In this document: positions 1-64,000 of the stretch, in pieces
Numbering within the stretch: position 1 is the first letter of the stretch
How the letters are laid out: the number at the start of each line of letters is the position of its first letter
Source of the DNA: Gammaproteobacteria bacterium
GTDB taxonomy: Bacteria; Pseudomonadota; Gammaproteobacteria; 21-64-14
Reading direction: 5' to 3'
DNA length: 64,000 nucleotides
Assembly (NCBI GenBank): GCA_027013145.1
Contig: JALUXX010000003.1
Span: forward strand, 1 to 64,000
Notes under the pieces: generated by a model
Database searches by the model: none
The model's input: the letters and a program-made list of their open reading frames with translations, nothing else
What the model was told of the DNA's origin: nothing
Made by a program: the position numbers and the translations under genes

Positions 1-2
1 GG

Positions 3-413
3 CACCTGGATCCCAACGCGCTGCTTCTGTTTTTGATCATCTTCACCTGGACGCCGCCGCACTTCTGGGCGCTGGCGATCGCGCGGCGCGAGGAGTATGC
101 CAAGGTCGACGTGCCGATGCTGCCGGTGACGCACGGGGTGGCCTTCACCCGCCTGCACCTGTTCCTCTATACGCTCCTGCTCGTCGGGGTGAGCCTGCTG
201 CCGTTCGCCACGCGTATGAGCGGGTTGGTGTATCTGTTCGGGGCGCTGTGGCTGGGCGGCCTGTTCCTGTATCACGCGCTGCGTCTGATGTGGACGAAGG
301 ACGACCGTCAGGCGATGCGCACCTTCGGCTACTCCATCGTCTACCTGATGCTGCTGTTCGCCTTCCTGCTCGTCGACCACTACCTGCCGCTGCTGCGCGG
401 CTGGTGGAGCTGA
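3..413 (+). CDS. cyoE: Heme O synthase (protoheme IX farnesyltransferase), C-terminal part
   Basis: This membrane prenyltransferase converts heme B to heme O for terminal oxidases. The gene enters from the left edge, so only the last ~136 codons are present and the true start lies outside the window. The visible part opens with [10 protein letters not shown] and the family hallmark [11 protein letters not shown], followed by [14 protein letters not shown] and about four hydrophobic helices ending in [12 protein letters not shown]. That matches the C-terminal half of the UbiA-type CyoE/CtaB family. The cbb3 assembly genes ccoI and ccoS follow on the same strand, giving a respiratory-oxidase context. 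The identity is secure; whether the organism calls it cyoE or ctaB is a naming matter. Confidence 0.93.
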
Positions 414-580
414 GGCGACCCGCGCCGCCTCCCCGCCGCGCCCTTGACGCCGGTCATGGCATGAGCGGGCGGTCCCGCATCCAATAGACGGTGTTCGCCG
501 TCCGCCGGCACCCGGGGTCCGCCCCGTCCGCCGGTGCGGCGCCGCGCCGGAACCGAACCCGTGCCCCCGTCCGTGCCGTC

Positions 581-3091
581 ATGAAGCCCGCTGCGCCGCC
601 AGCGCCCGCCCCGCGGGCCGCCCCCGACGCGCCGCCGTCCCCCGAACCGGCGGCGGCGTGTTTTCACTGCGGACTCCCCGTGCCCGCGGGGGCGCGCTAT
701 TCGGTCCGCGTGGACGGGACCGAGCGGCCGATGTGCTGCCCCGGCTGCGAGGCGGTGGCGCGCGCCATCGTCGATGCCGGCCTGACGGACTATTACCGCC
801 ACCGTACCGGGCGTCCGCGCCCCGCCGAGGTGGTGCCGCCGCAGCTTCAGGGGTTCTCCCTCTACGACCGCCCGCAACTGCAGCGCGGTTTCGTCCGCGA
901 TGCCGGCGGGCACGCGCGCGAGGCCGCCCTGATCCTCGAGGGGATCGTGTGCGCCGCCTGCGTGTGGCTGAACGAGCGCCACGTGCGGGCGCTTCCGGGC
1001 GTGCTCGACTTCCAGGTGAACTACACCACCCACCGGGCGCGGGTGGCCTGGGACGAGCGCCGCACCCGCCTGAGCGATATTCTCGCCGCGATCGCCGCGA
1101 TCGGCTACCGCGCCCACCCCTACGATGCGCGCCGCCGGGAAGAGCTGCAGCGGCGCGAGCGCGCGCGCTTCCTGCGCGAACTCGCCGTCGCCGGCCTCGG
1201 GACCATGCAGGTCATGATGATCGCCGGCGCCCTCTACCTCGGCGCCTACGACGGCATGGACCCCGCGATGCGCACCTTCCTGCGCTGGGTCAGCCTGGTG
1301 ATCGCCACCCCGGTGGTCTTCTACTCCGCGCGCACGTTCTTCCGCGGGGCGTGGCGCTCCCTGCGCCGGGCCACCCTGGGGATGGACGTGCCGGTGGCGC
1401 TGGCCGTGGGACTGGCCTATGTCGCGAGCGTCTGGCACACGGTGCTCGGGCGCGGCGAGGTCTATTTCGATTCGGTGGTGATGTTCACCTTTTTTCTCCT
1501 GACCGGCCGTTACCTGGAGATGCTCGCCCGCCACCGCGCCGCACTCGCCACGGAGTCGTTCGCGGGGCTGTTGCCGGCCGCCGCCACGCGCCTCGGCCCG
1601 CGGGGCCCGGAGGCGGTCGCGGTGGCGGACCTCGCGCCCGGAGATCGGGTCCTCGTGCGTCCCGGCGAGACGATCCCGGCCGACGGCCGCGTCGAGGACG
1701 GTACCAGCTCGGTCGACGAATCGATGCTGACCGGCGAGGGGATGCCGCGCCGCCGCGGGCCCGGGCAGGGGGTCATCGGCGGGACGCTGAACGTGGAGAA
1801 TCCGCTCACCGTGCGGATCGAGCGCGTCGGTACCGAGACCGTGCTCGCCGCCATCGGGCGCCTGCTCGACCGCGCCCAGCGCGAGAAACCGCGCGTGGCC
1901 CGGCTCGCCGACCGCGCCGCGGCATGGTTCGTCGGCGCGCTCCTGGTGCTCGCCGCCGGCGTGGCCTGGTGGTGGGGGGGGCACGCGCCGCAACAGGCCT
2001 TCGCGGTGACCCTCTCGGTCCTGGTGGTGACGTGTCCGTGCGCGCTGTCGCTGGCGACCCCCGCGGCGCTGACGGCCGCGACCGGAACCCTGGCGCGGGA
2101 GGGGCTGCTGGTGACACGCGGCCACGCACTCGAGACGCTCGCGCGGGTGGGGGCGATGGTGTTCGACAAGACCGGCACGCTGACCGAAGGCCGGTTGCGT
2201 CTGATCGGAGTGCGCCCGCTGGCCGCCGTGTCGGCGGCGCGTTGCACCGAACTGGCCGCGGCCCTGGAGCAGGGTTCGGAGCATCCGATCGCGCGCGCGT
2301 TGCGAGCCGCCGTCCGCGGGGTCTCCGCGCAGGCGCACGCCGTGCGGACCGTTGCGGGCCGGGGCGTCGAAGGGACGGTGGACGGGGTGCGTTATCGGAT
2401 CGGAAACGCCGCTTTTACCGGGACCGAACCGCAACCGGCGGACGATGCCGCGGTGCACGTCGTCCTCGCCGAGGCCGGGCGCCCGCTCGCGGTGTTCGCC
2501 TTCGCCGACCGGCTGCGACCCGACACCGTCGCCGCCCTCGCAGCCCTGCGCGCGCGCGGGATCGAGCTGTCCGTGCTCAGCGGCGACCGCGACGTGCAGG
2601 TCCGGCGGCTGGCGCGGGAGCTGGGGATCGAGCGCGCCCGCGGCGACCTGCTCCCCGCCGACAAGCTCGCGGCCCTGGAGGAATGGCGCCGCGCGGGTGT
2701 GGTGGCGGCGATGGTCGGTGACGGGGTGAACGACGCCCCGGTGCTGGCGGGGGCGCCGGTCTCGGTGGCGATGGGGGAGGGCACCGGCCTGGCGCAGGCC
2801 AACGCCGACCTGGTCCTGCTGTCCGGGCGGCTGGGCACGCTCGCCGCCGGGGTCGATCTCGCGCGTCGCACGCGCCGCGTCATCGGCGAGAACCTGGTGT
2901 GGGCGGTGCTCTACAATGCCGTGGCGGTCCCGCTCGCGGCCGCGGGCCTGGTGACCCCGTGGATGGCCGCCGCGGGGATGTCGGCCAGTTCGCTGGTGGT
3001 GGTCCTCAATGCCCTGCGCCTGCGCCGTCGCCCGCGGATCCCGCCCGCGGCACCGGGCCCGGAGGCGTCGAAGATCCCGGAGGCGGCGTGA
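581..3091 (+). CDS. ccoI: Cation-translocating P-type ATPase CcoI/FixI (copper supply to cbb3 oxidase)
   Basis: This inner-membrane P1B-type ATPase moves copper for assembly of cbb3 cytochrome oxidase. In order it has an N-terminal cysteine module typical of CcoI/FixI (CFHC at ~27-30, then CCPGC), an HMA-like domain with CAAC in GIVCAACVW (~125), membrane helices, the actuator motif LTGE, the transport motif CPC in [15 protein letters not shown], the phosphorylation site DKTGT (Asp ~529), the HP motif GSEHPIA and the hinge GDGVNDAP. I chose the ATG at 581 (836 aa); an in-frame GTG at 491 adds 30 low-complexity residues. It overlaps ccoS by four bases, so the two are co-translated. The cyoE gene upstream and ccoS downstream favour CcoI over a generic copper exporter. 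Confidence 0.92.
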
Positions 3092-3291
3092 ATATCCTCT
3101 ACATGCTGATCCCGCTCAGTCTGGTGCTGGTGGCCGCCGCCGTCTGGGCCTTCTTCTGGGCGGTGCGCAGCGGCCAGTTCGACGACCTGGAGGGGCCCGC
3201 GCACCGCATCCTCATGGACGACGACGGCCCCGACGCCGGGCGTGCGCCGCGGCGCACGCCGCCCGGGCGCAGGGACGGTCGAGAGGCTTAG
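3088..3291 (+). CDS. ccoS: Cbb3-type cytochrome oxidase assembly protein CcoS
   Basis: This is a 67-residue single-span membrane protein needed to make cbb3 oxidase active. It starts at a GTG that overlaps the ccoI stop (GTGA). The helix [20 protein letters not shown] is followed by the highly conserved [20 protein letters not shown] and an acidic MDDD, then a short Arg/Pro tail. Its size and the [15 protein letters not shown] signature are diagnostic for CcoS. An earlier in-frame start would place the N-terminus inside ccoI and is not needed. Confidence 0.93.
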
Positions 3292-3312
3292 CGGGCGGTT
3301 GAAAGACGACCT

Positions 3313-3348
3313 GCAGGGGCGGGGGGCGTCGACGCCCCCCGCCCCTGC
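3313..3348. terminator. 36-bp perfect palindrome between convergent ccoS and rpoH
   Basis: The two 18-base halves, 3313-3330 and 3331-3348, are exact reverse complements, built around GCAGGGGCGGGGGGC and its complement. It sits 21 bp after the ccoS stop and 19 bp after the rpoH stop, which converge here. RNA from either strand could form a long GC stem. There is no T-tract on either side, so it is not a textbook intrinsic terminator; it could be a bidirectional terminator, an mRNA 3'-end stabiliser or a protein-binding palindrome. Confidence 0.55.
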
Positions 3349-3367
3349 GGCAACCCATCGGGTCGGA

Positions 3368-4237
<870 letters not shown>

Positions 4238-4279
4238 GGATGTTTCCCCCATAGGATTCGCGGATCCCTGCCCAAACCA

Positions 4280-4309
4280 AGTTTAGCACTCTCATACCCT
4301 GAGTGCTAA
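4280..4309 (-). promoter_or_regulatory. Candidate rpoH promoter overlapping CIRCE
   Basis: Read on the minus strand, TTAGCA (4 of 6 to the -35 consensus) and TAAACT (4 of 6 to the -10 consensus) are separated by 18 bp. Both lie within or at the edge of the CIRCE palindrome. A start about 7 bp further on would leave a leader of roughly 35 nt before the ATG at 4237. An operator covering -35 to -10 is the expected layout for HrcA repression, but the hexamers are weak. Confidence 0.4.
4283..4309 (-). promoter_or_regulatory. CIRCE operator (HrcA binding site) upstream of rpoH
   Basis: The sequence is TTAGCACTC, a 9-base spacer, then GAGTGCTAA: an exact match to the CIRCE consensus with the canonical N9 spacing. 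It lies 46 bp upstream of the rpoH start chosen here and after the end of ftsX. CIRCE is the operator of the heat-shock repressor HrcA. The site is seen directly; repression of rpoH by HrcA is inferred, and hrcA itself is not in the window. Confidence 0.93.
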
Positions 4310-4387
4310 GGGATTGGAGGGCGATCGTCCGCGGAAGTTCCGCACCCGCAGGGGGCCCATTCCTTTAGTTTAACGATCAGTCGCTTG

Positions 4388-5422
4388 CTAGCGCGGTTCG
4401 ATCTGGGCCAGGTGCCGCCCCACCGCCAGCCAGGAGCCGAGGAGGCCGAGTGCGGCGCCGCCGCCGATCAGGGCGAGCGAGGCCGCGGGCCCGAGCGCGG
4501 CGAGCGCGAAATCGCTGTGGTAGAGCAGGGAGAGCCGCCGGACCGGTCCCTGCAGCAGCCACAGGGCGACCTCGATCAGCAGCCAGGCGATTCCGCCCCC
4601 CGCGAGCCCGTACCAGATCCCGCCGTAGAGGAAGGGCCTGCGAATGAAGGCGTCGGTGCCGCCCACCAGTTTGGTGACCTCGATCTGCTCGCGGCGGTTC
4701 TGGATGTCCAGGCGGATGGTGTTGCCGACCACGAGCAGGACCGCCAGCGCGAGGAGGGCGGCGACGATCCCCACGCCGCGCTGCGCCAGGGCCATGATCG
4801 CGTAGAGCCGGCGCACCCAGGCGAGGTCGAGCTGCGCCATCGCGACCTCGGGCAGGGCCCGCAGCCGCTTGAGCAGGGCCTGAACCGCCTGCGGGTCCGC
4901 GCCGCGCAATGCCGGGCGCACGACGAGCACCGGCGGCAGCGGATTCGACTGCAGGGCGTCGAGCGCCGCGCCGAACCCGGAGGCGGCGCGGAACTCGCGC
5001 AGGCCCTGCGCCGGGCTGATGTAGCGCACCGCGCGCACGCCGGGCATCGCGCCCACGCGCGCGGCGAGCGCGCGCGCCCCGGCGTCGTCGACCGTGTCCT
5101 TGAGATAGAGCGAGATCCGCGCGCTGCCCTGCCAGCCGCCGCTGAGGCGCTCGGCGTTGTGCAGCAGCACGTAGAGACCGGCGGGCAGGGCCAGCGCGAT
5201 GCCGATCACCAGGGCGGTCATCAGGCTGGTCAGGGGGGTGCGCGAGAGCGTGCCCAGGGTGCCGATGAAGACCTGCGCGTGGCGCTGGAGGTAGACCAGC
5301 GGGCGGCGTGCGCCGCCCCCGCGCCCGCCCGTGCGCCGTGCGCCGCGGGGGCGCCGGCGCGGCGCGGCCTCCGCGGGCGCGCGCGCCGGGCGCGGGGAGG
5401 CCTGAGGCGGGCGGCGTCTCAC
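4388..5422 (-). CDS. ftsX: Cell-division ABC transporter-like permease FtsX
   Basis: FtsX is the membrane partner of the ATPase FtsE at the septum, where the complex controls peptidoglycan hydrolase activation. The 344-residue protein has an Arg/Pro/Ala-rich cytoplasmic N-terminus (~1-40), a first helix TALVIGIALALPAGLYVLL, a periplasmic domain (~80-200) starting RISLYLKD, and three C-terminal helices with VGNTIRLDIQNRREQIEVTK between them, a family signature. It starts at a GTG overlapping the ftsE stop (GTGA), so it is translationally coupled. The N-terminal basic tail is longer than in E. coli, so a later start cannot be excluded. Confidence 0.93.
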   Translation of the reverse strand: MRRRPPQASPRPARAPAEAAPRRRPRGARRTGGRGGGARRPLVYLQRHAQVFIGTLGTLSRTPLTSLMTALVIGIALALPAGLYVLLHNAERLSGGWQGSARISLYLKDTVDDAGARALAARVGAMPGVRAVRYISPAQGLREFRAASGFGAALDALQSNPLPPVLVVRPALRGADPQAVQALLKRLRALPEVAMAQLDLAWVRRLYAIMALAQRGVGIVAALLALAVLLVVGNTIRLDIQNRREQIEVTKLVGGTDAFIRRPFLYGGIWYGLAGGGIAWLLIEVALWLLQGPVRRLSLLYHSDFALAALGPAASLALIGGGAALGLLGSWLAVGRHLAQIEPR

Positions 5423-6087
5423 GCCGCCGCCTCCGCGGTGTCCAGGCGCCCGGCGCTCAGGCGCAGGACGCGACGGCCCAGCGCGCGGACGAGTTCCAGG
5501 TCGTGGCTGGCGATGAGCACGGTGACGCCGACGCGGTTGAATTCGGCGAACAACTCCATGATCTCGCGCGAGAGGTCCGGATCGAGGTTGCCGGTGGGTT
5601 CGTCGGCGAGCAGCAGCGCCGGCTTGTGCACCACGGCGCGGGCGATCCCCACGCGCTGCTGCTCCCCGCCCGAGAGCGTGATCGGCAGCATGCGCTCGCG
5701 CTCGAGCAGCCCCACCTTGTCCAGCGCCGCGCGCACGCGCCGCGCGATCTCCGCGTGCGGATGCCCTTCGATCACCAGCGGCAGGGCGACGTTGTCGAAC
5801 ACCGTGCGGTCGTGGAGCAGGCGGAAGTCCTGAAAGATGATCCCCATGCGCCGGCGCACGTAGGGGATGCGGGAGCGGCGCACGCGCCCGAGGTTCTCGC
5901 CGTCGAGCACGACCTGTCCGCGCGTGGGCCGTTCGAGCAGGGCGATCAGGCGCAACAGCGTGCTCTTGCCCGCGCCCGAGTGGCCGGTGAGGAAGGCCAT
6001 CTCGCCGCGCGCCAGTTCGAAGCTCACGTCGCGGAGCGCCTCGTGGCCGCCGGGGTAGCGTTTGCTGACGTTGTCGAAACGGATCAT
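5419..6087 (-). CDS. ftsE: Cell-division ATP-binding protein FtsE
   Basis: FtsE is the cytoplasmic ATPase of the FtsEX division complex. I chose the ATG at 6087, giving MIRFDNVSKRYPGG and 222 residues, the normal family length; upstream codons are low-complexity. It shows Walker A GHSGAGKST, the Q-loop region IFQDFRLL, the ABC signature LSGGEQQRVGIARA, Walker B LLLADEPTGNLD and the H-loop IASHDLEL. It is second in the ftsY-ftsE-ftsX order, 61 bp after ftsY and overlapping ftsX. Confidence 0.96.
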   Translation of the reverse strand: MIRFDNVSKRYPGGHEALRDVSFELARGEMAFLTGHSGAGKSTLLRLIALLERPTRGQVVLDGENLGRVRRSRIPYVRRRMGIIFQDFRLLHDRTVFDNVALPLVIEGHPHAEIARRVRAALDKVGLLERERMLPITLSGGEQQRVGIARAVVHKPALLLADEPTGNLDPDLSREIMELFAEFNRVGVTVLIASHDLELVRALGRRVLRLSAGRLDTAEAAA

Positions 6088-6148
6088 CGTTCGGATGCGC
6101 GGGCGGTACGTCGCGGACCGGCGTTGCGGCCCGCCGCGGGCGCGGCGT

Positions 6149-7192
6149 TCATGCGGGCGTTTCGGCCCCGGCGGTGTCCGTTTCGGGCTCGCCGTCCAGC
6201 AGGGCGTCGACGAACTCCGCGGCCGCGAACGGGCGCAGGTCCTCGGCCGCCTCGCCCACACCGATGAAGCGGATCGGGACGCCCAGGCGCTTGGCGATGG
6301 CGAAGACGATCCCGCCCTTCGCGGTGCCGTCGAGCTTGGTCAGGGCGAGGCCGGTGAGGCCGACCGCCTCGTGGAACTGCAGCGCCTGGGTCAGCGCGTT
6401 CTGCCCGGTCCCGGCGTCGACCACCAGCAGCACCTCCTGCGGGACCTGCGGGCCGAGCTTCGCCAGCACCCGCTTGATCTTCCTGAGTTCGTCCATCAGG
6501 TTCGACTGCGTGTGCAGGCGGCCGGCGGTATCGACGATGAGCACGTCGGCGCCGCGCGCGCGCGCCGCCTCGAGGGCGTCGTAGGCGACGGAGGCGGCAT
6601 CGGCCCCGGTGTGCTGGGCGATGACCGGTACGCCGTTGCGCTCGCCCCACGCCTGGATCTGCTCGACGGCCGCGGCGCGGAAGGTGTCCCCGGCGGCGAG
6701 CATCACGCTCAGCCCCTGGTCGCGAAAGCGCCGCGCGAGTTTGCCGATGGTGGTCGTCTTGCCGGCACCGTTGACCCCGACCATGAGGATCACGAAGGGG
6801 CGCGTTTCGCGGGCGATCTGCAACGGCGCCTGGACCGGCTCGAGGATCGCGAGCATGTCCTCGCGCAGCGCCGCGAACAGCGCCTCGGCGTCGGCGAGCT
6901 GCCGGCGTGCGACGCGCCGCGTGAGATCGGCGATGATCTGGGTGGTGGCCTCGACGCCGACGTCGGCGGTGAGCAGGCGGGTCTCCAGCTCCTCGAGCAG
7001 TTCGTCGTCGATCGCCCGGCGCCCGCGGACCAGACCCGCGAGCCCGTCGGTGATCCGCCCGCGCGTCTTCGCCAGGCGCCGGCGCAGGCGGCCGAACAGG
7101 CCTCCGCCTGCGGCGGTCGCGGGCGCGGTCGCCTCGTCGCCCGGCGTCTGCGGTGTTTCGGCGCGGGCCTTGTCCTTGCGGAAACCGAACAT
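6149..7192 (-). CDS. ftsY: Signal recognition particle receptor FtsY
   Basis: FtsY is the SRP receptor GTPase that delivers ribosome-nascent chain complexes to the Sec translocon. The 347-residue protein begins MFGFRKDKARAE with a short acidic/linker A domain, then the NG domain: helical N part with LLEELETRLLTADVG, P-loop GVNGAGKTTTIGKLA, DTFRAAAVEQ, DTAGRLHT, TKLDGTAKGG and the closing GVGEAAEDLRPF. The A domain is shorter than in E. coli (497 aa). It heads the ftsY-ftsE-ftsX run on the minus strand and diverges from the M16 peptidase gene at 7309. Confidence 0.97.
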   Translation of the reverse strand: MFGFRKDKARAETPQTPGDEATAPATAAGGGLFGRLRRRLAKTRGRITDGLAGLVRGRRAIDDELLEELETRLLTADVGVEATTQIIADLTRRVARRQLADAEALFAALREDMLAILEPVQAPLQIARETRPFVILMVGVNGAGKTTTIGKLARRFRDQGLSVMLAAGDTFRAAAVEQIQAWGERNGVPVIAQHTGADAASVAYDALEAARARGADVLIVDTAGRLHTQSNLMDELRKIKRVLAKLGPQVPQEVLLVVDAGTGQNALTQALQFHEAVGLTGLALTKLDGTAKGGIVFAIAKRLGVPIRFIGVGEAAEDLRPFAAAEFVDALLDGEPETDTAGAETPA

Positions 7193-7308
7193 GGGGAGTG
7201 CGACGCGTGGCGGGCCTGGGAACCGTCCGGGATCGAGGGTATCCTACCACCCTCACACAGTCGATGATAAGCGCCGCGGCGGTCGCCGACGGCGCGGGGC
7301 GGGCGCGT

Positions 7309-8676
7309 ATGCCGCATTGGGGACTGGGGCTCCTGTTGTTCGTGTTCGCACCGGCGCTCGCGGCCGGTCCGCTGCACGAATACCGTCTGGACAACGGGCT
7401 GCGCCTGTTCGTCAAGGAGGACCATCGGGCCCCGGTGGTCGTCAGCCAGGTCTGGTACCGCGTCGGTTCGGGGGACGAGCACGGCGGTATCACCGGGATC
7501 TCCCACGCCCTCGAGCACATGATGTTCCAGGGGACCGCCCGGCACCCGGCGGGGGAGTTCTCGCGCATCGTCGCCGCCAACGGCGGGCGCGAGAACGCCT
7601 TCACCGGCCGCGATTACACCGCCTACTATCAACAGCTCGCGAAGGACCGCCTGGCGGTGAGCTTCGAGCTCGAATCCGACCGCATGCACAACCTGGCGCT
7701 GCGGGCGGCCGATTTCCGCAAGGAGATCCGGGTGGTCATGGAGGAGCGGCGGCTGCGCACGGACGACGACCCGCAGGCGCTCACTTACGAGCGGTTCAAC
7801 GCCGCCGCCTTCGTCAGCAGCCCCTACCACCACCCGGTCATCGGCTGGATGGACGATCTGCGCAACCTGCGCGTGGCGGACCTGCGCGCGTGGTACCGCC
7901 GCTGGTACACCCCCGGCAACGCCGCGCTGGTGGTGGTCGGCGACGTCGACCCGAAGGCGGTCTACGCGCTCGCCAAACGCCACTTCGGCCCGGTCCCCGC
8001 CGTGCCCCCGGTGCACCCGAAGCCGCGGCGCGAGCTGTCCCCGCGCGGGCCGCGTCGCATCACGGTGCGCGCGCCGGCCGAGCTGCCCTATCTGCTGATG
8101 GGCTATCAGGTCCCGGTGCTGCGCACGGCGCACGATCCGGGCGAGGCCTATGCCCTGGAGGTCCTCGCCGGCATCCTCGACGGCGGCGCCGGCGCGCGCC
8201 TGGCGAGCCGGCTGGTGCGCGGCGACCAGGTCGCCGCCTCCGCCTCGGCCGGCTACGATCTCTACGCCCGCCGCACCGATCAGTTCCTGCTGGCGGCCAC
8301 GCCCGCGCGCGGTCACGGCGTCCGGGAACTCGAGCGCGCGCTGCGCGCCGAGGTACGGCGCCTGCGCGATCAGCCGGTCAGCGCGGCGGAGCTCGATCGC
8401 GTGAAGGCCCAGGTCGTCGCGCAGCGGGTGTACCGGCAGGACTCGGTCTTCTATCAGGCGATGGAGATCGGCCGGGTCGTCACCGCCGGCCTCGATCCGA
8501 AGGTGCTCGACGCGTACGTGGCACGGGTGCGCGCGGTGACGCCTGCACGCATCCAGGCGGTCGCGCGTCGCTACCTGATCCCCGCGCGCCTCACCGTCGC
8601 GGTGCTCGATCCGTTGCCGGTGCGCGGGCGCCGGCCGCCGGCTGCGCCGTTCCACGGCGGCGGGGTGCTGCGGTGA
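7309..8676 (+). CDS. Secreted M16-family zinc peptidase (catalytic subunit)
   Basis: This is a pitrilysin-family (M16B) metallopeptidase. From the ATG at 7309 there is a signal peptide, MPHWGLGLLLFVFAPALAAG, so it probably acts in the periplasm. The inverted zinc motif HxxEH is intact in HALEHMMFQGT, and the downstream zinc-ligand Glu region ELESDRMHNL fits. An N-terminal M16 domain (~20-200) is followed by the M16_C domain. Length is 455 aa; an in-frame ATG at 7264 would bury the signal peptide behind 15 residues. The gene overlaps the next M16 gene by four bases. Paired M16 genes between ftsY and rsmD are usual in gammaproteobacteria. Confidence 0.92.
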   Translation: MPHWGLGLLLFVFAPALAAGPLHEYRLDNGLRLFVKEDHRAPVVVSQVWYRVGSGDEHGGITGISHALEHMMFQGTARHPAGEFSRIVAANGGRENAFTGRDYTAYYQQLAKDRLAVSFELESDRMHNLALRAADFRKEIRVVMEERRLRTDDDPQALTYERFNAAAFVSSPYHHPVIGWMDDLRNLRVADLRAWYRRWYTPGNAALVVVGDVDPKAVYALAKRHFGPVPAVPPVHPKPRRELSPRGPRRITVRAPAELPYLLMGYQVPVLRTAHDPGEAYALEVLAGILDGGAGARLASRLVRGDQVAASASAGYDLYARRTDQFLLAATPARGHGVRELERALRAEVRRLRDQPVSAAELDRVKAQVVAQRVYRQDSVFYQAMEIGRVVTAGLDPKVLDAYVARVRAVTPARIQAVARRYLIPARLTVAVLDPLPVRGRRPPAAPFHGGGVLR

Positions 8677-9995
8677 GCCGGCGCGCGGCGGCGCTGACGG
8701 CGCTGGCGATGCTGTTGGCGCCGGTGGCGGCGCCGGCGCTGCCCGCGATCCAGACCTGGACCCTGGCGAACGGGGCGCGCGTCTACTTCGTGCCGGCCCG
8801 CGACCTGCCGATGGTGGACGTGCGCGTCGTGTTCGATGCCGGCAGTGCGCGCGACGGCGCGCACGCCGGGCTGGCGCGGCTCACCAATACGCTGCTCGCC
8901 GACGGCGCCGGGGATCTCGACGCCGATCAGGTCGCCACGCGGTTCGATGCGCTCGGGGTGCGGTTCGGCAGCGGGGCGCTGCGCGACATGGCCTGGGTGT
9001 CGCTGCGCAGCCTCTCGGAGAAGGAAACGCTGGACGCCGCGGCGGCGCTGGTGGCGCGCGTACTCACGGCGCCGCGCCTCGCGCCGGCGGACTTCCGCCG
9101 CGAGCGCGCGCGCATGCGCGTGGCCCGCAAGGCCGCCGAACAGTCCCTCGGCGAGGTCGCGGAGCGCGCATTCTACCGCGCCCTGTACGGTTCCCACCCC
9201 TACGCCCATCCGCCCGGCGGCACCGCGCGCAGCCTGGCCGCGATCACGCGCGCCGAGGTGCTGCGCTTCCATCGCCGCTACTACGCCGGGCGCAACGCGG
9301 TGGTGGCGATCGTCGGCGACCTCGACCGCGACGGCGCGCGGGCGCTGGCGCGGCGCGTGGCCGGTGCCCTGCCCGCCGGCGCGCCGGCCCCGCCGCTGCC
9401 GGCGGTACCGGCGCCGGCGGCGCGCACGGTGGAGATCCGGCGAACCTCCACGCAGACGCATGTGCGCATCGGCACGGTCGGCATGCGCCGCGGCGATCCC
9501 GACTACTTCGCGCTCTACGTGGGCAATCACGTCCTCGGCGGCGGCGGGCTGGTCTCGCGGCTCTCGCAGGAGATCCGCGAGCGGCGGGGATTGAGCTACA
9601 GCGTCTACAGCTATTTCGTGCCGATGCACCGGCGCGGCCCGTTCGTGATGGGGCTGCAGACCCGCAACGGACAGGCGCGCGAGGCGGTCTCGCTGCTGCG
9701 CGCCGGGTTGCGCCGGTTCGTCGCCGATGGGCCCACGGAGGCGGAACTGGCCGCCGCCAAGGAGAACATCATCGGGGGGTTTCCGCTGCGCATCGACAGC
9801 AACGCCGACATCGTCGAGTATCTGGCGATGATCGGTTTCTACCGCCTGCCCCTGGACTACCTGCAGACCTTCCCGCAACGCGTGCGCGCGGTCACGCGCG
9901 CCGCCGTGCGGGACGCCTTCCGCCGGCGCGTCGATCCGCAGCGACTGGTGACCGTGGTCGTCGGCGGCGGGGCCGGGGAGGGCCGATCGCGGTAG
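8673..9995 (+). CDS. Secreted M16-family peptidase-like protein (non-catalytic partner)
   Basis: This 440-residue protein is the second member of the M16 pair and starts at a GTG overlapping the upstream stop (GTGA). It has a signal peptide (ALTALAMLLAPVAAPAL) and the M16 fold: TWTLANGARVYFVPARDLPM, FDAGSARDG and the M16_C block ending at IIGGFPLRIDSNADIVEYL. Where the partner has HxxEH, it reads HAGLARLTNT, so the zinc ligands are missing. As in mitochondrial processing peptidase and other M16B pairs, it probably dimerises with the catalytic subunit and contributes to substrate binding. The heterodimer is inferred. Confidence 0.9.
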   Translation: MSRRAAALTALAMLLAPVAAPALPAIQTWTLANGARVYFVPARDLPMVDVRVVFDAGSARDGAHAGLARLTNTLLADGAGDLDADQVATRFDALGVRFGSGALRDMAWVSLRSLSEKETLDAAAALVARVLTAPRLAPADFRRERARMRVARKAAEQSLGEVAERAFYRALYGSHPYAHPPGGTARSLAAITRAEVLRFHRRYYAGRNAVVAIVGDLDRDGARALARRVAGALPAGAPAPPLPAVPAPAARTVEIRRTSTQTHVRIGTVGMRRGDPDYFALYVGNHVLGGGGLVSRLSQEIRERRGLSYSVYSYFVPMHRRGPFVMGLQTRNGQAREAVSLLRAGLRRFVADGPTEAELAAAKENIIGGFPLRIDSNADIVEYLAMIGFYRLPLDYLQTFPQRVRAVTRAAVRDAFRRRVDPQRLVTVVVGGGAGEGRSR

Positions 9996-10032
9996 CGGCG
10001 CCTGCGAGCCGCCCCGCCGGGCCCGATAAGCC

Positions 10033-10599
10033 ATGTCCGCCGCCCCCCGCAACCGCGTGCGCCTCATCGGCGGGGTCTGGCGCGGGCGGCGCATCGATTT
10101 CGCGCCGGTGCCCGGGCTGCGCCCGACGCCGGACCGCGTGCGCGAGACCTTGTTCAACTGGCTGCAGCCGGTGATTGCGGGCGCACGCTGTCTGGACCTG
10201 TTCGCCGGCAGCGGGGCGCTCGGCCTGGAGGCGGCCTCGCGCGGCGCCGCGCAGGTGGTCCTCGTGGAACGGGACCGGCGCGCGGTGCGTGCGCTGGAGG
10301 CGCAGGTGCGCCGCCTCGAGGCGCACTCGGTCACCGTCGTCCATGCGGAGGCGTCGCAGTACCTGGCGGCGCCCGGCGAGGCCTTCGACGTGGTGTTCCT
10401 CGATCCGCCGTTCGCGGACGCCGCGGCGCTCGCGACCTGCGTCGGCGGGCTCGAGCAGGCGCGGCGCCTGCGCCCGCAGGCGCGGGTCTACCTGGAGACC
10501 GACGCCCGCCGCCCGCTCCCGCCCCTTCCGCCGGGCTGGTCGCTGGTGCGCAGCCGCCGGGCCGGACACGTCGGCTATCACCTGGCGCTGCGCGCCTGA
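10033..10599 (+). CDS. rsmD: 16S rRNA (guanine(966)-N2)-methyltransferase RsmD
   Basis: RsmD methylates G966 of 16S rRNA in the assembled small subunit using SAM. The 188-residue sequence has the family start RLIGGVWRGRRIDF, then TPDRVRETLFNWL, the SAM-binding motif DLFAGSGALGLEAASRGA, VERDRRAVRALE, and the catalytic D/N-PPY-type motif FLDPPF. The length is typical. Its last few codons and stop lie inside a 211-bp tandem duplication, but the upstream copy keeps the reading frame intact. It sits between the M16 pair and coaD, as in other gammaproteobacteria. Confidence 0.95.
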   Translation: MSAAPRNRVRLIGGVWRGRRIDFAPVPGLRPTPDRVRETLFNWLQPVIAGARCLDLFAGSGALGLEAASRGAAQVVLVERDRRAVRALEAQVRRLEAHSVTVVHAEASQYLAAPGEAFDVVFLDPPFADAAALATCVGGLEQARRLRPQARVYLETDARRPLPPLPPGWSLVRSRRAGHVGYHLALRA

Positions 10600-10615
10600 G
10601 CGGGCCGGACCCGCG

Positions 10616-10795
10616 TCAGCCGTCCGGGCGCGAGGCGCCGCAACGCCAGCAGTCGGTGAACTGCCCTTCGATGCGCTCGCCGCAGACGGGGCAGGTCCAC
10701 GGCGGCGCGGCGGGCCGCGCGTCGGTGCGCAGGGCCTCGGCGACGATGGCCTTCGCGCGCGCGTAATCGGCGTCCTCGGCGACCCACAATTCCGG
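10616..10795 (-). pseudogene. Duplicated 3' fragment of the DUF2007 gene
   Basis: This is the extra copy of the DUF2007 gene's C-terminal ~60 codons, produced by the 211-bp tandem duplication. It retains the zinc-ribbon segment CPVCGERIEGQ and the terminal CGASRPDG and stop, but has no start codon or N-terminal domain. It is identical to the intact copy and probably not expressed as a protein on its own. Confidence 0.85.
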
Positions 10796-10826
10796 GCGCT
10801 GCGCGCCTGAGCGGGCCGGACCCGCG

Positions 10827-13294
<2,468 letters not shown>

Positions 13295-13307
<13 letters not shown>

Positions 13308-14113
13308 TGCGGGCAGTAGAACGTCGAGCGCTGCCCGCTGCGCACCGCGCGCACGGGGGTCGCGCAACGCACGCACGGAGTCCCGCCGCGCCCGTAGACG
13401 TTCAGGCGCAGTTGGAACCAGCCGGGACGGTCCTCGCCGTTGCGAAAGTCGCGCAGCGTCGTCCCGCCCTGTTCCAGCGACTCCACGAGCACCGCGCGGG
13501 TCGCTTCGACGAGCCGGTCGCAGCGCGCGCGCGAGACGCGACCGGCGGCGCGCAGCGGATGGATCCCGGCACGGAACAACGCCTCGTTGGCGTAGATATT
13601 GCCGAGGCCGGCGACGATGCCGGCGTTCATCAGCAGGGACTTGATCGCCGTGCGGCGCCCGCGTGCGCGCGCGTGCAGGTACGCGCCGCTGAACTCCGGC
13701 GCCAGCGGCTCCGGTCCGAGGCCGCGCAGGAGCGCGTGTTCCAGCGGATCGCGACGCGTGGTCCACAGGAGCGCGCCGAAGCGGCGCGGGTCGCGCAACC
13801 GCAGGCAGGGGCCGGCGTCGAAACGGATCTCGACGTGATCGTAGGGCCCGGGCGCGGACGCGACCGGCGCCAAGCGCAGGCTCCCGGACATCCCCAGGTG
13901 CAGGATCGCCGTCCCCCGGTCCGTGTACATCAGGAGATACTTGGCGCGCCGATACAGTCCCGTGACGACCGCCCCGGGGAGGTCGCGCTCGAGGGCGCGC
14001 GGCACCGGCCAGCGCAGGCGCCGCTCGCGCACCACCACCCCGGTCACGCGGCGCCCGCGCACGGCGGGGGCGATGCCGCGGCGGGTGATTTCGACCTCGG
14101 GCAGTTCAGGCAT
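13295..14113 (-). CDS. mutM: Formamidopyrimidine-DNA glycosylase MutM (Fpg)
   Basis: MutM excises 8-oxoguanine and other oxidised purines and cleaves the abasic site. From the ATG at 14113 (272 aa) it starts MPELPEVE, where Pro2 and Glu3 are catalytic, and has the conserved Lys in RRAKYLLMY, the DNA-binding H2TH region with IVAGLGNIYANEALFRAGI, and the C-terminal zinc finger CVRC-x16-CPQC. Its 3' end overlaps the TIGR03790 start by 13 bp, so the two may be co-transcribed. It diverges from gspD. Confidence 0.96.
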
Positions 14114-14202
14114 TCTGTAATGGAACCGGGGGCGCGGGTCGGATAGTATTGGAAATTCCCATGGGTTTTGTCCCGTCGAACGGGGCTCCGGACAGGGCGA
14201 CG

Positions 14203-16263
14203 ATGCAACCGAGCAATCCCGGGATCGATCCCGCCCGACCCGCGGTGAGAGGGTGTCCGGGGCCGCGATCCTTGCGCCCCCTGCTGTGGCTGGGCTGGCT
14301 GTTGCTGATGCTGCCCGCCGCGGTGCCGGCCGCGCCGGCGGCGACGCGCGCACACGCGGGCGCCGACACCCAGCAGGTCACTCTGAACCTGAAGGATACC
14401 GACATCCAGGCCCTGATCGCCACGGTGGCGGAGGTCACCGGCAAGAATTTCGTCGTCGACCCCCGGGTCAAGGGAAAGGTCACCGTCATCTCCTCGCGGC
14501 CGGTCAACCAGGACGAACTCTATCAGGTCTTCCTGTCGATCCTGCAGGTGCACGGCTTCGCGGCGGTGCCGGCGGGCAACGTGATCAAGATCGTCCCCGA
14601 CGTCACCGCCAAGCAGGACGCGATCCCGGTGGCGACCGCCCGCGAACCCGGCGAGGGAGACGAGATGGTCACGCGGGTGGTGCACGTGACCAACGTCTCG
14701 GCGGCGCAGCTCGTGCCGATCCTGCGCCCGCTGGTCCCGCAGCAGGGGCACCTGGCTGCCTACCCGTCCTCCAACATGCTGGTCATCTCGGACCGCGCCG
14801 ACAACGTCGATCGTATGGTGGACATCATCCACCGCATCGACCGCTCCAGTTCCAGCGGGGTCTCCGTCATCCCCCTGCGCCACGCCTCGGCCGGCGATGT
14901 GGTCCGGATCCTGACCTCGCTGCTGCAATCCCAGCGCCAGGGCGGCGGGATCGCCGGTCCGGTGCCGGTGGTGGTGGCGGACGAGCGTACCAACAGCGTC
15001 CTCATCGGCGGCGAGGCCAGCGACCGGTTGCGCCTCAAGGCCCTGGTCGCCCACCTCGACACCGCCACCCAGTCCACCGGCAACACCCAGGTGGTCTACC
15101 TGCACTACGCCGACGCCAAGAAGCTCGTGCCGGTGCTGCAGTCGGTGGTCAAGGGACAGGCGGCGAAGGGGGCCAAGGCGGGGGGCTCGGGCAAGGCGCA
15201 GGATGTGGAGATCACCGCCGACGAGAGCACCAACGCCCTGGTCATCACCGCGCCGCCGGACATGCAGCGCTCGCTGCGCGGGGTGATCCGGCGTCTGGAC
15301 ATCCGCCGCGCCGAGGTCCTGGTCGAGGCGGTGATCGCCGAGGTCTCGGCCGACCGGGCGGCGCAGCTGGGCGTACAGTTCAACGCGGCCCGCAACCTCG
15401 ACAGCTCGGGCGCCATCGGCGGGACCAACTTCAGCACCGGCGGCAGCTCGCTCACCTCGGTCGCGCAGAACCCGCTGTCGGTGGGGGACGGCCTCGCGGT
15501 CGGCTACATCAAGGGCACGACGACGCTGTTCGGCACCCAGGTGCTCAACATTGCCACCCTCATCCAGGCGCTGTCCTCGGATTCCTCCACCAACATCCTC
15601 TCGACCCCGACGCTGCTCACGCTCGACAACCAGGAGGCGGAGATCATCGTCGGGCAGAACGTGCCGTTCGTGACCGGGCAGTTCACCAACACCGGCGCCA
15701 ACCAGGGGGTGGTCACGCCGTTCCAGACCATCCAGCGCCAGGACGTCGGGCTCACGCTCAAGGTCAAGCCGCAGATCAACGAGGGCAACACCATCAAGCT
15801 GCAGATCCAGCAGGAGGTCTCGAGCCTCACCAACAGCACGCAGGCATCCGATCTGATCACCAACAAGCGCTCGATCAAGACCACCGTCCTCGTCGACAGC
15901 GGCAAGATCATAGTCCTCGGCGGACTGATCCAGCAGACGCATACGGAGAAGGTCGAGCGCGTGCCCTTGCTCGGCGACCTGCCGGTGATCGGGGCGCTGT
16001 TCCGCTCGCACCAGAGCGGGTTGAACAAGACCAACCTGATGGTGTTCCTGCGCCCGGCCATCCTGCGCGGAGCGGGCCTGGCGCGCGCCTATACCGACGA
16101 GAAGTATGGTTACATTCGCTCTCAGCAGCAGGCCGTGCAGGGCAAGGGGGTGTTCCTGATGCCGCACGAGAAGGCGCCGTTGCTCCCGGCGCTGCCGAGC
16201 GGCGCGCGCCTGCCCCCGCCCTTCGGACCGCATACGCCGCCGCACGGCGACGGCGCGCGCTGA
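14203..16263 (+). CDS. gspD: Type II secretion system secretin GspD
   Basis: GspD forms the outer-membrane secretin channel of the type II secretion system. I chose the ATG at 14203 (AGGG five bases upstream; 686 aa), which gives a basic n-region and a signal helix LWLGWLLLMLPAAVPAA; ATG 14161 or TTG 14149 would add 14-18 residues. After the signal come the N0 domain (VTLNLKDTDIQALIATVAEV, FVVDPRVKGKVTV), repeated N1-N3 domains each starting with strand patterns such as VVHVTNVSAAQLVPILRPLV, and the secretin domain (~400-620) with PTLLTLDNQEAEIIVGQNVP and VPLLGDLPVIGALFR. gspE and gspF follow; gspC and the pseudopilin genes are absent here. Confidence 0.94.
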   Translation: MQPSNPGIDPARPAVRGCPGPRSLRPLLWLGWLLLMLPAAVPAAPAATRAHAGADTQQVTLNLKDTDIQALIATVAEVTGKNFVVDPRVKGKVTVISSRPVNQDELYQVFLSILQVHGFAAVPAGNVIKIVPDVTAKQDAIPVATAREPGEGDEMVTRVVHVTNVSAAQLVPILRPLVPQQGHLAAYPSSNMLVISDRADNVDRMVDIIHRIDRSSSSGVSVIPLRHASAGDVVRILTSLLQSQRQGGGIAGPVPVVVADERTNSVLIGGEASDRLRLKALVAHLDTATQSTGNTQVVYLHYADAKKLVPVLQSVVKGQAAKGAKAGGSGKAQDVEITADESTNALVITAPPDMQRSLRGVIRRLDIRRAEVLVEAVIAEVSADRAAQLGVQFNAARNLDSSGAIGGTNFSTGGSSLTSVAQNPLSVGDGLAVGYIKGTTTLFGTQVLNIATLIQALSSDSSTNILSTPTLLTLDNQEAEIIVGQNVPFVTGQFTNTGANQGVVTPFQTIQRQDVGLTLKVKPQINEGNTIKLQIQQEVSSLTNSTQASDLITNKRSIKTTVLVDSGKIIVLGGLIQQTHTEKVERVPLLGDLPVIGALFRSHQSGLNKTNLMVFLRPAILRGAGLARAYTDEKYGYIRSQQQAVQGKGVFLMPHEKAPLLPALPSGARLPPPFGPHTPPHGDGAR

Positions 16264-16269
16264 CGCCGC

Positions 16270-17835
16270 ATGGCCGGTGATCCTCCGGTGGCGGAGCGGC
16301 GCGCGATCCCGCAGGACCCGGGAGGGGCGGAGACGGCGGGTCCGGAGGTCGCCGCACACGCCGACACCTGCCCGCGCCCGCCGTTCGTCTTCGCGCGCCG
16401 CCACGGCCTGCTGGTCACCGGCGAGGAGGGGGGCGTCGTCCGGGTCGCCTGCCGCGAGGGGGTACGCAGCGCGAGCCTCGCCGAGCTGCGCCGCTTCCTG
16501 GGGCGTCCGTTGCGCCTGACCCGGGTCTCGCCCGAGCAGTTCGATCTGCTGCTCGGCTCCACCTACCAGGAAGACACCAACCACGCCATGTCGATGATGG
16601 GCGATCTCGGCGAGGACATGGACCTCTCCAGCGTCGCCCAGCAACTCTCCGAACCCGCCGACCTGCTCGAGAGCCAGGACGACGCGCCGATCATCCGCCT
16701 GATCAACGCCCTGCTGACCGAGGCGGTCAAGGAGGACGCCTCGGACATCCACATCGAGCCGTTCGAGAACCGGCTGGTGGTGCGCTTCCGCGTCGACGGG
16801 GTGCTGCGCGAGGTGCTGACGCCGCCGCGCCAGCTCGCGCCGCTGATCGTCTCGCGGGTCAAGGTCATGGCGCGGCTGGACATCGCCGAAAAACGCCTGC
16901 CGCAGGACGGGCGTATCTCGCTGCGCATCGCCGGGCGCGCCGTCGACGTGCGCGTCTCCACCCTGCCGTCCGGGCACGGGGAGCGGGTGGTGCTGCGGCT
17001 CTTGGACAAGCAGGCCGGGCGGCTCGATCTCGAACACCTGGGGATGGCCCCCGAGACCCTCCACGTGATGGACCAGGTCATCCATCGCCCGCACGGGATC
17101 GTGCTGGTGACCGGTCCCACCGGGTCCGGCAAGACCACCACCCTGTACGCCGCGCTCACGCGCCTCAACGACCGCAGCCGCAACATCATGACGGTCGAGG
17201 ACCCGATCGAGTATTACCTCGACGGCATCGGCCAGACCCAGGTCAACACCAAGGTCGACCTGAGCTTCGCGCGCGGCCTGCGCGCCATCCTGCGCCAGGA
17301 CCCGGACGTGGTGATGGTCGGGGAGATCCGCGACCTGGAGACCGCGCAGATCGCCGTGCAGGCGAGCCTGACCGGACACCTCGTCTTCTCCACGCTGCAC
17401 ACCAATACCGCCGTGGGCGCGGTCACGCGGCTGCGGGATATGGGCGTGGAACCCTTCCTGCTGGCCTCGAGCCTCATCGGGTCCCTGGCGCAGCGGCTCG
17501 TGCGCCTGCTGTGTCCGCATTGCAAGAGCGCCTACACACCGTCGTTGAGCGAGTGCGAGGCGTTGGGCCTGGACCCCGCGAGTCCGCCGACGCTGTATCG
17601 GCCCAACGGTTGCGAGCAGTGCAGCTTTCTCGGCTACCGCGGCCGCACCGGCATCTACGAACTGGTCGCCCTGGACGATCCGATGCGCACGATGATCCAC
17701 GACGGCGCCGGGGAACACGAACTGGAGACCTACGCGCGGCGTCTGGGACCGAGCATCCGGCAGGATGGCAAGCGCCGCATCCTCTCCGGCGACACCGCGG
17801 TCGAGGAGGTGCTGCGGGTGACGCGCGAGGACTGA
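16270..17835 (+). CDS. gspE: Type II secretion system ATPase GspE
   Basis: GspE is the cytoplasmic hexameric ATPase that drives pseudopilus assembly. The 521-residue protein has an N-terminal GspL-interacting region (~40-130), then [23 protein letters not shown], Walker [16 protein letters not shown] (~282), the Asp box [13 protein letters not shown], Walker B-like [12 protein letters not shown], the His box [14 protein letters not shown], and the zinc-binding tetracysteine domain CPHC...CEQC (~415-452) typical of GspE/PilB. It starts 6 bp after gspD and is followed by gspF 21 bp on, forming one operon. Confidence 0.95.
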
Positions 17836-17856
17836 GCGCGGGCGCGCACGAACGGC

Positions 17857-19071
17857 ATGGGGGCATTCGAATACAGCGCGCTCGACGCCGGCGGCAAGGA
17901 GCGCTCCGGAGTCTTGGAGGGGGACACGCCGCGCCAGGTGCGCCAGCGCCTGCGCGAACAGGGGCTGGTCCCCCTCTCCGTCGAGGAGGTCGTGCGCCGC
18001 GAGGCCGCCGGGACCGGCCCGGCGCGCCCGCGCCGGCGCATCAGCGCCACCGACCTCGCCCTGATCACGCGCCAGCTCGCGACGCTGGTGCGCGCCGGGC
18101 TGCCGCTCGAGGAGGCCTTCCACTCCGTGGCGCGGCAGAGCGAGAAGCCGCGCATCAAGAGCATGCTGCTGGCGGTGCGCTCGCGCATCATGGAAGGCCA
18201 CGACATGGCCACCGGGCTGGCCGATTTTCCCCACGTGTTCCCGGAGTTGTACCGCGCGACCGTCGGCGCCGGCGAACAGTCGGGGTACCTCGATACCGTC
18301 CTCGAACGCCTCGCCGACTACACCGAGGTGCGCCAAGCCCTGCACCAGCGCGTGCAGCTCGCCCTTCTCTACCCGGTGCTGCTCACCATCGTCGCGATCT
18401 CCGTGACCATCGCGCTGCTGACCTACGTCGTCCCGCAGGTGGTCCAGGTGTTCGCCAACATGAACCAGCAGTTGCCCGTACTGACGCGCGGGTTGATCGC
18501 CGTGAGCGATTTCCTGCGCGCGCACGGGCTCCTGCTCCTGACGGTCGGGTCGGCGGTCGCGGTCGGTGTCGTCTGGCTGCTGCGCCGCCCCGGGCCGCGC
18601 CGCCGGTTTCACCGCCTGCAGTTGCGGTTGCCGCTGCTCGCGCGCCTCGTGCGCGGGTTCAATACCGCCCGGTTTTCGCGCACCCTCAGCATCCTCGTCG
18701 CGGCCGGCGTGCCGGCCCTGGAGGCCCTGCGGATCGCCGCCCAGGTCATATCCAACGTCCCTATGCGTGAGGCGGTCGAGGCGGCGGCGGCGCGCGTGCG
18801 CGAAGGGGCGAGCCTGCACGGGGCGCTCGAGGCGAGCGGACTGTTCCCGCCGATGACCATCAATCTCATCGCCAGCGGCGAGGCGAGCGGCGACCTCGAA
18901 GGCATGCTCGAACGCGCGGCCGCCAGCCAGGAGCGGGAGATCGAGACCCTGGTCTCCGCGCTCCTGGGCCTGTTCGAACCGCTGCTGATCCTGGTCATGG
19001 GCGGCCTGGTGCTGATGATCGTCGTCGCCATCCTGCTGCCGATCTTCGATCTGAACCAGCTCGTCAAGTGA
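17857..19071 (+). CDS. gspF: Type II secretion system inner-membrane platform protein GspF
   Basis: GspF is the polytopic inner-membrane platform of the type II secretion system. The 404-residue sequence begins GAFEYSALDAGGKERSGVLEGD, has the two repeated T2SSF cytoplasmic domains (LALITRQLATLVRAGLPLEEA and FSRTLSILVAAGVPALEALRIA), each followed by a membrane helix, and ends with the third helix LLILVMGGLVLMIVVAILLPIFDLNQLV, a family signature. It is last in the gspDEF run; argA follows immediately and may be transcribed with it. Confidence 0.95.
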   Translation: MGAFEYSALDAGGKERSGVLEGDTPRQVRQRLREQGLVPLSVEEVVRREAAGTGPARPRRRISATDLALITRQLATLVRAGLPLEEAFHSVARQSEKPRIKSMLLAVRSRIMEGHDMATGLADFPHVFPELYRATVGAGEQSGYLDTVLERLADYTEVRQALHQRVQLALLYPVLLTIVAISVTIALLTYVVPQVVQVFANMNQQLPVLTRGLIAVSDFLRAHGLLLLTVGSAVAVGVVWLLRRPGPRRRFHRLQLRLPLLARLVRGFNTARFSRTLSILVAAGVPALEALRIAAQVISNVPMREAVEAAAARVREGASLHGALEASGLFPPMTINLIASGEASGDLEGMLERAAASQEREIETLVSALLGLFEPLLILVMGGLVLMIVVAILLPIFDLNQLVK

Positions 19072-19151
19072 CCGGCCGGCGCCGCGCTTGTGTCGTGCCG
19101 GGTTCCCGGCCGACAATACGCGGCGGGCAGCCGCCGCAGGGGTTGGGGATC

Positions 19152-20495
19152 TTGGCGCGCATCAGAAAAGAACACGCCGCACACGTCCAGTGGTTTCGCG
19201 ACTCCGCGCCGTACATCCATGCCCACCGCGGGCGGACCTTCGTGGTGGTGTTCGGCGGCGAGGCGGTGGCCGATCCGGCGTTTCCGGCCCTGATTCACGA
19301 CGTCGCCCTGCTCCACAGCCTCGGGGTGCGGCTGGTGCTGGTCCACGGCGCGCGCCCCCAGATCGAGGCACGGCTGCGCGAGCGCGGGGCCGAGATCCGC
19401 TACGTCAACGGCCTGCGCGTGACCGGTCCCGACGCACTCGCGGGGGTGAAGGAGGCGGCCGGCAGCGTGCGCGTGGAGATCGAGGCCCTGCTGTCGATGG
19501 GTCTTGCCAACACGCCGATGGCGGGGGCGCGCATCCGCGTCGCATCCGGGAACTTCGTCGTCGCGCGCCCGCTGGGGGTGCGCGACGGGGTGGACTATCA
19601 GCTTACCGGCGAGGTGCGCCGCGTCGACGCCGAGGCGATCCGCCGCCACCTCGACGGTGGTGCGATCGTGCTGCTCTCCCCGCTGGGCTATTCGCCCACG
19701 GGCGAGGTCTTCAATCTGAGTGCCGAGGACGTCGCGGCCGCTGCGGCCGTCGCGTTGCGTGCCGACAAGCTGCTCGGGCTGGTGGAGGCCGAGGGCGTGA
19801 CGGACGGGCGCCGGCGCCTCATGCCCCAGTTGAGCCCGGGGGATGCCGAGGCGCTGCTGCGCGGTCGGCGGCGCCTGCCCGAGGACATCGCGCGCCAGCT
19901 CTCGATGGCGGCGCAGGCCTGCCGCGGCGGGGTGGCGCGTGCGCACCTGGTCAGCCGGCGGTTCGACGGCGCGTTGCTGCTGGAGCTTTTCACGCGCGAC
20001 GGGGTGGGGACGCTGGTCACCTCGGAGACCTTCGAGGGCTTGCGCCGCGCCACGATCGAGGACGTCGGCGGCATCCTCGAATTGATCGCGCCCCTGGAGG
20101 CCGAGGGGATCCTGGTGCGCCGCTCGCGCGAACGGCTCGAGATGGAGATCGACCGGTTCACGCTGATCGAGCGCGACGGCATGATCGTCGCCTGCGCCGC
20201 GCTGTACCCGTTCCCGGAGGAGCGCGTGGGCGAACTCGCCTGCCTGGCGGTCCACCCCGACTATCGGCACGGCGGCCGCGGCGATGCGCTCCTGCGTCAC
20301 GTCGAGCGCCAGGCGGCTGGGCTGGGCATCGCCCGCCTGTTCGTGCTCACGACCCGCACCGCCCACTGGTTCCGCGAGCGCGGCTTCGAGCCCGCCGAGC
20401 CGCAGGAACTGCCGGTGCGGCGTCGCGAACTCTACAACTATCAGCGCAACTCCAAGGTCTTCGTCAAGCGCGTGACGGGAGGCAAGCCGGCCTAG
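19152..20495 (+). CDS. argA: Amino-acid N-acetyltransferase ArgA (N-acetylglutamate synthase)
   Basis: ArgA acetylates glutamate with acetyl-CoA, the first step of arginine synthesis. It combines an amino-acid-kinase-like domain (~1-290; YIHAHRGRTFVVVFGGEAV, VLVHGARPQIE, SMGLANTPMAGARI, NLSAEDVAAAAAVALRADKL) with a C-terminal GNAT domain (LACLAVHPDYRHGGRGDALL, ARTAHWFRERGFEP written here in part). I chose the TTG at 19152 after GGGGA, which gives 447 aa, close to the E. coli 443; a GTG at 19068 overlapping gspF would add 28 residues with no family match. The classical arginine feedback site lies in the kinase-like domain. A hairpin spans the stop codon. Confidence 0.93.
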   Translation: MARIRKEHAAHVQWFRDSAPYIHAHRGRTFVVVFGGEAVADPAFPALIHDVALLHSLGVRLVLVHGARPQIEARLRERGAEIRYVNGLRVTGPDALAGVKEAAGSVRVEIEALLSMGLANTPMAGARIRVASGNFVVARPLGVRDGVDYQLTGEVRRVDAEAIRRHLDGGAIVLLSPLGYSPTGEVFNLSAEDVAAAAAVALRADKLLGLVEAEGVTDGRRRLMPQLSPGDAEALLRGRRRLPEDIARQLSMAAQACRGGVARAHLVSRRFDGALLLELFTRDGVGTLVTSETFEGLRRATIEDVGGILELIAPLEAEGILVRRSRERLEMEIDRFTLIERDGMIVACAALYPFPEERVGELACLAVHPDYRHGGRGDALLRHVERQAAGLGIARLFVLTTRTAHWFRERGFEPAEPQELPVRRRELYNYQRNSKVFVKRVTGGKPA

Positions 20496-20523
20496 GAGCC
20501 TAAGTCCGACGGGCTCCTAGGCC
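20489..20523 (+). terminator. Hairpin at the end of argA
   Basis: GGCCTAGGAGCC (20489-20500) is matched exactly by GGCTCCTAGGCC (20512-20523) across an 11-base loop. The 12-bp stem includes the argA stop codon (TAG, 20493-20495). No T-tract follows, so it is either a rho-independent-like terminator of the GC-rich kind or an mRNA 3' stabiliser. It separates the gsp-argA run from the phosphate transporter gene. Confidence 0.6.
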
Positions 20524-20612
20524 CGGCCGGTAAGGATTGCGCACGCCGCGCGACTGTATCCGGGTGAGAACGACGCGGGGGCACCCGGCCCCCGCCGGCG
20601 GGAGGTCGCCCG

Positions 20613-21734
20613 ATGGATCCGCTGCTCTTTGTCTGTGTGGTGTTTCTGGCCTACGCCAACGGGGCCAACGACAACTTCAAAGGGGTCGCCACCCTGTTCG
20701 GCAGCGGCGTGAGCCGCTACCGCGGAGCGCTGCTCTGGGGCACGCTGGCGACGCTGGCCGGGTCGCTGCTGGCGGTGTTCCTGGCGCGCGGCCTGCTCGC
20801 CGCGTTCGGCGGCAAGGGGCTCGTGCCCGAGGCGGTCACCGTGCTGCCGGCCTTTGCCGTCGCGGCGGCCTTCGCGGCCGCGGCCACGGTGATGCTCGCG
20901 GTGCGCCTCGGCCTGCCGGTCTCCACCACGCATGCGATCGTCGGCGCGCTCGTCGGCGCGGGGTGGTTCGCCTCGCCGGCGGGCGTGGACCTCGCCCGGC
21001 TGTGGCAGGGCTTTTTCCTCCCGCTCCTGCTCAGCCCCCTGCTGGCGATCGCGGCGGCGCTCGCGCTATATCCGCTGGTGCGCGCGGCGCGGCGCGCGCT
21101 CGGAATCCGGCGCGAGACCTGCGTCTGCGTCGGGCGCGAGGTCGTGGCCTCGATTCCGGAGGGCGCCGGCGGCGTGCAGGCGGCCCTGGCCCAGGCGGCG
21201 ACGCTCCCCACGGTGCACGTCGGCACGCGCCCGCAATGCGCCGAGCGCTATTCCGGCCGCGTGATCGGTATCGAGTGGCAGCGCATCGTCGAGGTTCTGC
21301 ACTATTTGAGTGCCGGCGCGGTGAGCTTCGCGCGCGGCGTCAACGATACGCCGAAGATGGCCGCGATCCTGCTCCTGAGCGGGGCCCTCGGCGCCCAGGG
21401 CGGCGTGACCCTGGTCGGCGCGGCGATCGCCGTCGGTGCGCTCCTGAGCGCACGGCGCGTGGCGCAGACCATGGCGCACCGGATCACGGACATGAATCCG
21501 GGCCAGGGCCTGGTCGCGAACCTGGTCACCTCGGCGCTGGTGCTCGGCGCCTCGGCGCTCGGTATGCCGGTCTCGACCACCCACGTCGCCTGCGGCGCGC
21601 TGTTCGGCATCGGTGCGATCACCCGGCGCGGGCGCTGGGGCACGATCGGGACGATTGCGCTCGCCTGGGTCGTCACGCTGCCGGTGGCCGCCGCCATAGG
21701 CGCCGCGGCCTATTGGTCGGTGGGGAGGATCTGA
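20613..21734 (+). CDS. Inorganic phosphate transporter, PiT family
   Basis: This is a 373-residue inner-membrane phosphate symporter. The PiT family duplicated signature is present: YANGANDNFKGVATLFG near the N-terminus and FARGVNDTPKMAAIL in the second half, plus two copies of LGxPVSTTH (GLPVSTTHAIVGAL and GMPVSTTHVACGALFG). About ten hydrophobic helices surround a central hydrophilic loop (~175-225) containing CVCVGREVVAS. It stands alone after the argA hairpin; no PhoU/DUF47 partner is adjacent. Low-affinity phosphate (possibly metal-phosphate) uptake is the family role; the counter-ion is not deducible. Confidence 0.9.
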   Translation: MDPLLFVCVVFLAYANGANDNFKGVATLFGSGVSRYRGALLWGTLATLAGSLLAVFLARGLLAAFGGKGLVPEAVTVLPAFAVAAAFAAAATVMLAVRLGLPVSTTHAIVGALVGAGWFASPAGVDLARLWQGFFLPLLLSPLLAIAAALALYPLVRAARRALGIRRETCVCVGREVVASIPEGAGGVQAALAQAATLPTVHVGTRPQCAERYSGRVIGIEWQRIVEVLHYLSAGAVSFARGVNDTPKMAAILLLSGALGAQGGVTLVGAAIAVGALLSARRVAQTMAHRITDMNPGQGLVANLVTSALVLGASALGMPVSTTHVACGALFGIGAITRRGRWGTIGTIALAWVVTLPVAAAIGAAAYWSVGRI

Positions 21735-21748
21735 GCGGCGCCGTGCAT

Positions 21749-22411
21749 TCAGCGCTTGCGCGCCAGCGTCAGCCCGTCGCCTATCGGGACCAGCGCGAGG
21801 TCGATGCGCTCGTCGCCGGACAGGGCGCGGTTGAAGGCGCGGATCGCCTCGGTGTCGGCGTCGCGTGCATCCGGATCGGCGACGCGTCCGTCCCACAGTA
21901 CGTTGTCGACGGCGATGAGACCGCCGCGCCGCAGCAGCGTGAGGCAGCGCTCGTAGTATTCGTGATAACCGGTCTTGTCGGCGTCGATGAAGGCGAAGTC
22001 GAAACTCCCGGCCGCGCCCTCCTCGAGCAGGCGGTCCAGCGTCTCCAGCGCCGGCGCCAGGCGCAGGTCGATCTTGTGGTCGACGCCGGCCTCGCGCCAG
22101 TAGCGGCGCGCCGTCGCTGTCCACTCGGCGCTGACGTCGCAGGCCACGATGCGCCCGTCGTCCGGGAGCGCCGCGGCGACCGCGAGTGCGCTGTAGCCCG
22201 TGAAAACCCCTACTTCGATCGTACGGCGCGCCCCGAGGAGGCGCACGAGCAGGGCCATGAACTGACCCTGTTCCGGGGCGATCTGCATACCGGCCATGGG
22301 CAAGGTGGCGGTTTCCTGACGCAGGCGGCGCAGCACATCGCTTTCGCGAAGTGAGACTGAGAGCACATACTGGTACAGCGAATCCGCTAGGGTAAAAGTC
22401 CGGTTGCTCAT
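21749..22411 (-). CDS. SAM-dependent O-methyltransferase (Methyltransf_3 family)
   Basis: This 220-residue class I methyltransferase resembles catechol/caffeoyl-CoA O-methyltransferases. Visible motifs are MQIAPEQGQFMALLVRLLGA, the SAM-binding IEVGVFTGYSALAVAAALP, the acidic motif VACDVSAEW, and the metal-binding region FDFAFIDADKTGYHEYYE with LIAVDNVLWDGRV, where Asp and Asn ligate the divalent cation. Residues before the core (SNRTFTLADSLYQYVL) match the bacterial family. The substrate is unknown. It lies between pit and cpdA on the opposite strand with no informative neighbours. Confidence 0.88.
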   Translation of the reverse strand: MSNRTFTLADSLYQYVLSVSLRESDVLRRLRQETATLPMAGMQIAPEQGQFMALLVRLLGARRTIEVGVFTGYSALAVAAALPDDGRIVACDVSAEWTATARRYWREAGVDHKIDLRLAPALETLDRLLEEGAAGSFDFAFIDADKTGYHEYYERCLTLLRRGGLIAVDNVLWDGRVADPDARDADTEAIRAFNRALSGDERIDLALVPIGDGLTLARKR

Positions 22412-22456
22412 GGAGGCATTGGATCCCCGGAACGCGGCGGGATCGGGACATCATCG

Positions 22457-23326
22457 ATGTTGGCGCGGCAGAAGGCAAGGCGGTTCCCGCTCGCGGTACG
22501 CGGTCCGGCGTATCCGGCCGGTGTGAACCCGCACGACGGGGACGGTATCCGGATCGTGCAGGTCACGGACATGCATCTGTACCGCGATGCCGGCCGCACG
22601 CTGCTCGGGGTCGACACGCAACGGTCCTTCGAAGAGGTCCTGGACCGCGCGGTACGTGAGCGCGGGCGACCCGACCTCGTGCTCGCGACCGGGGACCTGG
22701 TGCACGACCGTTCGCGCGCGGGCTACACACGCCTGCGCGGAGTGCTCGCCGGGCTCGGCGTCCCGTTTCTGTGGCTGCCCGGAAACCACGACGATCCGGA
22801 GTGCATGCGCGCGGTGCTCGCCGACGCCGGCGCGAGCGACCCGCGCAGCGTGCGCGTCGGCGACTGGCAGATCGTCCTGCTCGACTCGACGGTCGAGGGC
22901 AGCGACGCCGGGCGCATCGCCGCCGCCGGTCTGCGGGACCTGGACGAGGACCTCGCGCGTTTCCCGGAGCACCACGCCCTGGTCTGTCTGCACCACCCGC
23001 CGGTGCCCATCGGCAGCCGCTGGATGGATGCGATCGGGCTGCAGAACCCCGCCGAGCTGTTCGCGGTGCTCGATCGCCACCCGCAGGTCCGGGCGGTCGT
23101 GTGCGGGCATATCCACCAGGCGTTCGACACCCACCGCGGCGCCGTTCGGATCCTCGGAAGCCCCTCGACCTGTTTCCAATTCAAACCGCGCAGCGAGGAG
23201 TTCGCCGTGGACCGCGCCGCGCCGGGGTACCGCTGGCTCACGCTCGGCGCCGACGGCGCACTCGAGACCGGGGTCGGTCGGATCGAGGACTACTCCGCGG
23301 TGGATATCGCGTCGACCGGCTACTGA
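22457..23326 (+). CDS. cpdA: 3',5'-cyclic-AMP phosphodiesterase CpdA
   Basis: CpdA is a class III calcineurin-like phosphodiesterase that hydrolyses cAMP to AMP. The 289-residue protein has every metal-binding motif in order: DxH in VTDMHLYRD, GDLVHD, GNHDD, HHPP and GHIH followed by QAF. The end reads PGYRWLTLGADG, as in CpdA. An ATG start at 22457 gives ~30 residues before the domain; a GTG at 22523 is an alternative. Two genes downstream lies a protein with two cyclic-nucleotide-binding domains, so the locus may be concerned with cAMP signalling, though that link is inferred from proximity only. Confidence 0.88.
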   Translation: MLARQKARRFPLAVRGPAYPAGVNPHDGDGIRIVQVTDMHLYRDAGRTLLGVDTQRSFEEVLDRAVRERGRPDLVLATGDLVHDRSRAGYTRLRGVLAGLGVPFLWLPGNHDDPECMRAVLADAGASDPRSVRVGDWQIVLLDSTVEGSDAGRIAAAGLRDLDEDLARFPEHHALVCLHHPPVPIGSRWMDAIGLQNPAELFAVLDRHPQVRAVVCGHIHQAFDTHRGAVRILGSPSTCFQFKPRSEEFAVDRAAPGYRWLTLGADGALETGVGRIEDYSAVDIASTGY

Positions 23327-23784
23327 CCCGTCGGTCCGGCGGCGGCGAGGCGCGCGGCCATCTCCCGGATACGGCGGCCTTCCGGAGTCTCCCCCTTTCC
23401 GGCCGCGGTGACGGCGGCGGCGTATTCGGCGAGCAGTGCCGGGAGCGCCTGCAGGATACGGTTCCGGCGCAGGCGCCCGGCGCCGTGCACGGTCCACGCC
23501 GCGCGCCAACGGCAACGCGGTGTCGCGTCGCACACCCTGAGTCCCCATTCGGGGTGGTTCGGCCGCCACTCGTGGCGGCGGATCACCAGCCGATAGGCCT
23601 CGGGTGCGCCGTCGAGGCCGACCGGGGGGCCGTAACATTCGACTTCCAGACGCGGCGCCAGCGCGTCCAGCTCGGTGCCGAGCCGCTCCAGGGCCGCGGT
23701 TGCCGCGGCCGCGGCCGCCGGCCCCCGGGGCGGGGTGACGCTCATGCGTGCCAGCAGCTCGAGGTAGGCGTCGTCCGAATCCAT
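23320..23784 (-). CDS. Hypothetical protein
   Basis: I do not recognise this 154-residue protein. It has an Ala-rich helical N-terminus, a central stretch with EVECYGPPVGLDGAPEAYRL and WRPNHPEWGLRVCDATPRCRW that looks like a folded domain, and a helical C-terminus (ILQALPALLAEYAAAVTAA). There is no signal peptide or membrane helix; two Cys lie in the central block. Its 3' end overlaps cpdA by 7 bp on the opposite strand. ATG 23784 is the first start; an ATG 42 bases downstream (MSVTPP) is possible. Codon use and GC-rich third positions look like real coding sequence. Confidence 0.6.
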   Translation of the reverse strand: MDSDDAYLELLARMSVTPPRGPAAAAAATAALERLGTELDALAPRLEVECYGPPVGLDGAPEAYRLVIRRHEWRPNHPEWGLRVCDATPRCRWRAAWTVHGAGRLRRNRILQALPALLAEYAAAVTAAGKGETPEGRRIREMAARLAAAGPTGQ

Positions 23785-23932
23785 GTCGGCTCGCGGGATC
23801 CCGCATCCACAGGGCGGGCGCGCCGCGCCCGGCGGGGGCGGAAACCCTCAAGAATCGGGCCGCCGCGCCGCCGTCATTGTAGCACCGCGGCGGCGACGCC
23901 CCGGACCGCACACCTCCGATCGGGAACCGAGC

Positions 23933-24781
23933 ATGGGAGCGGCAAAGAAACTCGTTGACGCGGCACGTCTGCGCGGCTTGGTCCCGCTTCATTCGCTCAC
24001 GCCGGATCACCTGCAGGAACTCGCCCGGAAGTCCCCCATCGAGGATCTGCCGGCGGGCGCGGAGGTGTTCGCGACGGGCGATCGCGACGGCAAGGCGGTC
24101 TATCTGCTCTCCGGCGAGGTCGAGCTGAGCGCGCCGGGGGAGGGGGTCCAGCGGCTGCGCGCGGGCACCGAACCGACGCGCTACCCGCTGGCGCATCATC
24201 AGCCCAGGCGCCTGACGGCGCGCGCCCTTGGGCCGGTCTCCGTGCTGCGCATCGACGCCAACCTGCTCGACATGATGCTCGAGTGGCGGCGCACCGATTC
24301 CTACGAGGTCGCCGAGCTGGGCGCAGCGGACGATGCGGGCGAGGAGGACTGGCTGGTCCGGTTCCTGGGCTCCGGCGGTTTCGACCGCATCCCTGCGGGC
24401 GATCTGCAGGCGTTGCTGGCGCGGCTCGAGGAGATCGAGGTGCCCCCCGGCGCCGCCGTGATGAACGCGGGCGACCCCCCCGACGGTTATTACATCGTCA
24501 AGCGCGGGCGCTGCGAGGTCCTGCGGTGTCCCGCCGCCGGCGAGCCGCCGCGGGTCGTCGCCGAACTCGGGCCGGGCGAGACCTTCGGCGAAGAGGCCCT
24601 GATCACCGGGGCGCCGCGCAACGCCACGGTGGTCATGCCCGAGGGCGGCGCGGTGCTGCGCCTGCCGCGCGCGGACTACCGGGCGCTGGTCGCCGATGCC
24701 CTGCTGCAACCGGTGGGTTATGAGCGCGCGCGCACTGCTGCTGCAGGGCGCCGTGCTCCTCGACGTGCGCGGTCCGGATGA
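23933..24781 (+). CDS. Protein with two cyclic-nucleotide-binding domains
   Basis: This is a 282-residue cytosolic protein. The first cNMP-like domain (~10-130) contains LVPLHSLTPDHLQELARKS and VYLLSGEVELSAPGEG and appears degenerate. The second (~140-265) is canonical: FDRIPAGDLQALLARLEEI, GDPPDGYYIVKRGRCEVLR and the phosphate-binding cassette-like FGEEALITGAPRNATV. The last ~16 codons overlap the rhodanese gene in another frame and read as Arg/Ala-rich noise. Family members I know continue directly into a rhodanese domain, which is exactly what the overlapping frame encodes. This may therefore be the N-terminal half of a fused gene broken by a 1-base shift near 24725-24735. It may respond to cAMP; cpdA is close by. 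Confidence 0.85.
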   Translation: MGAAKKLVDAARLRGLVPLHSLTPDHLQELARKSPIEDLPAGAEVFATGDRDGKAVYLLSGEVELSAPGEGVQRLRAGTEPTRYPLAHHQPRRLTARALGPVSVLRIDANLLDMMLEWRRTDSYEVAELGAADDAGEEDWLVRFLGSGGFDRIPAGDLQALLARLEEIEVPPGAAVMNAGDPPDGYYIVKRGRCEVLRCPAAGEPPRVVAELGPGETFGEEALITGAPRNATVVMPEGGAVLRLPRADYRALVADALLQPVGYERARTAAAGRRAPRRARSG

Positions 24782-27700
24782 GCATGCCGCCGACGGGCTC
24801 GAGGGCAGCGTCAACCTGCCCCTGGCCCAGGTGCGCGAGCGCGCCGGCGAGCTGGATCCGGCGCGGCGCTATGTCGTGTATTGCGACAACGGGATTCGCG
24901 GCTCCGCCGCTGCATTGCTCCTGGCGCATCGCGGTTTCGAGGCCTATCCGCTGGAGGGCGGCCTCGAGGCCGTGCCCGCGCATGTCCGCGGCGGTTCGGC
25001 TCCGGCGCAGGTGCGCGCGGCGGACGGTGGCGCGGAATCGGTGCACGAGGCGCGCGCCGAGGTCGCGCGCGAGGCGGCGCGCATGCGCGGGGACGCCGAG
25101 GCCGCGGAGCGCGCCGCCCGCAACGCCGCCCGCGAGGCCGCTGCGGCCCGCGAGCGTGCCCGGCGCGACGCGGACGAGCGCGCGGCGCGCGCCGAAGAGG
25201 CGCGACTGCGGGCGGAGGAGGACGCCGAGCGGCTGCGTGCCGCCCGCGAACGGGCGGAGCGTGAGGCGGCCGCCGAGGCCGAGCGTGTCCGGCGCGATCT
25301 CGAGAGCGCGCGGCGTAAGGCGGGCGCGGAGGCGGCACAACTCAAGTCGGAAGTGACCGAGGCGCGCAACCACGCGCGCGAGCAGGCGCAGCGCGCGGCC
25401 GAGGCCGAGCGCCAGCGCGCCGAGGCCGAACGCCTGGCCGCGCAGATTCGGGACGAGGCCCGGGCGGCGCGCGAGGAGGCGCAGTCCCTTGCGGCGCGCC
25501 TCGAGGAGCACGCGCGGGTCTCGCAGGCGGCGGCCGCAGAGCAGGAGCGGGTCCTGCACGAGCGGCTCGAGACCGAACGCCGCGACGCGGAGGCGCGCGC
25601 GGCGCGGCTGCAGGCGGAGAGCGAGGCCGCGCGCCGCGCACTGGACGAGGAGGCGCAACGGGCCGCGGCGGCCGAGGCCGCGCATCGCGAGGCGCAGGCG
25701 GAACTGGCGCGCATCCGGGAGGAGACCCGCAGCGCCCATACCCAGGCCAAGCAGGAACTCGCCCGCCTCGAGCAGACCCGGCGCGAGGTCGAGGCCGAGG
25801 GGCGCCGGGAGGTCGAGCGCCTGCGCGCGGAGGCCGAACGCCGACGGCAGGACACCGAGGCCGAGATCGCCCGCCTGCGCCAAGAGGCGGAGGCGGCGCG
25901 GCGGCGGGCGGAGGAGGAGGCCGCGCGCGTCGACGCTGCGGAGGCGGCGCGGCGAGCGGCCGAGGAGGAGGTGGCGCGGGTCAAGGCGGAGGCCGAGGCC
26001 ATGCGCCGGCGTTCCGAGGAGGAGGCGCAACGCCTGCGCTCGGAGCTGAGCGCGCTCGAGCAGCGTGCGCGCGAGCAGACGGAACGCTCCTCGCAGGCGG
26101 CGATGGCGCGGCATCGCGCCGAACAGGAGGCCGAACGGGTACGCGAGGCGGAGGCGGCGCGGCGCCAGGTGGAGATCGAGGCCGCGCGCAAGCAGGCCGA
26201 GCAGGAGGTGCTGCGGGTGCAGGCGGCCGAGGTGGCGCGGCGCCGGCGCGCGGAGGCGGAGGCGCAGAGACGCGCCGCGGCGGAGAGCGCACGCGAGCGG
26301 GCGGAGGCCGAGGCGCGCCGGGTACGGGAAGAGGCCGAGGCGGCGCGGCGGGCCGCCGAGGCGGAGGGGCGTCGGATGCGCGCGGCGGCGGCCGCGCTCG
26401 AGCGCCGCCTCGAGGCAGACGCCGCGCGTGCGCGCGAGGAGGAAGAGGCGGCGCGGATCCGGGCCGCCTATCGGGCGCTGGACGCGGAGGCATCGGAAAA
26501 GGCTCCGGCGGCCCCGGAAGGCCCCCCGGACGACACGCCGCCGACCGCTCCGCAGACGGCGACACCGACTCCGGCCCGGGCGGCCGAACCCGCGCTCCGC
26601 GCGCGCACGCGGTTGCCCGACCCCGAACCGCCACCGCCGCTGGATTTCGCCCTTCCCTGGCTCCAGGACCTGGAAACGGGGGAGGAGGCGGCGGCAGGGA
26701 CGGCGGGCGGCGAGGGATCGGCACCTGAGGAGGCCCCCGAGGCGGTAGAGGACTTCGAGATACTCCCGGCGATCCCGGAGATCGCGCATCCGGCGGCTGC
26801 GGACGATGCCGCGCTCCCGTCGGCGACGGCCGCTGCGGCCCCACCCCCGAAGGCGTCGCAGCCTTCCGCGCCCGGTCGCCCGCCCGCGGCGGATGCCACG
26901 CCCACGACCGTCGCCGCCTCGTCCGCTTCCCCGGCGCGGTCTCCCGGCGGGGGGGCGGGCGGATCCCCCAGCGCATTCCCGGGCGGATTCCCGGCCGGAT
27001 CCCCGGGCGGATCCCCGGCCGGATCCCGGGCGGGCGCGCGAGCGGAAATCCCGGCGCCGCGCGCTTCACGGGTACGCTCGGGTCGCGTCGGCTTCGCGCT
27101 CGTCGCCGGGGTCGTGTTCGCGGTCGGGGTGGCCTTTGCGCTGTATTCGCTGGCGCCGCGCCCGCGCGGGACGGGTGCTGCGCCCGCCGCGCCGCAGACG
27201 GCTCCCGCGTCGGTGCCGGCGTCCGCCCCGACCCCCACCCCCGCGCCGACGTCCGTGCCCACCCCGGTCCCGTCGGCCGCCGCGCCGCCGGAGCCGCCGG
27301 AAAAGGCGGCACCGGCGCGGCCGGAGCCGGTTGCGCCGCCGGTCCTTCCTTCTGCCCCGGCCTCGCGGCCGGCACCGGTCGTGTCGCCCGCTGCGGCCAC
27401 GGGGGGCCGCGAGACGCCGCCCGCTCCCGAGGTCGCGCCGAAGCCGGGACCGGAATCGCCGTTCAGGCCCGAATCGCGTGGGGCGGCGTCCCCCGCGGCG
27501 GGTCCGTCCCGGGAGAAGGCCCCGTCCCCGGAGAAGGTCCCGCCGGTGACCTCGACCCCCGCGCGGTCGCAGCCGGCGGTGCGCGCCGCCCCCCCGGCGC
27601 CGTCGCGGGAGAACCTGGTGCCGGGTGAAGCGCCGCCCGGTGCAGGGCCCGTTCCGGCCCGTGGCACGGGCCCGGGGGCCGCCGCGCGCGTGCGGGCCGA

Positions 27701-28289
27701 ACGGCGTGCACTCGAGGCCGCGCAGCGACGGTTGCAGCAACGTCTCGGGGCGCAGGGGGCGAAGGGTGCGGCGGCCGCTTCCGCGCCGAAGGCGGTGTCG
27801 GGGGCGCGACCCGTACCACCGGCGTCGGCGCCCGCAGCCGAACCTTCGGGCAATTCCGGGACCGCGCCGACCGGGACCGCGCCGACCGGGACCACGTCGA
27901 CCGGGACCACGTCGACCGGGACCGGGCCGACGCCCAGCGCGCCGAACCGCACGGCCGGGGTGAGGGGGATGCCGGGGACGAGCGCGGCGAAGGCGTCGCC
28001 GCCGCGCCCCGGGGCCACGCCCGCCGCGCCGGCCGGCGCGGTCACGCCGCCGCCGGTCCCCGGCGCGCCCGGAAAGGCGTCACCGGCCGGCAAGGGCGCC
28101 GCCACCCCGGTGCCCGCAGCGACCCCGGCGCCCGCAGCGACCCCGGTGCCCGCAACGGCGCCGGCGCCCGCGCCGCCCGCGGCGGTCAAGGCGCCGGGGG
28201 CGGTCGAGGGAGGGGGCGCCCCGGGGGTGACCTCCGCCGCGCCGTCGGCCGCGGGCAGCGGGACGCCGCCGGCACCGGCCGCGCCCTGA
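24720..28289 (+). CDS. Rhodanese domain, very long coiled coil, transmembrane helix, Pro/Ala-rich tail
   Basis: This is a 1,189-residue protein read from ATG 24720. A rhodanese domain occupies ~1-95, with LLDVRGPDEHAADG and the active-site loop YCDNGIRGSAAALLLAHRGF (Cys ~55, C-x4-R). From ~107 to ~590 is an uninterrupted Arg/Ala/Glu-rich heptad-like coiled coil resembling TolA or kinesin-like low-complexity coils. A Pro/Ala linker, one membrane helix VGFALVAGVVFAVGVAFALY (~790-813) and a ~375-residue Pro/Ala/Thr tail follow, with tandem repeats. The rhodanese and coil would be cytoplasmic and the tail probably periplasmic (inferred). The function is unknown; a tension-bearing or scaffold role is a guess. 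It overlaps the cNMP gene and may be its continuation after a frameshift. Confidence 0.75.
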   Translation: MSARALLLQGAVLLDVRGPDEHAADGLEGSVNLPLAQVRERAGELDPARRYVVYCDNGIRGSAAALLLAHRGFEAYPLEGGLEAVPAHVRGGSAPAQVRAADGGAESVHEARAEVAREAARMRGDAEAAERAARNAAREAAAARERARRDADERAARAEEARLRAEEDAERLRAARERAEREAAAEAERVRRDLESARRKAGAEAAQLKSEVTEARNHAREQAQRAAEAERQRAEAERLAAQIRDEARAAREEAQSLAARLEEHARVSQAAAAEQERVLHERLETERRDAEARAARLQAESEAARRALDEEAQRAAAAEAAHREAQAELARIREETRSAHTQAKQELARLEQTRREVEAEGRREVERLRAEAERRRQDTEAEIARLRQEAEAARRRAEEEAARVDAAEAARRAAEEEVARVKAEAEAMRRRSEEEAQRLRSELSALEQRAREQTERSSQAAMARHRAEQEAERVREAEAARRQVEIEAARKQAEQEVLRVQAAEVARRRRAEAEAQRRAAAESARERAEAEARRVREEAEAARRAAEAEGRRMRAAAAALERRLEADAARAREEEEAARIRAAYRALDAEASEKAPAAPEGPPDDTPPTAPQTATPTPARAAEPALRARTRLPDPEPPPPLDFALPWLQDLETGEEAAAGTAGGEGSAPEEAPEAVEDFEILPAIPEIAHPAAADDAALPSATAAAAPPPKASQPSAPGRPPAADATPTTVAASSASPARSPGGGAGGSPSAFPGGFPAGSPGGSPAGSRAGARAEIPAPRASRVRSGRVGFALVAGVVFAVGVAFALYSLAPRPRGTGAAPAAPQTAPASVPASAPTPTPAPTSVPTPVPSAAAPPEPPEKAAPARPEPVAPPVLPSAPASRPAPVVSPAAATGGRETPPAPEVAPKPGPESPFRPESRGAASPAAGPSREKAPSPEKVPPVTSTPARSQPAVRAAPPAPSRENLVPGEAPPGAGPVPARGTGPGAAARVRAERRALEAAQRRLQQRLGAQGAKGAAAASAPKAVSGARPVPPASAPAAEPSGNSGTAPTGTAPTGTTSTGTTSTGTGPTPSAPNRTAGVRGMPGTSAAKASPPRPGATPAAPAGAVTPPPVPGAPGKASPAGKGAATPVPAATPAPAATPVPATAPAPAPPAAVKAPGAVEGGGAPGVTSAAPSAAGSGTPPAPAAP
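26957..27028 (+). repeat. Six 12-bp tandem repeats in the rhodanese/coiled-coil gene
   Basis: Units of 12 bases of the form CGGGCGGATCCC or CGGCCGGATCCC occupy 26957-27028; units two and three are diverged. In frame they encode Gly/Ala-Gly-Ser/Phe-Pro blocks just before the membrane helix. The repeat length is a multiple of three, so copy-number change keeps the frame. Confidence 0.85.
27856..27930 (+). repeat. Five 15-bp tandem repeats in the Pro/Ala-rich tail
   Basis: Five units begin with CCGGGACC at 27856, 27871, 27886, 27901 and 27916. The first two end CGCGCCGA, the next two end ACGTCGA, and the fifth ends GGGCCGA. They encode TGT-A/S-P/T-type pentapeptides in the periplasm-facing tail. 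Pairs of identical units suggest recent slippage or unequal crossing-over. Confidence 0.88.
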
Positions 28290-28313
28290 TCGTCCGCGCG
28301 CGCGGCGCCGCGC

Positions 28314-28832
28314 TCAGTGGGGCGATGCGGTCGCCGGCGGGTGCGGTGCCGCGGCCGGGTGTGCAGGCGCGGCGACGTAGTCGAACATCTCCGCGTGCAG
28401 CGGCCAGCCCGAGCCGTCGGTGACGACCACCGTCCAGCGGCCGGTCTGATCCGGGTCCAGCGTCTTCATCGAGTAGACGCGCCAGCGCGGACCCCCGATC
28501 TTGAAGCGGACCTCGGCCATGATCCTGCCGTGGTACATCCAGCGATGGACGATCGTGCGGCCGGCCATGCCGCGGATCTCGGTGAAGTAGTAGACGTGAT
28601 CGACCGAGTTGGGGAGGGTCACCACGTCGTCGACGGGTTCCCGGTCGCGGATCGCGCGCGTGAACTGCGAGCGCACCACCGGATCCGGGTGAGCGGCCGG
28701 CGTGGCCGGTGCGGCCGGGGGCTGGGGGGAGGCGGCCGGGGGGGTGCGCGCGGACGCGACCGGACCCGCGGCCGCCAGCGCCAGCGCCAGTGCCGGCAGG
28801 ATGCGCTGCAGATGCAGGTGGACGGTGTTCAT
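28314..28832 (-). CDS. Secreted DUF2914 protein
   Basis: This is a 172-residue exported protein. The signal peptide is LQRILPALALALAAAGPVASA, then a Pro/Ala linker, then a DUF2914 domain (~50-155) with VVRSQFTRAIRDREPVDDVV, the strand VYYFTEIRGMAGRTIVHRW, MAEVRFKIGGPRWRVYS and TGRWTVVVTDGSG. A Pro/His/Ala tail ends it. The domain's function is unknown; it is typically periplasmic or appended to membrane proteins. It converges with the rhodanese/coiled-coil gene, 24 bp apart, and precedes ptsP in the reverse direction; no functional link is clear. Confidence 0.82.
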   Translation of the reverse strand: MNTVHLHLQRILPALALALAAAGPVASARTPPAASPQPPAAPATPAAHPDPVVRSQFTRAIRDREPVDDVVTLPNSVDHVYYFTEIRGMAGRTIVHRWMYHGRIMAEVRFKIGGPRWRVYSMKTLDPDQTGRWTVVVTDGSGWPLHAEMFDYVAAPAHPAAAPHPPATASPH

Positions 28833-28875
28833 GATGCCTCGCTCCCCCGCTTCGTGACCACCCGGCGGGATCGGC

Positions 28876-31251
28876 TCAGTTGCCGGCCCGCACCAGTCCG
28901 CCGAGTCCGGCGCGTTCCAGCGCCTCGTGGACGCGCTGCCGGATCGCCCGTGGATCCTCCAGTTCGAGTACCCGCTCGAGCAGTTCGCGCGCCCGCGCCC
29001 GCGGGAAGCTGCGGATCACCCACTTCACCCGCGGCAGATTGGCGGCGCTGGTGCTCAGGCTGTCGATGCCCATGCCCAGCAGCAGTACCGCGGCGGTCGG
29101 GTCCCCCGCCATCTCGCCGCACACGCTGACCGGTCGGTCGTGGACGTGGGCGCCCTCGACGACCTGGCGCAGGGCGCGCAGGACCGCAGGGTGCAGCGCG
29201 TCGTAGAGCGCGGCGACCCGGCTGTTGTTCCGGTCCACGGCGAGCAGGTATTGCGTGAGGTCGTTGGTGCCCACCGACAGGAAATCCACGCGGCGCGCGA
29301 ACGCCTCGGACTGATAGACCGCCGAGGGGACCTCGATCATGGCCCCCACCGGTGGCATGCGCACCGGTTCACCCTCGGAGACGAGTTCCTGGTAGGCGCG
29401 GCGGATGAGCTGCAGCGCCTCGTCGAGCTCCGCGACCCGGCTGACCATCGGCAGAAGGACGTGGAGGTTGCGCGTCTCGGCGTCGGCCCGGAGCATGGCG
29501 CGCAGTTGCGTGATGAAGATCTCCGGATGGTCGAGGCTGATGCGGATTCCGCGCCAGCCGAGGAAGGGGTTCTCCTCGCGCACGGGGAAGTAGGGCAGCG
29601 CCTTGTCCCCGCCCACGTCCAGCGTGCGCAGGGTCACCGGGCGCGGCGCGAAGGCGCGCAGGACCTGCAGGTAGATGGCGCGCTGCTCGTCCTCGCCGGG
29701 GAAGCGGTCGCGCATCAGGAAGGGCAGCTCGGTGCGGTACAGGCCGACCCCCTCGGCGCCGCTGCGCAGCGACGGACCGATATCCGCCAGCAGCCCGGTG
29801 TTGACGTACAGCGGGATGCGCACCCCGTCGGGGGTCTCGGCCGGCAGGTCGTGCAGCGCCTCGAGCCCGGAGGCGAGCCGCGCCTCCTGTGCGGCGAGGC
29901 GGCGGAACTCTTCGAGCACCATGGCGTTGGGGCGCACGTGCACGCGCCCCTGATAGCCGTCGACGATCAGGGGGCTGCCGTCGAGGCGCCCGATACGCAG
30001 GTCGTCCACGCCCATCACCGCGGGGACGCCCATGGCACGCGCGAGGATCGCCACGTGCGAGGTGCTGGAGCCGCGCCGGCAGGCGACCCCGGCGAGGCGC
30101 TCGCGCGGCACCTCGGCGAGTTGGGTGGCGCTGATCTCCTCGCCGATGAGGATCGCCTGCTCGGGATAGTCCGGGCTGGCCGCGGTTCGCGACTGCAGGT
30201 GGATCAGGATACGGCGGCCGAGGTCGCGGATGTCCTCGCCGCGCTCGCGCAAATACGCATCGTTCATCTCGTCGAAGCGTCGCACGTGCTCCTGGATGGT
30301 GGCGCGCAACGCCCCCGGCGCCCAGTTGCCCGCGTGCACCCGCGCGATCGCATCGCCCAGGAGGCTGTCGCCGTCGAGCATCAGGGCATAGGCGTCGAAC
30401 AGCGCGTGCTCCTCCGGCGGCAGCACGTCCTTCACGCGCGCGCTCAGCGACTGGATCTCGGTGCGCACCGCGGCGAAGGCGTCGCGCAACGCCGCCTCGT
30501 CGGCCTGCGGGTCCTCGCTCGGACGGTCCGGCACCGCCTTCAGCTCCGCCGGCGGATAGATGGCCACCGCGGTCCCGATACCCACGCCGGGAGAGCCCGG
30601 CAGGCCGGTGAGGAAGCGCGGCTCGCTCGCCCGCAGCCCCGGCAGCTCCTCGATGCCGCCGCTCGCCTCGGCGTGGGCGATGGCGCCCGCGAGCTGTGCG
30701 GCCAGGGTGACCAGGAAGGAGACTTCGTGCTCGGCGTACTTGCGCCGCTCGCGGCTGCGCACCACGAGCACGCCGAGCACCTTGCGGTAGTGGATGATGG
30801 GTACGCCGAGGAAACCGTGATAGAGCCCTTCGCCGGTCTCGGCGACGAAGCGGTAGTTCGGGTGGGCGGGGGCGTCCTCGAGGTTCAGCGGTTCGGCGCG
30901 CGCGCAGACCAGTCCGATCAGCCCCTCGTGCAGCTTCAGGCGCACGCGCCCGACCATCTCCGGGTTCAGCCCCTCCGTGGCCATCAGCACGTTCTCGCCC
31001 GGACCGCGCTCGGTGAGATAGACCGAGCAGGCGTCGGCGGCCACCGCCGCGCGCACGCGCGCGACGGTGATGGACAGCGCCTGTGCGAGATCCGCGGCGG
31101 CACTGACCTCCTGCACGATGCGGCTCAGGATCTCGAGCATGGGCGGGCTTTCGGGCACGCGTGCGGACTCCGGCGGCGCCTTGCGGCGCGGCGGCGATCG
31201 GGTTTCGGGTTGCACCCCGTCGGCGGGAGGGGCGGCGCGTGCCTCAGACAT
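28876..31251 (-). CDS. ptsP: Phosphoenolpyruvate-protein phosphotransferase PtsP (Enzyme I Ntr)
   Basis: PtsP takes phosphate from PEP and passes it to NPr and EIIA-Ntr in the nitrogen-related regulatory phosphotransferase system. From ATG 31251 it is 791 residues: a GAF domain (~45-190) that in the family senses glutamine or 2-oxoglutarate, an EI N-terminal domain with the phospho-His in [17 protein letters not shown] (His ~399), and the PEP-binding C-terminal barrel with [42 protein letters not shown] and [18 protein letters not shown] (31140) is an alternative start closer to E. coli. It overlaps the nudH stop by 8 bp, the conserved nudH-ptsP operon. Confidence 0.94.
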
Positions 31252-31753
31252 GCGCCGGCGGCGCGCCGCGGCGTGCGCCGTCCGGGAACAGCAGCGGCGC
31301 CAGCTCCTGCAGCGCGCGCCGGTACACGCGGCGCTTGAACGGCACCACCTGCTCGACGGGGTACCAGTAATCCACCCAGCGCCAGCCGTCGAACTCCGGC
31401 CGCTCGCTGCGATCGAGGCATACATCGCACTCGCGCCCGAGGAAGCGCAGCAGGTACCATACCTGCTTCTGGCCGATGCACAGCGGCGCGCAGCGCCGCC
31501 GCAGATAGCGCTCCGGCAGCCGGTAGCGCAGCCAGCCCCGGGTGCACCCGACCACCTCGACGTGGCACTCGCGCAGGCCCGTCTCCTCGGCGAGTTCGCG
31601 AAACAGGGCCTGCTCGGGGGTTTCGTCGGCGCGGATCCCCCCCTGCGGAAACTGCCAGGCGTCCTGCCCGACGCGACGTGCCCAGAACAGGCGTCCGTCG
31701 CCGTTGCTCAGGATGATCCCGACGTTTGGACGATATCCATCGCGATCAATCAC
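31244..31753 (-). CDS. nudH: RNA pyrophosphohydrolase NudH (RppH)
   Basis: NudH/RppH removes pyrophosphate from the 5' end of mRNAs and so starts their decay. From the GTG at 31753 it reads [20 protein letters not shown], the standard RppH N-terminus, with WQFPQGG, the Nudix box [20 protein letters not shown] followed by TGL, and [13 protein letters not shown]; length 169 aa. It is followed by ptsP with an 8-bp overlap. Its upstream region holds an A/T-rich stretch shared with the divergent HAD gene. Confidence 0.94.
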
Positions 31754-31784
31754 TTGAGAGCTGTTCCTGTATTGGGTGCTAGGG

Positions 31785-31790
31785 TACAAT
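31785..31790 (+). promoter_or_regulatory. Possible -10 element in the nudH/HAD divergent region
   Basis: TACAAT (5 of 6 to the sigma-70 -10 consensus) lies in an unusually A/T-rich patch (31750-31820) between nudH and the HAD gene. No good -35 hexamer sits 16-18 bp upstream; TGTTCC is at 17 bp. It is suggestive only. Confidence 0.25.
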
Positions 31791-31908
31791 TGTTGCATAA
31801 GCGGCCTTTTTTTGCCAGTGATCGCCACGCCCGGGGCGGTGGCGAGGGTGCCGCGCGGGGCGCGGGGCACTATCCTGATCGCCGGTGCGGGCGGGGGACG
31901 GAGGAGAC

Positions 31909-32613
31909 GTGGCGGTCGCGGTATTCGATCTCGACAACACCCTGCTCGCCGGGGACAGCGACTACGAGTGGGGGCGCTTCATGGGCGAGCACGGGCTCGT
32001 GGATCCGCGCCGCCACGAGGAGGAGAACCGGCGCTACTACCGCGACTACCTCGAGGGCCGGCTGGACATCGACGCGTTCCTCGCCTTCCAGTTGCGCCCG
32101 CTCGCCGAGCACGACCCCGCGCGGCTGGAGGCACTCCGGCGCCGCTTCGTCGACGAGCGCATCGCGCCGCTGGTGCTGCCCGCCGGACGCGCACTCCTGC
32201 GCCGCCACCGCGGCCGCGGTGACGTCGTGGTGATCGTGACGGCCACCAACCGCTTCATCACCGCGCCCATCGCCGAGCGGCTCGGGGTCGAGCACCTGCT
32301 GGCGACGGAGCCCGAGCGCGTGGACGGGCGCTATACGGGCCGTCCCGAGGGGATTCCCTGTTTCCGGGAGGGCAAGGTGCAACGGCTGCAGGCCTGGCTC
32401 GACGAGCGCGGCCTCGACTGGGCGGGGAGCTGGTTCTACAGCGACTCGCGCAACGACATCCCGTTGCTGGAGCGGGTCGATCATCCCGTCGCCGTCGATC
32501 CCGACCCCGCCCTCCAGGCCCATGCGCGCGCGCGCGGCTGGCGCGTGATCAGCCTGCGTGCCCCGGCGGGACCGGAGACCGAACCATGCGATTCAGCGAA
32601 TCCTTCGACGTAA
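31909..32613 (+). CDS. HAD-IB family phosphatase (possible histidinol-phosphate phosphatase)
   Basis: This is a 234-residue HAD-superfamily IB hydrolase. The GTG at 31909 follows a good GGAGGAG-like Shine-Dalgarno. Motifs are [17 protein letters not shown] (nucleophile DxD-type), [14 protein letters not shown] (motif II Thr), [10 protein letters not shown] (Lys) and [14 protein letters not shown] (motif III). Annotation is often 'SerB-like'. In Pseudomonas aeruginosa I recall the HAD gene beside nudH-ptsP being reported as a histidinol-phosphate phosphatase, and the neighbourhood here is the same, so that is a reasonable guess. Its end overlaps the mnmG start by 28 bp, an unusually long overlap implying coupled translation. 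Confidence 0.85.
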
Positions 32614-34481
32614 TCGTCGTCGGCGGCGGGCACGCCGGGACCGAGGCGGCGCTGGCGGCCGCGCGTTGCGGCGCGCGCACGCTGCTGCTCACGCAGAATC
32701 TGGAGACCCTTGGGCAGATGAGCTGCAACCCGTCGATCGGCGGGATCGGCAAGGGGCACCTGGTCAAGGAGATCGATGCGCTCGGGGGCCTGATGGCGCG
32801 CGCCGCCGACCGCGCCGGCATCCACTTCCGCATCCTCAATGCGAGCAAGGGGCCCGCGGTGCGTGCCACCCGGGCCCAGTGCGACCGGCAGATCTACCGC
32901 CGGGTCGTGCGGGCGGCGCTGGAGGCCGAACCCGGGCTCGAACTGTTCCAGCAGGCGGTCGAGGATCTCGTCCTCGAAGGCGGTCGCGTCGCCGGGGTGC
33001 GCACCGCCATGGGTCTGGAGATCCGCGCCCGCGCCGTGGTGCTCACGGTCGGGACGTTTCTCGGCGGGCGCATCCACATGGGGCTCGCACAGAGCGAGGG
33101 CGGGCGCGCGGGCGATCCGCCCGCCAATGCGCTCGCGCGGCGGCTGCGGGAGCTGGCGCTGCGCGTGGGGCGGCTCAAGACCGGGACCCCGCCGCGCCTG
33201 GACGGGCGCAGCGTCGATCTCGAGCGCCTCGAGCGCCAGCCCGGCGACCGGCCGGTGCCGGTGTTCTCGTTCCTCGGCAACGCGGCGGAGCACCCGCCGC
33301 AGGTCTGCTGCCACCTCACCCGCACCACGCCCCGCACGCACGAGATCATCCGCGCCGCCCTCGACCGCTCGCCGCTCTACAGCGGGGTGATCGAGGGGGT
33401 CGGTCCGCGCTACTGCCCGTCCATCGAGGACAAGGTGGTCCGCTTCGCCGGGCGCGATGGGCACACGGTGTTCGTCGAGCCCGAGGGCCTCGATACCCGC
33501 GAACTCTACCCCAACGGCATCTCCACGAGCCTGCCCTTCGACGTACAGTGTGAGCTGGTGCGCTCCATCCCGGGCTTCGAGCGCGCGCGGATCACGCGCC
33601 CGGGCTACGCGATCGAGTACGATTTCTTCGACCCGCGCGACCTGCGCCCCTCGCTCGAGGTGCGAGCGCTGCCCGGCCTGTTCTTCGCCGGGCAGATCAA
33701 CGGCACGACCGGCTACGAGGAGGCCGCGGCGCAGGGACTGGTCGCCGGACTCAACGCCGCGCGCGCGGCGGGCGGGCGCGCGCCGTGGTGTCCGACGCGG
33801 GACCAGGGCTACATCGGGGTGCTCATCGACGATCTGATCACGCGCGGGGCGCCGGAGCCGTATCGCATGTTCACCAGCCGCGCCGAGTACCGGCTGCTGC
33901 TGCGCGAGGACAACGCGGATCTGCGCCTCACGCCGGTCGGACGCGAACTCGGTCTGATCGACGACGCCCGCTGGCGCGCCTTCGAGTCGCGGCGCACGGC
34001 GATCGAACGCGAACAGGCGCGCTTGCGCGCGTTGACGGTGGCGCCGGGATCGCCCGCGGGCGCCGCGCTCGCGCGCCGGCTCGGGCGCGAGCCGGGACGG
34101 GAGGTCTCCGCGCTCGAACTGCTGCGTCGTCCCGAGATCGACTACGCCGCCCTGACGGCGTTGCCGGGTATCGGTCGCGGGACCGACGATGCCGCGGTGG
34201 CCGAGCAGGTCGAGATACAGGCGCGCTACGAGGGTTACCTCACGCGCCAGCGCGAGGAGATCGAGCGCGCGCGACGCAACGAGACGCTGGCGCTGCCGCA
34301 GGACCTGGACTATGCGCAGGTCCGCGGCCTGTCGACGGAGGTGCGCGAGCGGCTGCAGGCGGCGCGACCCGCGAACCTGGGGCAGGCGGCGCGTACGCCC
34401 GGGGTCACCCCGGCGGCGATCGCCCTGCTGCTGGTGCACCTGCGCCGGCGCGGGGCCGGCGGCGGCCGGCGGCGCGCCTGA
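32586..34481 (+). CDS. mnmG: tRNA uridine-5-carboxymethylaminomethyl modification enzyme MnmG (GidA)
   Basis: With MnmE, this FAD enzyme installs the cmnm5 group on wobble U34 of certain tRNAs. The 631-residue protein starts [20 protein letters not shown] (FAD Rossmann), then [20 protein letters not shown] and RTPPRTHE-type central blocks; [10 protein letters not shown], the second nucleotide motif [20 protein letters not shown], and C-terminal [16 protein letters not shown] are all conserved. mnmE is not adjacent; instead the HAD/nudH/ptsP genes precede it. rsmG follows after 23 bp. Confidence 0.97.
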
Positions 34482-34504
34482 GCGGCGCCGAGGCCGCCGC
34501 GGCC

Positions 34505-35131
34505 ATGACGGTCGAGCGGGTGCTGGCGCGGGGCCTGCAGGAGTTGGGGCTCGACGGCGCCAGCGGTCTGGACGCGCGCCTCATCGCCTACCTCGAACTG
34601 CTCGCGCGCTGGAACCGCGTCTACAATCTCACTGCGGTCCAGGACCCGATCGAGCAGGTCACCCGGCATCTGCTCGACAGCCTCGCGCTGCTGCCCTACC
34701 TGCCGCCGGGCGGGGAGGTGCTCGATGTCGGCAGCGGGGCCGGCCTGCCCGGGATCCCGCTCGCGCTGGCGGCACCCGGGCGGCGCTTCCGGCTCCTCGA
34801 CAGCAGCCTCAAGAAGACGCGCTTTCTGACCCAGGCCGTCGCGGAGTTGGGGATCGGCAACGCGACCGTCACCCGCGCGCGTGTGGAGTCCTTCCGCCCG
34901 GCGCCGCCGCCCGCGGTGATCGTGGCGCGCGCCTTCGCGCCGCTGGACCGGATGCTCGCGGCCGTCGGTCATCTCTGTGTCCCCGGGGTCGCAGTGCTGG
35001 CGATGAAGGGCCCGGGGGCGGAGCGGGAGGCGGAGAGGCTCCCGGAGGGTTTCGCGCTCACGGCCGCGCACGTGCTGCGCGTGCCCGGATTGGCGCAGGA
35101 GCGCCGGCTGCTGCACGTGACGCGCGTGTGA
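34505..35131 (+). CDS. rsmG: 16S rRNA (guanine(527)-N7)-methyltransferase RsmG (GidB)
   Basis: RsmG makes m7G527 in 16S rRNA; loss gives low-level streptomycin resistance in several species. From ATG 34505 it has 208 residues, the usual size, with LARWNRVYNLTAVQDP, HLLDSLALLPYL, the SAM motif VLDVGSGAGLPGIPLAL, and LDSSLKKTRFL. It follows mnmG directly and precedes parA, the conserved gidA-gidB-parA-parB order. Confidence 0.95.
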   Translation: MTVERVLARGLQELGLDGASGLDARLIAYLELLARWNRVYNLTAVQDPIEQVTRHLLDSLALLPYLPPGGEVLDVGSGAGLPGIPLALAAPGRRFRLLDSSLKKTRFLTQAVAELGIGNATVTRARVESFRPAPPPAVIVARAFAPLDRMLAAVGHLCVPGVAVLAMKGPGAEREAERLPEGFALTAAHVLRVPGLAQERRLLHVTRV

Positions 35132-35245
35132 GCCGGGGCGCCCGGCGCGCCGCGCGCCGGCGGCGGGCGCTGTCACGGGGCCGGCAAAGCGGTTATGCTG
35201 GGTCCGGCCCCGGATCGTCCCCGGGACGCCGGATTCCTGAGTGCC

Positions 35246-36049
35246 ATGGGCCGCATCATCGCCATCGCCAACCAGAAGGGCGGGGTCGGGAAGACCACGA
35301 CCTGCGTCAACCTCGCCGCCTCGCTGGCAGCGGCGCGCCGCCGCGTGCTCCTGGTCGACCTCGACCCGCAGGGCAACGCCACCATGGGCTGCGGGGTCGA
35401 CAAGCGCGCGGTCTCCGCGGACGCCTGCGGAGTGCTGCTCGGGGAGGTCGAACCCGCCGCCGCGGTGGTGCGCGTCGAACCCGCGGGCTTCGATCTGCTG
35501 CCGGCGAACGATGACCTCACGGCCGCGGAGGTCCGGCTGATGGACCGGGAGGGGCGCGAGCGGCGCCTGTCCCAGGTGCTCGCGGGCGTGGCCGGGGACT
35601 ACGACTTCGTCTTCGTCGACTGCCCCCCGGCGCTCAACATGCTCACGATCAACGCGCTCACCGCCGCGCGCGGCCTGATCGTACCCATCCAATGCGAGTA
35701 CTATGCACTCGAGGGGCTCTCGTCGCTGATGGACACCGTCGCGCGTATACGCGCGACGGTGAATCCGCAACTGGAACTCGAAGGGCTGCTGCGGACGATG
35801 TACGACGCGCGCAACAATCTCGCCAACGAAGTCTCGGAGCAGCTCAAGCAGCACTTCGGCGAGCGCCTCTACAACACCGTGATCCCGCGCAACGTCCGCC
35901 TCGCGGAGGCCCCGAGTCACGGGTTGCCGGTGCTCCTGTATGATAGGACCTCGCGCGGGGCGCTGGCCTACCTCACGCTCGCCGGCGAGATGCTGCGGCG
36001 CCAGCGCGCCCCGGCGGAGGCGGTGGAGGCGAACGGCGATGGCGGCTAA
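35246..36049 (+). CDS. parA: Chromosome partitioning ATPase ParA (Soj)
   Basis: ParA is a Walker-type ATPase that segregates the replication-origin region with ParB. From ATG 35246 (267 aa) it begins MGRIIAIANQKGGVGKTTTC, with the deviant Walker A KGGVGKTT, then VLLVDLDPQGNATMGCG, DFVFVDCPPALNMLTINAL, and PIQCEYYALEGLSSL. The ParA-only length and chromosomal context identify it as chromosomal Soj rather than MinD or a plasmid ParA. It overlaps parB by 11 bp. Confidence 0.95.
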   Translation: MGRIIAIANQKGGVGKTTTCVNLAASLAAARRRVLLVDLDPQGNATMGCGVDKRAVSADACGVLLGEVEPAAAVVRVEPAGFDLLPANDDLTAAEVRLMDREGRERRLSQVLAGVAGDYDFVFVDCPPALNMLTINALTAARGLIVPIQCEYYALEGLSSLMDTVARIRATVNPQLELEGLLRTMYDARNNLANEVSEQLKQHFGERLYNTVIPRNVRLAEAPSHGLPVLLYDRTSRGALAYLTLAGEMLRRQRAPAEAVEANGDGG

Positions 36050-36935
36050 GAAGAGGGGGCTCGGGCGGGGCCTGGACGCGCTGCTGGGCGCGGCGGCCGC
36101 GCCCGCGCCCGCGCCGGCGCCGGGAACGGCGGCGGCCCCGGCGCGGACCGAGGGGGGGCTGCGGATGCTGCCGGTGGAGGCCATCCGCCGCGGCCGGGCG
36201 CAGCCGCGCAGCCGCTTCCCCGCCGAGGGGATCGAGGAGCTGGCCGAGTCGATCCGCGCCCAGGGGGTGGTCCAGCCGATCGTGGTCCGCCCGACCGCGG
36301 CCGGGGGTTACGAGATCATCGCGGGGGAGCGGCGCTGGCGCGCGGCGCAGGCCGCGGGGCTCGACCGGGTCCCCGCCGTGGTGCGCGAGGTCGACGACCG
36401 CGCCGCCCTGGCGATGGCCCTGATCGAGAACATCCAGCGCGAGGATCTCAATCCGCTGGACGAGGCGCAGGCCATTCGCCGCCTCGCCCAGGAACACAAG
36501 CTGACCCACCAGCAGGTCGCCGAGGCGATCGGGCGCTCGCGCGCCGCGGTCACCAACCTGTTGCGCCTCCTCGACCTGGAGCCGCAAGTGGCGGATCTGG
36601 TGCGCGACGGGCGCCTGGAGATGGGGCATGCGCGCGCCCTGCTCGCCGTCACGGGGGCCGCCCAGATCCAGGCGGCCGACCAGGTCGTCGTCCGCGGGCT
36701 GTCGGTGCGCGAGACCGAGCGGCTCGTGCGGCGTCTGCAGCGCGAGCCCGCGCAGGATGCGCCCCCGCCGCGCCCCGCGCGCCCGGATCCGGACATCCGC
36801 CGCCTCGAGGAGCGCCTCGCGCACCAGCTCGGGGCCGCGGTGAAGCTCGAGCACAGCGCCGGCGGCAAGGGGCGCGTGGTCATCCGTTACAACAGTCTGG
36901 ACGAACTCGACGGTATCCTCGCCCATATCAAATAG
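36039..36935 (+). CDS. parB: Chromosome partitioning protein ParB (Spo0J)
   Basis: ParB is the CTPase clamp that binds parS sites and spreads along DNA near the origin. From ATG 36039 (298 aa): MAAKKRGLGRGLDALLG, the ParA-stimulating basic N-terminus; an Ala/Pro linker; the CTP/ParB nuclease-like fold with VVQPIVVRPTAAGGYEIIAGERRWRA (GERRxR); ALIENIQREDLNPLDEAQA; the HTH KLTHQQVAEAIGRSRAAVTN; and a C-terminal dimerisation domain. I did not find a 16-bp parS palindrome in the window. Confidence 0.95.
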   Translation: MAAKKRGLGRGLDALLGAAAAPAPAPAPGTAAAPARTEGGLRMLPVEAIRRGRAQPRSRFPAEGIEELAESIRAQGVVQPIVVRPTAAGGYEIIAGERRWRAAQAAGLDRVPAVVREVDDRAALAMALIENIQREDLNPLDEAQAIRRLAQEHKLTHQQVAEAIGRSRAAVTNLLRLLDLEPQVADLVRDGRLEMGHARALLAVTGAAQIQAADQVVVRGLSVRETERLVRRLQREPAQDAPPPRPARPDPDIRRLEERLAHQLGAAVKLEHSAGGKGRVVIRYNSLDELDGILAHIK

Positions 36936-36985
36936 GGCGATCAGTATTTTTCATCGCCGCCGGGGGATCGGTTCCTCGCCGGCGG
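36936..36985 (+). terminator. Two short hairpins after parB
   Basis: Immediately after the parB stop, GGCGAT (36936-36941) pairs with ATCGCC (36953-36958) around a T-rich loop, and CCGCCGG (36957-36963) pairs with CCGGCGG (36979-36985). Only one can form fully at a time. They could end the mnmG-rsmG-parAB transcript, but there is no terminal T-tract. Confidence 0.35.
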
Positions 36986-37059
36986 GGTCAGATCCACCAA
37001 TCGCCTGCCGTCGCCCGATGGCCGGTCCGTTGCGCTACGCGATCCGTTGAGGAGCCGAG

Positions 37060-37515
37060 ATGCTGGTACGTGACATCATGACGCACGAGGTCAAGACTGC
37101 GCACCCGGAGACGCTGGTGCGCGAGGTGGCGCTGGTGATGTGTTTCCACAAGATCAGCGGCCTGCCGGTGATCTCCCACGAGGACGAGCTGGTGGGGGTG
37201 ATCTCCGAGAAGGACATTCTCCACGCCATGTTTCCGCAACTCGAGGAATACATGATGCAGAGCCCCGCGACGCTCGATTTCGAGACCATGGAACGCGGCT
37301 ACAAGGATATCGTGCACCAGCGGGTCGAAGAGTTGATGAGCACGCGGGTGTACGCGGTGGAGCCGGACCTTCCGGTGCTCAAGGCGGCCTCGGTGATGTT
37401 CCGGCACCGCATCCGCCGCATCCCCGTCGCCGAGGCGGGGCGCCTCGTGGGGATCGTCAGCGTCGGCGACGTGCACAAGGCCATCTTCCAGGAAAACATG
37501 GGGATGGAGATGTAG
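37060..37515 (+). CDS. CBS-domain pair protein
   Basis: This 151-residue protein consists of two CBS domains and nothing else: MLVRDIMTHEVKTAHPETLV...GLPVISHEDELVGVISEKDI and VEELMSTRVYAVEPDLPVL...RRIPVAEAGRLVGIVSVGDV. Such Bateman modules bind adenine nucleotides (AMP, ATP, SAM) or sometimes other ligands and regulate a partner. It sits alone between parB and the ATP synthase operon, a place usually empty in the conserved origin-proximal block, so a role in sensing energy state near atp is tempting but unproven. Confidence 0.88.
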   Translation: MLVRDIMTHEVKTAHPETLVREVALVMCFHKISGLPVISHEDELVGVISEKDILHAMFPQLEEYMMQSPATLDFETMERGYKDIVHQRVEELMSTRVYAVEPDLPVLKAASVMFRHRIRRIPVAEAGRLVGIVSVGDVHKAIFQENMGMEM

Positions 37516-37648
37516 TGCGGTCCGGGACCGGGCGTGCGCGCCGCCCGACGACCTGCGTCCTGCGGAGGCGGATCGGGTCATGGTCTTATTCCAATCTCGT
37601 TTTTCCTCAACTCCTTTGATAAAGCGCGAATTTCCAACGCCCGCGGCG

Positions 37649-37677
37649 TTGACCCCGAAGGGGCGAGTCTTTATACT
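37649..37677 (+). promoter_or_regulatory. Sigma-70 promoter of the ATP synthase operon
   Basis: TTGACC (37649-37654) and TATACT (37672-37677) are separated by exactly 17 bp; each matches the consensus at 5 of 6 positions. It is the best sigma-70 promoter I see in the window and lies 107 bp before atpI, in an A/T-richer gap (37590-37680). Transcription would run through the nine atp genes. Confidence 0.8.
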
Positions 37678-37783
37678 GCGGCGCGCCTGACCGGGTTGCC
37701 CCGGGCGCACGCCGGCCGGGGACGGGCGCGCCGATGGAGTCGGTTCGCACGGAGCGCGACGGGGGCGGCCCGAGGCCGGGGTC

Positions 37784-39006
<1,223 letters not shown>

Positions 39007-39061
39007 CCGCCTGCAAGCCGATGAGCCATTCGATTCACGCCTTTCGCAAGGAGAACGTCCG

Positions 39062-39361
39062 ATGAGTGCCGATGCCAATCTGGTCAACCTGGTAACGATG
39101 GTCTACGCCGCCACCGGCCTCGGGGTGGGGGTGATGCTGGCCGCCGCCGGGCTGGGTTCCGCCCTCGGATGGGGGCTGATCTGCGCCAAGTACATGGAGG
39201 GCGTCGCGCGCCAGCCCGAAATGATGCCGACGCTGCGCATCCAGATGTTCATCACCGCGGGTCTGATGGAGTCCTTCCCCTTCATCGTGCTGGCGTTCGC
39301 GATGTGGTTCACCTTCGCCAACCCCTTCGTCGTGGCGGCCCGGGCCCAGATCGGGGGCTGA
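39062..39361 (+). CDS. atpE: F1Fo ATP synthase subunit c
   Basis: Subunit c is the ring protein that carries ions across the membrane. The 99-residue hairpin has helix 1 ([20 protein letters not shown]), the conserved polar loop [11 protein letters not shown], and helix 2 with the ion-binding Glu in [19 protein letters not shown]. The N-terminus is longer than in E. coli (79 aa). A Ser follows the Glu, but the helix-1 Gln used as a Na+ ligand in Na+-type rings is replaced by Trp (GWG), so a proton ring is expected. Confidence 0.96.
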
Positions 39362-39419
39362 GGATCGTGCCGCGCGCGGCGCGGCGCAAGTCGGGTTCAG
39401 TGATACCAGGAGTCCGGAA

Positions 39420-39890
39420 GTGAACGTCACTTTCACGCTGATCGGCCAGATGATCACCTTCGCGATCCTCGTCTGGTTCGTGATGCGGTTTCTGTGGAAA
39501 CCGCTGACCGCCATGATGGAGGAGCGTACCCGGCGCATCGCCGACGGCCTCGCCGCGGCGGAGCGCGGGCGCCACGACCTGGAACTCGCCAAGGAACGGG
39601 CCGCGGAACTGCTGCGCGAGGCGCGCGAGAACGCCGCCGAGGTCATCCACCAGGCCCAGCGGCGTGCGGTGGAGATCGTCGACCAGTCCAAGGAGGACGC
39701 GCAGGCCGAGGGGCAGCGCATCCTCACCGCGGCGCGCTCGGAGATCGAGCAGGAGGTCGCGCGCGCGAAGGAGGAGTTGCGCCGGCAGGTGGCCGCGCTG
39801 GCGGTGGCGGGCGCCGAGCGCATCCTGCGGCGTGAGATCGACGCGCGCGCCCACGGCGAGCTGCTCAAGGAACTCGCGGAACAGATCTGA
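39420..39890 (+). CDS. atpF: F1Fo ATP synthase subunit b
   Basis: Subunit b is the peripheral stator stalk. The 156-residue protein, starting at GTG 39420, has one N-terminal membrane helix ([25 protein letters not shown]) followed by a long charged helix ([20 protein letters not shown] onward) and ends [13 protein letters not shown], matching E. coli b in length and layout. The homologous b' subunit is absent, as expected outside phototroph-type operons. Confidence 0.95.
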
Positions 39891-39914
39891 CGGCCACCCC
39901 GGACAGAGCGGACG

Positions 39915-40454
39915 ATGTCGGAATTCGAAACCCTGGCGAGGCCCTATGCGCGTGCCGTGTTCGAGACCGCGCGGGCCCACGATGAATTGGCGCGCTGGAG
40001 CGAGGTGCTGGCGAGCGCGGCGCAGGTGGTTGCCCATCCACAGTTCTCGGCCCTGCTCGACGATCCGCGACTCGGCGCCGGGGATGTGGCGGACCTGCTC
40101 GTGGAACTGCTGGGCGGGCGCCTCGACGAGCGCGGGCGCAACCTCGTCCGGGTGCTCGCGGAGAACCGCCGCCTGGCGGTGCTGCCGGCGATCGCCGATC
40201 TGTACGAGCGCTATCGCGCCGACGCGGAGGGGACCGTGGACGCCAGGGTCGCCAGCGCGCAGCCGCTCGCCGAAGCCGAGCGTGAGGCCATCGCGCGCGC
40301 CCTCGAGCGGCGCCTCGGCCGGCGTGTGAAACTCGAATTCGACATCGACGAGCGCCTGCTCGGCGGCGCGATCGTCCGTGCGGGGGATCTCGTCATCGAC
40401 GGTTCCGTACGCGGCAAGCTCGAACAACTGGCCATGCGCCTGAGTCACTCTTGA
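39915..40454 (+). CDS. atpH: F1Fo ATP synthase subunit delta
   Basis: Subunit delta joins the b stalk to the top of F1. The 179-residue sequence shows the OSCP/delta family features: [41 protein letters not shown] and the C-terminal [35 protein letters not shown] (given in part). It lies 24 bp after atpF and 10 bp before atpA. Confidence 0.95.
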
Positions 40455-40464
40455 GGACATCGGT

Positions 40465-42006
<1,542 letters not shown>

Positions 42007-42044
42007 GCGCCGCGCGCACCGCGGGGACTGGGGGGTATTGAGGT

Positions 42045-42905
42045 ATGGCCGGAGCACGGGAGATCCGCGGCAAGATCCGAAGCGTGCAGAGCACGCAGAA
42101 GATCACGCGCGCGATGCAGATGGTGGCCGCGAGCAAGATGCGCCGCGCGCAGGCGCGGATGTTCGCGGCGCGCCCCTATGCCGAAAAGATCCGAGCGGTG
42201 ATCACCCACCTCGGCCACGCGCACCCCGAGTACCGGCATCCTTACCTGCAGGACCGCGAGGTGCGGCGTGTAGGCTATGTGCTGGTGTCGACGGACCGCG
42301 GTCTGTGCGGCGGCCTCAATATCAATCTCTTCAAGGCCGCGTTGACCGATATGCAGTCCTGGTCCGAGCGCGGGGTGGAGCACGAACTCGCCGTGCTCGG
42401 GAGCAAGGGCGCGGGCTTCTTCGCCCGCTTCGGCGGGCGGATCGTCGCGCAGACCACGCACCTGGGCGACCGGCCCTCGGTTCAGGATGTGATCGGCATG
42501 GTGAAGGTCATGCTCGACGCCTTTACCGAGGGCCGCATCGATCGCGTGTTTCTGGTCTCGAACCGCTTTGTGAACACGATGAGCCAGCGACCCAACATCG
42601 AACAGCTGGTCCCGATCACCGCCGACGACGACGAACGGCTGCATCACCACTGGGACTATCTCTACGAACCCGATTCCAAGGAGGTCCTCGACGCGCTGCT
42701 CATGCGCTACGTCGAATCGCTGGTCTACCGCGGAGTCGTGGAGAACATCGCCTGCGAGCAGGCTGCACGGATGGTGGCGATGAAGAGCGCGTCGGACAAC
42801 GCCGGGTCTCTGATCGAGGAGCTGCAGCTCGCCTACAACAAGGAGCGTCAGGCGACGATCACGCAGGAGCTGTCGGAGATCGTGGGCGGGGCCGCCGCGG
42901 TCTGA
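42045..42905 (+). CDS. atpG: F1Fo ATP synthase subunit gamma
   Basis: Subunit gamma is the rotor shaft inside the alpha3beta3 ring. The 286-residue sequence begins [20 protein letters not shown] and continues [16 protein letters not shown], has [19 protein letters not shown] in the middle, and ends [20 protein letters not shown], the two terminal helices of the coiled coil. It sits between atpA and atpD as in all proteobacterial atp operons. Confidence 0.97.
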
Positions 42906-42985
42906 GCGGGACGGCTTGAGCTTTCTGTTTTTCGCCGCGCCGAAGAGTGGAAACCTGAAGCCGGATTCGAACTCGAGGGGAATGA

Positions 42986-44365
<1,380 letters not shown>

Positions 44366-44384
44366 CCCGGCGCGGACCCTGCTC

Positions 44385-44810
44385 ATGGCCATGACCATCC
44401 ATGTCGACATCGTCAGTGCGGAGGAGGAGATCTTCTCCGGTCCGGCGCAGATGGTCTTCGCCCCCGCCGAGATGGGCGAGGTCGGCATCGCCCCGCGCCA
44501 CGCCCCGCTGCTGACGCGCCTGAAGCCCGGCGAGGTCCGGGTGCAGTCGCCGCAGGGCGGTGAGGAGTCGTTCTACGTCTCGGGCGGGATGCTGGAGGTA
44601 CAACCCCACGTGGTGACGGTGCTCGCCGACGTCGCCCTGCGCGCGCGCGATCTCGACGAGGCGCAGGCGCTGGAGGCCAAGCGCCGCGCGGAGGAGGAAC
44701 TCGCGCAGCGTACCTCCGAGTTCGAGTATGCCCAGGCCCGGGCGCAGCTCGCCGAGGCCATGGCCCAGTTGCGTGCGCTCGAGCGGCTGCGCAAGGCCGG
44801 CCGCTCCTGA
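44385..44810 (+). CDS. atpC: F1Fo ATP synthase subunit epsilon
   Basis: Subunit epsilon is the rotor foot and an inhibitor of ATP hydrolysis. The 141-residue sequence has the N-terminal beta sandwich ([35 protein letters not shown]-like [17 protein letters not shown]) and two C-terminal helices rich in Glu/Arg/Ala. It closes the operon; slyD begins 62 bp on. Confidence 0.95.
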
Positions 44811-44872
44811 CCCTTTTGCCTCGGACGGGGCTCAGGTACGATGGGGCATGGTCCCGAAGGTCGGAGCGCATC

Positions 44873-45364
44873 GTGTCCGGACAGCGCGTTGAGAAGCGGA
44901 AGGTCGTCTATTTCACTTACGTGATCCGCGATGCGGGCGGCGAGGAGCTGGAACGCAGCGACCTCCCGGTCGGCTACGTGCATGGGATCGGCGGCAAGCT
45001 GCTGCCCAAGCTCGAAGAGGCCTTCGAAGGGGCCGCCGAGGGCGATTCCGTCGAGTTGGTCGTCGAGCCGGCGGACGGGTTCGGCGAACACGACCCCGCC
45101 TTGACCTACACCGACGATCTGGAAAACGTGCCCGAGGCGTTTCGTTATATCGGCGCCCAGGCGGAGTTCCGCAACGATCGGGGCGAGGTGAAGACCTTTA
45201 CCGTGACCCGGATCGAGAACGGGCGCCTGACCCTGGACGGCAACCACCCCTTCGCCGGCAAGTCCTTGCACTATCGCGCGAAGATCCTGGAGGTGCGCGA
45301 TGCGCGTCCCGAGGAGATCGCCAGCGGTGTGCCCGCCAAGGCCGACGGGCCGGTGATCCATTGA
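44873..45364 (+). CDS. slyD: FKBP-type peptidyl-prolyl cis-trans isomerase, SlyD family
   Basis: This is a cytosolic prolyl isomerase and chaperone. The GTG at 44873 with GGAG six bases upstream gives MSGQRVEKRKVVYFTYVIRD and 163 residues. FKBP and IF (chaperone insert) domains follow the family order: VGYVHGIGGKLLPKLEEAFE, PADGFGEHDPALTYT, and the returning FKBP strand GNHPFAGKSLHYRAKILEV. The His/Cys-rich metal-binding tail of E. coli SlyD is absent; the protein ends ADGPVIH, so nickel delivery is unlikely. Confidence 0.9.
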   Translation: MSGQRVEKRKVVYFTYVIRDAGGEELERSDLPVGYVHGIGGKLLPKLEEAFEGAAEGDSVELVVEPADGFGEHDPALTYTDDLENVPEAFRYIGAQAEFRNDRGEVKTFTVTRIENGRLTLDGNHPFAGKSLHYRAKILEVRDARPEEIASGVPAKADGPVIH

Positions 45365-45390
45365 CGTCGCCTTTGCGGGCCGTGAAAGAC

Positions 45391-45426
45391 CGCCCGCCGG
45401 GGCGGGGCGACCGGGCCCCGCGGGCG
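45391..45426 (+). terminator. GC-rich hairpin after slyD
   Basis: CGCCCGC (45391-45397) pairs with GCGGGCG (45420-45426), and inner CGGGGC/GCCCCG segments can extend the stem with a bulge. It lies 27 bp after the slyD stop with no T-tract. It could end the atp-slyD transcript before glmU. Confidence 0.35.
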
Positions 45427-45514
45427 AATTGAACACGCAAGTGTTTGAGTCGGCCGACTGTCAAGAAATCCGCCTGCGATCCGATGCAGGGCGGAGACTG
45501 CGGGGGACGTCGGT

Positions 45515-46885
45515 ATGGCCCTGAGTATCGTCATCCTGGCCGCGGGCCAGGGCACGCGGATGCGCTCGGATCTGCCCAAGGTCCTCCATCCGCTTGCCGG
45601 GCGCACCCTTCTGGAGCACGTGATCGCGGCGACCGGGGGACTCGGCGCCGACGCGGTCCACATCGTGTACGGGCACGGCGGGGCGCTCGTCCCGGAGCGG
45701 CTCGCCGGGCTCGCCGTCACCTGGGTCGAACAGCGCGAGCGGCTCGGGACCGGACACGCCGTCGCCCAGGCCCTGCCGGGGATCCCGGATGCTCACACCG
45801 TCCTCGTGCTCTACGGCGACGTGCCGCTGATCGAGACGCAGACCCTCGTGCGTCTGGTCGCCGCAGCCGGGGGGCGGGGTCTCGCGTTGCTGACCGTGGA
45901 GCTGCCCGATCCGACCGGCTACGGGCGCATCGTGCGGGATGGCACCGGCGCGGTCCGGCGCATCGTCGAGGAGAAGGACGCCGGGCCCGCGGAACGCGGC
46001 CTGCGCGAGGTCAATACCGGAATCCTGGCTGCCCCGGCCGGCGCCCTGCGCCGCTGGCTGGCGGCGCTGGACTGCGACAACGCCCAGGGGGAATACTACC
46101 TCACCGACGTCGTCGCCATGGCGGTCGGCGAGGGCGTGCCGGTGGCCACGGTCGCCCCGGGTGCGGTCGAGGAGGTCCAGGGGGTGAACGATCGGATCCA
46201 ACTGGCCGAGCGCGAGCGCGACCATCGACGGCGCGAGGCGCGGCGTCTGCTACGCGCGGGCGTCACGCTCGCCGACCCCGACCGCATCGACGTGCGCGGC
46301 CCGGTCCGTGCCGGCCGCGACGTGATCCTCGACGTCGGCGTGATCCTGGAGGGCGAGGTCGAACTGGGCGACCGGGTGCGCGTCGGCCCGTATACCCTGC
46401 TGCGCAACGTACACGTGGGCGCCGACACCGAGATCCTCTCGCATAGCCGCATCGAGGACGCGGTCATCGGCGCTCGCTGCCGCATCGGGCCCTTCGCCCG
46501 CGTGCGGCCCGGTACGGAACTCGCCGCCGAGGTCCACATAGGAAATTTCGTCGAGTTGAAGAACGCCCAGGTCGACGCAGGGTCCAAAATCAACCATCTG
46601 AGCTATGTCGGCGACACGAGTGTCGGAAAGCGCGTGAACATCGGCGCCGGAACGATCACCTGCAACTACGACGGGGCCAACAAGCATCGCACCGTGATCG
46701 AGGACGATGTGTTCGTCGGTTCGGACACGCAATTCGTCGCGCCGGTCCGCGTGGGGGCGGGTGCGACCATCGGCGCCGGATCCACGATCACCCGCGACGC
46801 ACCGGCCGGCGAGTTGACGCTCAGCCGGGCGCCGCAGCAGACCCGGCCAGGCTGGAAGCGGCCGGTCAAGAAGCCGCGGGACTGA
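45515..46885 (+). CDS. glmU: Bifunctional UDP-GlcNAc pyrophosphorylase / GlcN-1-P acetyltransferase GlmU
   Basis: GlmU makes UDP-N-acetylglucosamine for peptidoglycan and LPS. The 456-residue protein has the uridylyltransferase domain with ILAAGQGTRMRSDLPKVLHP, LYGDVPLIE, EEKDAGPAERG and EVNTGILAAP, then a left-handed beta-helix acetyltransferase domain with hexapeptide repeats, HIGNFVELKNAQV, NHLSYVGDTSVGKRVNIGAG and TITCNYDGANKHRT. It is followed after 9 bp by glmS, the standard pair. Confidence 0.97.
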   Translation: MALSIVILAAGQGTRMRSDLPKVLHPLAGRTLLEHVIAATGGLGADAVHIVYGHGGALVPERLAGLAVTWVEQRERLGTGHAVAQALPGIPDAHTVLVLYGDVPLIETQTLVRLVAAAGGRGLALLTVELPDPTGYGRIVRDGTGAVRRIVEEKDAGPAERGLREVNTGILAAPAGALRRWLAALDCDNAQGEYYLTDVVAMAVGEGVPVATVAPGAVEEVQGVNDRIQLAERERDHRRREARRLLRAGVTLADPDRIDVRGPVRAGRDVILDVGVILEGEVELGDRVRVGPYTLLRNVHVGADTEILSHSRIEDAVIGARCRIGPFARVRPGTELAAEVHIGNFVELKNAQVDAGSKINHLSYVGDTSVGKRVNIGAGTITCNYDGANKHRTVIEDDVFVGSDTQFVAPVRVGAGATIGAGSTITRDAPAGELTLSRAPQQTRPGWKRPVKKPRD

Positions 46886-46894
46886 GGGTCGGCC

Positions 46895-48727
46895 ATGTGC
46901 GGAATCGTCGGTGCGGTGGCGCAGCGGGACGTGGCGGCCATCCTGATCGAAGGGCTCCGGCGTCTGGAGTACCGCGGCTACGACTCGGCCGGCATCGCCG
47001 TACTCGACGGCGGCGCGCACCTGCGGCGGATCCGGGCGCTCGGCAAGGTGCGCCGTCTCGAGGATGCGCTCGCACGAGATCCGCTCGCCGGTTCCACCGG
47101 CATCGCGCACACCCGCTGGGCCACGCACGGCGAGCCCAGCGAGCGCAACGCGCATCCACACGTCAGCGGCGAACGCATCGCCGTGGTCCACAACGGCATC
47201 ATCGAGAACCACGAGTCGCTGCGGGAGCGACAACGCGCGGCCGGCTACCGCTTCGAGTCGGATACGGACACCGAGGTCATCGCGCACCAGATTCACCTGC
47301 ACCTGGAGCGCGGTCTCGACCTCGTGCAGGCGGTGCGGGCGACGGTCGCCGACCTCGCGGGGGCCTACGCACTGGGTGTGATCAGCGCCGACCGCCCGGG
47401 CGAGCTGGTGGCCGCGCGCCGTGGAAGTCCGCTCGTCATCGGCATCGGCATCGGCGAGCACTTCATCGCCTCGGACGTCTTCGCCCTGCTGCCGGTGACC
47501 CAGCGATTTTGCTTTCTGGAGGAGGGCGACGTCGCCCATCTGACGCGCGAGCATCTCACCATATACGACGCCGCCGGGCAAGCGGTTGCCCGTCCCGAGC
47601 GCGTATCCGAACTGTCCGCGGACAGCGTCGAGCGGGGCGCGTACCGCCACTATATGCTCAAGGAGATCTTCGAGCAGCCGCGGGCGGTTGCGGACACGCT
47701 GGAGGGCCGTATCAGCGGCGAGCGCGTACTCGAGGCGGCTTTCGGTCCGGGCGCAGGCGCCGTCTTCGACCGGGTCGAGGCGGTGCATATCGTCGCCTGC
47801 GGGACCAGCTACCATGCCGGCTTGGTCGCCCGCTATTGGATCGAGTCCCTGGCCGGCATTCCCTGCCAGGTGGAGGTGGCCAGTGAGTTTCGCTACCGTC
47901 GCGTGGTGGTGACGCCGGGCACGCTGTTCGTCACGATTTCGCAGTCCGGCGAGACCGCCGACACCCTGGCCGCGCTGCGCGGTGCGCGCGAACTCGGTTA
48001 CCTTGCAAGCCTCGCGATCTGCAATGTGCCCGAGAGCTCGTTGGTCCGCGAGTCCTCCCTGACGCTGATGACGCGGGCAGGGCCGGAGATCGGCGTCGCC
48101 TCGACCAAGGCCTTCACCACCCAGCTCACGGCGCTGCTGCTGCTCGTGGTGTGCCTGGCCAGGCGCCGTGGACTGGCGCCGGAGGCGGAGGCGCACCTGG
48201 TGGCGGAGCTGCGCGGTCTGCCCGGGCGTATCGAGGCGGTTCTCGGCCTGAATCCGGACATCCAGGCCCTCGCCGACGAATTCGCCGACAAGCATCATGC
48301 GCTCTTTCTTGGACGCGGCGCGCACTACCCGGTGGCGATGGAAGGGGCATTGAAACTCAAGGAGATCTCCTACATCCATGCCGAGGCCTATCCGGCCGGG
48401 GAACTCAAACACGGACCGCTGGCGCTCGTCGACGCCGACATGCCGGTCATCGCGGTCGCCTCCAACGATCAGCTCCTCGAGAAGCTCAAATCGAACCTCC
48501 AGGAGGTGCGCGCGCGGGGGGGGCGGCTCTACGTGTTCGCGGATCGCGACTCAGGCATCGTCGGCGAGGGCGGAACCCGAGCGCTGCCCGTCGCACCGAC
48601 CAGCGAAGCCATCGCCCCTATCGTATTCACCGTCCCGCTCCAGTTGCTGGCCTATCACGTCGCCGTCCTGAAGGGCACCGACGTCGATCAGCCCCGCAAC
48701 CTCGCCAAGTCCGTCACCGTCGAGTGA
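46895..48727 (+). CDS. glmS: Glutamine-fructose-6-phosphate aminotransferase GlmS
   Basis: GlmS makes glucosamine-6-phosphate from fructose-6-phosphate and glutamine. The 610-residue protein starts MCGIVGAV (Cys2 is the glutaminase nucleophile), has [14 protein letters not shown], the glutaminase residues in [18 protein letters not shown] and [12 protein letters not shown], two SIS domains ([32 protein letters not shown]) and ends with [11 protein letters not shown], the conserved tail. It is the last gene of the origin-proximal block. Confidence 0.98.
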
Positions 48728-48757
48728 AACCGGACGCTTCCCGCTTGCCGTAGGCGG

Positions 48758-49915
48758 TCAATTTGGCCCCTCCTGGCGTCCGCGATCGGAATGCCTCCGA
48801 TCGGCATGTCCGCGGTACGGTGGCGGGCGCTCCCCGCCGCGGGGCTCCCGGTGCGCCGGCGGGGGTCGACGGACGTCGCGCGACATCCGGTGTTCCAGGA
48901 GGATTTCCTGGCGACGGTGTTCGCGCTGCAGCGCCTGTAACTCCCGTTGGCGGTCACGGCGGATGCGGGCGTCGGCGCCGGCGGGGAGGGGTTTGCGCAG
49001 CTCGCGGCGGTAGCGCTCCTCGATCCGTCGTTTCTGCCGTTGCTGGTCCTGCAGTAGCTCGCGCCGGCGGCGCTCCCCCGGCGGCCGGGACGGAAGGGTC
49101 CGGCGGTGCCCGCGCAACGCCGGCGGAGGGGCGGGGTGCGCACCGCGGGGCTCGGCGATGCGCGGGCGGAACACAGAGACTAGGCGCGCCGCCACGGGGT
49201 GTGTGCGCCAACCGTGGATCGAGTCCACTTCATGCACCCGGTAGCGTGGCAACGGTCGACCGATGGCGCGCTCGATGTGGGTGATGCGGATACCGGCATT
49301 GACGATGCGATCGTGATCGAACCGGTAGCGGGTGGCGTTTCGGGTACGATCGATGAGGATCACGTTGCGGGCGGGCATCTGCGCGTAGCGGACCAGGTGA
49401 GGCCGCACGAAATCGCGGTCGCGCACGAAGACCCAGGTGGAGGGGCGGATGTCGCGCTCGACGAGCGTGATGCGGATGCCGAAGCCGCCAGTGGGGCGCC
49501 ACACGGCGGCGGGCGGCATCGGCGCCCACCCGACCCAGCCGTCGCCGTAGCGCCAGGTAACCCACGCCGGCGCCCATACGGTGCCGGGAATCCAGACCCA
49601 CCCGTAGTCGTCGTCATAGGTCCAGCGCCCGTAGTGGAACGGCGCCCAACCCCAGCGCCAGTTCGAGACCCACAACCACCCGTAATCGTCGGTGTAGACC
49701 CAGTGTCCGTGGGTGTACGGCCGCCAGTCGACCGGGACGTCGTCCGGGACCCACACCCAGCCGTAGCTCGCGCGATGGACCCACTGGCCATAGGGGGAAA
49801 GGTCGCGGTAGATGACGTTGATCCCCACCCGGACCGTGTCCGCCGCGGCGTTGGGGAGGTAGGTGGAACCGCAAACGGCCGTGACCGCGACGACCGCCAG
49901 AAGCAATCTGCGCAT
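48758..49915 (-). CDS. Secreted Trp/Tyr-rich DUF6600-type protein with Arg-rich tail
   Basis: This is a 385-residue exported protein of unknown function. The ATG at 49915 gives the signal peptide MRRLLLAVVAVTAVCGSTYL. Residues ~25-130 are repeats of a Trp/Tyr pattern (YGQWVHRASYGWVWVP, GHWVYTDDYGWLWVSNWRWG, YGRWTYDDDYGWVWIPGTVW), the hallmark of DUF6600. A middle region (FGIRITLVERDIRPSTWVFV) is followed by an Arg/Gln/Glu-rich C-terminal ~120 residues with helical RRRELLQDQQRQKRRIEERY. It may bind a surface polymer (inferred from aromatic repeats). It converges with glmS; a minus-strand TACAAT at 49980-49975 may be its -10. Confidence 0.75.
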   Translation of the reverse strand: MRRLLLAVVAVTAVCGSTYLPNAAADTVRVGINVIYRDLSPYGQWVHRASYGWVWVPDDVPVDWRPYTHGHWVYTDDYGWLWVSNWRWGWAPFHYGRWTYDDDYGWVWIPGTVWAPAWVTWRYGDGWVGWAPMPPAAVWRPTGGFGIRITLVERDIRPSTWVFVRDRDFVRPHLVRYAQMPARNVILIDRTRNATRYRFDHDRIVNAGIRITHIERAIGRPLPRYRVHEVDSIHGWRTHPVAARLVSVFRPRIAEPRGAHPAPPPALRGHRRTLPSRPPGERRRRELLQDQQRQKRRIEERYRRELRKPLPAGADARIRRDRQRELQALQREHRRQEILLEHRMSRDVRRPPPAHREPRGGERPPPYRGHADRRHSDRGRQEGPN

Positions 49916-50068
49916 GGAAGTGTCCCTGAGCATACGACGCCCGGCGCCCCGACCGGGGCACCGCGGATGTCGCCATTGTAGGCAACGCGGCTGAATGCCG
50001 CCTGAACGGTCCCGCGGACACTCCGATTCACCCGAGGAGGCGGTATGCGTGAGGTCTGCCTCCTCTGA

Positions 50069-50094
50069 AAATGAGAATCATTTGTCACCGACCC
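50069..50094 (-). repeat. Dispersed repeat, copy 1 (inverted)
   Basis: This 26-bp copy reads AAATGAGAATCATTT followed by GTCACCGACCC; it is the exact reverse complement of copies 2 and 3. Its core 50070-50082 (AATGAGAATCATT) differs from the centre of the Fur-box consensus at one of 13 positions. It lies 154 bp upstream of the DUF6600 start. Confidence 0.9.
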
Positions 50095-50222
50095 GATAGA
50101 GGAAGTCGTTGAAAAGGTGCCGGGCATGGGGGCGGCGCCTTGAAACGCCGGGCCGGCATCCCAATTTCGGCAACCCCAAGGCCAATCAGGAGGCTACACC
50201 GAAAACCAACCACTTACCCCGT

Positions 50223-50250
50223 GGGGTCGGTGACAAATGATTCTCATTTC
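50223..50250 (+). repeat. Dispersed repeat, copy 2
   Basis: This 28-bp copy reads GGGGTCGGTGAC followed by AAATGATTCTCATTTC. It lies 77 bp upstream of the glycosyltransferase start and is identical over all 28 bases to copy 3 at 53577, in the same orientation. Its Fur-box-like core could act as an operator for the downstream pair. Confidence 0.9.
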
Positions 50251-50327
50251 CATTGGTTCCGGGTTGGCGGCGTTCGCCCCGGGACCCGGACGCCGACGCC
50301 GTCCCCGGGGGGCGAGGAGAGCAGCCG

Positions 50328-51389
50328 ATGAGAATTGCACAGGTCGCCCCATTGATCGAAAGCGTACCTCCGCGGTTCTACGGCGGCACCGAGCGCGTCG
50401 TGTCCTATCTGACCGAGGAGCTGGTGCGCGCCGGCCATCAGGTGACGCTGTTCGCGAGCGGAGACTCCCGGACCGCAGCCACGCTACGCCCCATGGTTCC
50501 GGAGGCCCTGCGCCTGAGCGCTCAGGGCAGCGACCCGCTCATACCCCACCTCGTCATGCTTGAGCAGCTCTTCAAATGCGTCGGCGACTTCGATATCGTC
50601 CACTTCCATATCGATTTTCTGCACTTTCCGCTCTCCCGGCGCGAACGCCATGCGCACGTAACCACCCTCCACGGGCGCCTCGATCTGCCCGACCTTGCGG
50701 TCCTCTATCGGGAGTTTCGGGAAATGCCGGTGATATCGATTTCGGAAACACAGCGTCGCCCCCTGCCCTGGCTCAATTGGCGCGCGACCGTCTATAACGG
50801 GTTACCGGAACACCTGTACCGGTTCAACGCGCGAGCCGAAGGCTATCTCGCCTTCCTCGGCCGCCTGTCGCCGGAAAAACGGCCGGACCGCGCCATCGAG
50901 ATCGCCCGTCGTGCCGGCTTGCCGTTGAAGATCGCGGCCAAGGTCGACCGCGCCGACCAGGACTACTTCGAAACCCGCGTCCGCCCGCTCCTAGGCCGCG
51001 GTGGTGTGGAGTTTCTGGGCGAAATCGGTGAGCAGGACAAGGATGCCTTCCTGGGAAACGCCGCCGCTCTGCTCTTTCCGATCGACTGGCCGGAGCCGTT
51101 TGGTCTCGTCATGGTGGAGGCAATGGCCTGCGGCACTCCGGTCATCGCCTTCCGCGAAGGGGCGGTTCCCGAAGTCGTAACGGACGGCGTGACCGGCTTT
51201 ATTGTCGACAGCGTTGATGCCGCAGTGCAGGCCGTCGAGCGGATCCCCTCGCTCGATCGCAGGGAATGCCGGGATCATTTCGAGCGGAGATTCTCTGCCC
51301 GCCGGATGGCGGAGAGGTATCTCGACGTTTACCGGAACATCCTTGATGAGTGCGGCGCCGGTTTCGTGTCGCCACGCCGCGCGGGGTGA
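50328..51389 (+). CDS. Glycosyltransferase family 4 protein
   Basis: This 353-residue GT-B glycosyltransferase starts at ATG 50328 after GAGGAGA. The N-terminal half (MRIAQVAPLIESVPPRFYGG, VSYLTEELVRAGHQVTLFASG, VHFHIDFLHFPL) and the nucleotide-sugar binding half (YLAFLGRLSPEKRPDRAIEI, VEFLGEIGEQDKDAFL, FPIDWPEPFGLVMVEAMACG, with the E-x7-E motif) are typical of GT4. Donor and acceptor are unknown. It is followed after 6 bp by an amylo-alpha-1,6-glucosidase-like gene, an association seen in many bacteria, suggesting glucan or glucoside metabolism. The pair lies between two direct copies of a 28-bp repeat. Confidence 0.85.
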   Translation: MRIAQVAPLIESVPPRFYGGTERVVSYLTEELVRAGHQVTLFASGDSRTAATLRPMVPEALRLSAQGSDPLIPHLVMLEQLFKCVGDFDIVHFHIDFLHFPLSRRERHAHVTTLHGRLDLPDLAVLYREFREMPVISISETQRRPLPWLNWRATVYNGLPEHLYRFNARAEGYLAFLGRLSPEKRPDRAIEIARRAGLPLKIAAKVDRADQDYFETRVRPLLGRGGVEFLGEIGEQDKDAFLGNAAALLFPIDWPEPFGLVMVEAMACGTPVIAFREGAVPEVVTDGVTGFIVDSVDAAVQAVERIPSLDRRECRDHFERRFSARRMAERYLDVYRNILDECGAGFVSPRRAG

Positions 51390-51395
51390 GCCGAA

Positions 51396-53564
51396 ATGGA
51401 CGACGATCTGATTCACCTCCAGGGGAAATACTACGTTTCCGGAGGTTCCTCGCGAATCGATGACCGGACCCGTGTCCTCAAGCACGGCGACAGCTTCGCC
51501 GTATTCGACCGATTCGGGGATCTGCCTCCTGTAGGAGCGGAGCAGAACGGTCTGTTTCACGAAGGCACCCGATATCTCTCCAGGCTCGAGCTGGCGATCG
51601 CCGGACGCAGGCCGGTACTCCTGAACTCGACGGTCAAGAACAACAACACCTTGCTGGCGGTCGATCTCACGAACCCGGATTTGTACATGGACGGAGAATG
51701 CGTCGCCACGTCCGGGGCGCTTCATCTGTTCCGCGGCCGAATCCTGTGGGCGGGGTGGTGCTCCGAGCGCATCCGCATGACGAACTACACGTCGCGTACA
51801 CTTGAAATTCCCCTCACCATACGCTTCGATGCAGACTACCGCGACATCTTCGAAGTTCGGGGTAAGGCGCGCGAGCGGCGCGGGCGACTGCTCCCGGCGT
51901 CGGTCCGAGATGCCGATGTCACGCTGGGCTATGAGGGGCTCGACGGCGTCGAGCGGCGGACCCATCTCACATTCGGCACGCGCCCCGATTCGCTGACGGA
52001 ATCCGAAGCCGTCTTCCGGGTGGTGATCCCCCCTAGGGGTGAGCAGGAACTCGGCCTGTGGATCCATTTCGACGGCTCCACCCGGGAGCGCCCGCGCGCC
52101 TCCTATGAGGCCCTGGTGCGCGAATCGTCGGAGACGCTGGAGCGGCGGCGACGCGGCGACTGCGAACTGTTCAGCTCGAACGAGCAGTTCAACGACTGGT
52201 TGAATCGGTCGCAGGCGGATGTGCACATGTTGACCACCTACAACGAGTTCGGAGCCTACCCCTATGCCGGGATCCCATGGTTCAGTACTCCGTTCGGTCG
52301 CGACGGCATCATCACGGCCCTTCAGTACCTGTGGATCAATCCCGACATCGCCCGGGGCGTACTCTCCTTTCTCGCGGCCCATCAGGCGAGTTCCGTCGCT
52401 CCGGAACAGGAGGCCGAGCCCGGAAAGATCCTGCACGAGCTCCGGAAAGGAGAAATGGCCGCGCTCGGGGAGATCCCGTTCGGATGTTATTACGGAAGCG
52501 TTGACTCCACGCCGCTGTTCGTTGTTCTGGCGGCCGCGTATTACGATCAGACCGCCGACCTGGAGTTCATCGAATCCCTGTGGCCGAATGTAGAGCGTGC
52601 ACTGGAGTGGATCGATCACTTCGGTGACGCCGACGGCGACGGTTTCGTCGAGTATCTACGCCACAACCCGCGCGGCCTTGTCCATCAGGGGTGGAAGGAC
52701 TCGGACGACTCGGTATTCCACGCGGACGGGGCGCCGGCGCAGGGGCATATCGCCCTGTGTGAGGTGCAAGGCTACGTCTACGCCGCGAAGAACGGCGCGG
52801 CGCGGATCGCCGAGGCACTTGGGCGGTCGGAACACGCCGCCGCGCTTCGCCGGGAGGCGGCCACCCTACGCGAGTCATTCGACCGGGCATTCTGGTGCGA
52901 CGACATTCAGACCTACGCGATCGCGCTCGACGGAGATAAACGCAAGTGCCGGGTGCGCAGCTCGAATGCCGGCCAGGCCCTGTTTACAGGCATCGTTGCG
53001 CCCCATCGAGTACCCCGGTTGGCGAAGACGCTGTTGTCCTCAGGTTCGTTCTCCGGCTGGGGAATCCGCACGCTGGACGCCGCCGAGATTCGATATAACC
53101 CGATGTCGTACCATAACGGTTCCGTGTGGCCGCACGATAGCGCGCTGGTTGCCGCTGGGCTGGCCCGTTACGGGAAGAAGCGCGAGGCTACTCGGATACT
53201 GACGGGGCTGTTCAATGCGAGCCTGCAGATGGATCTGCACCGCCTTCCGGAGGTCCTCTGCGGATTCACGCGCCGCCCCGACGAGGGACCGATGGTGTAT
53301 CCCTCGGCCTGTGTTCCGCAGGCCTGGGCGGCCGGAAGTGTGTTCATGCTGGTGCAGGCGTGCCTGGGTCTGACCTTCGATGCACCACAGCGCAGACTGA
53401 GCTTCGAAAATCCGATGCTTCCCGACTACATCGACCGCATGGAGATACGCAACCTCCGGGTCGGCGGCGCGAGCATTGATCTTCTGCTGCATCGCCATGA
53501 ACAGGACGTATCGGTAAATGTAATCCACAAGCGAGGTGACCTGTCGATCACCATCACCGTGTAA
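51396..53564 (+). CDS. Amylo-alpha-1,6-glucosidase (glycogen debranching enzyme family)
   Basis: This is a 722-residue cytosolic protein. The N-terminal GDE_N-like domain (~10-260) has FAVFDRFGDLPPVGAEQNGLF, GTRYLSRLEL and LLNSTVKNNNTLLAVDLTNP; the C-terminal (alpha/alpha)6 barrel has YPYAGIPWFSTPFGRDGIIT (catalytic acid region), QGWKDSDDSVF, and YHNGSVWPHDSALVAAGLA. It would hydrolyse alpha-1,6 branch points of glycogen-like glucans or related glucosides. It forms an operon with the GT4 gene and converges with glgP, which fits glycogen turnover. Its third-position GC looks a little lower than that of neighbours. Confidence 0.88.
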   Translation: MDDDLIHLQGKYYVSGGSSRIDDRTRVLKHGDSFAVFDRFGDLPPVGAEQNGLFHEGTRYLSRLELAIAGRRPVLLNSTVKNNNTLLAVDLTNPDLYMDGECVATSGALHLFRGRILWAGWCSERIRMTNYTSRTLEIPLTIRFDADYRDIFEVRGKARERRGRLLPASVRDADVTLGYEGLDGVERRTHLTFGTRPDSLTESEAVFRVVIPPRGEQELGLWIHFDGSTRERPRASYEALVRESSETLERRRRGDCELFSSNEQFNDWLNRSQADVHMLTTYNEFGAYPYAGIPWFSTPFGRDGIITALQYLWINPDIARGVLSFLAAHQASSVAPEQEAEPGKILHELRKGEMAALGEIPFGCYYGSVDSTPLFVVLAAAYYDQTADLEFIESLWPNVERALEWIDHFGDADGDGFVEYLRHNPRGLVHQGWKDSDDSVFHADGAPAQGHIALCEVQGYVYAAKNGAARIAEALGRSEHAAALRREAATLRESFDRAFWCDDIQTYAIALDGDKRKCRVRSSNAGQALFTGIVAPHRVPRLAKTLLSSGSFSGWGIRTLDAAEIRYNPMSYHNGSVWPHDSALVAAGLARYGKKREATRILTGLFNASLQMDLHRLPEVLCGFTRRPDEGPMVYPSACVPQAWAAGSVFMLVQACLGLTFDAPQRRLSFENPMLPDYIDRMEIRNLRVGGASIDLLLHRHEQDVSVNVIHKRGDLSITITV

Positions 53565-53576
53565 GCTCTCCACTCC

Positions 53577-53604
53577 GGGGTCGGTGACAAATGATTCTCA
53601 TTTC
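53577..53604 (+). repeat. Dispersed repeat, copy 3
   Basis: This 28-bp copy is identical to copy 2 and in the same orientation. It lies 12 bp after the debranching-enzyme gene and 101 bp from the end of convergent glgP, so it is not in a promoter. That position argues that the repeat is a mobile or recombination-related sequence rather than only an operator. Confidence 0.9.
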
Positions 53605-53705
53605 GGGGGCGGAACGCAGCCACGTTGCCGGCACAACGCCCAGGGGCGTACCGCCGGGCCGCGGACGTATGGGGCGCCGCCGGTCGCCCAATCCGCCGTG
53701 CGCGG

Positions 53706-56258
53706 CTACGCGCTGCCGCGGCCGGTGGGGCGCTGGGCCAGGGCGGCGGCGACCGCCCCCGGGGAAAGGCTTTCGACCGGCACCGGGCCGACGTGCCAGA
53801 TGTCCTCGCAGTACTCGCGAATGGTGCGATCCGAGGAGAAGTAGCCGGAGCGGGCGCTGTTGAGGAGCGCCATCCGGCTCCAGCGATCCCGTTGGCGGTA
53901 AGTGCGGTCCACGTCCTCCTGCACCGAGCGATAGGCGTCAAAATCGGCGAGCACGCAGTAGGGATCTTCGTAGAGCAGATTCTCCACGAGCGGACGGAAG
54001 AGTTCCGCGTCACCGCCGGAAAAGAAGCCTTTTGCGACCAGATCCAGGGCCTCCTTGAGGAGCGGATCCGTCTGGTAGAATTCCATCGGCCGGTACGGAC
54101 GTCGGCGAAGGGCGGCGATCTCGTCCGCTGTCATTCCGAAAAGAAAGAAGTTCTCCGGCCCAACTTCCTCGCGCAGCTCGATGTTCGCCCCGTCCAGCGT
54201 CCCGACGGTCAGGGCGCCGTTGATCGCGAACTTCATGTTTCCGGTTCCGGACGCTTCCTTTCCGGCCGTCGAGATCTGCTCGGAGAGCTCGGAAGCCGGG
54301 TAGATCCGCTGGCTCGTGCTCACGTTGTAATTCGGTACGAAAACGACGCGGATCCTTCCGCGGACCTCAGGGTCGTGGTTGACGGTCTGACCCACGGCGG
54401 TGATGAGGCGGATGATCAGCTTCGCCATGTGGTAACCGGGGGCGGCCTTCCCGCCGAACAGATAGGTGCGCGGGACCGGATCGAAGCCGCGGTCGGACTT
54501 GATGCGTAGATAACAGGAAACTACGTGAAGAATATTGAGGTGCTGGCGTTTGTATTCGTGGATCCGTTTCACCTGGACGTCGAACAGTGTATCGGGGTCG
54601 AGCGCCTCCCCGGTCGTTCGGCGTATGTAGTCGGAAAGAACGCGCTTGTTGCGCAATTTCACGGCGCACCAGCGTTCCCGGAAGGCTGCATCTTCGGCCA
54701 GCGGCTCGAGTTTTCGCAGTTCGGATAGATCTCCGGTCCAGGCATCCCCGATGGCCTCGGTGATCAGGGACGACAGATTGGGATTGCCCACCATCAACCA
54801 GCGCCTCGGCGTGACGCCGTTGGTCTTGTTGGTGAAGCGTTCGGGCCATAGCTCGTTGAAATCGCGGAGCACGTCGCGTTTGAGCAGGTCCGTATGCAGG
54901 CGCGAGACACCGTTGACCGCGAAACTCCCGACGCAGGAAAGATTGGCCATGCGCACGTGGCGTTCCCCGTCTTCGTCGATGATCGACAGGCGTCGCACGC
55001 GTTCGCTGTCCTCGCCGAAACGGCCCCGGACCTCTTGCAGGAACTGCGAGTTGATCCGGTAGATGATCTCCATGTGCCGGGGCAGAAGGCGTTGGAACAT
55101 CGTGATCGGCCAGCGTTCGAGGGCCTCGGGCAGCAGGGTGTGGTTCGTGTAGGCGAACGTCCGGCGCGTGACGGTCCAGGCGATATCCCAGCCCAGGCCG
55201 CGCTCGTCGATCAGGAGCCGCATCAGCTCTGCGACACCGATGGCGGGGTGGGTGTCATTGAGCTGGATTACGAACTTCTCGTGGAAGCGTTCGGGCGTAA
55301 TGCCCTGCCCGTCGGCGATCCGCAGCATGTCCTGCAGGGAGCAGGAAACGAAGAAGAACTGCTGTTCGAGCCGCAGCTCCTTCCCCTGAATCTGCTCGTC
55401 GTTGGGATACAGGACCTTTGTCAGGTTCTCCGACTGGATCTTCTGTTCTACCGCACCGTAGTAGTCACCGCGGTTGAAAACGGAGAAGTCGAACGATTCC
55501 GGCGCCTCGGCGCGCCAGAGTCGCAGGGTGTTGGCGGTGTGGTTGTGATAGCCGACGATGGGCGTGTCGTAGGGAATGCCCCGGACGGTTTTTCCGGGTA
55601 CCCAGCGCACGCGGTCGCGGCCGTCGGAATCGGTATAGTGTTCGGTGTACCCGCCCATGGGGACCTCGGCGGCCCATTCGGGGCGCGCCAGTTCCCACGG
55701 GTTGCCGCGGGTGAGCCACTTGTCGGTCTTCTCGACCTGCCACCCGTCGACGATCTCCTGGGCGAAGATCCCGTACTCGTAGCGGATGCCGTAGCCGATG
55801 GAAGGGACTTCCATCGTGGCCATCGAGTCGAGAAAACACGCGGCGAGGCGTCCGAGCCCCCCGTTGCCCAGCCCGGGTTCGGCCTCGAGGGCGACCAGCT
55901 CCTCGTAGTCGAGCCCGAGTTCCTCCACCGCGGTCCGGACCGCATCGTCCAGACCGAGGTTGTGGAGGTTGTTCTCGAGGTGGGGGCCGGTCAGGAATTC
56001 GGCGGAGAAATAGGCCACTGTGCGCGAACCCTTTTCGGTGTAGGTGGCCGCGGTGCTGATCCAGCGCTGCAGGAGACGATCACGCACCGCGTAGCACAAG
56101 GCGAGAGAGTAATCGTGCGGGGTCGCCAGGGCAGGGAATTTGCCCTGCATATAGAACAACTTGTCGATGAATGCCTGCTTGAGTGCCTCGGTCTCCAGGC
56201 GACCGGGAGCGGCGGGATCCAGGCGACCGGCGCCGGGGGTCGAATTGGGCGAATTCAT
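53706..56258 (-). CDS. glgP: Glycogen/maltodextrin phosphorylase
   Basis: This PLP enzyme releases glucose-1-phosphate from alpha-1,4-glucans. From ATG 56258 (GGAGG 9 bases upstream; 850 aa) it has TVAYFSAEFLTGPHLENNLH, EPGLGNGGLGRLAACFLDSM, PIVGYHNHTANTLRLW, FVIQLNDTHPAIGVAELMRL, TNKTNGVTPRRWL, VKRIHEYKRQHLNIL and the PLP-binding segment KEASGTGNMKFAINGALTVG with TLDGANIEL. Length and motifs fit the GT35 family. It converges with the debranching enzyme, with only the repeat between. Confidence 0.96.
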   Translation of the reverse strand: MNSPNSTPGAGRLDPAAPGRLETEALKQAFIDKLFYMQGKFPALATPHDYSLALCYAVRDRLLQRWISTAATYTEKGSRTVAYFSAEFLTGPHLENNLHNLGLDDAVRTAVEELGLDYEELVALEAEPGLGNGGLGRLAACFLDSMATMEVPSIGYGIRYEYGIFAQEIVDGWQVEKTDKWLTRGNPWELARPEWAAEVPMGGYTEHYTDSDGRDRVRWVPGKTVRGIPYDTPIVGYHNHTANTLRLWRAEAPESFDFSVFNRGDYYGAVEQKIQSENLTKVLYPNDEQIQGKELRLEQQFFFVSCSLQDMLRIADGQGITPERFHEKFVIQLNDTHPAIGVAELMRLLIDERGLGWDIAWTVTRRTFAYTNHTLLPEALERWPITMFQRLLPRHMEIIYRINSQFLQEVRGRFGEDSERVRRLSIIDEDGERHVRMANLSCVGSFAVNGVSRLHTDLLKRDVLRDFNELWPERFTNKTNGVTPRRWLMVGNPNLSSLITEAIGDAWTGDLSELRKLEPLAEDAAFRERWCAVKLRNKRVLSDYIRRTTGEALDPDTLFDVQVKRIHEYKRQHLNILHVVSCYLRIKSDRGFDPVPRTYLFGGKAAPGYHMAKLIIRLITAVGQTVNHDPEVRGRIRVVFVPNYNVSTSQRIYPASELSEQISTAGKEASGTGNMKFAINGALTVGTLDGANIELREEVGPENFFLFGMTADEIAALRRRPYRPMEFYQTDPLLKEALDLVAKGFFSGGDAELFRPLVENLLYEDPYCVLADFDAYRSVQEDVDRTYRQRDRWSRMALLNSARSGYFSSDRTIREYCEDIWHVGPVPVESLSPGAVAAALAQRPTGRGSA

Positions 56259-56463
56259 GGGCGTGCGCCTCCACGTCCGCGATGGGCGGCGTCTGCGGCT
56301 ACGGTCAATGATCGCAGCAAGAAACGTGCACGTACGGCGCGAGCCGATCGATATCCGCACGCCGACGTAACCGGTGGAAATCCCGAAGGGTCGTCATCGC
56401 TTCGGGCGCACACCCCAGCCCTCCAGGTGCACGATTCCGGTGCGCGCAGGGCGCGGTGCGTGT

Positions 56464-58932
56464 TCAGGGTGCAGCCGCCGGCGGCACCTTCAGCGGCAGG
56501 GTCGCCGGCGGCAGACAGGTCTGATCGTTGCAGGCTTGAACGCGCACGGACCCCCGGATGGTCACGGTCCGATCCAGGCGACCCGGAGGGAACACAGCGC
56601 GGATGCGGGCCACCCCTTCGTAGACGAGCAGGCCCTGCCGCGCGAACGCGGGGGTGATGCGCACCGGTTTCGGGTACTGGACCCGTTTCGGCGTCACGCC
56701 CTCGAAACGCACCGACGTCGGGATCAGATAGGAGAACGAAGCGGGGTTGGCGTTGACGTGGTAGCCCGGATCGATGTGCAAGGTCACCACGACCTCGGGG
56801 CGGCCGTCGATTACCTCCCGCACCGCCCCGGCACGTACGTGATCGGCGGTGCCGGGGACGCGAAACACGGGGCGGCGTGTCACCCGCGGCGCGGCGGGCG
56901 TCTGAGGCGCGACCCGTGCCGCGCGCGCCGGCGCCGCGGGCAGGGGATGTTCGGCGAGAAAGGCGACGAGGGAACCCCAGCCGGCCGGCCGGGCGGCGAC
57001 CTCGCCGCTGATATGCCGGACCACGCGTGCGGCCACGTCCGCGTAACGCGGCTCCCCGGTCAGGGTTCCCAGCCGTTGCAGCAGCATGACGGCCGCGGTC
57101 ACGCCCGAGGGCCGGTTGTCGTCACCGAGGTCGCGTGGTTCGATCAGCAGGTCCTTGTCGAACGGGGTCGTCGCCAGCGCGCCGTCCGCGCGCAGAAAGC
57201 GCCCGATGATGTCGTCGCCGAGCGCGCGGGCGCGTTTCAGCCAGACGGGGCTGTGCGTGGCACGGTACAGGTCGAGGAAGCCGTTCCCGAGGAGCGCATA
57301 GTCGTCGAGAAAACCCGGCGTGCGGGCCCGCCCCCGGTAGATCTCGTGCCTGAGGGTGCGCGTATGAGGATCGTAGGCCGTCTTCCAGATTCGCGCTGCG
57401 GTCCGGCTCGCCACGGTGAGGAAGCGCGGGTGGTTCAGATCCCCGGCAGCAAGGGTGAAGGCGCTGATGGCCAAGCCGTTGAGCCCGACGACGACCTTGC
57501 GGTCGATCGTGGGTCGCGGCCCCCGTTCACGCACGGCCAGGAGCTTGGCGCGCGCGGGGGCGAGCGCCGCCAGCATCGCCGTGACGTCCTTGTACCCTGC
57601 ACGCTTCAGCGTGGCGGCGATCGGTATCCGCACACGCAACGCCGCCGGTTCCTGCCCGTTGAGTTCCTCCTCGGCGGTCGGATTGGCCAGCCGTGTCAGC
57701 CCGTAGATCTGGAAAAACCGCGCCGCACCCGTTTTCCCCAGCGCCGTGACGATCCGTTTGCGGGTCCAGACGTAGCCGCCGCCCTCGACGCCGTGGATCT
57801 GAGCGTCCTGCGCGATATAGAACCCGCCTTGGGGAGCGGCCATCTCGCGTTCGAGATAGCGGGCCGTGTCGAGGGCGACGGAGCGATACAGCCGGTCCCG
57901 CGTCACCGCATAGGCCTGCGCGTAGATCCCGAGCAGTTGCGCGTTGTCCGCGAGCATCTTTTCGAAATGGGGGATGGACCAGTCGCGGTCGATACTGTAG
58001 CGGTGGAATCCGCCGCCGATCTGATCGTGGATGCCGCCGTAGGCCATGGCGTCGAGGGTGGCACGGAGCATCTTCATCGCCTCGGCGTTGCGGCCGTAGG
58101 TCGCGTCCACGAACCACAGGTGCAGCAGGGGTTCACGCGGGAACTTCATCTTGTTCGGGCCGTTCGGGATACCCCCGTATTTCCAGTCGAAACGCTCCTG
58201 CGTGGAGCGCTCGGCCGCGGCAAGCCAGTGCTGCGGCCGGACCGGCGCAGGGGCGACCCCGGCGCCGTTCAGATTTACTTCCTTCATTTGTGCGTAGACC
58301 CGGTTCGCCTTGGCGATGACGGCCGCACGATCGGTGGTCCATTGCTCGTGGATCATGCGCAGGATCGAGGGGAAGCCGGGCCGGCCGAATTCGTCGCTCT
58401 GCGGCGGAAAGTAGCTCCCGGAGAAGAACGGTTTGAGGTCGGGGGTGAGAAAGACGTTATTGGGCCATCCGCCCTGGCCGTTCATGATCTCGCTGGCCAG
58501 CATGTAGATCCGGTCGATGTCGGGTCGCTGCTCCCGGTCCACCACGACGTTGATGAACCAGCGGTTCATCAGCTTGGCGATCGCCGGGTTGGAGAACAGG
58601 TTGCGGTCGGCGACGTGGCACCAATAGCAGGTGCTGTAGCCGATCGACAAAAAGATCGGCTTGTGTTCCTTACGCGCCCTGGCGATCGCCTCCGGTCCCC
58701 AGGGATACCAGTCCACGGGGTTGTGGGCGTGCAGCAGCAGATAGGGATCGTCGGAGTGAATGAGGCGGTTCGTGTGGAGCGGTTGCGGGGCCGCCGGTGC
58801 GGTGACCGGAAGACCGAAGGCCAGCGCGAGGGCCGCGGCGGCCGCCCACAGGAGGCCGCACGCCCGGCGGGTGCGCCCGGCGCCTGCGGGGGCGGATCCG
58901 GCCTCGCGACGGCAGCGGCCCGCGGCGGCCAT
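56464..58932 (-). CDS. Exported DUF255 (YyaL/SSP411-like) thioredoxin-domain protein with C-terminal DsbD-alpha domain
   Basis: An N-terminal signal segment ([21 protein letters not shown]) precedes a DUF255 thioredoxin-like domain (~50-220): [33 protein letters not shown] (CxxC), [17 protein letters not shown] and [16 protein letters not shown]. An (alpha/alpha)6 barrel follows: [50 protein letters not shown]. The last ~110 residues resemble the periplasmic DsbD alpha domain ([18 protein letters not shown]). ATG 58932 (822 aa) best places the signal; ATG 58992 is possible. YyaL proteins are usually cytosolic and lack the DsbD part, so this is an unusual fusion, perhaps a periplasmic redox-linked enzyme. 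Substrate unknown. Confidence 0.82.
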
Positions 58933-59070
58933 TGTGGATGCGGGGTATCCGTATATCGGCGACGGGTGGTGCATGCTGATCAGACGGAACATGACGCCGT
59001 TTTGTTCCGGCGCGCGTCCCGTGCCCGCCCGGTTTCGTGCTCCGGGCCTGCCCGGCGCGCGCGAATCCGT

Positions 59071-59076
59071 TACAAT
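59071..59076 (+). promoter_or_regulatory. Possible -10 of the sucrose operon
   Basis: TACAAT lies 33 bp before the fructokinase ATG. The hexamer 17 bp upstream, CTGCCC, matches the -35 consensus at 3 of 6 positions. The position is right for a promoter of the three sucrose genes, but the -35 is poor, so an activator may be needed. Confidence 0.35.
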
Positions 59077-59108
59077 GGTAATCCATTCATACGCACAGGG
59101 ATTCGGTC

Positions 59109-60008
59109 ATGCCGGGCCTGAACGGACGACCCGTGGTCTTCGGGGAGGTGCTGTTCGACTGCTTCGAGGATGGAAGCGCGGTGCTCGGGGGGGCCCCGTT
59201 CAACGTCGCTTGGCACCTGGCCGGTTTCGGGCTCGACCCCCTGTTCGTCAGCCGGATCGGCAGCGACGAACACGGGGAACGCGTCCTGTCGACCATGGGC
59301 GAGTGGGGAATGGACGTCGCCGCGGTGCAGCGCGACGCCGTCCACCCCACGGGATCGGTACAGGTGGCGCTGGTCGACGGACAGCCGGAGTATCGTATCC
59401 TCCCGGATCAGGCCTATGACTACATCGGCGTCGAAGGGGCGGTCGCTGCGATGCGCGCGGCCGCGCCGGCGCTGCTCTATCACGGGAGCCTGATCGCTCG
59501 CAGCCGCGGCTCGCGCCAGGCCCTGGAGGCGCTACGCGCCGAGCGTCCCGCGACATTCGTCGACATCAACCTCCGGGCCCCCTGGTGGACGCCGGAGGGG
59601 GTCGACGGCCTGCTTCGGGGTGCGCGCTGGATCAAGCTCAACGAGGGCGAACTGGCGCAGTTGGCGGCAGGGGCGTCCGCGCCGGCCGAAGACGCCCGCC
59701 GCCTCTGCGGGCGCTACGGTTGCGACCTCCTGATCGTGACCCAGGGGGAGGACGGGGGGTTCTTCGTCGGCGCTCCGGGGCAGGGGCGGATCCCCGCCGC
59801 CGCCGTCCCGGCGTTCGTCGACAGCGTCGGTGCCGGGGACGCCTTCAGCGCCGTGACGATCCTGGGCCTGCTCCGGGGCTGGACGCTCGTGGACACCCTC
59901 GAGCGAGCCGCCCGGTTCGCCGCCCGGATCTGCGGAATCCGGGGCGCGACCACCCGCGAGCGGGGGCTCTACGACGAGTCTCTGCGCGCATGGGAATCGG
60001 CCGGATGA
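59109..60008 (+). CDS. Fructokinase (PfkB family)
   Basis: This enzyme phosphorylates fructose to fructose-6-phosphate with ATP. The 299-residue PfkB/ribokinase fold shows VVFGEVLFDCFEDG, the sugar-binding LGGAPFNVAWHLAGFG, VDINLRAPWW, IKLNEGELAQL and the catalytic anion-hole motif DSVGAGDAFSA. The bacterial fructokinases of sucrose clusters look like this. Its stop overlaps the SPS start (ATGA), so it is translationally coupled. In the cluster it would recycle the fructose released by sucrose synthase. Confidence 0.9.
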   Translation: MPGLNGRPVVFGEVLFDCFEDGSAVLGGAPFNVAWHLAGFGLDPLFVSRIGSDEHGERVLSTMGEWGMDVAAVQRDAVHPTGSVQVALVDGQPEYRILPDQAYDYIGVEGAVAAMRAAAPALLYHGSLIARSRGSRQALEALRAERPATFVDINLRAPWWTPEGVDGLLRGARWIKLNEGELAQLAAGASAPAEDARRLCGRYGCDLLIVTQGEDGGFFVGAPGQGRIPAAAVPAFVDSVGAGDAFSAVTILGLLRGWTLVDTLERAARFAARICGIRGATTRERGLYDESLRAWESAG

Positions 60009-62167
60009 TGAGCGCGACCGGCGATCTCTATATCGTCCTCATCAGCGTCCACGGACTGATCCGCGGAGAGAACCTCGAACTCGGCCGCGACGCGGATACC
60101 GGCGGGCAGGTCAAATACGTGGTCGAGCTCGCGCGTGCCCTGGCGGCCCATCCGGAGGTCGGTCGCGTGGACCTGGTCACCCGGCAGGTGATCGACCCCA
60201 AGGTGTCGGCGGATTACGCGCGGCCCGAAGAACCCATCGCCCCCAACGCCCGTATCGTGCGGCTGCCGTTCGGCCCACGCCGCTACCTGCGCAAGGAGGT
60301 GCTGTGGTCCTACCTCGATGCGATGGTGGACCACATGGTGCAATACGTGCGCCGCGTCGGCCGCATCCCGGACGTGATCCATACCCACTACGCCGATGCC
60401 GGCTATGTGGGGGCGCCGGTGGCGAGTCTCCTCGGCGTTCCGCTGGTGCACACGGGGCACTCGCTCGGGAGGGTGAAGCGCCTGCGGCTGCTCGAGAAGG
60501 GCATGAAAGAAGTGGCGATCGAGTCACAATACAACATCGCCCAGCGCATCGAGGCCGAGGAGATCGCGCTCGATACCGCCTCGCTGGTCATCGCCAGTAC
60601 CCGTCAGGAGGTCGAGGAGCAGTACAGCCTCTACGACAATTATCAACCCGGGCGGATGGCCGTCATCGCCCCCGGCGTGGATCTGGGTCGTTTCCGTCCG
60701 CCCCGCCCCGGCGAGCCCGAGCCACCGATCGCCGGCGAGCTCCGACGTTTCCTGCGCGAGCCCGGCCGCCCCATGGTGCTGGCGCTCTCGCGTGCCGACG
60801 AACGCAAGAACATCGCCACGCTGGTTCGCGCCTTCGGAGAACAACCGCGGTTGCGTGAAATCGCGAACCTGGTGATCGTGGCCGGCAACCGGGATGACAT
60901 CGCGGCCATGGAGCGCGGTCCGCGCGAGGTGCTCACCTCGGTGCTGCTCTCGGTCGACCGCCACGACCTCTACGGATGCGCCGCCTACCCGAAACATCAC
61001 CAGGCCGACGACGTGCCCGATCTATACCGCTTGGCGGCGGCGACCCGGGGCGTGTTCGTCAATCCCGCGCTCACCGAACCGTTCGGGCTCACGCTGATCG
61101 AGGCGGCCGCGTCAGGCCTGCCGGTCATAGCGACCGAAGACGGCGGCCCGCGCGACATCGTCGGTGCCTGCCGCAACGGGCTGCTGATCGATCCCCTGGA
61201 CGTCGGGGAAATGGGGACGTCGATCTACGCGGCGTTGACGGATGACGGGCGCTGGAACGAGTGGTCCGGGAACGGAGTGCGCGGCGCACACGAACACTTT
61301 TCCTGGCGCAGCCATGTACAGCGCTATCTGAGCGAGGTCCGGCGTATTCTCGGCCGGCGCTCGCGAACCCCCGCATTGAGTCCGGTCAAGAGCCGGTTGC
61401 CGACGGTCGACCGCCTGTTGGTGTGTGATGTCGACGACACCCTGACGGGGGATACCGAGGCGGTGCATGCGTTGATGACGCGCCTCAAGGGCGCCGGCGA
61501 GCGGGTCGGGTTCGGCGTGGCGACCGGGCGCACGTTGGAGACCACGCTCGCCGTACTGCGGGAGCTGAGCGTTCCCGTCCCGGACCTCCTGATCACTTCG
61601 GTCGGGACCGAGATCTATTACGGCAACGGTCTGGTCGAAGACCAAGGCTGGCGCCGACACATCGACTACCGCTGGGGGCCGGAACGCCTGAGCGCGGCGC
61701 TCGCGGAGCTTCCGGGGCTGCGCCTGCAGCCGGACGACACCCAGCGACCCTACAAGATCAGCTACTTCGTGGATACCCGCAAGGCCCCGTCGATCCGCGA
61801 GATCGTGCGTCACCTGCGCAAATGCGATCTGCAATGCAACGTAATCTTTTCGCACGGCATGTTTCTTGACGTGCTGCCGATCCGCGCGTCCAAGGGGCTG
61901 GCCCTGCGCTATCTGGCGTGGAAATGGGGACTACCGCTCGACCACGTGCTCGTTGCGGGGCAGTCGGGCAACGACCGAGAGATGCTGCTCGGCAATACGC
62001 TGGGCGTCGTCGTCGGAAATTACAGTCCGGAGTTGAAGCGGCTGCGCGGCAAGCCGCGGATCTACTTCGCCTCCGGGCATCACGCCTGGGGAATCATCGA
62101 GGCGTTGGACCACTACGACTTCCTGGGCGCAATCCATATTCCTGATGAGGAGACGGTAGAGGCGTGA
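60005..62167 (+). CDS. Sucrose-phosphate synthase fused to sucrose-phosphate phosphatase
   Basis: This bifunctional 720-residue enzyme makes sucrose. The N-terminal GT4 part (~1-455) has [73 protein letters not shown] and [20 protein letters not shown], the SPS signature. The C-terminal ~250 residues are an HAD-IIB phosphatase with [27 protein letters not shown] and [17 protein letters not shown] 60005 overlaps the fructokinase stop; ATGs at 59990 and 60008 are alternatives. Fused SPS-SPP of this type is known from Nitrosomonas and some other proteobacteria. It overlaps sucrose synthase by 4 bp. Confidence 0.92.
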
Positions 62168-64000
62168 TCGAGACAATCGACGAACTGTTGCGCGAGCGGC
62201 GCGAGTCGCTGTTCATGCTGCTGCACCGCTATCTGGGCCTGGGGCGGCCGTTTCTCCTCTACTCGGACCTGTGGGACGAGTTCCGCACGTTCTGCGAGTC
62301 GGAGGAAGGGCGGCCCATGTGCGACAGCGGTCTGGCGCGGATCATCGGCGCCGCGCAGGAGGCGGCGCTCGAGGCCCCGTGGTTCTACCTCGCCGTGCGC
62401 CCCGGCGTGGCCCGCTGGATCTACCTGCGGTTCCACGTCGATGCGATGGAGTATCAGGAAATCAGCGCCGGGGAGTTCCTCACCTTCAAGGAACGTCTGG
62501 CGACCGGCCGTGCCTTCGCGGATCCGTGGGCGCTGGAGATCGACCTCGGTCCGTTCGGCCGCGAATTTCCAAAGCTCAAGGAGTCGCGCTCGATCGGCCG
62601 CGGCGTGGAGTTTCTCAACCGTCGCCTCTCGAGCCAGCTCTTCCAGGAGCTGGGCAAAGGGGACCAGCGACTCCTCGATTTCCTGCGCGTGCACCAGGTG
62701 CGTGGGCGTCAGCTCATGCTCAACGGGCTGATCCGCGACGTGCCGCAACTGCGCCAGGCCCTACGCCGGGCCGAAGACTACCTCTCCACCCAGCCGCCCG
62801 ACGCCGGCTGGGACCGCGTGGGTCCGACGCTGCACAGTCTGGGCTTCGAGCCGGGGTGGGGGCGGGACGCCGAGCGCATGCGCGAAATGCTGAACCTCCT
62901 GACCGATATTCTCGAGGCGCCCGAACCCGGAACCCTCGAACGCTTTCTCGGGCGTGTGCCGATGATCTTCAGCATCGCCATCCTCTCCCCGCACGGCTTC
63001 TTCGGACAGTCGAAGGTGCTCGGGCTGCCGGACACCGGTGGGCAGGTCGTCTATATCCTCGACCAGGTCCGCGCCCTGGAGAAGGAGATGCGTCGCCGGA
63101 TCTCCGAGCAGGGACTCGATATCGAGCCGCAGATCGTGGTGGTCACGCGGCTCATCCCCGAGGCGCGCGGGACCAGTTGCGACGAGCGCATCGAACATAT
63201 CATCGGCACCGAGCACGCCCGCATCCTGCGCGTGCCCTTCCGCGGACCGGACGGAAACGTGCTGCCGCAGTGGATTTCGCGGTTCGAGGTGTGGCCGTAT
63301 CTGGAAGAGTTCGCGATGGAGACCGAGACGGAACTCCTGGCGGAACTCGGCGGGCGCCCGGACCTGATTGTCGGCAACTATTCCGACGGAAACCTCGTGG
63401 CCACGCTGCTCGCCCAGCGGCTCCATGTCACGCAGTGCAACATCGCCCACGCGCTGGAGAAGTCGAAGTACCTGTACTCGGATTTGTACTGGCAGCAGAA
63501 CGAGAGTCAATATCACTTTTCGTGCCAGTTCACCGCGGACCTCATCGCGATGAATGCGGCGGACTTCATCATCGCCAGCACCTACCAGGAGATCGCGGGG
63601 CGCGAGGACGGGCAGGGGCAGTACGAAAGCTATTCGGCGTTCACCATGCCGGGACTCTATCGCGTCGTCAACGGCATCGATCTGTACGACCCGAAGTTCA
63701 ACATCGTCTCGCCGGGCGCCGATGCCGGCGTCTACTTTCCGTACTCCGAGCAGGACCGCCGCCTCACCGGCCTGCACGGGGAGATCGAGGAGCTGATCTT
63801 CGGCGGGCCGCGCCCGGACGCCCGCGGCGTACTAGCCGATCGGGACAAGCCGCTCCTGTTCACTATGGCGCGGCTCGATCGCATCAAGAACATCGCCGGT
63901 CTGATCGACTGGTACGGCAGCGACCCGGCGTTACGCGAGGCCGCCAACCTCGTGGTCGTCGCCGGGCACGTCGACGCCGCGCAGTCCGAGGACCGTGAGG
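62164..64000 (+). CDS. Sucrose synthase, N-terminal ~612 residues (runs off the window)
   Basis: Sucrose synthase reversibly cleaves sucrose with a nucleoside diphosphate to NDP-glucose and fructose. It starts at GTG 62164 inside the SPS stop (GTGA), reads [20 protein letters not shown], and continues with the plant/bacterial SuS-specific N-terminal regulatory region, then the GT4 catalytic part: [20 protein letters not shown] with [31 protein letters not shown] and [12 protein letters not shown]. About 612 of an expected ~790-800 codons are present; the rest lies beyond 64000. With SPS-SPP and fructokinase it completes a sucrose cycle. Confidence 0.93.

Follow-up and report, generated by a model that had tools for sequence, protein, structure and literature searches.

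Membrane-anchored coils behind tandem cyclic-nucleotide-binding and rhodanese domains: a gammaproteobacterial protein family and a member split between two reading frames

The long open reading frame at positions 24720-28289 (+ strand) of the window, i.e., of the whole stretch of 64,000 nucleotides of gammaproteobacterial DNA analysed here, is, judged from its sequence, not a whole gene but the 3′ portion of a larger ancestral one, whose relatives in other genomes run on in one frame from two cyclic-nucleotide-binding domains (cNBDs) into a rhodanese domain. This work documents the protein family to which that gene belongs, the architecture classes and the synteny of the family, a break of frame in the assembly of the window, purifying selection on parts of the protein and a topology read from its flanking charges. 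The best explanation that we can offer for these results, which we hold at a little less than even confidence, is that the protein could be a membrane-tethered signalling scaffold, working by a mechanism that we infer, whose cyclic-nucleotide input was split or lost in the genus of the window.

The frame from 24720 contains 1,189 open codons (1,197 if counted from the ATG at 24696, in the same frame), and the layout read from it in a preliminary description, namely a rhodanese domain joined by a long coil to a single membrane helix and an extracytoplasmic tail, is confirmed in all its parts. Rhodanese is the sole Pfam family found in it (PF00581, E=7.8e-12, residues 17-92, positions 24744-24971), and the alignment of its loop puts the cysteine expected of an active rhodanese at residue 63 (codon 24882-24884). 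The coil (476 residues, 118-593, positions 25047-26474) is made largely of Ala (31%), Arg (23%) and Glu (22%), with four glycines and no proline at all. Its hydrophobic period of 3.56 residues reaches a power of 1.12, where the 99% limit in shuffled sequences is 0.67, and its residues of opposite charge are paired at i,i+3/4 170 times, compared to 106 +/- 8 in the shuffles; periodicity above the shuffle limit and enrichment of charge pairs together suggest a genuine coil with extra salt bridges. Calculated from the number of residues, its length would be about 70 nm, provided that the helix is continuous. An accidental GC-rich frame is ruled out by this helical periodicity and by the dN/dS values given below.

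Between the coil and the membrane lies a conserved, putatively cytoplasmic juxtamembrane segment (RLPDPEPPPPLDFALPWLQDL...FEILPAIPEI, positions 26604-26792), with 71% identity and a dN/dS of 0.19 relative to a genome of the same genus. The single transmembrane helix itself (residues 798-819, positions 27087-27152) is predicted from hydropathy and flanking charge. There are four Lys/Arg within 15 residues on its N side versus two on its C side, and such an excess on the N side is found in 32 of the 38 family members that have a membrane helix (a deficit in one), which places the tail outside the membrane; by flanking charge, therefore, the topology of the protein is N-in/C-out. The extracytoplasmic tail (27153-28286), of about 380 residues, is of low complexity, with 69% Pro, Ala, Thr and Gly and with expansions of tandem repeats of 12, 15 and 18 bp, and includes a short helix-rich segment (AAARVRAERRALEAAQRRLQQRL, positions 27678-27746) where dN/dS relative to the same-genus genome is 0.24. 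A segment analogous to this one, free of Pro and Gly, occurs in all the relatives with coil and membrane helix that were examined. An FGE domain in the tail was considered and ruled out, as Pfam gives no match and a DUF2914 gene comes directly after.

Overlapping this frame by 62 nt, and in a different one, is an upstream open reading frame of 282 residues (23933-24781, +), which appears to be the 5′ part of the ancestral gene: Pfam recognises two stretches of PF00027 in it (E=1.2e-26), and the profile of the family, A1, matches it with E=7.3e-82. The first cNBD (23954-24325, by alignment to A1) is degenerate, with the FGE motif missing from its phosphate-binding cassette, whereas the second (24344-24712, cassette FGEEALITGAPRNATV) has F, G, E, A and L along with the phosphate Arg, all of them conserved from class to class of the family. 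Near 24720, within the linker that joins cNBD2 to rhodanese (24715-24750, +), the reading frame shifts at the longest alternating G/C run of the gene according to a census of such runs (10 nt from 24724). The window, then, has the domain order of the family across two frames instead of one. The preliminary description had suspected cAMP-binding domains in front of the rhodanese domain and had proposed a search for the entire arrangement; cNBD-cNBD-rhodanese-coil-TM was indeed found as one polypeptide in relatives, even if the cNBDs have a frame of their own here. A calcineurin-like phosphoesterase (22457-23326), which we take to be CpdA-like and possibly a cAMP phosphodiesterase, is a conceivable partner: it sits upstream, next to the cNBD gene, both here and in the same-genus genome, but did not stand out as a conserved neighbour in other loci. 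Pfam gives no match for the minus-strand frame at 23320-23784.

The family is a common one. With a profile built from 16 relatives, cNBD-cNBD-rhodanese proteins were matched in 172 of the 369 genomes searched in the class. When 299 genomes were sampled across the phylum, there were 17 matches, of which five, all of short-form length, came from outside the class. The named relatives are listed as Gammaproteobacteria (among them Steroidobacter, Peristeroidobacter, Thiohalomonas, Thiogranum and Woeseiaceae), the scan of named genomes, done with a narrower alignment, having yielded mainly short forms. Relatives in one frame span about 350 to 2,033 residues, and the fetched loci fall into four architectures: short (80), coil without membrane helix (22), coil and membrane helix with an FGE-like domain (28; PF03781, 2e-55 to 1e-63) and coil and membrane helix without it (9), with six further loci, cut by contig ends, left outside these counts. 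The FGE/SUMF-like domain of L032, L035, L036 and others is C-terminal to the membrane helix and has conserved Cys pairs; on inspection, the catalytic cysteines of FGE seem to be missing from it. Some of the soluble coil forms (L098, L101, L114, L106 and L116) occur as adjacent pairs, divergent or tandem, with similar C termini.

Orthologues ending after the rhodanese domain, on which the preliminary description had let its layout stand or fall, do exist without overturning it: these short forms are grouped on one side of a single branch of the tree, and coil and membrane helix are kept in the branch of the window, with the exception of L038 (4711-7806, -), placed there by the tree yet lacking the membrane helix. 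The window gene would belong to the branch with coil and membrane helix and without FGE domain by its architecture (i.e., a coil, one membrane helix and no FGE domain), by its DUF2914 neighbour in tail-to-tail orientation and by the tree, where its core, entered for this use only as the amino acids of both frames joined end to end, groups with that branch with an SH-aLRT of 93; its position in the tree is not firm, because its branch is long and its composition skewed.

What the genus of the window has kept of this protein is seen best by comparison with the same-genus genome, G001. The orthologue there (L031:584-3424, -) joins cNBD1 in frame to the late coil, the membrane helix and the tail. 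Missing from it are cNBD2, the rhodanese domain and some 300 residues of the early coil, although a collapsed assembly at this locus is possible; its tail has 185 residues, about half the length of that of the window (381 in this comparison), and the DUF2914 copy beside it has one in-frame stop. The cNBD1 regions of both genomes are 71% identical with a dN/dS of 0.15, and dN/dS in the late coil is 0.25, whilst the membrane helix (0.94, over 25 codons) and the Pro/Ala-rich tail before the short helix (0.57) are weakly conserved. The low values of the late coil and of the juxtamembrane segment indicate that the rod and the membrane-proximal segment are maintained as protein despite the loss of the head. 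The genus may thus be regarded as a natural dissection, in which the rod was retained and the head was lost or severed.

In this one draft genome (67 contigs, 99.9% complete), the frame break could have come about by a fault of the assembly, by recent mutation or by functional fission. There is a real chance, if well under an even one, that what we describe is a decaying gene or a sequence error, i.e., that the assembly is wrong or the G/C run slipped recently, possibly at the onset of a pseudogene. The break does fall on the longest run of this kind in the gene, its relatives are unbroken and the window sits on a long branch, and the missing domains and the in-frame stop at the G001 locus point the same way. 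Against it speak some 1,190 downstream codons free of stops, the intact signature residues of cNBD2 and of rhodanese, and the dN/dS of 0.15 to 0.25 in cNBD1, the late coil and the juxtamembrane segment. If the break is a mere base-calling error, the scaffold explanation holds with its head intact. It is rather improbable that the break is a functional fission, giving a soluble tandem-cNBD protein and a membrane rhodanese-coil protein that starts at 24720, is translationally coupled to it and re-forms the complex. The break lies in an interdomain linker, the ATG at 24720 stands just ahead of rhodanese with the overlap of 62 nt, and each half has complete domains, judged from the model of a relative; however, we noticed no second member divided in this way in the loci that we examined, the ribosome-binding site looks weak on inspection of the sequence, and the slippage-prone run suffices to account for the position of the break.

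The head would be the part that senses the signal. In cNBD2, every aligned member has F, G and E, and almost every one, the window among them, also has the phosphate Arg, from which binding of a cyclic nucleotide (cAMP or cGMP) by cNBD2 may be inferred. The best matches of the tandem cNBDs, by profile as well as by fold, are the tandem structures of PKG and PKA-R, with which they share the tandem CNB fold; the family differs from these regulatory subunits in its degenerate cNBD1 and in having rhodanese in place of a kinase, and the orientation of the domains is uncertain in the model of the L097 core (pLDDT 88.8, pTM 0.57). The suggestion that a nucleotide signal is linked across the membrane to the cell wall is only partly sustained: the FGE...R signature of cNBD2 is present in every class and the topology is N-in, but the wall end of that link found no support, since no wall-binding domain was matched in the frame at 24720-28289. 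Moreover, as the G001 orthologue lacks cNBD2 and rhodanese and has the coil and the membrane helix, such a link cannot be the entire function in this genus.

The rhodanese domain, which had been called catalytic-looking, merits that description in the window for its loop Cys, as it does in the short forms (80/80), the FGE forms (27/28) and the coil forms (26/27), but catalysis is not general in the branch of the window, where Ser replaces this Cys in four of the eight members that have the domain (L113, L115, L118 and L120). This argues against catalysis as the principal role there. One could still conceive the protein as a cyclic-nucleotide-gated sulphurtransferase, in which rhodanese would carry the persulphide, cNBD2 would gate it, and the coil and membrane helix would position it; the Cys kept by the window and by 107 of the 108 members of the short and FGE types, as well as the Rieske genes beside 15 of the 28 FGE-type members, are in line with this. 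With Ser in half of the members of its own branch that have the domain, and no rhodanese at all in G001, we consider it unlikely.

On the other side of the membrane, a conserved neighbour of the rod gene is the DUF2914 gene (28314-28832, -; PF11141, E=2.8e-17), tail-to-tail with it. Seven of ten members with coil and membrane helix have this pairing (the window, the same-genus genome, L034, L097, L099, L115 and L120), from four families (f1, f36, f65 and f76), whereas none was seen in the fetched loci of the other three architecture classes, and since DUF2914 is present in merely 99 of the 369 genomes, chance adjacency is very unlikely. The protein of the window is 39-46% identical to its counterparts in L034, L097, L099, L115 and L120 and, to judge from its signal-peptide-like N terminus, is probably secreted. 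A function for DUF2914 by fold was sought and dropped (model pLDDT 66.5, with weak matches to RhoGDI/UNC119-like beta-sandwiches).

FHA-cyclase-like genes are near four of the nine members with coil and membrane helix (FHA and cyclase domains were verified in L111), and TerB genes near three of these nine and 13 of the 28 FGE members, 13 of which also have PfkB genes nearby. Elsewhere in the genome of the window there is a single class III cyclase, which carries a HAMP domain. Short forms L173, L164 and L153 adjoin GAF-HD_5 (HD-GYP-like) proteins, and their surroundings include a PP2C and a CHASE2-protein kinase (L173), the latter ruled out as a cyclase, and a LysM-transglycosylase (L164). At 35142-35233 of the window, in overlap with a ParA-type gene (35132-36046), ARAGORN calls a tRNA-Sec that is probably spurious.

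ExbB, ExbD, ExbD and TonB-like genes lie directly upstream of four of the nine relatives with coil and membrane helix, in the same direction (L034, L097, L099 and L111), so that the rod gene closes the operon, and TPR genes precede the Exb/TonB set in L215 and L216. This matches the core layout of the AglRQS-Glt-type systems, whose function in gammaproteobacteria is unknown (PMC3169522), the comparison with the Myxococcus proteins being one of layout. The rod protein may be a regulator or tether of such a proton-driven envelope complex, a reading to which we give a low probability. Adjacency is limited to these four of nine, and the large TPR protein of the core, present in many genomes that carry other architecture classes, had no match in four genomes that carry this branch (G000 and G001 of the window genus, G125 and G035). 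The core operon is not seen in G000 either, where ExbD matches are single and on separate contigs, nor does the rod protein appear among the listed Glt/Agl components (PMC3169522). A TonB/AgmX-like query had no match in the genome of the window, a result that carries no information given the low complexity of the query.

The scaffold explanation brings these observations together as follows. The coil would oligomerise, forming a rod some 70 nm long that is fixed in the inner membrane; its cytoplasmic cNBD2-rhodanese head would bind cAMP or cGMP and protein partners, the ligand altering the choice of the partners held; and the extracytoplasmic helix would touch DUF2914 or other envelope proteins. 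In some relatives, the proton-driven ExbBD/TonB (Agl/Glt-like) complex of the same operon may serve this helix, or the protein may serve the complex. The protein would be no free sulphurtransferase but a PodJ-like scaffold for signalling across the membrane, with a head that is being uncoupled in the genus of the window, where the cNBDs would be severed by the frame break and, in G001, cNBD2 and rhodanese are gone. PodJ of Caulobacter crescentus has long cytoplasmic coils, one membrane anchor and an extracytoplasmic part, and serves as a scaffold for a signalling enzyme (PMC8980812). The comparison is one of layout and presumed role, and the window protein is not counted as a member of the PodJ family: no cNBD or rhodanese is described in PodJ (PMC8980812), and Pfam finds neither its periplasmic TPR nor its peptidoglycan-binding domains in the frame at 24720-28289.

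The earlier statement that no system of this whole design is described agrees with our search of the literature, which gave none for cNBD-cNBD-rhodanese-coil-TM, although prior mention is possible, the reviews of the rhodanese superfamily being incompletely covered. Fusions of CNB domains to a rhodanese homology domain were listed in 2007, in Table 1 of a census of CNB domains, under 'Other_bacterial' (PMC2246266). That entry shares the junction of cNBD and rhodanese with the family and is a passing listing, in which tandem cNBDs, coil, membrane helix, FGE-like domain and DUF2914 go unmentioned.

In conclusion, a family carried by almost half of the genomes sampled from its class has, as the sole mention found of its domain combination, one entry in a table of 2007. 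It is quite possible, if less likely than not, that its long forms are undescribed, widespread trans-envelope signalling rods of gammaproteobacteria, with a cyclic-nucleotide-gated head of cNBD-cNBD-rhodanese, a coil of 70 to more than 150 nm, an anchor in the inner membrane and, at the far end, either an FGE/SUMF-like domain or a helix paired with secreted DUF2914, some of them coupled to a proton motor of the AglRQS/Glt type. These long forms offer a concrete test of cyclic-nucleotide control over an envelope-spanning structure.
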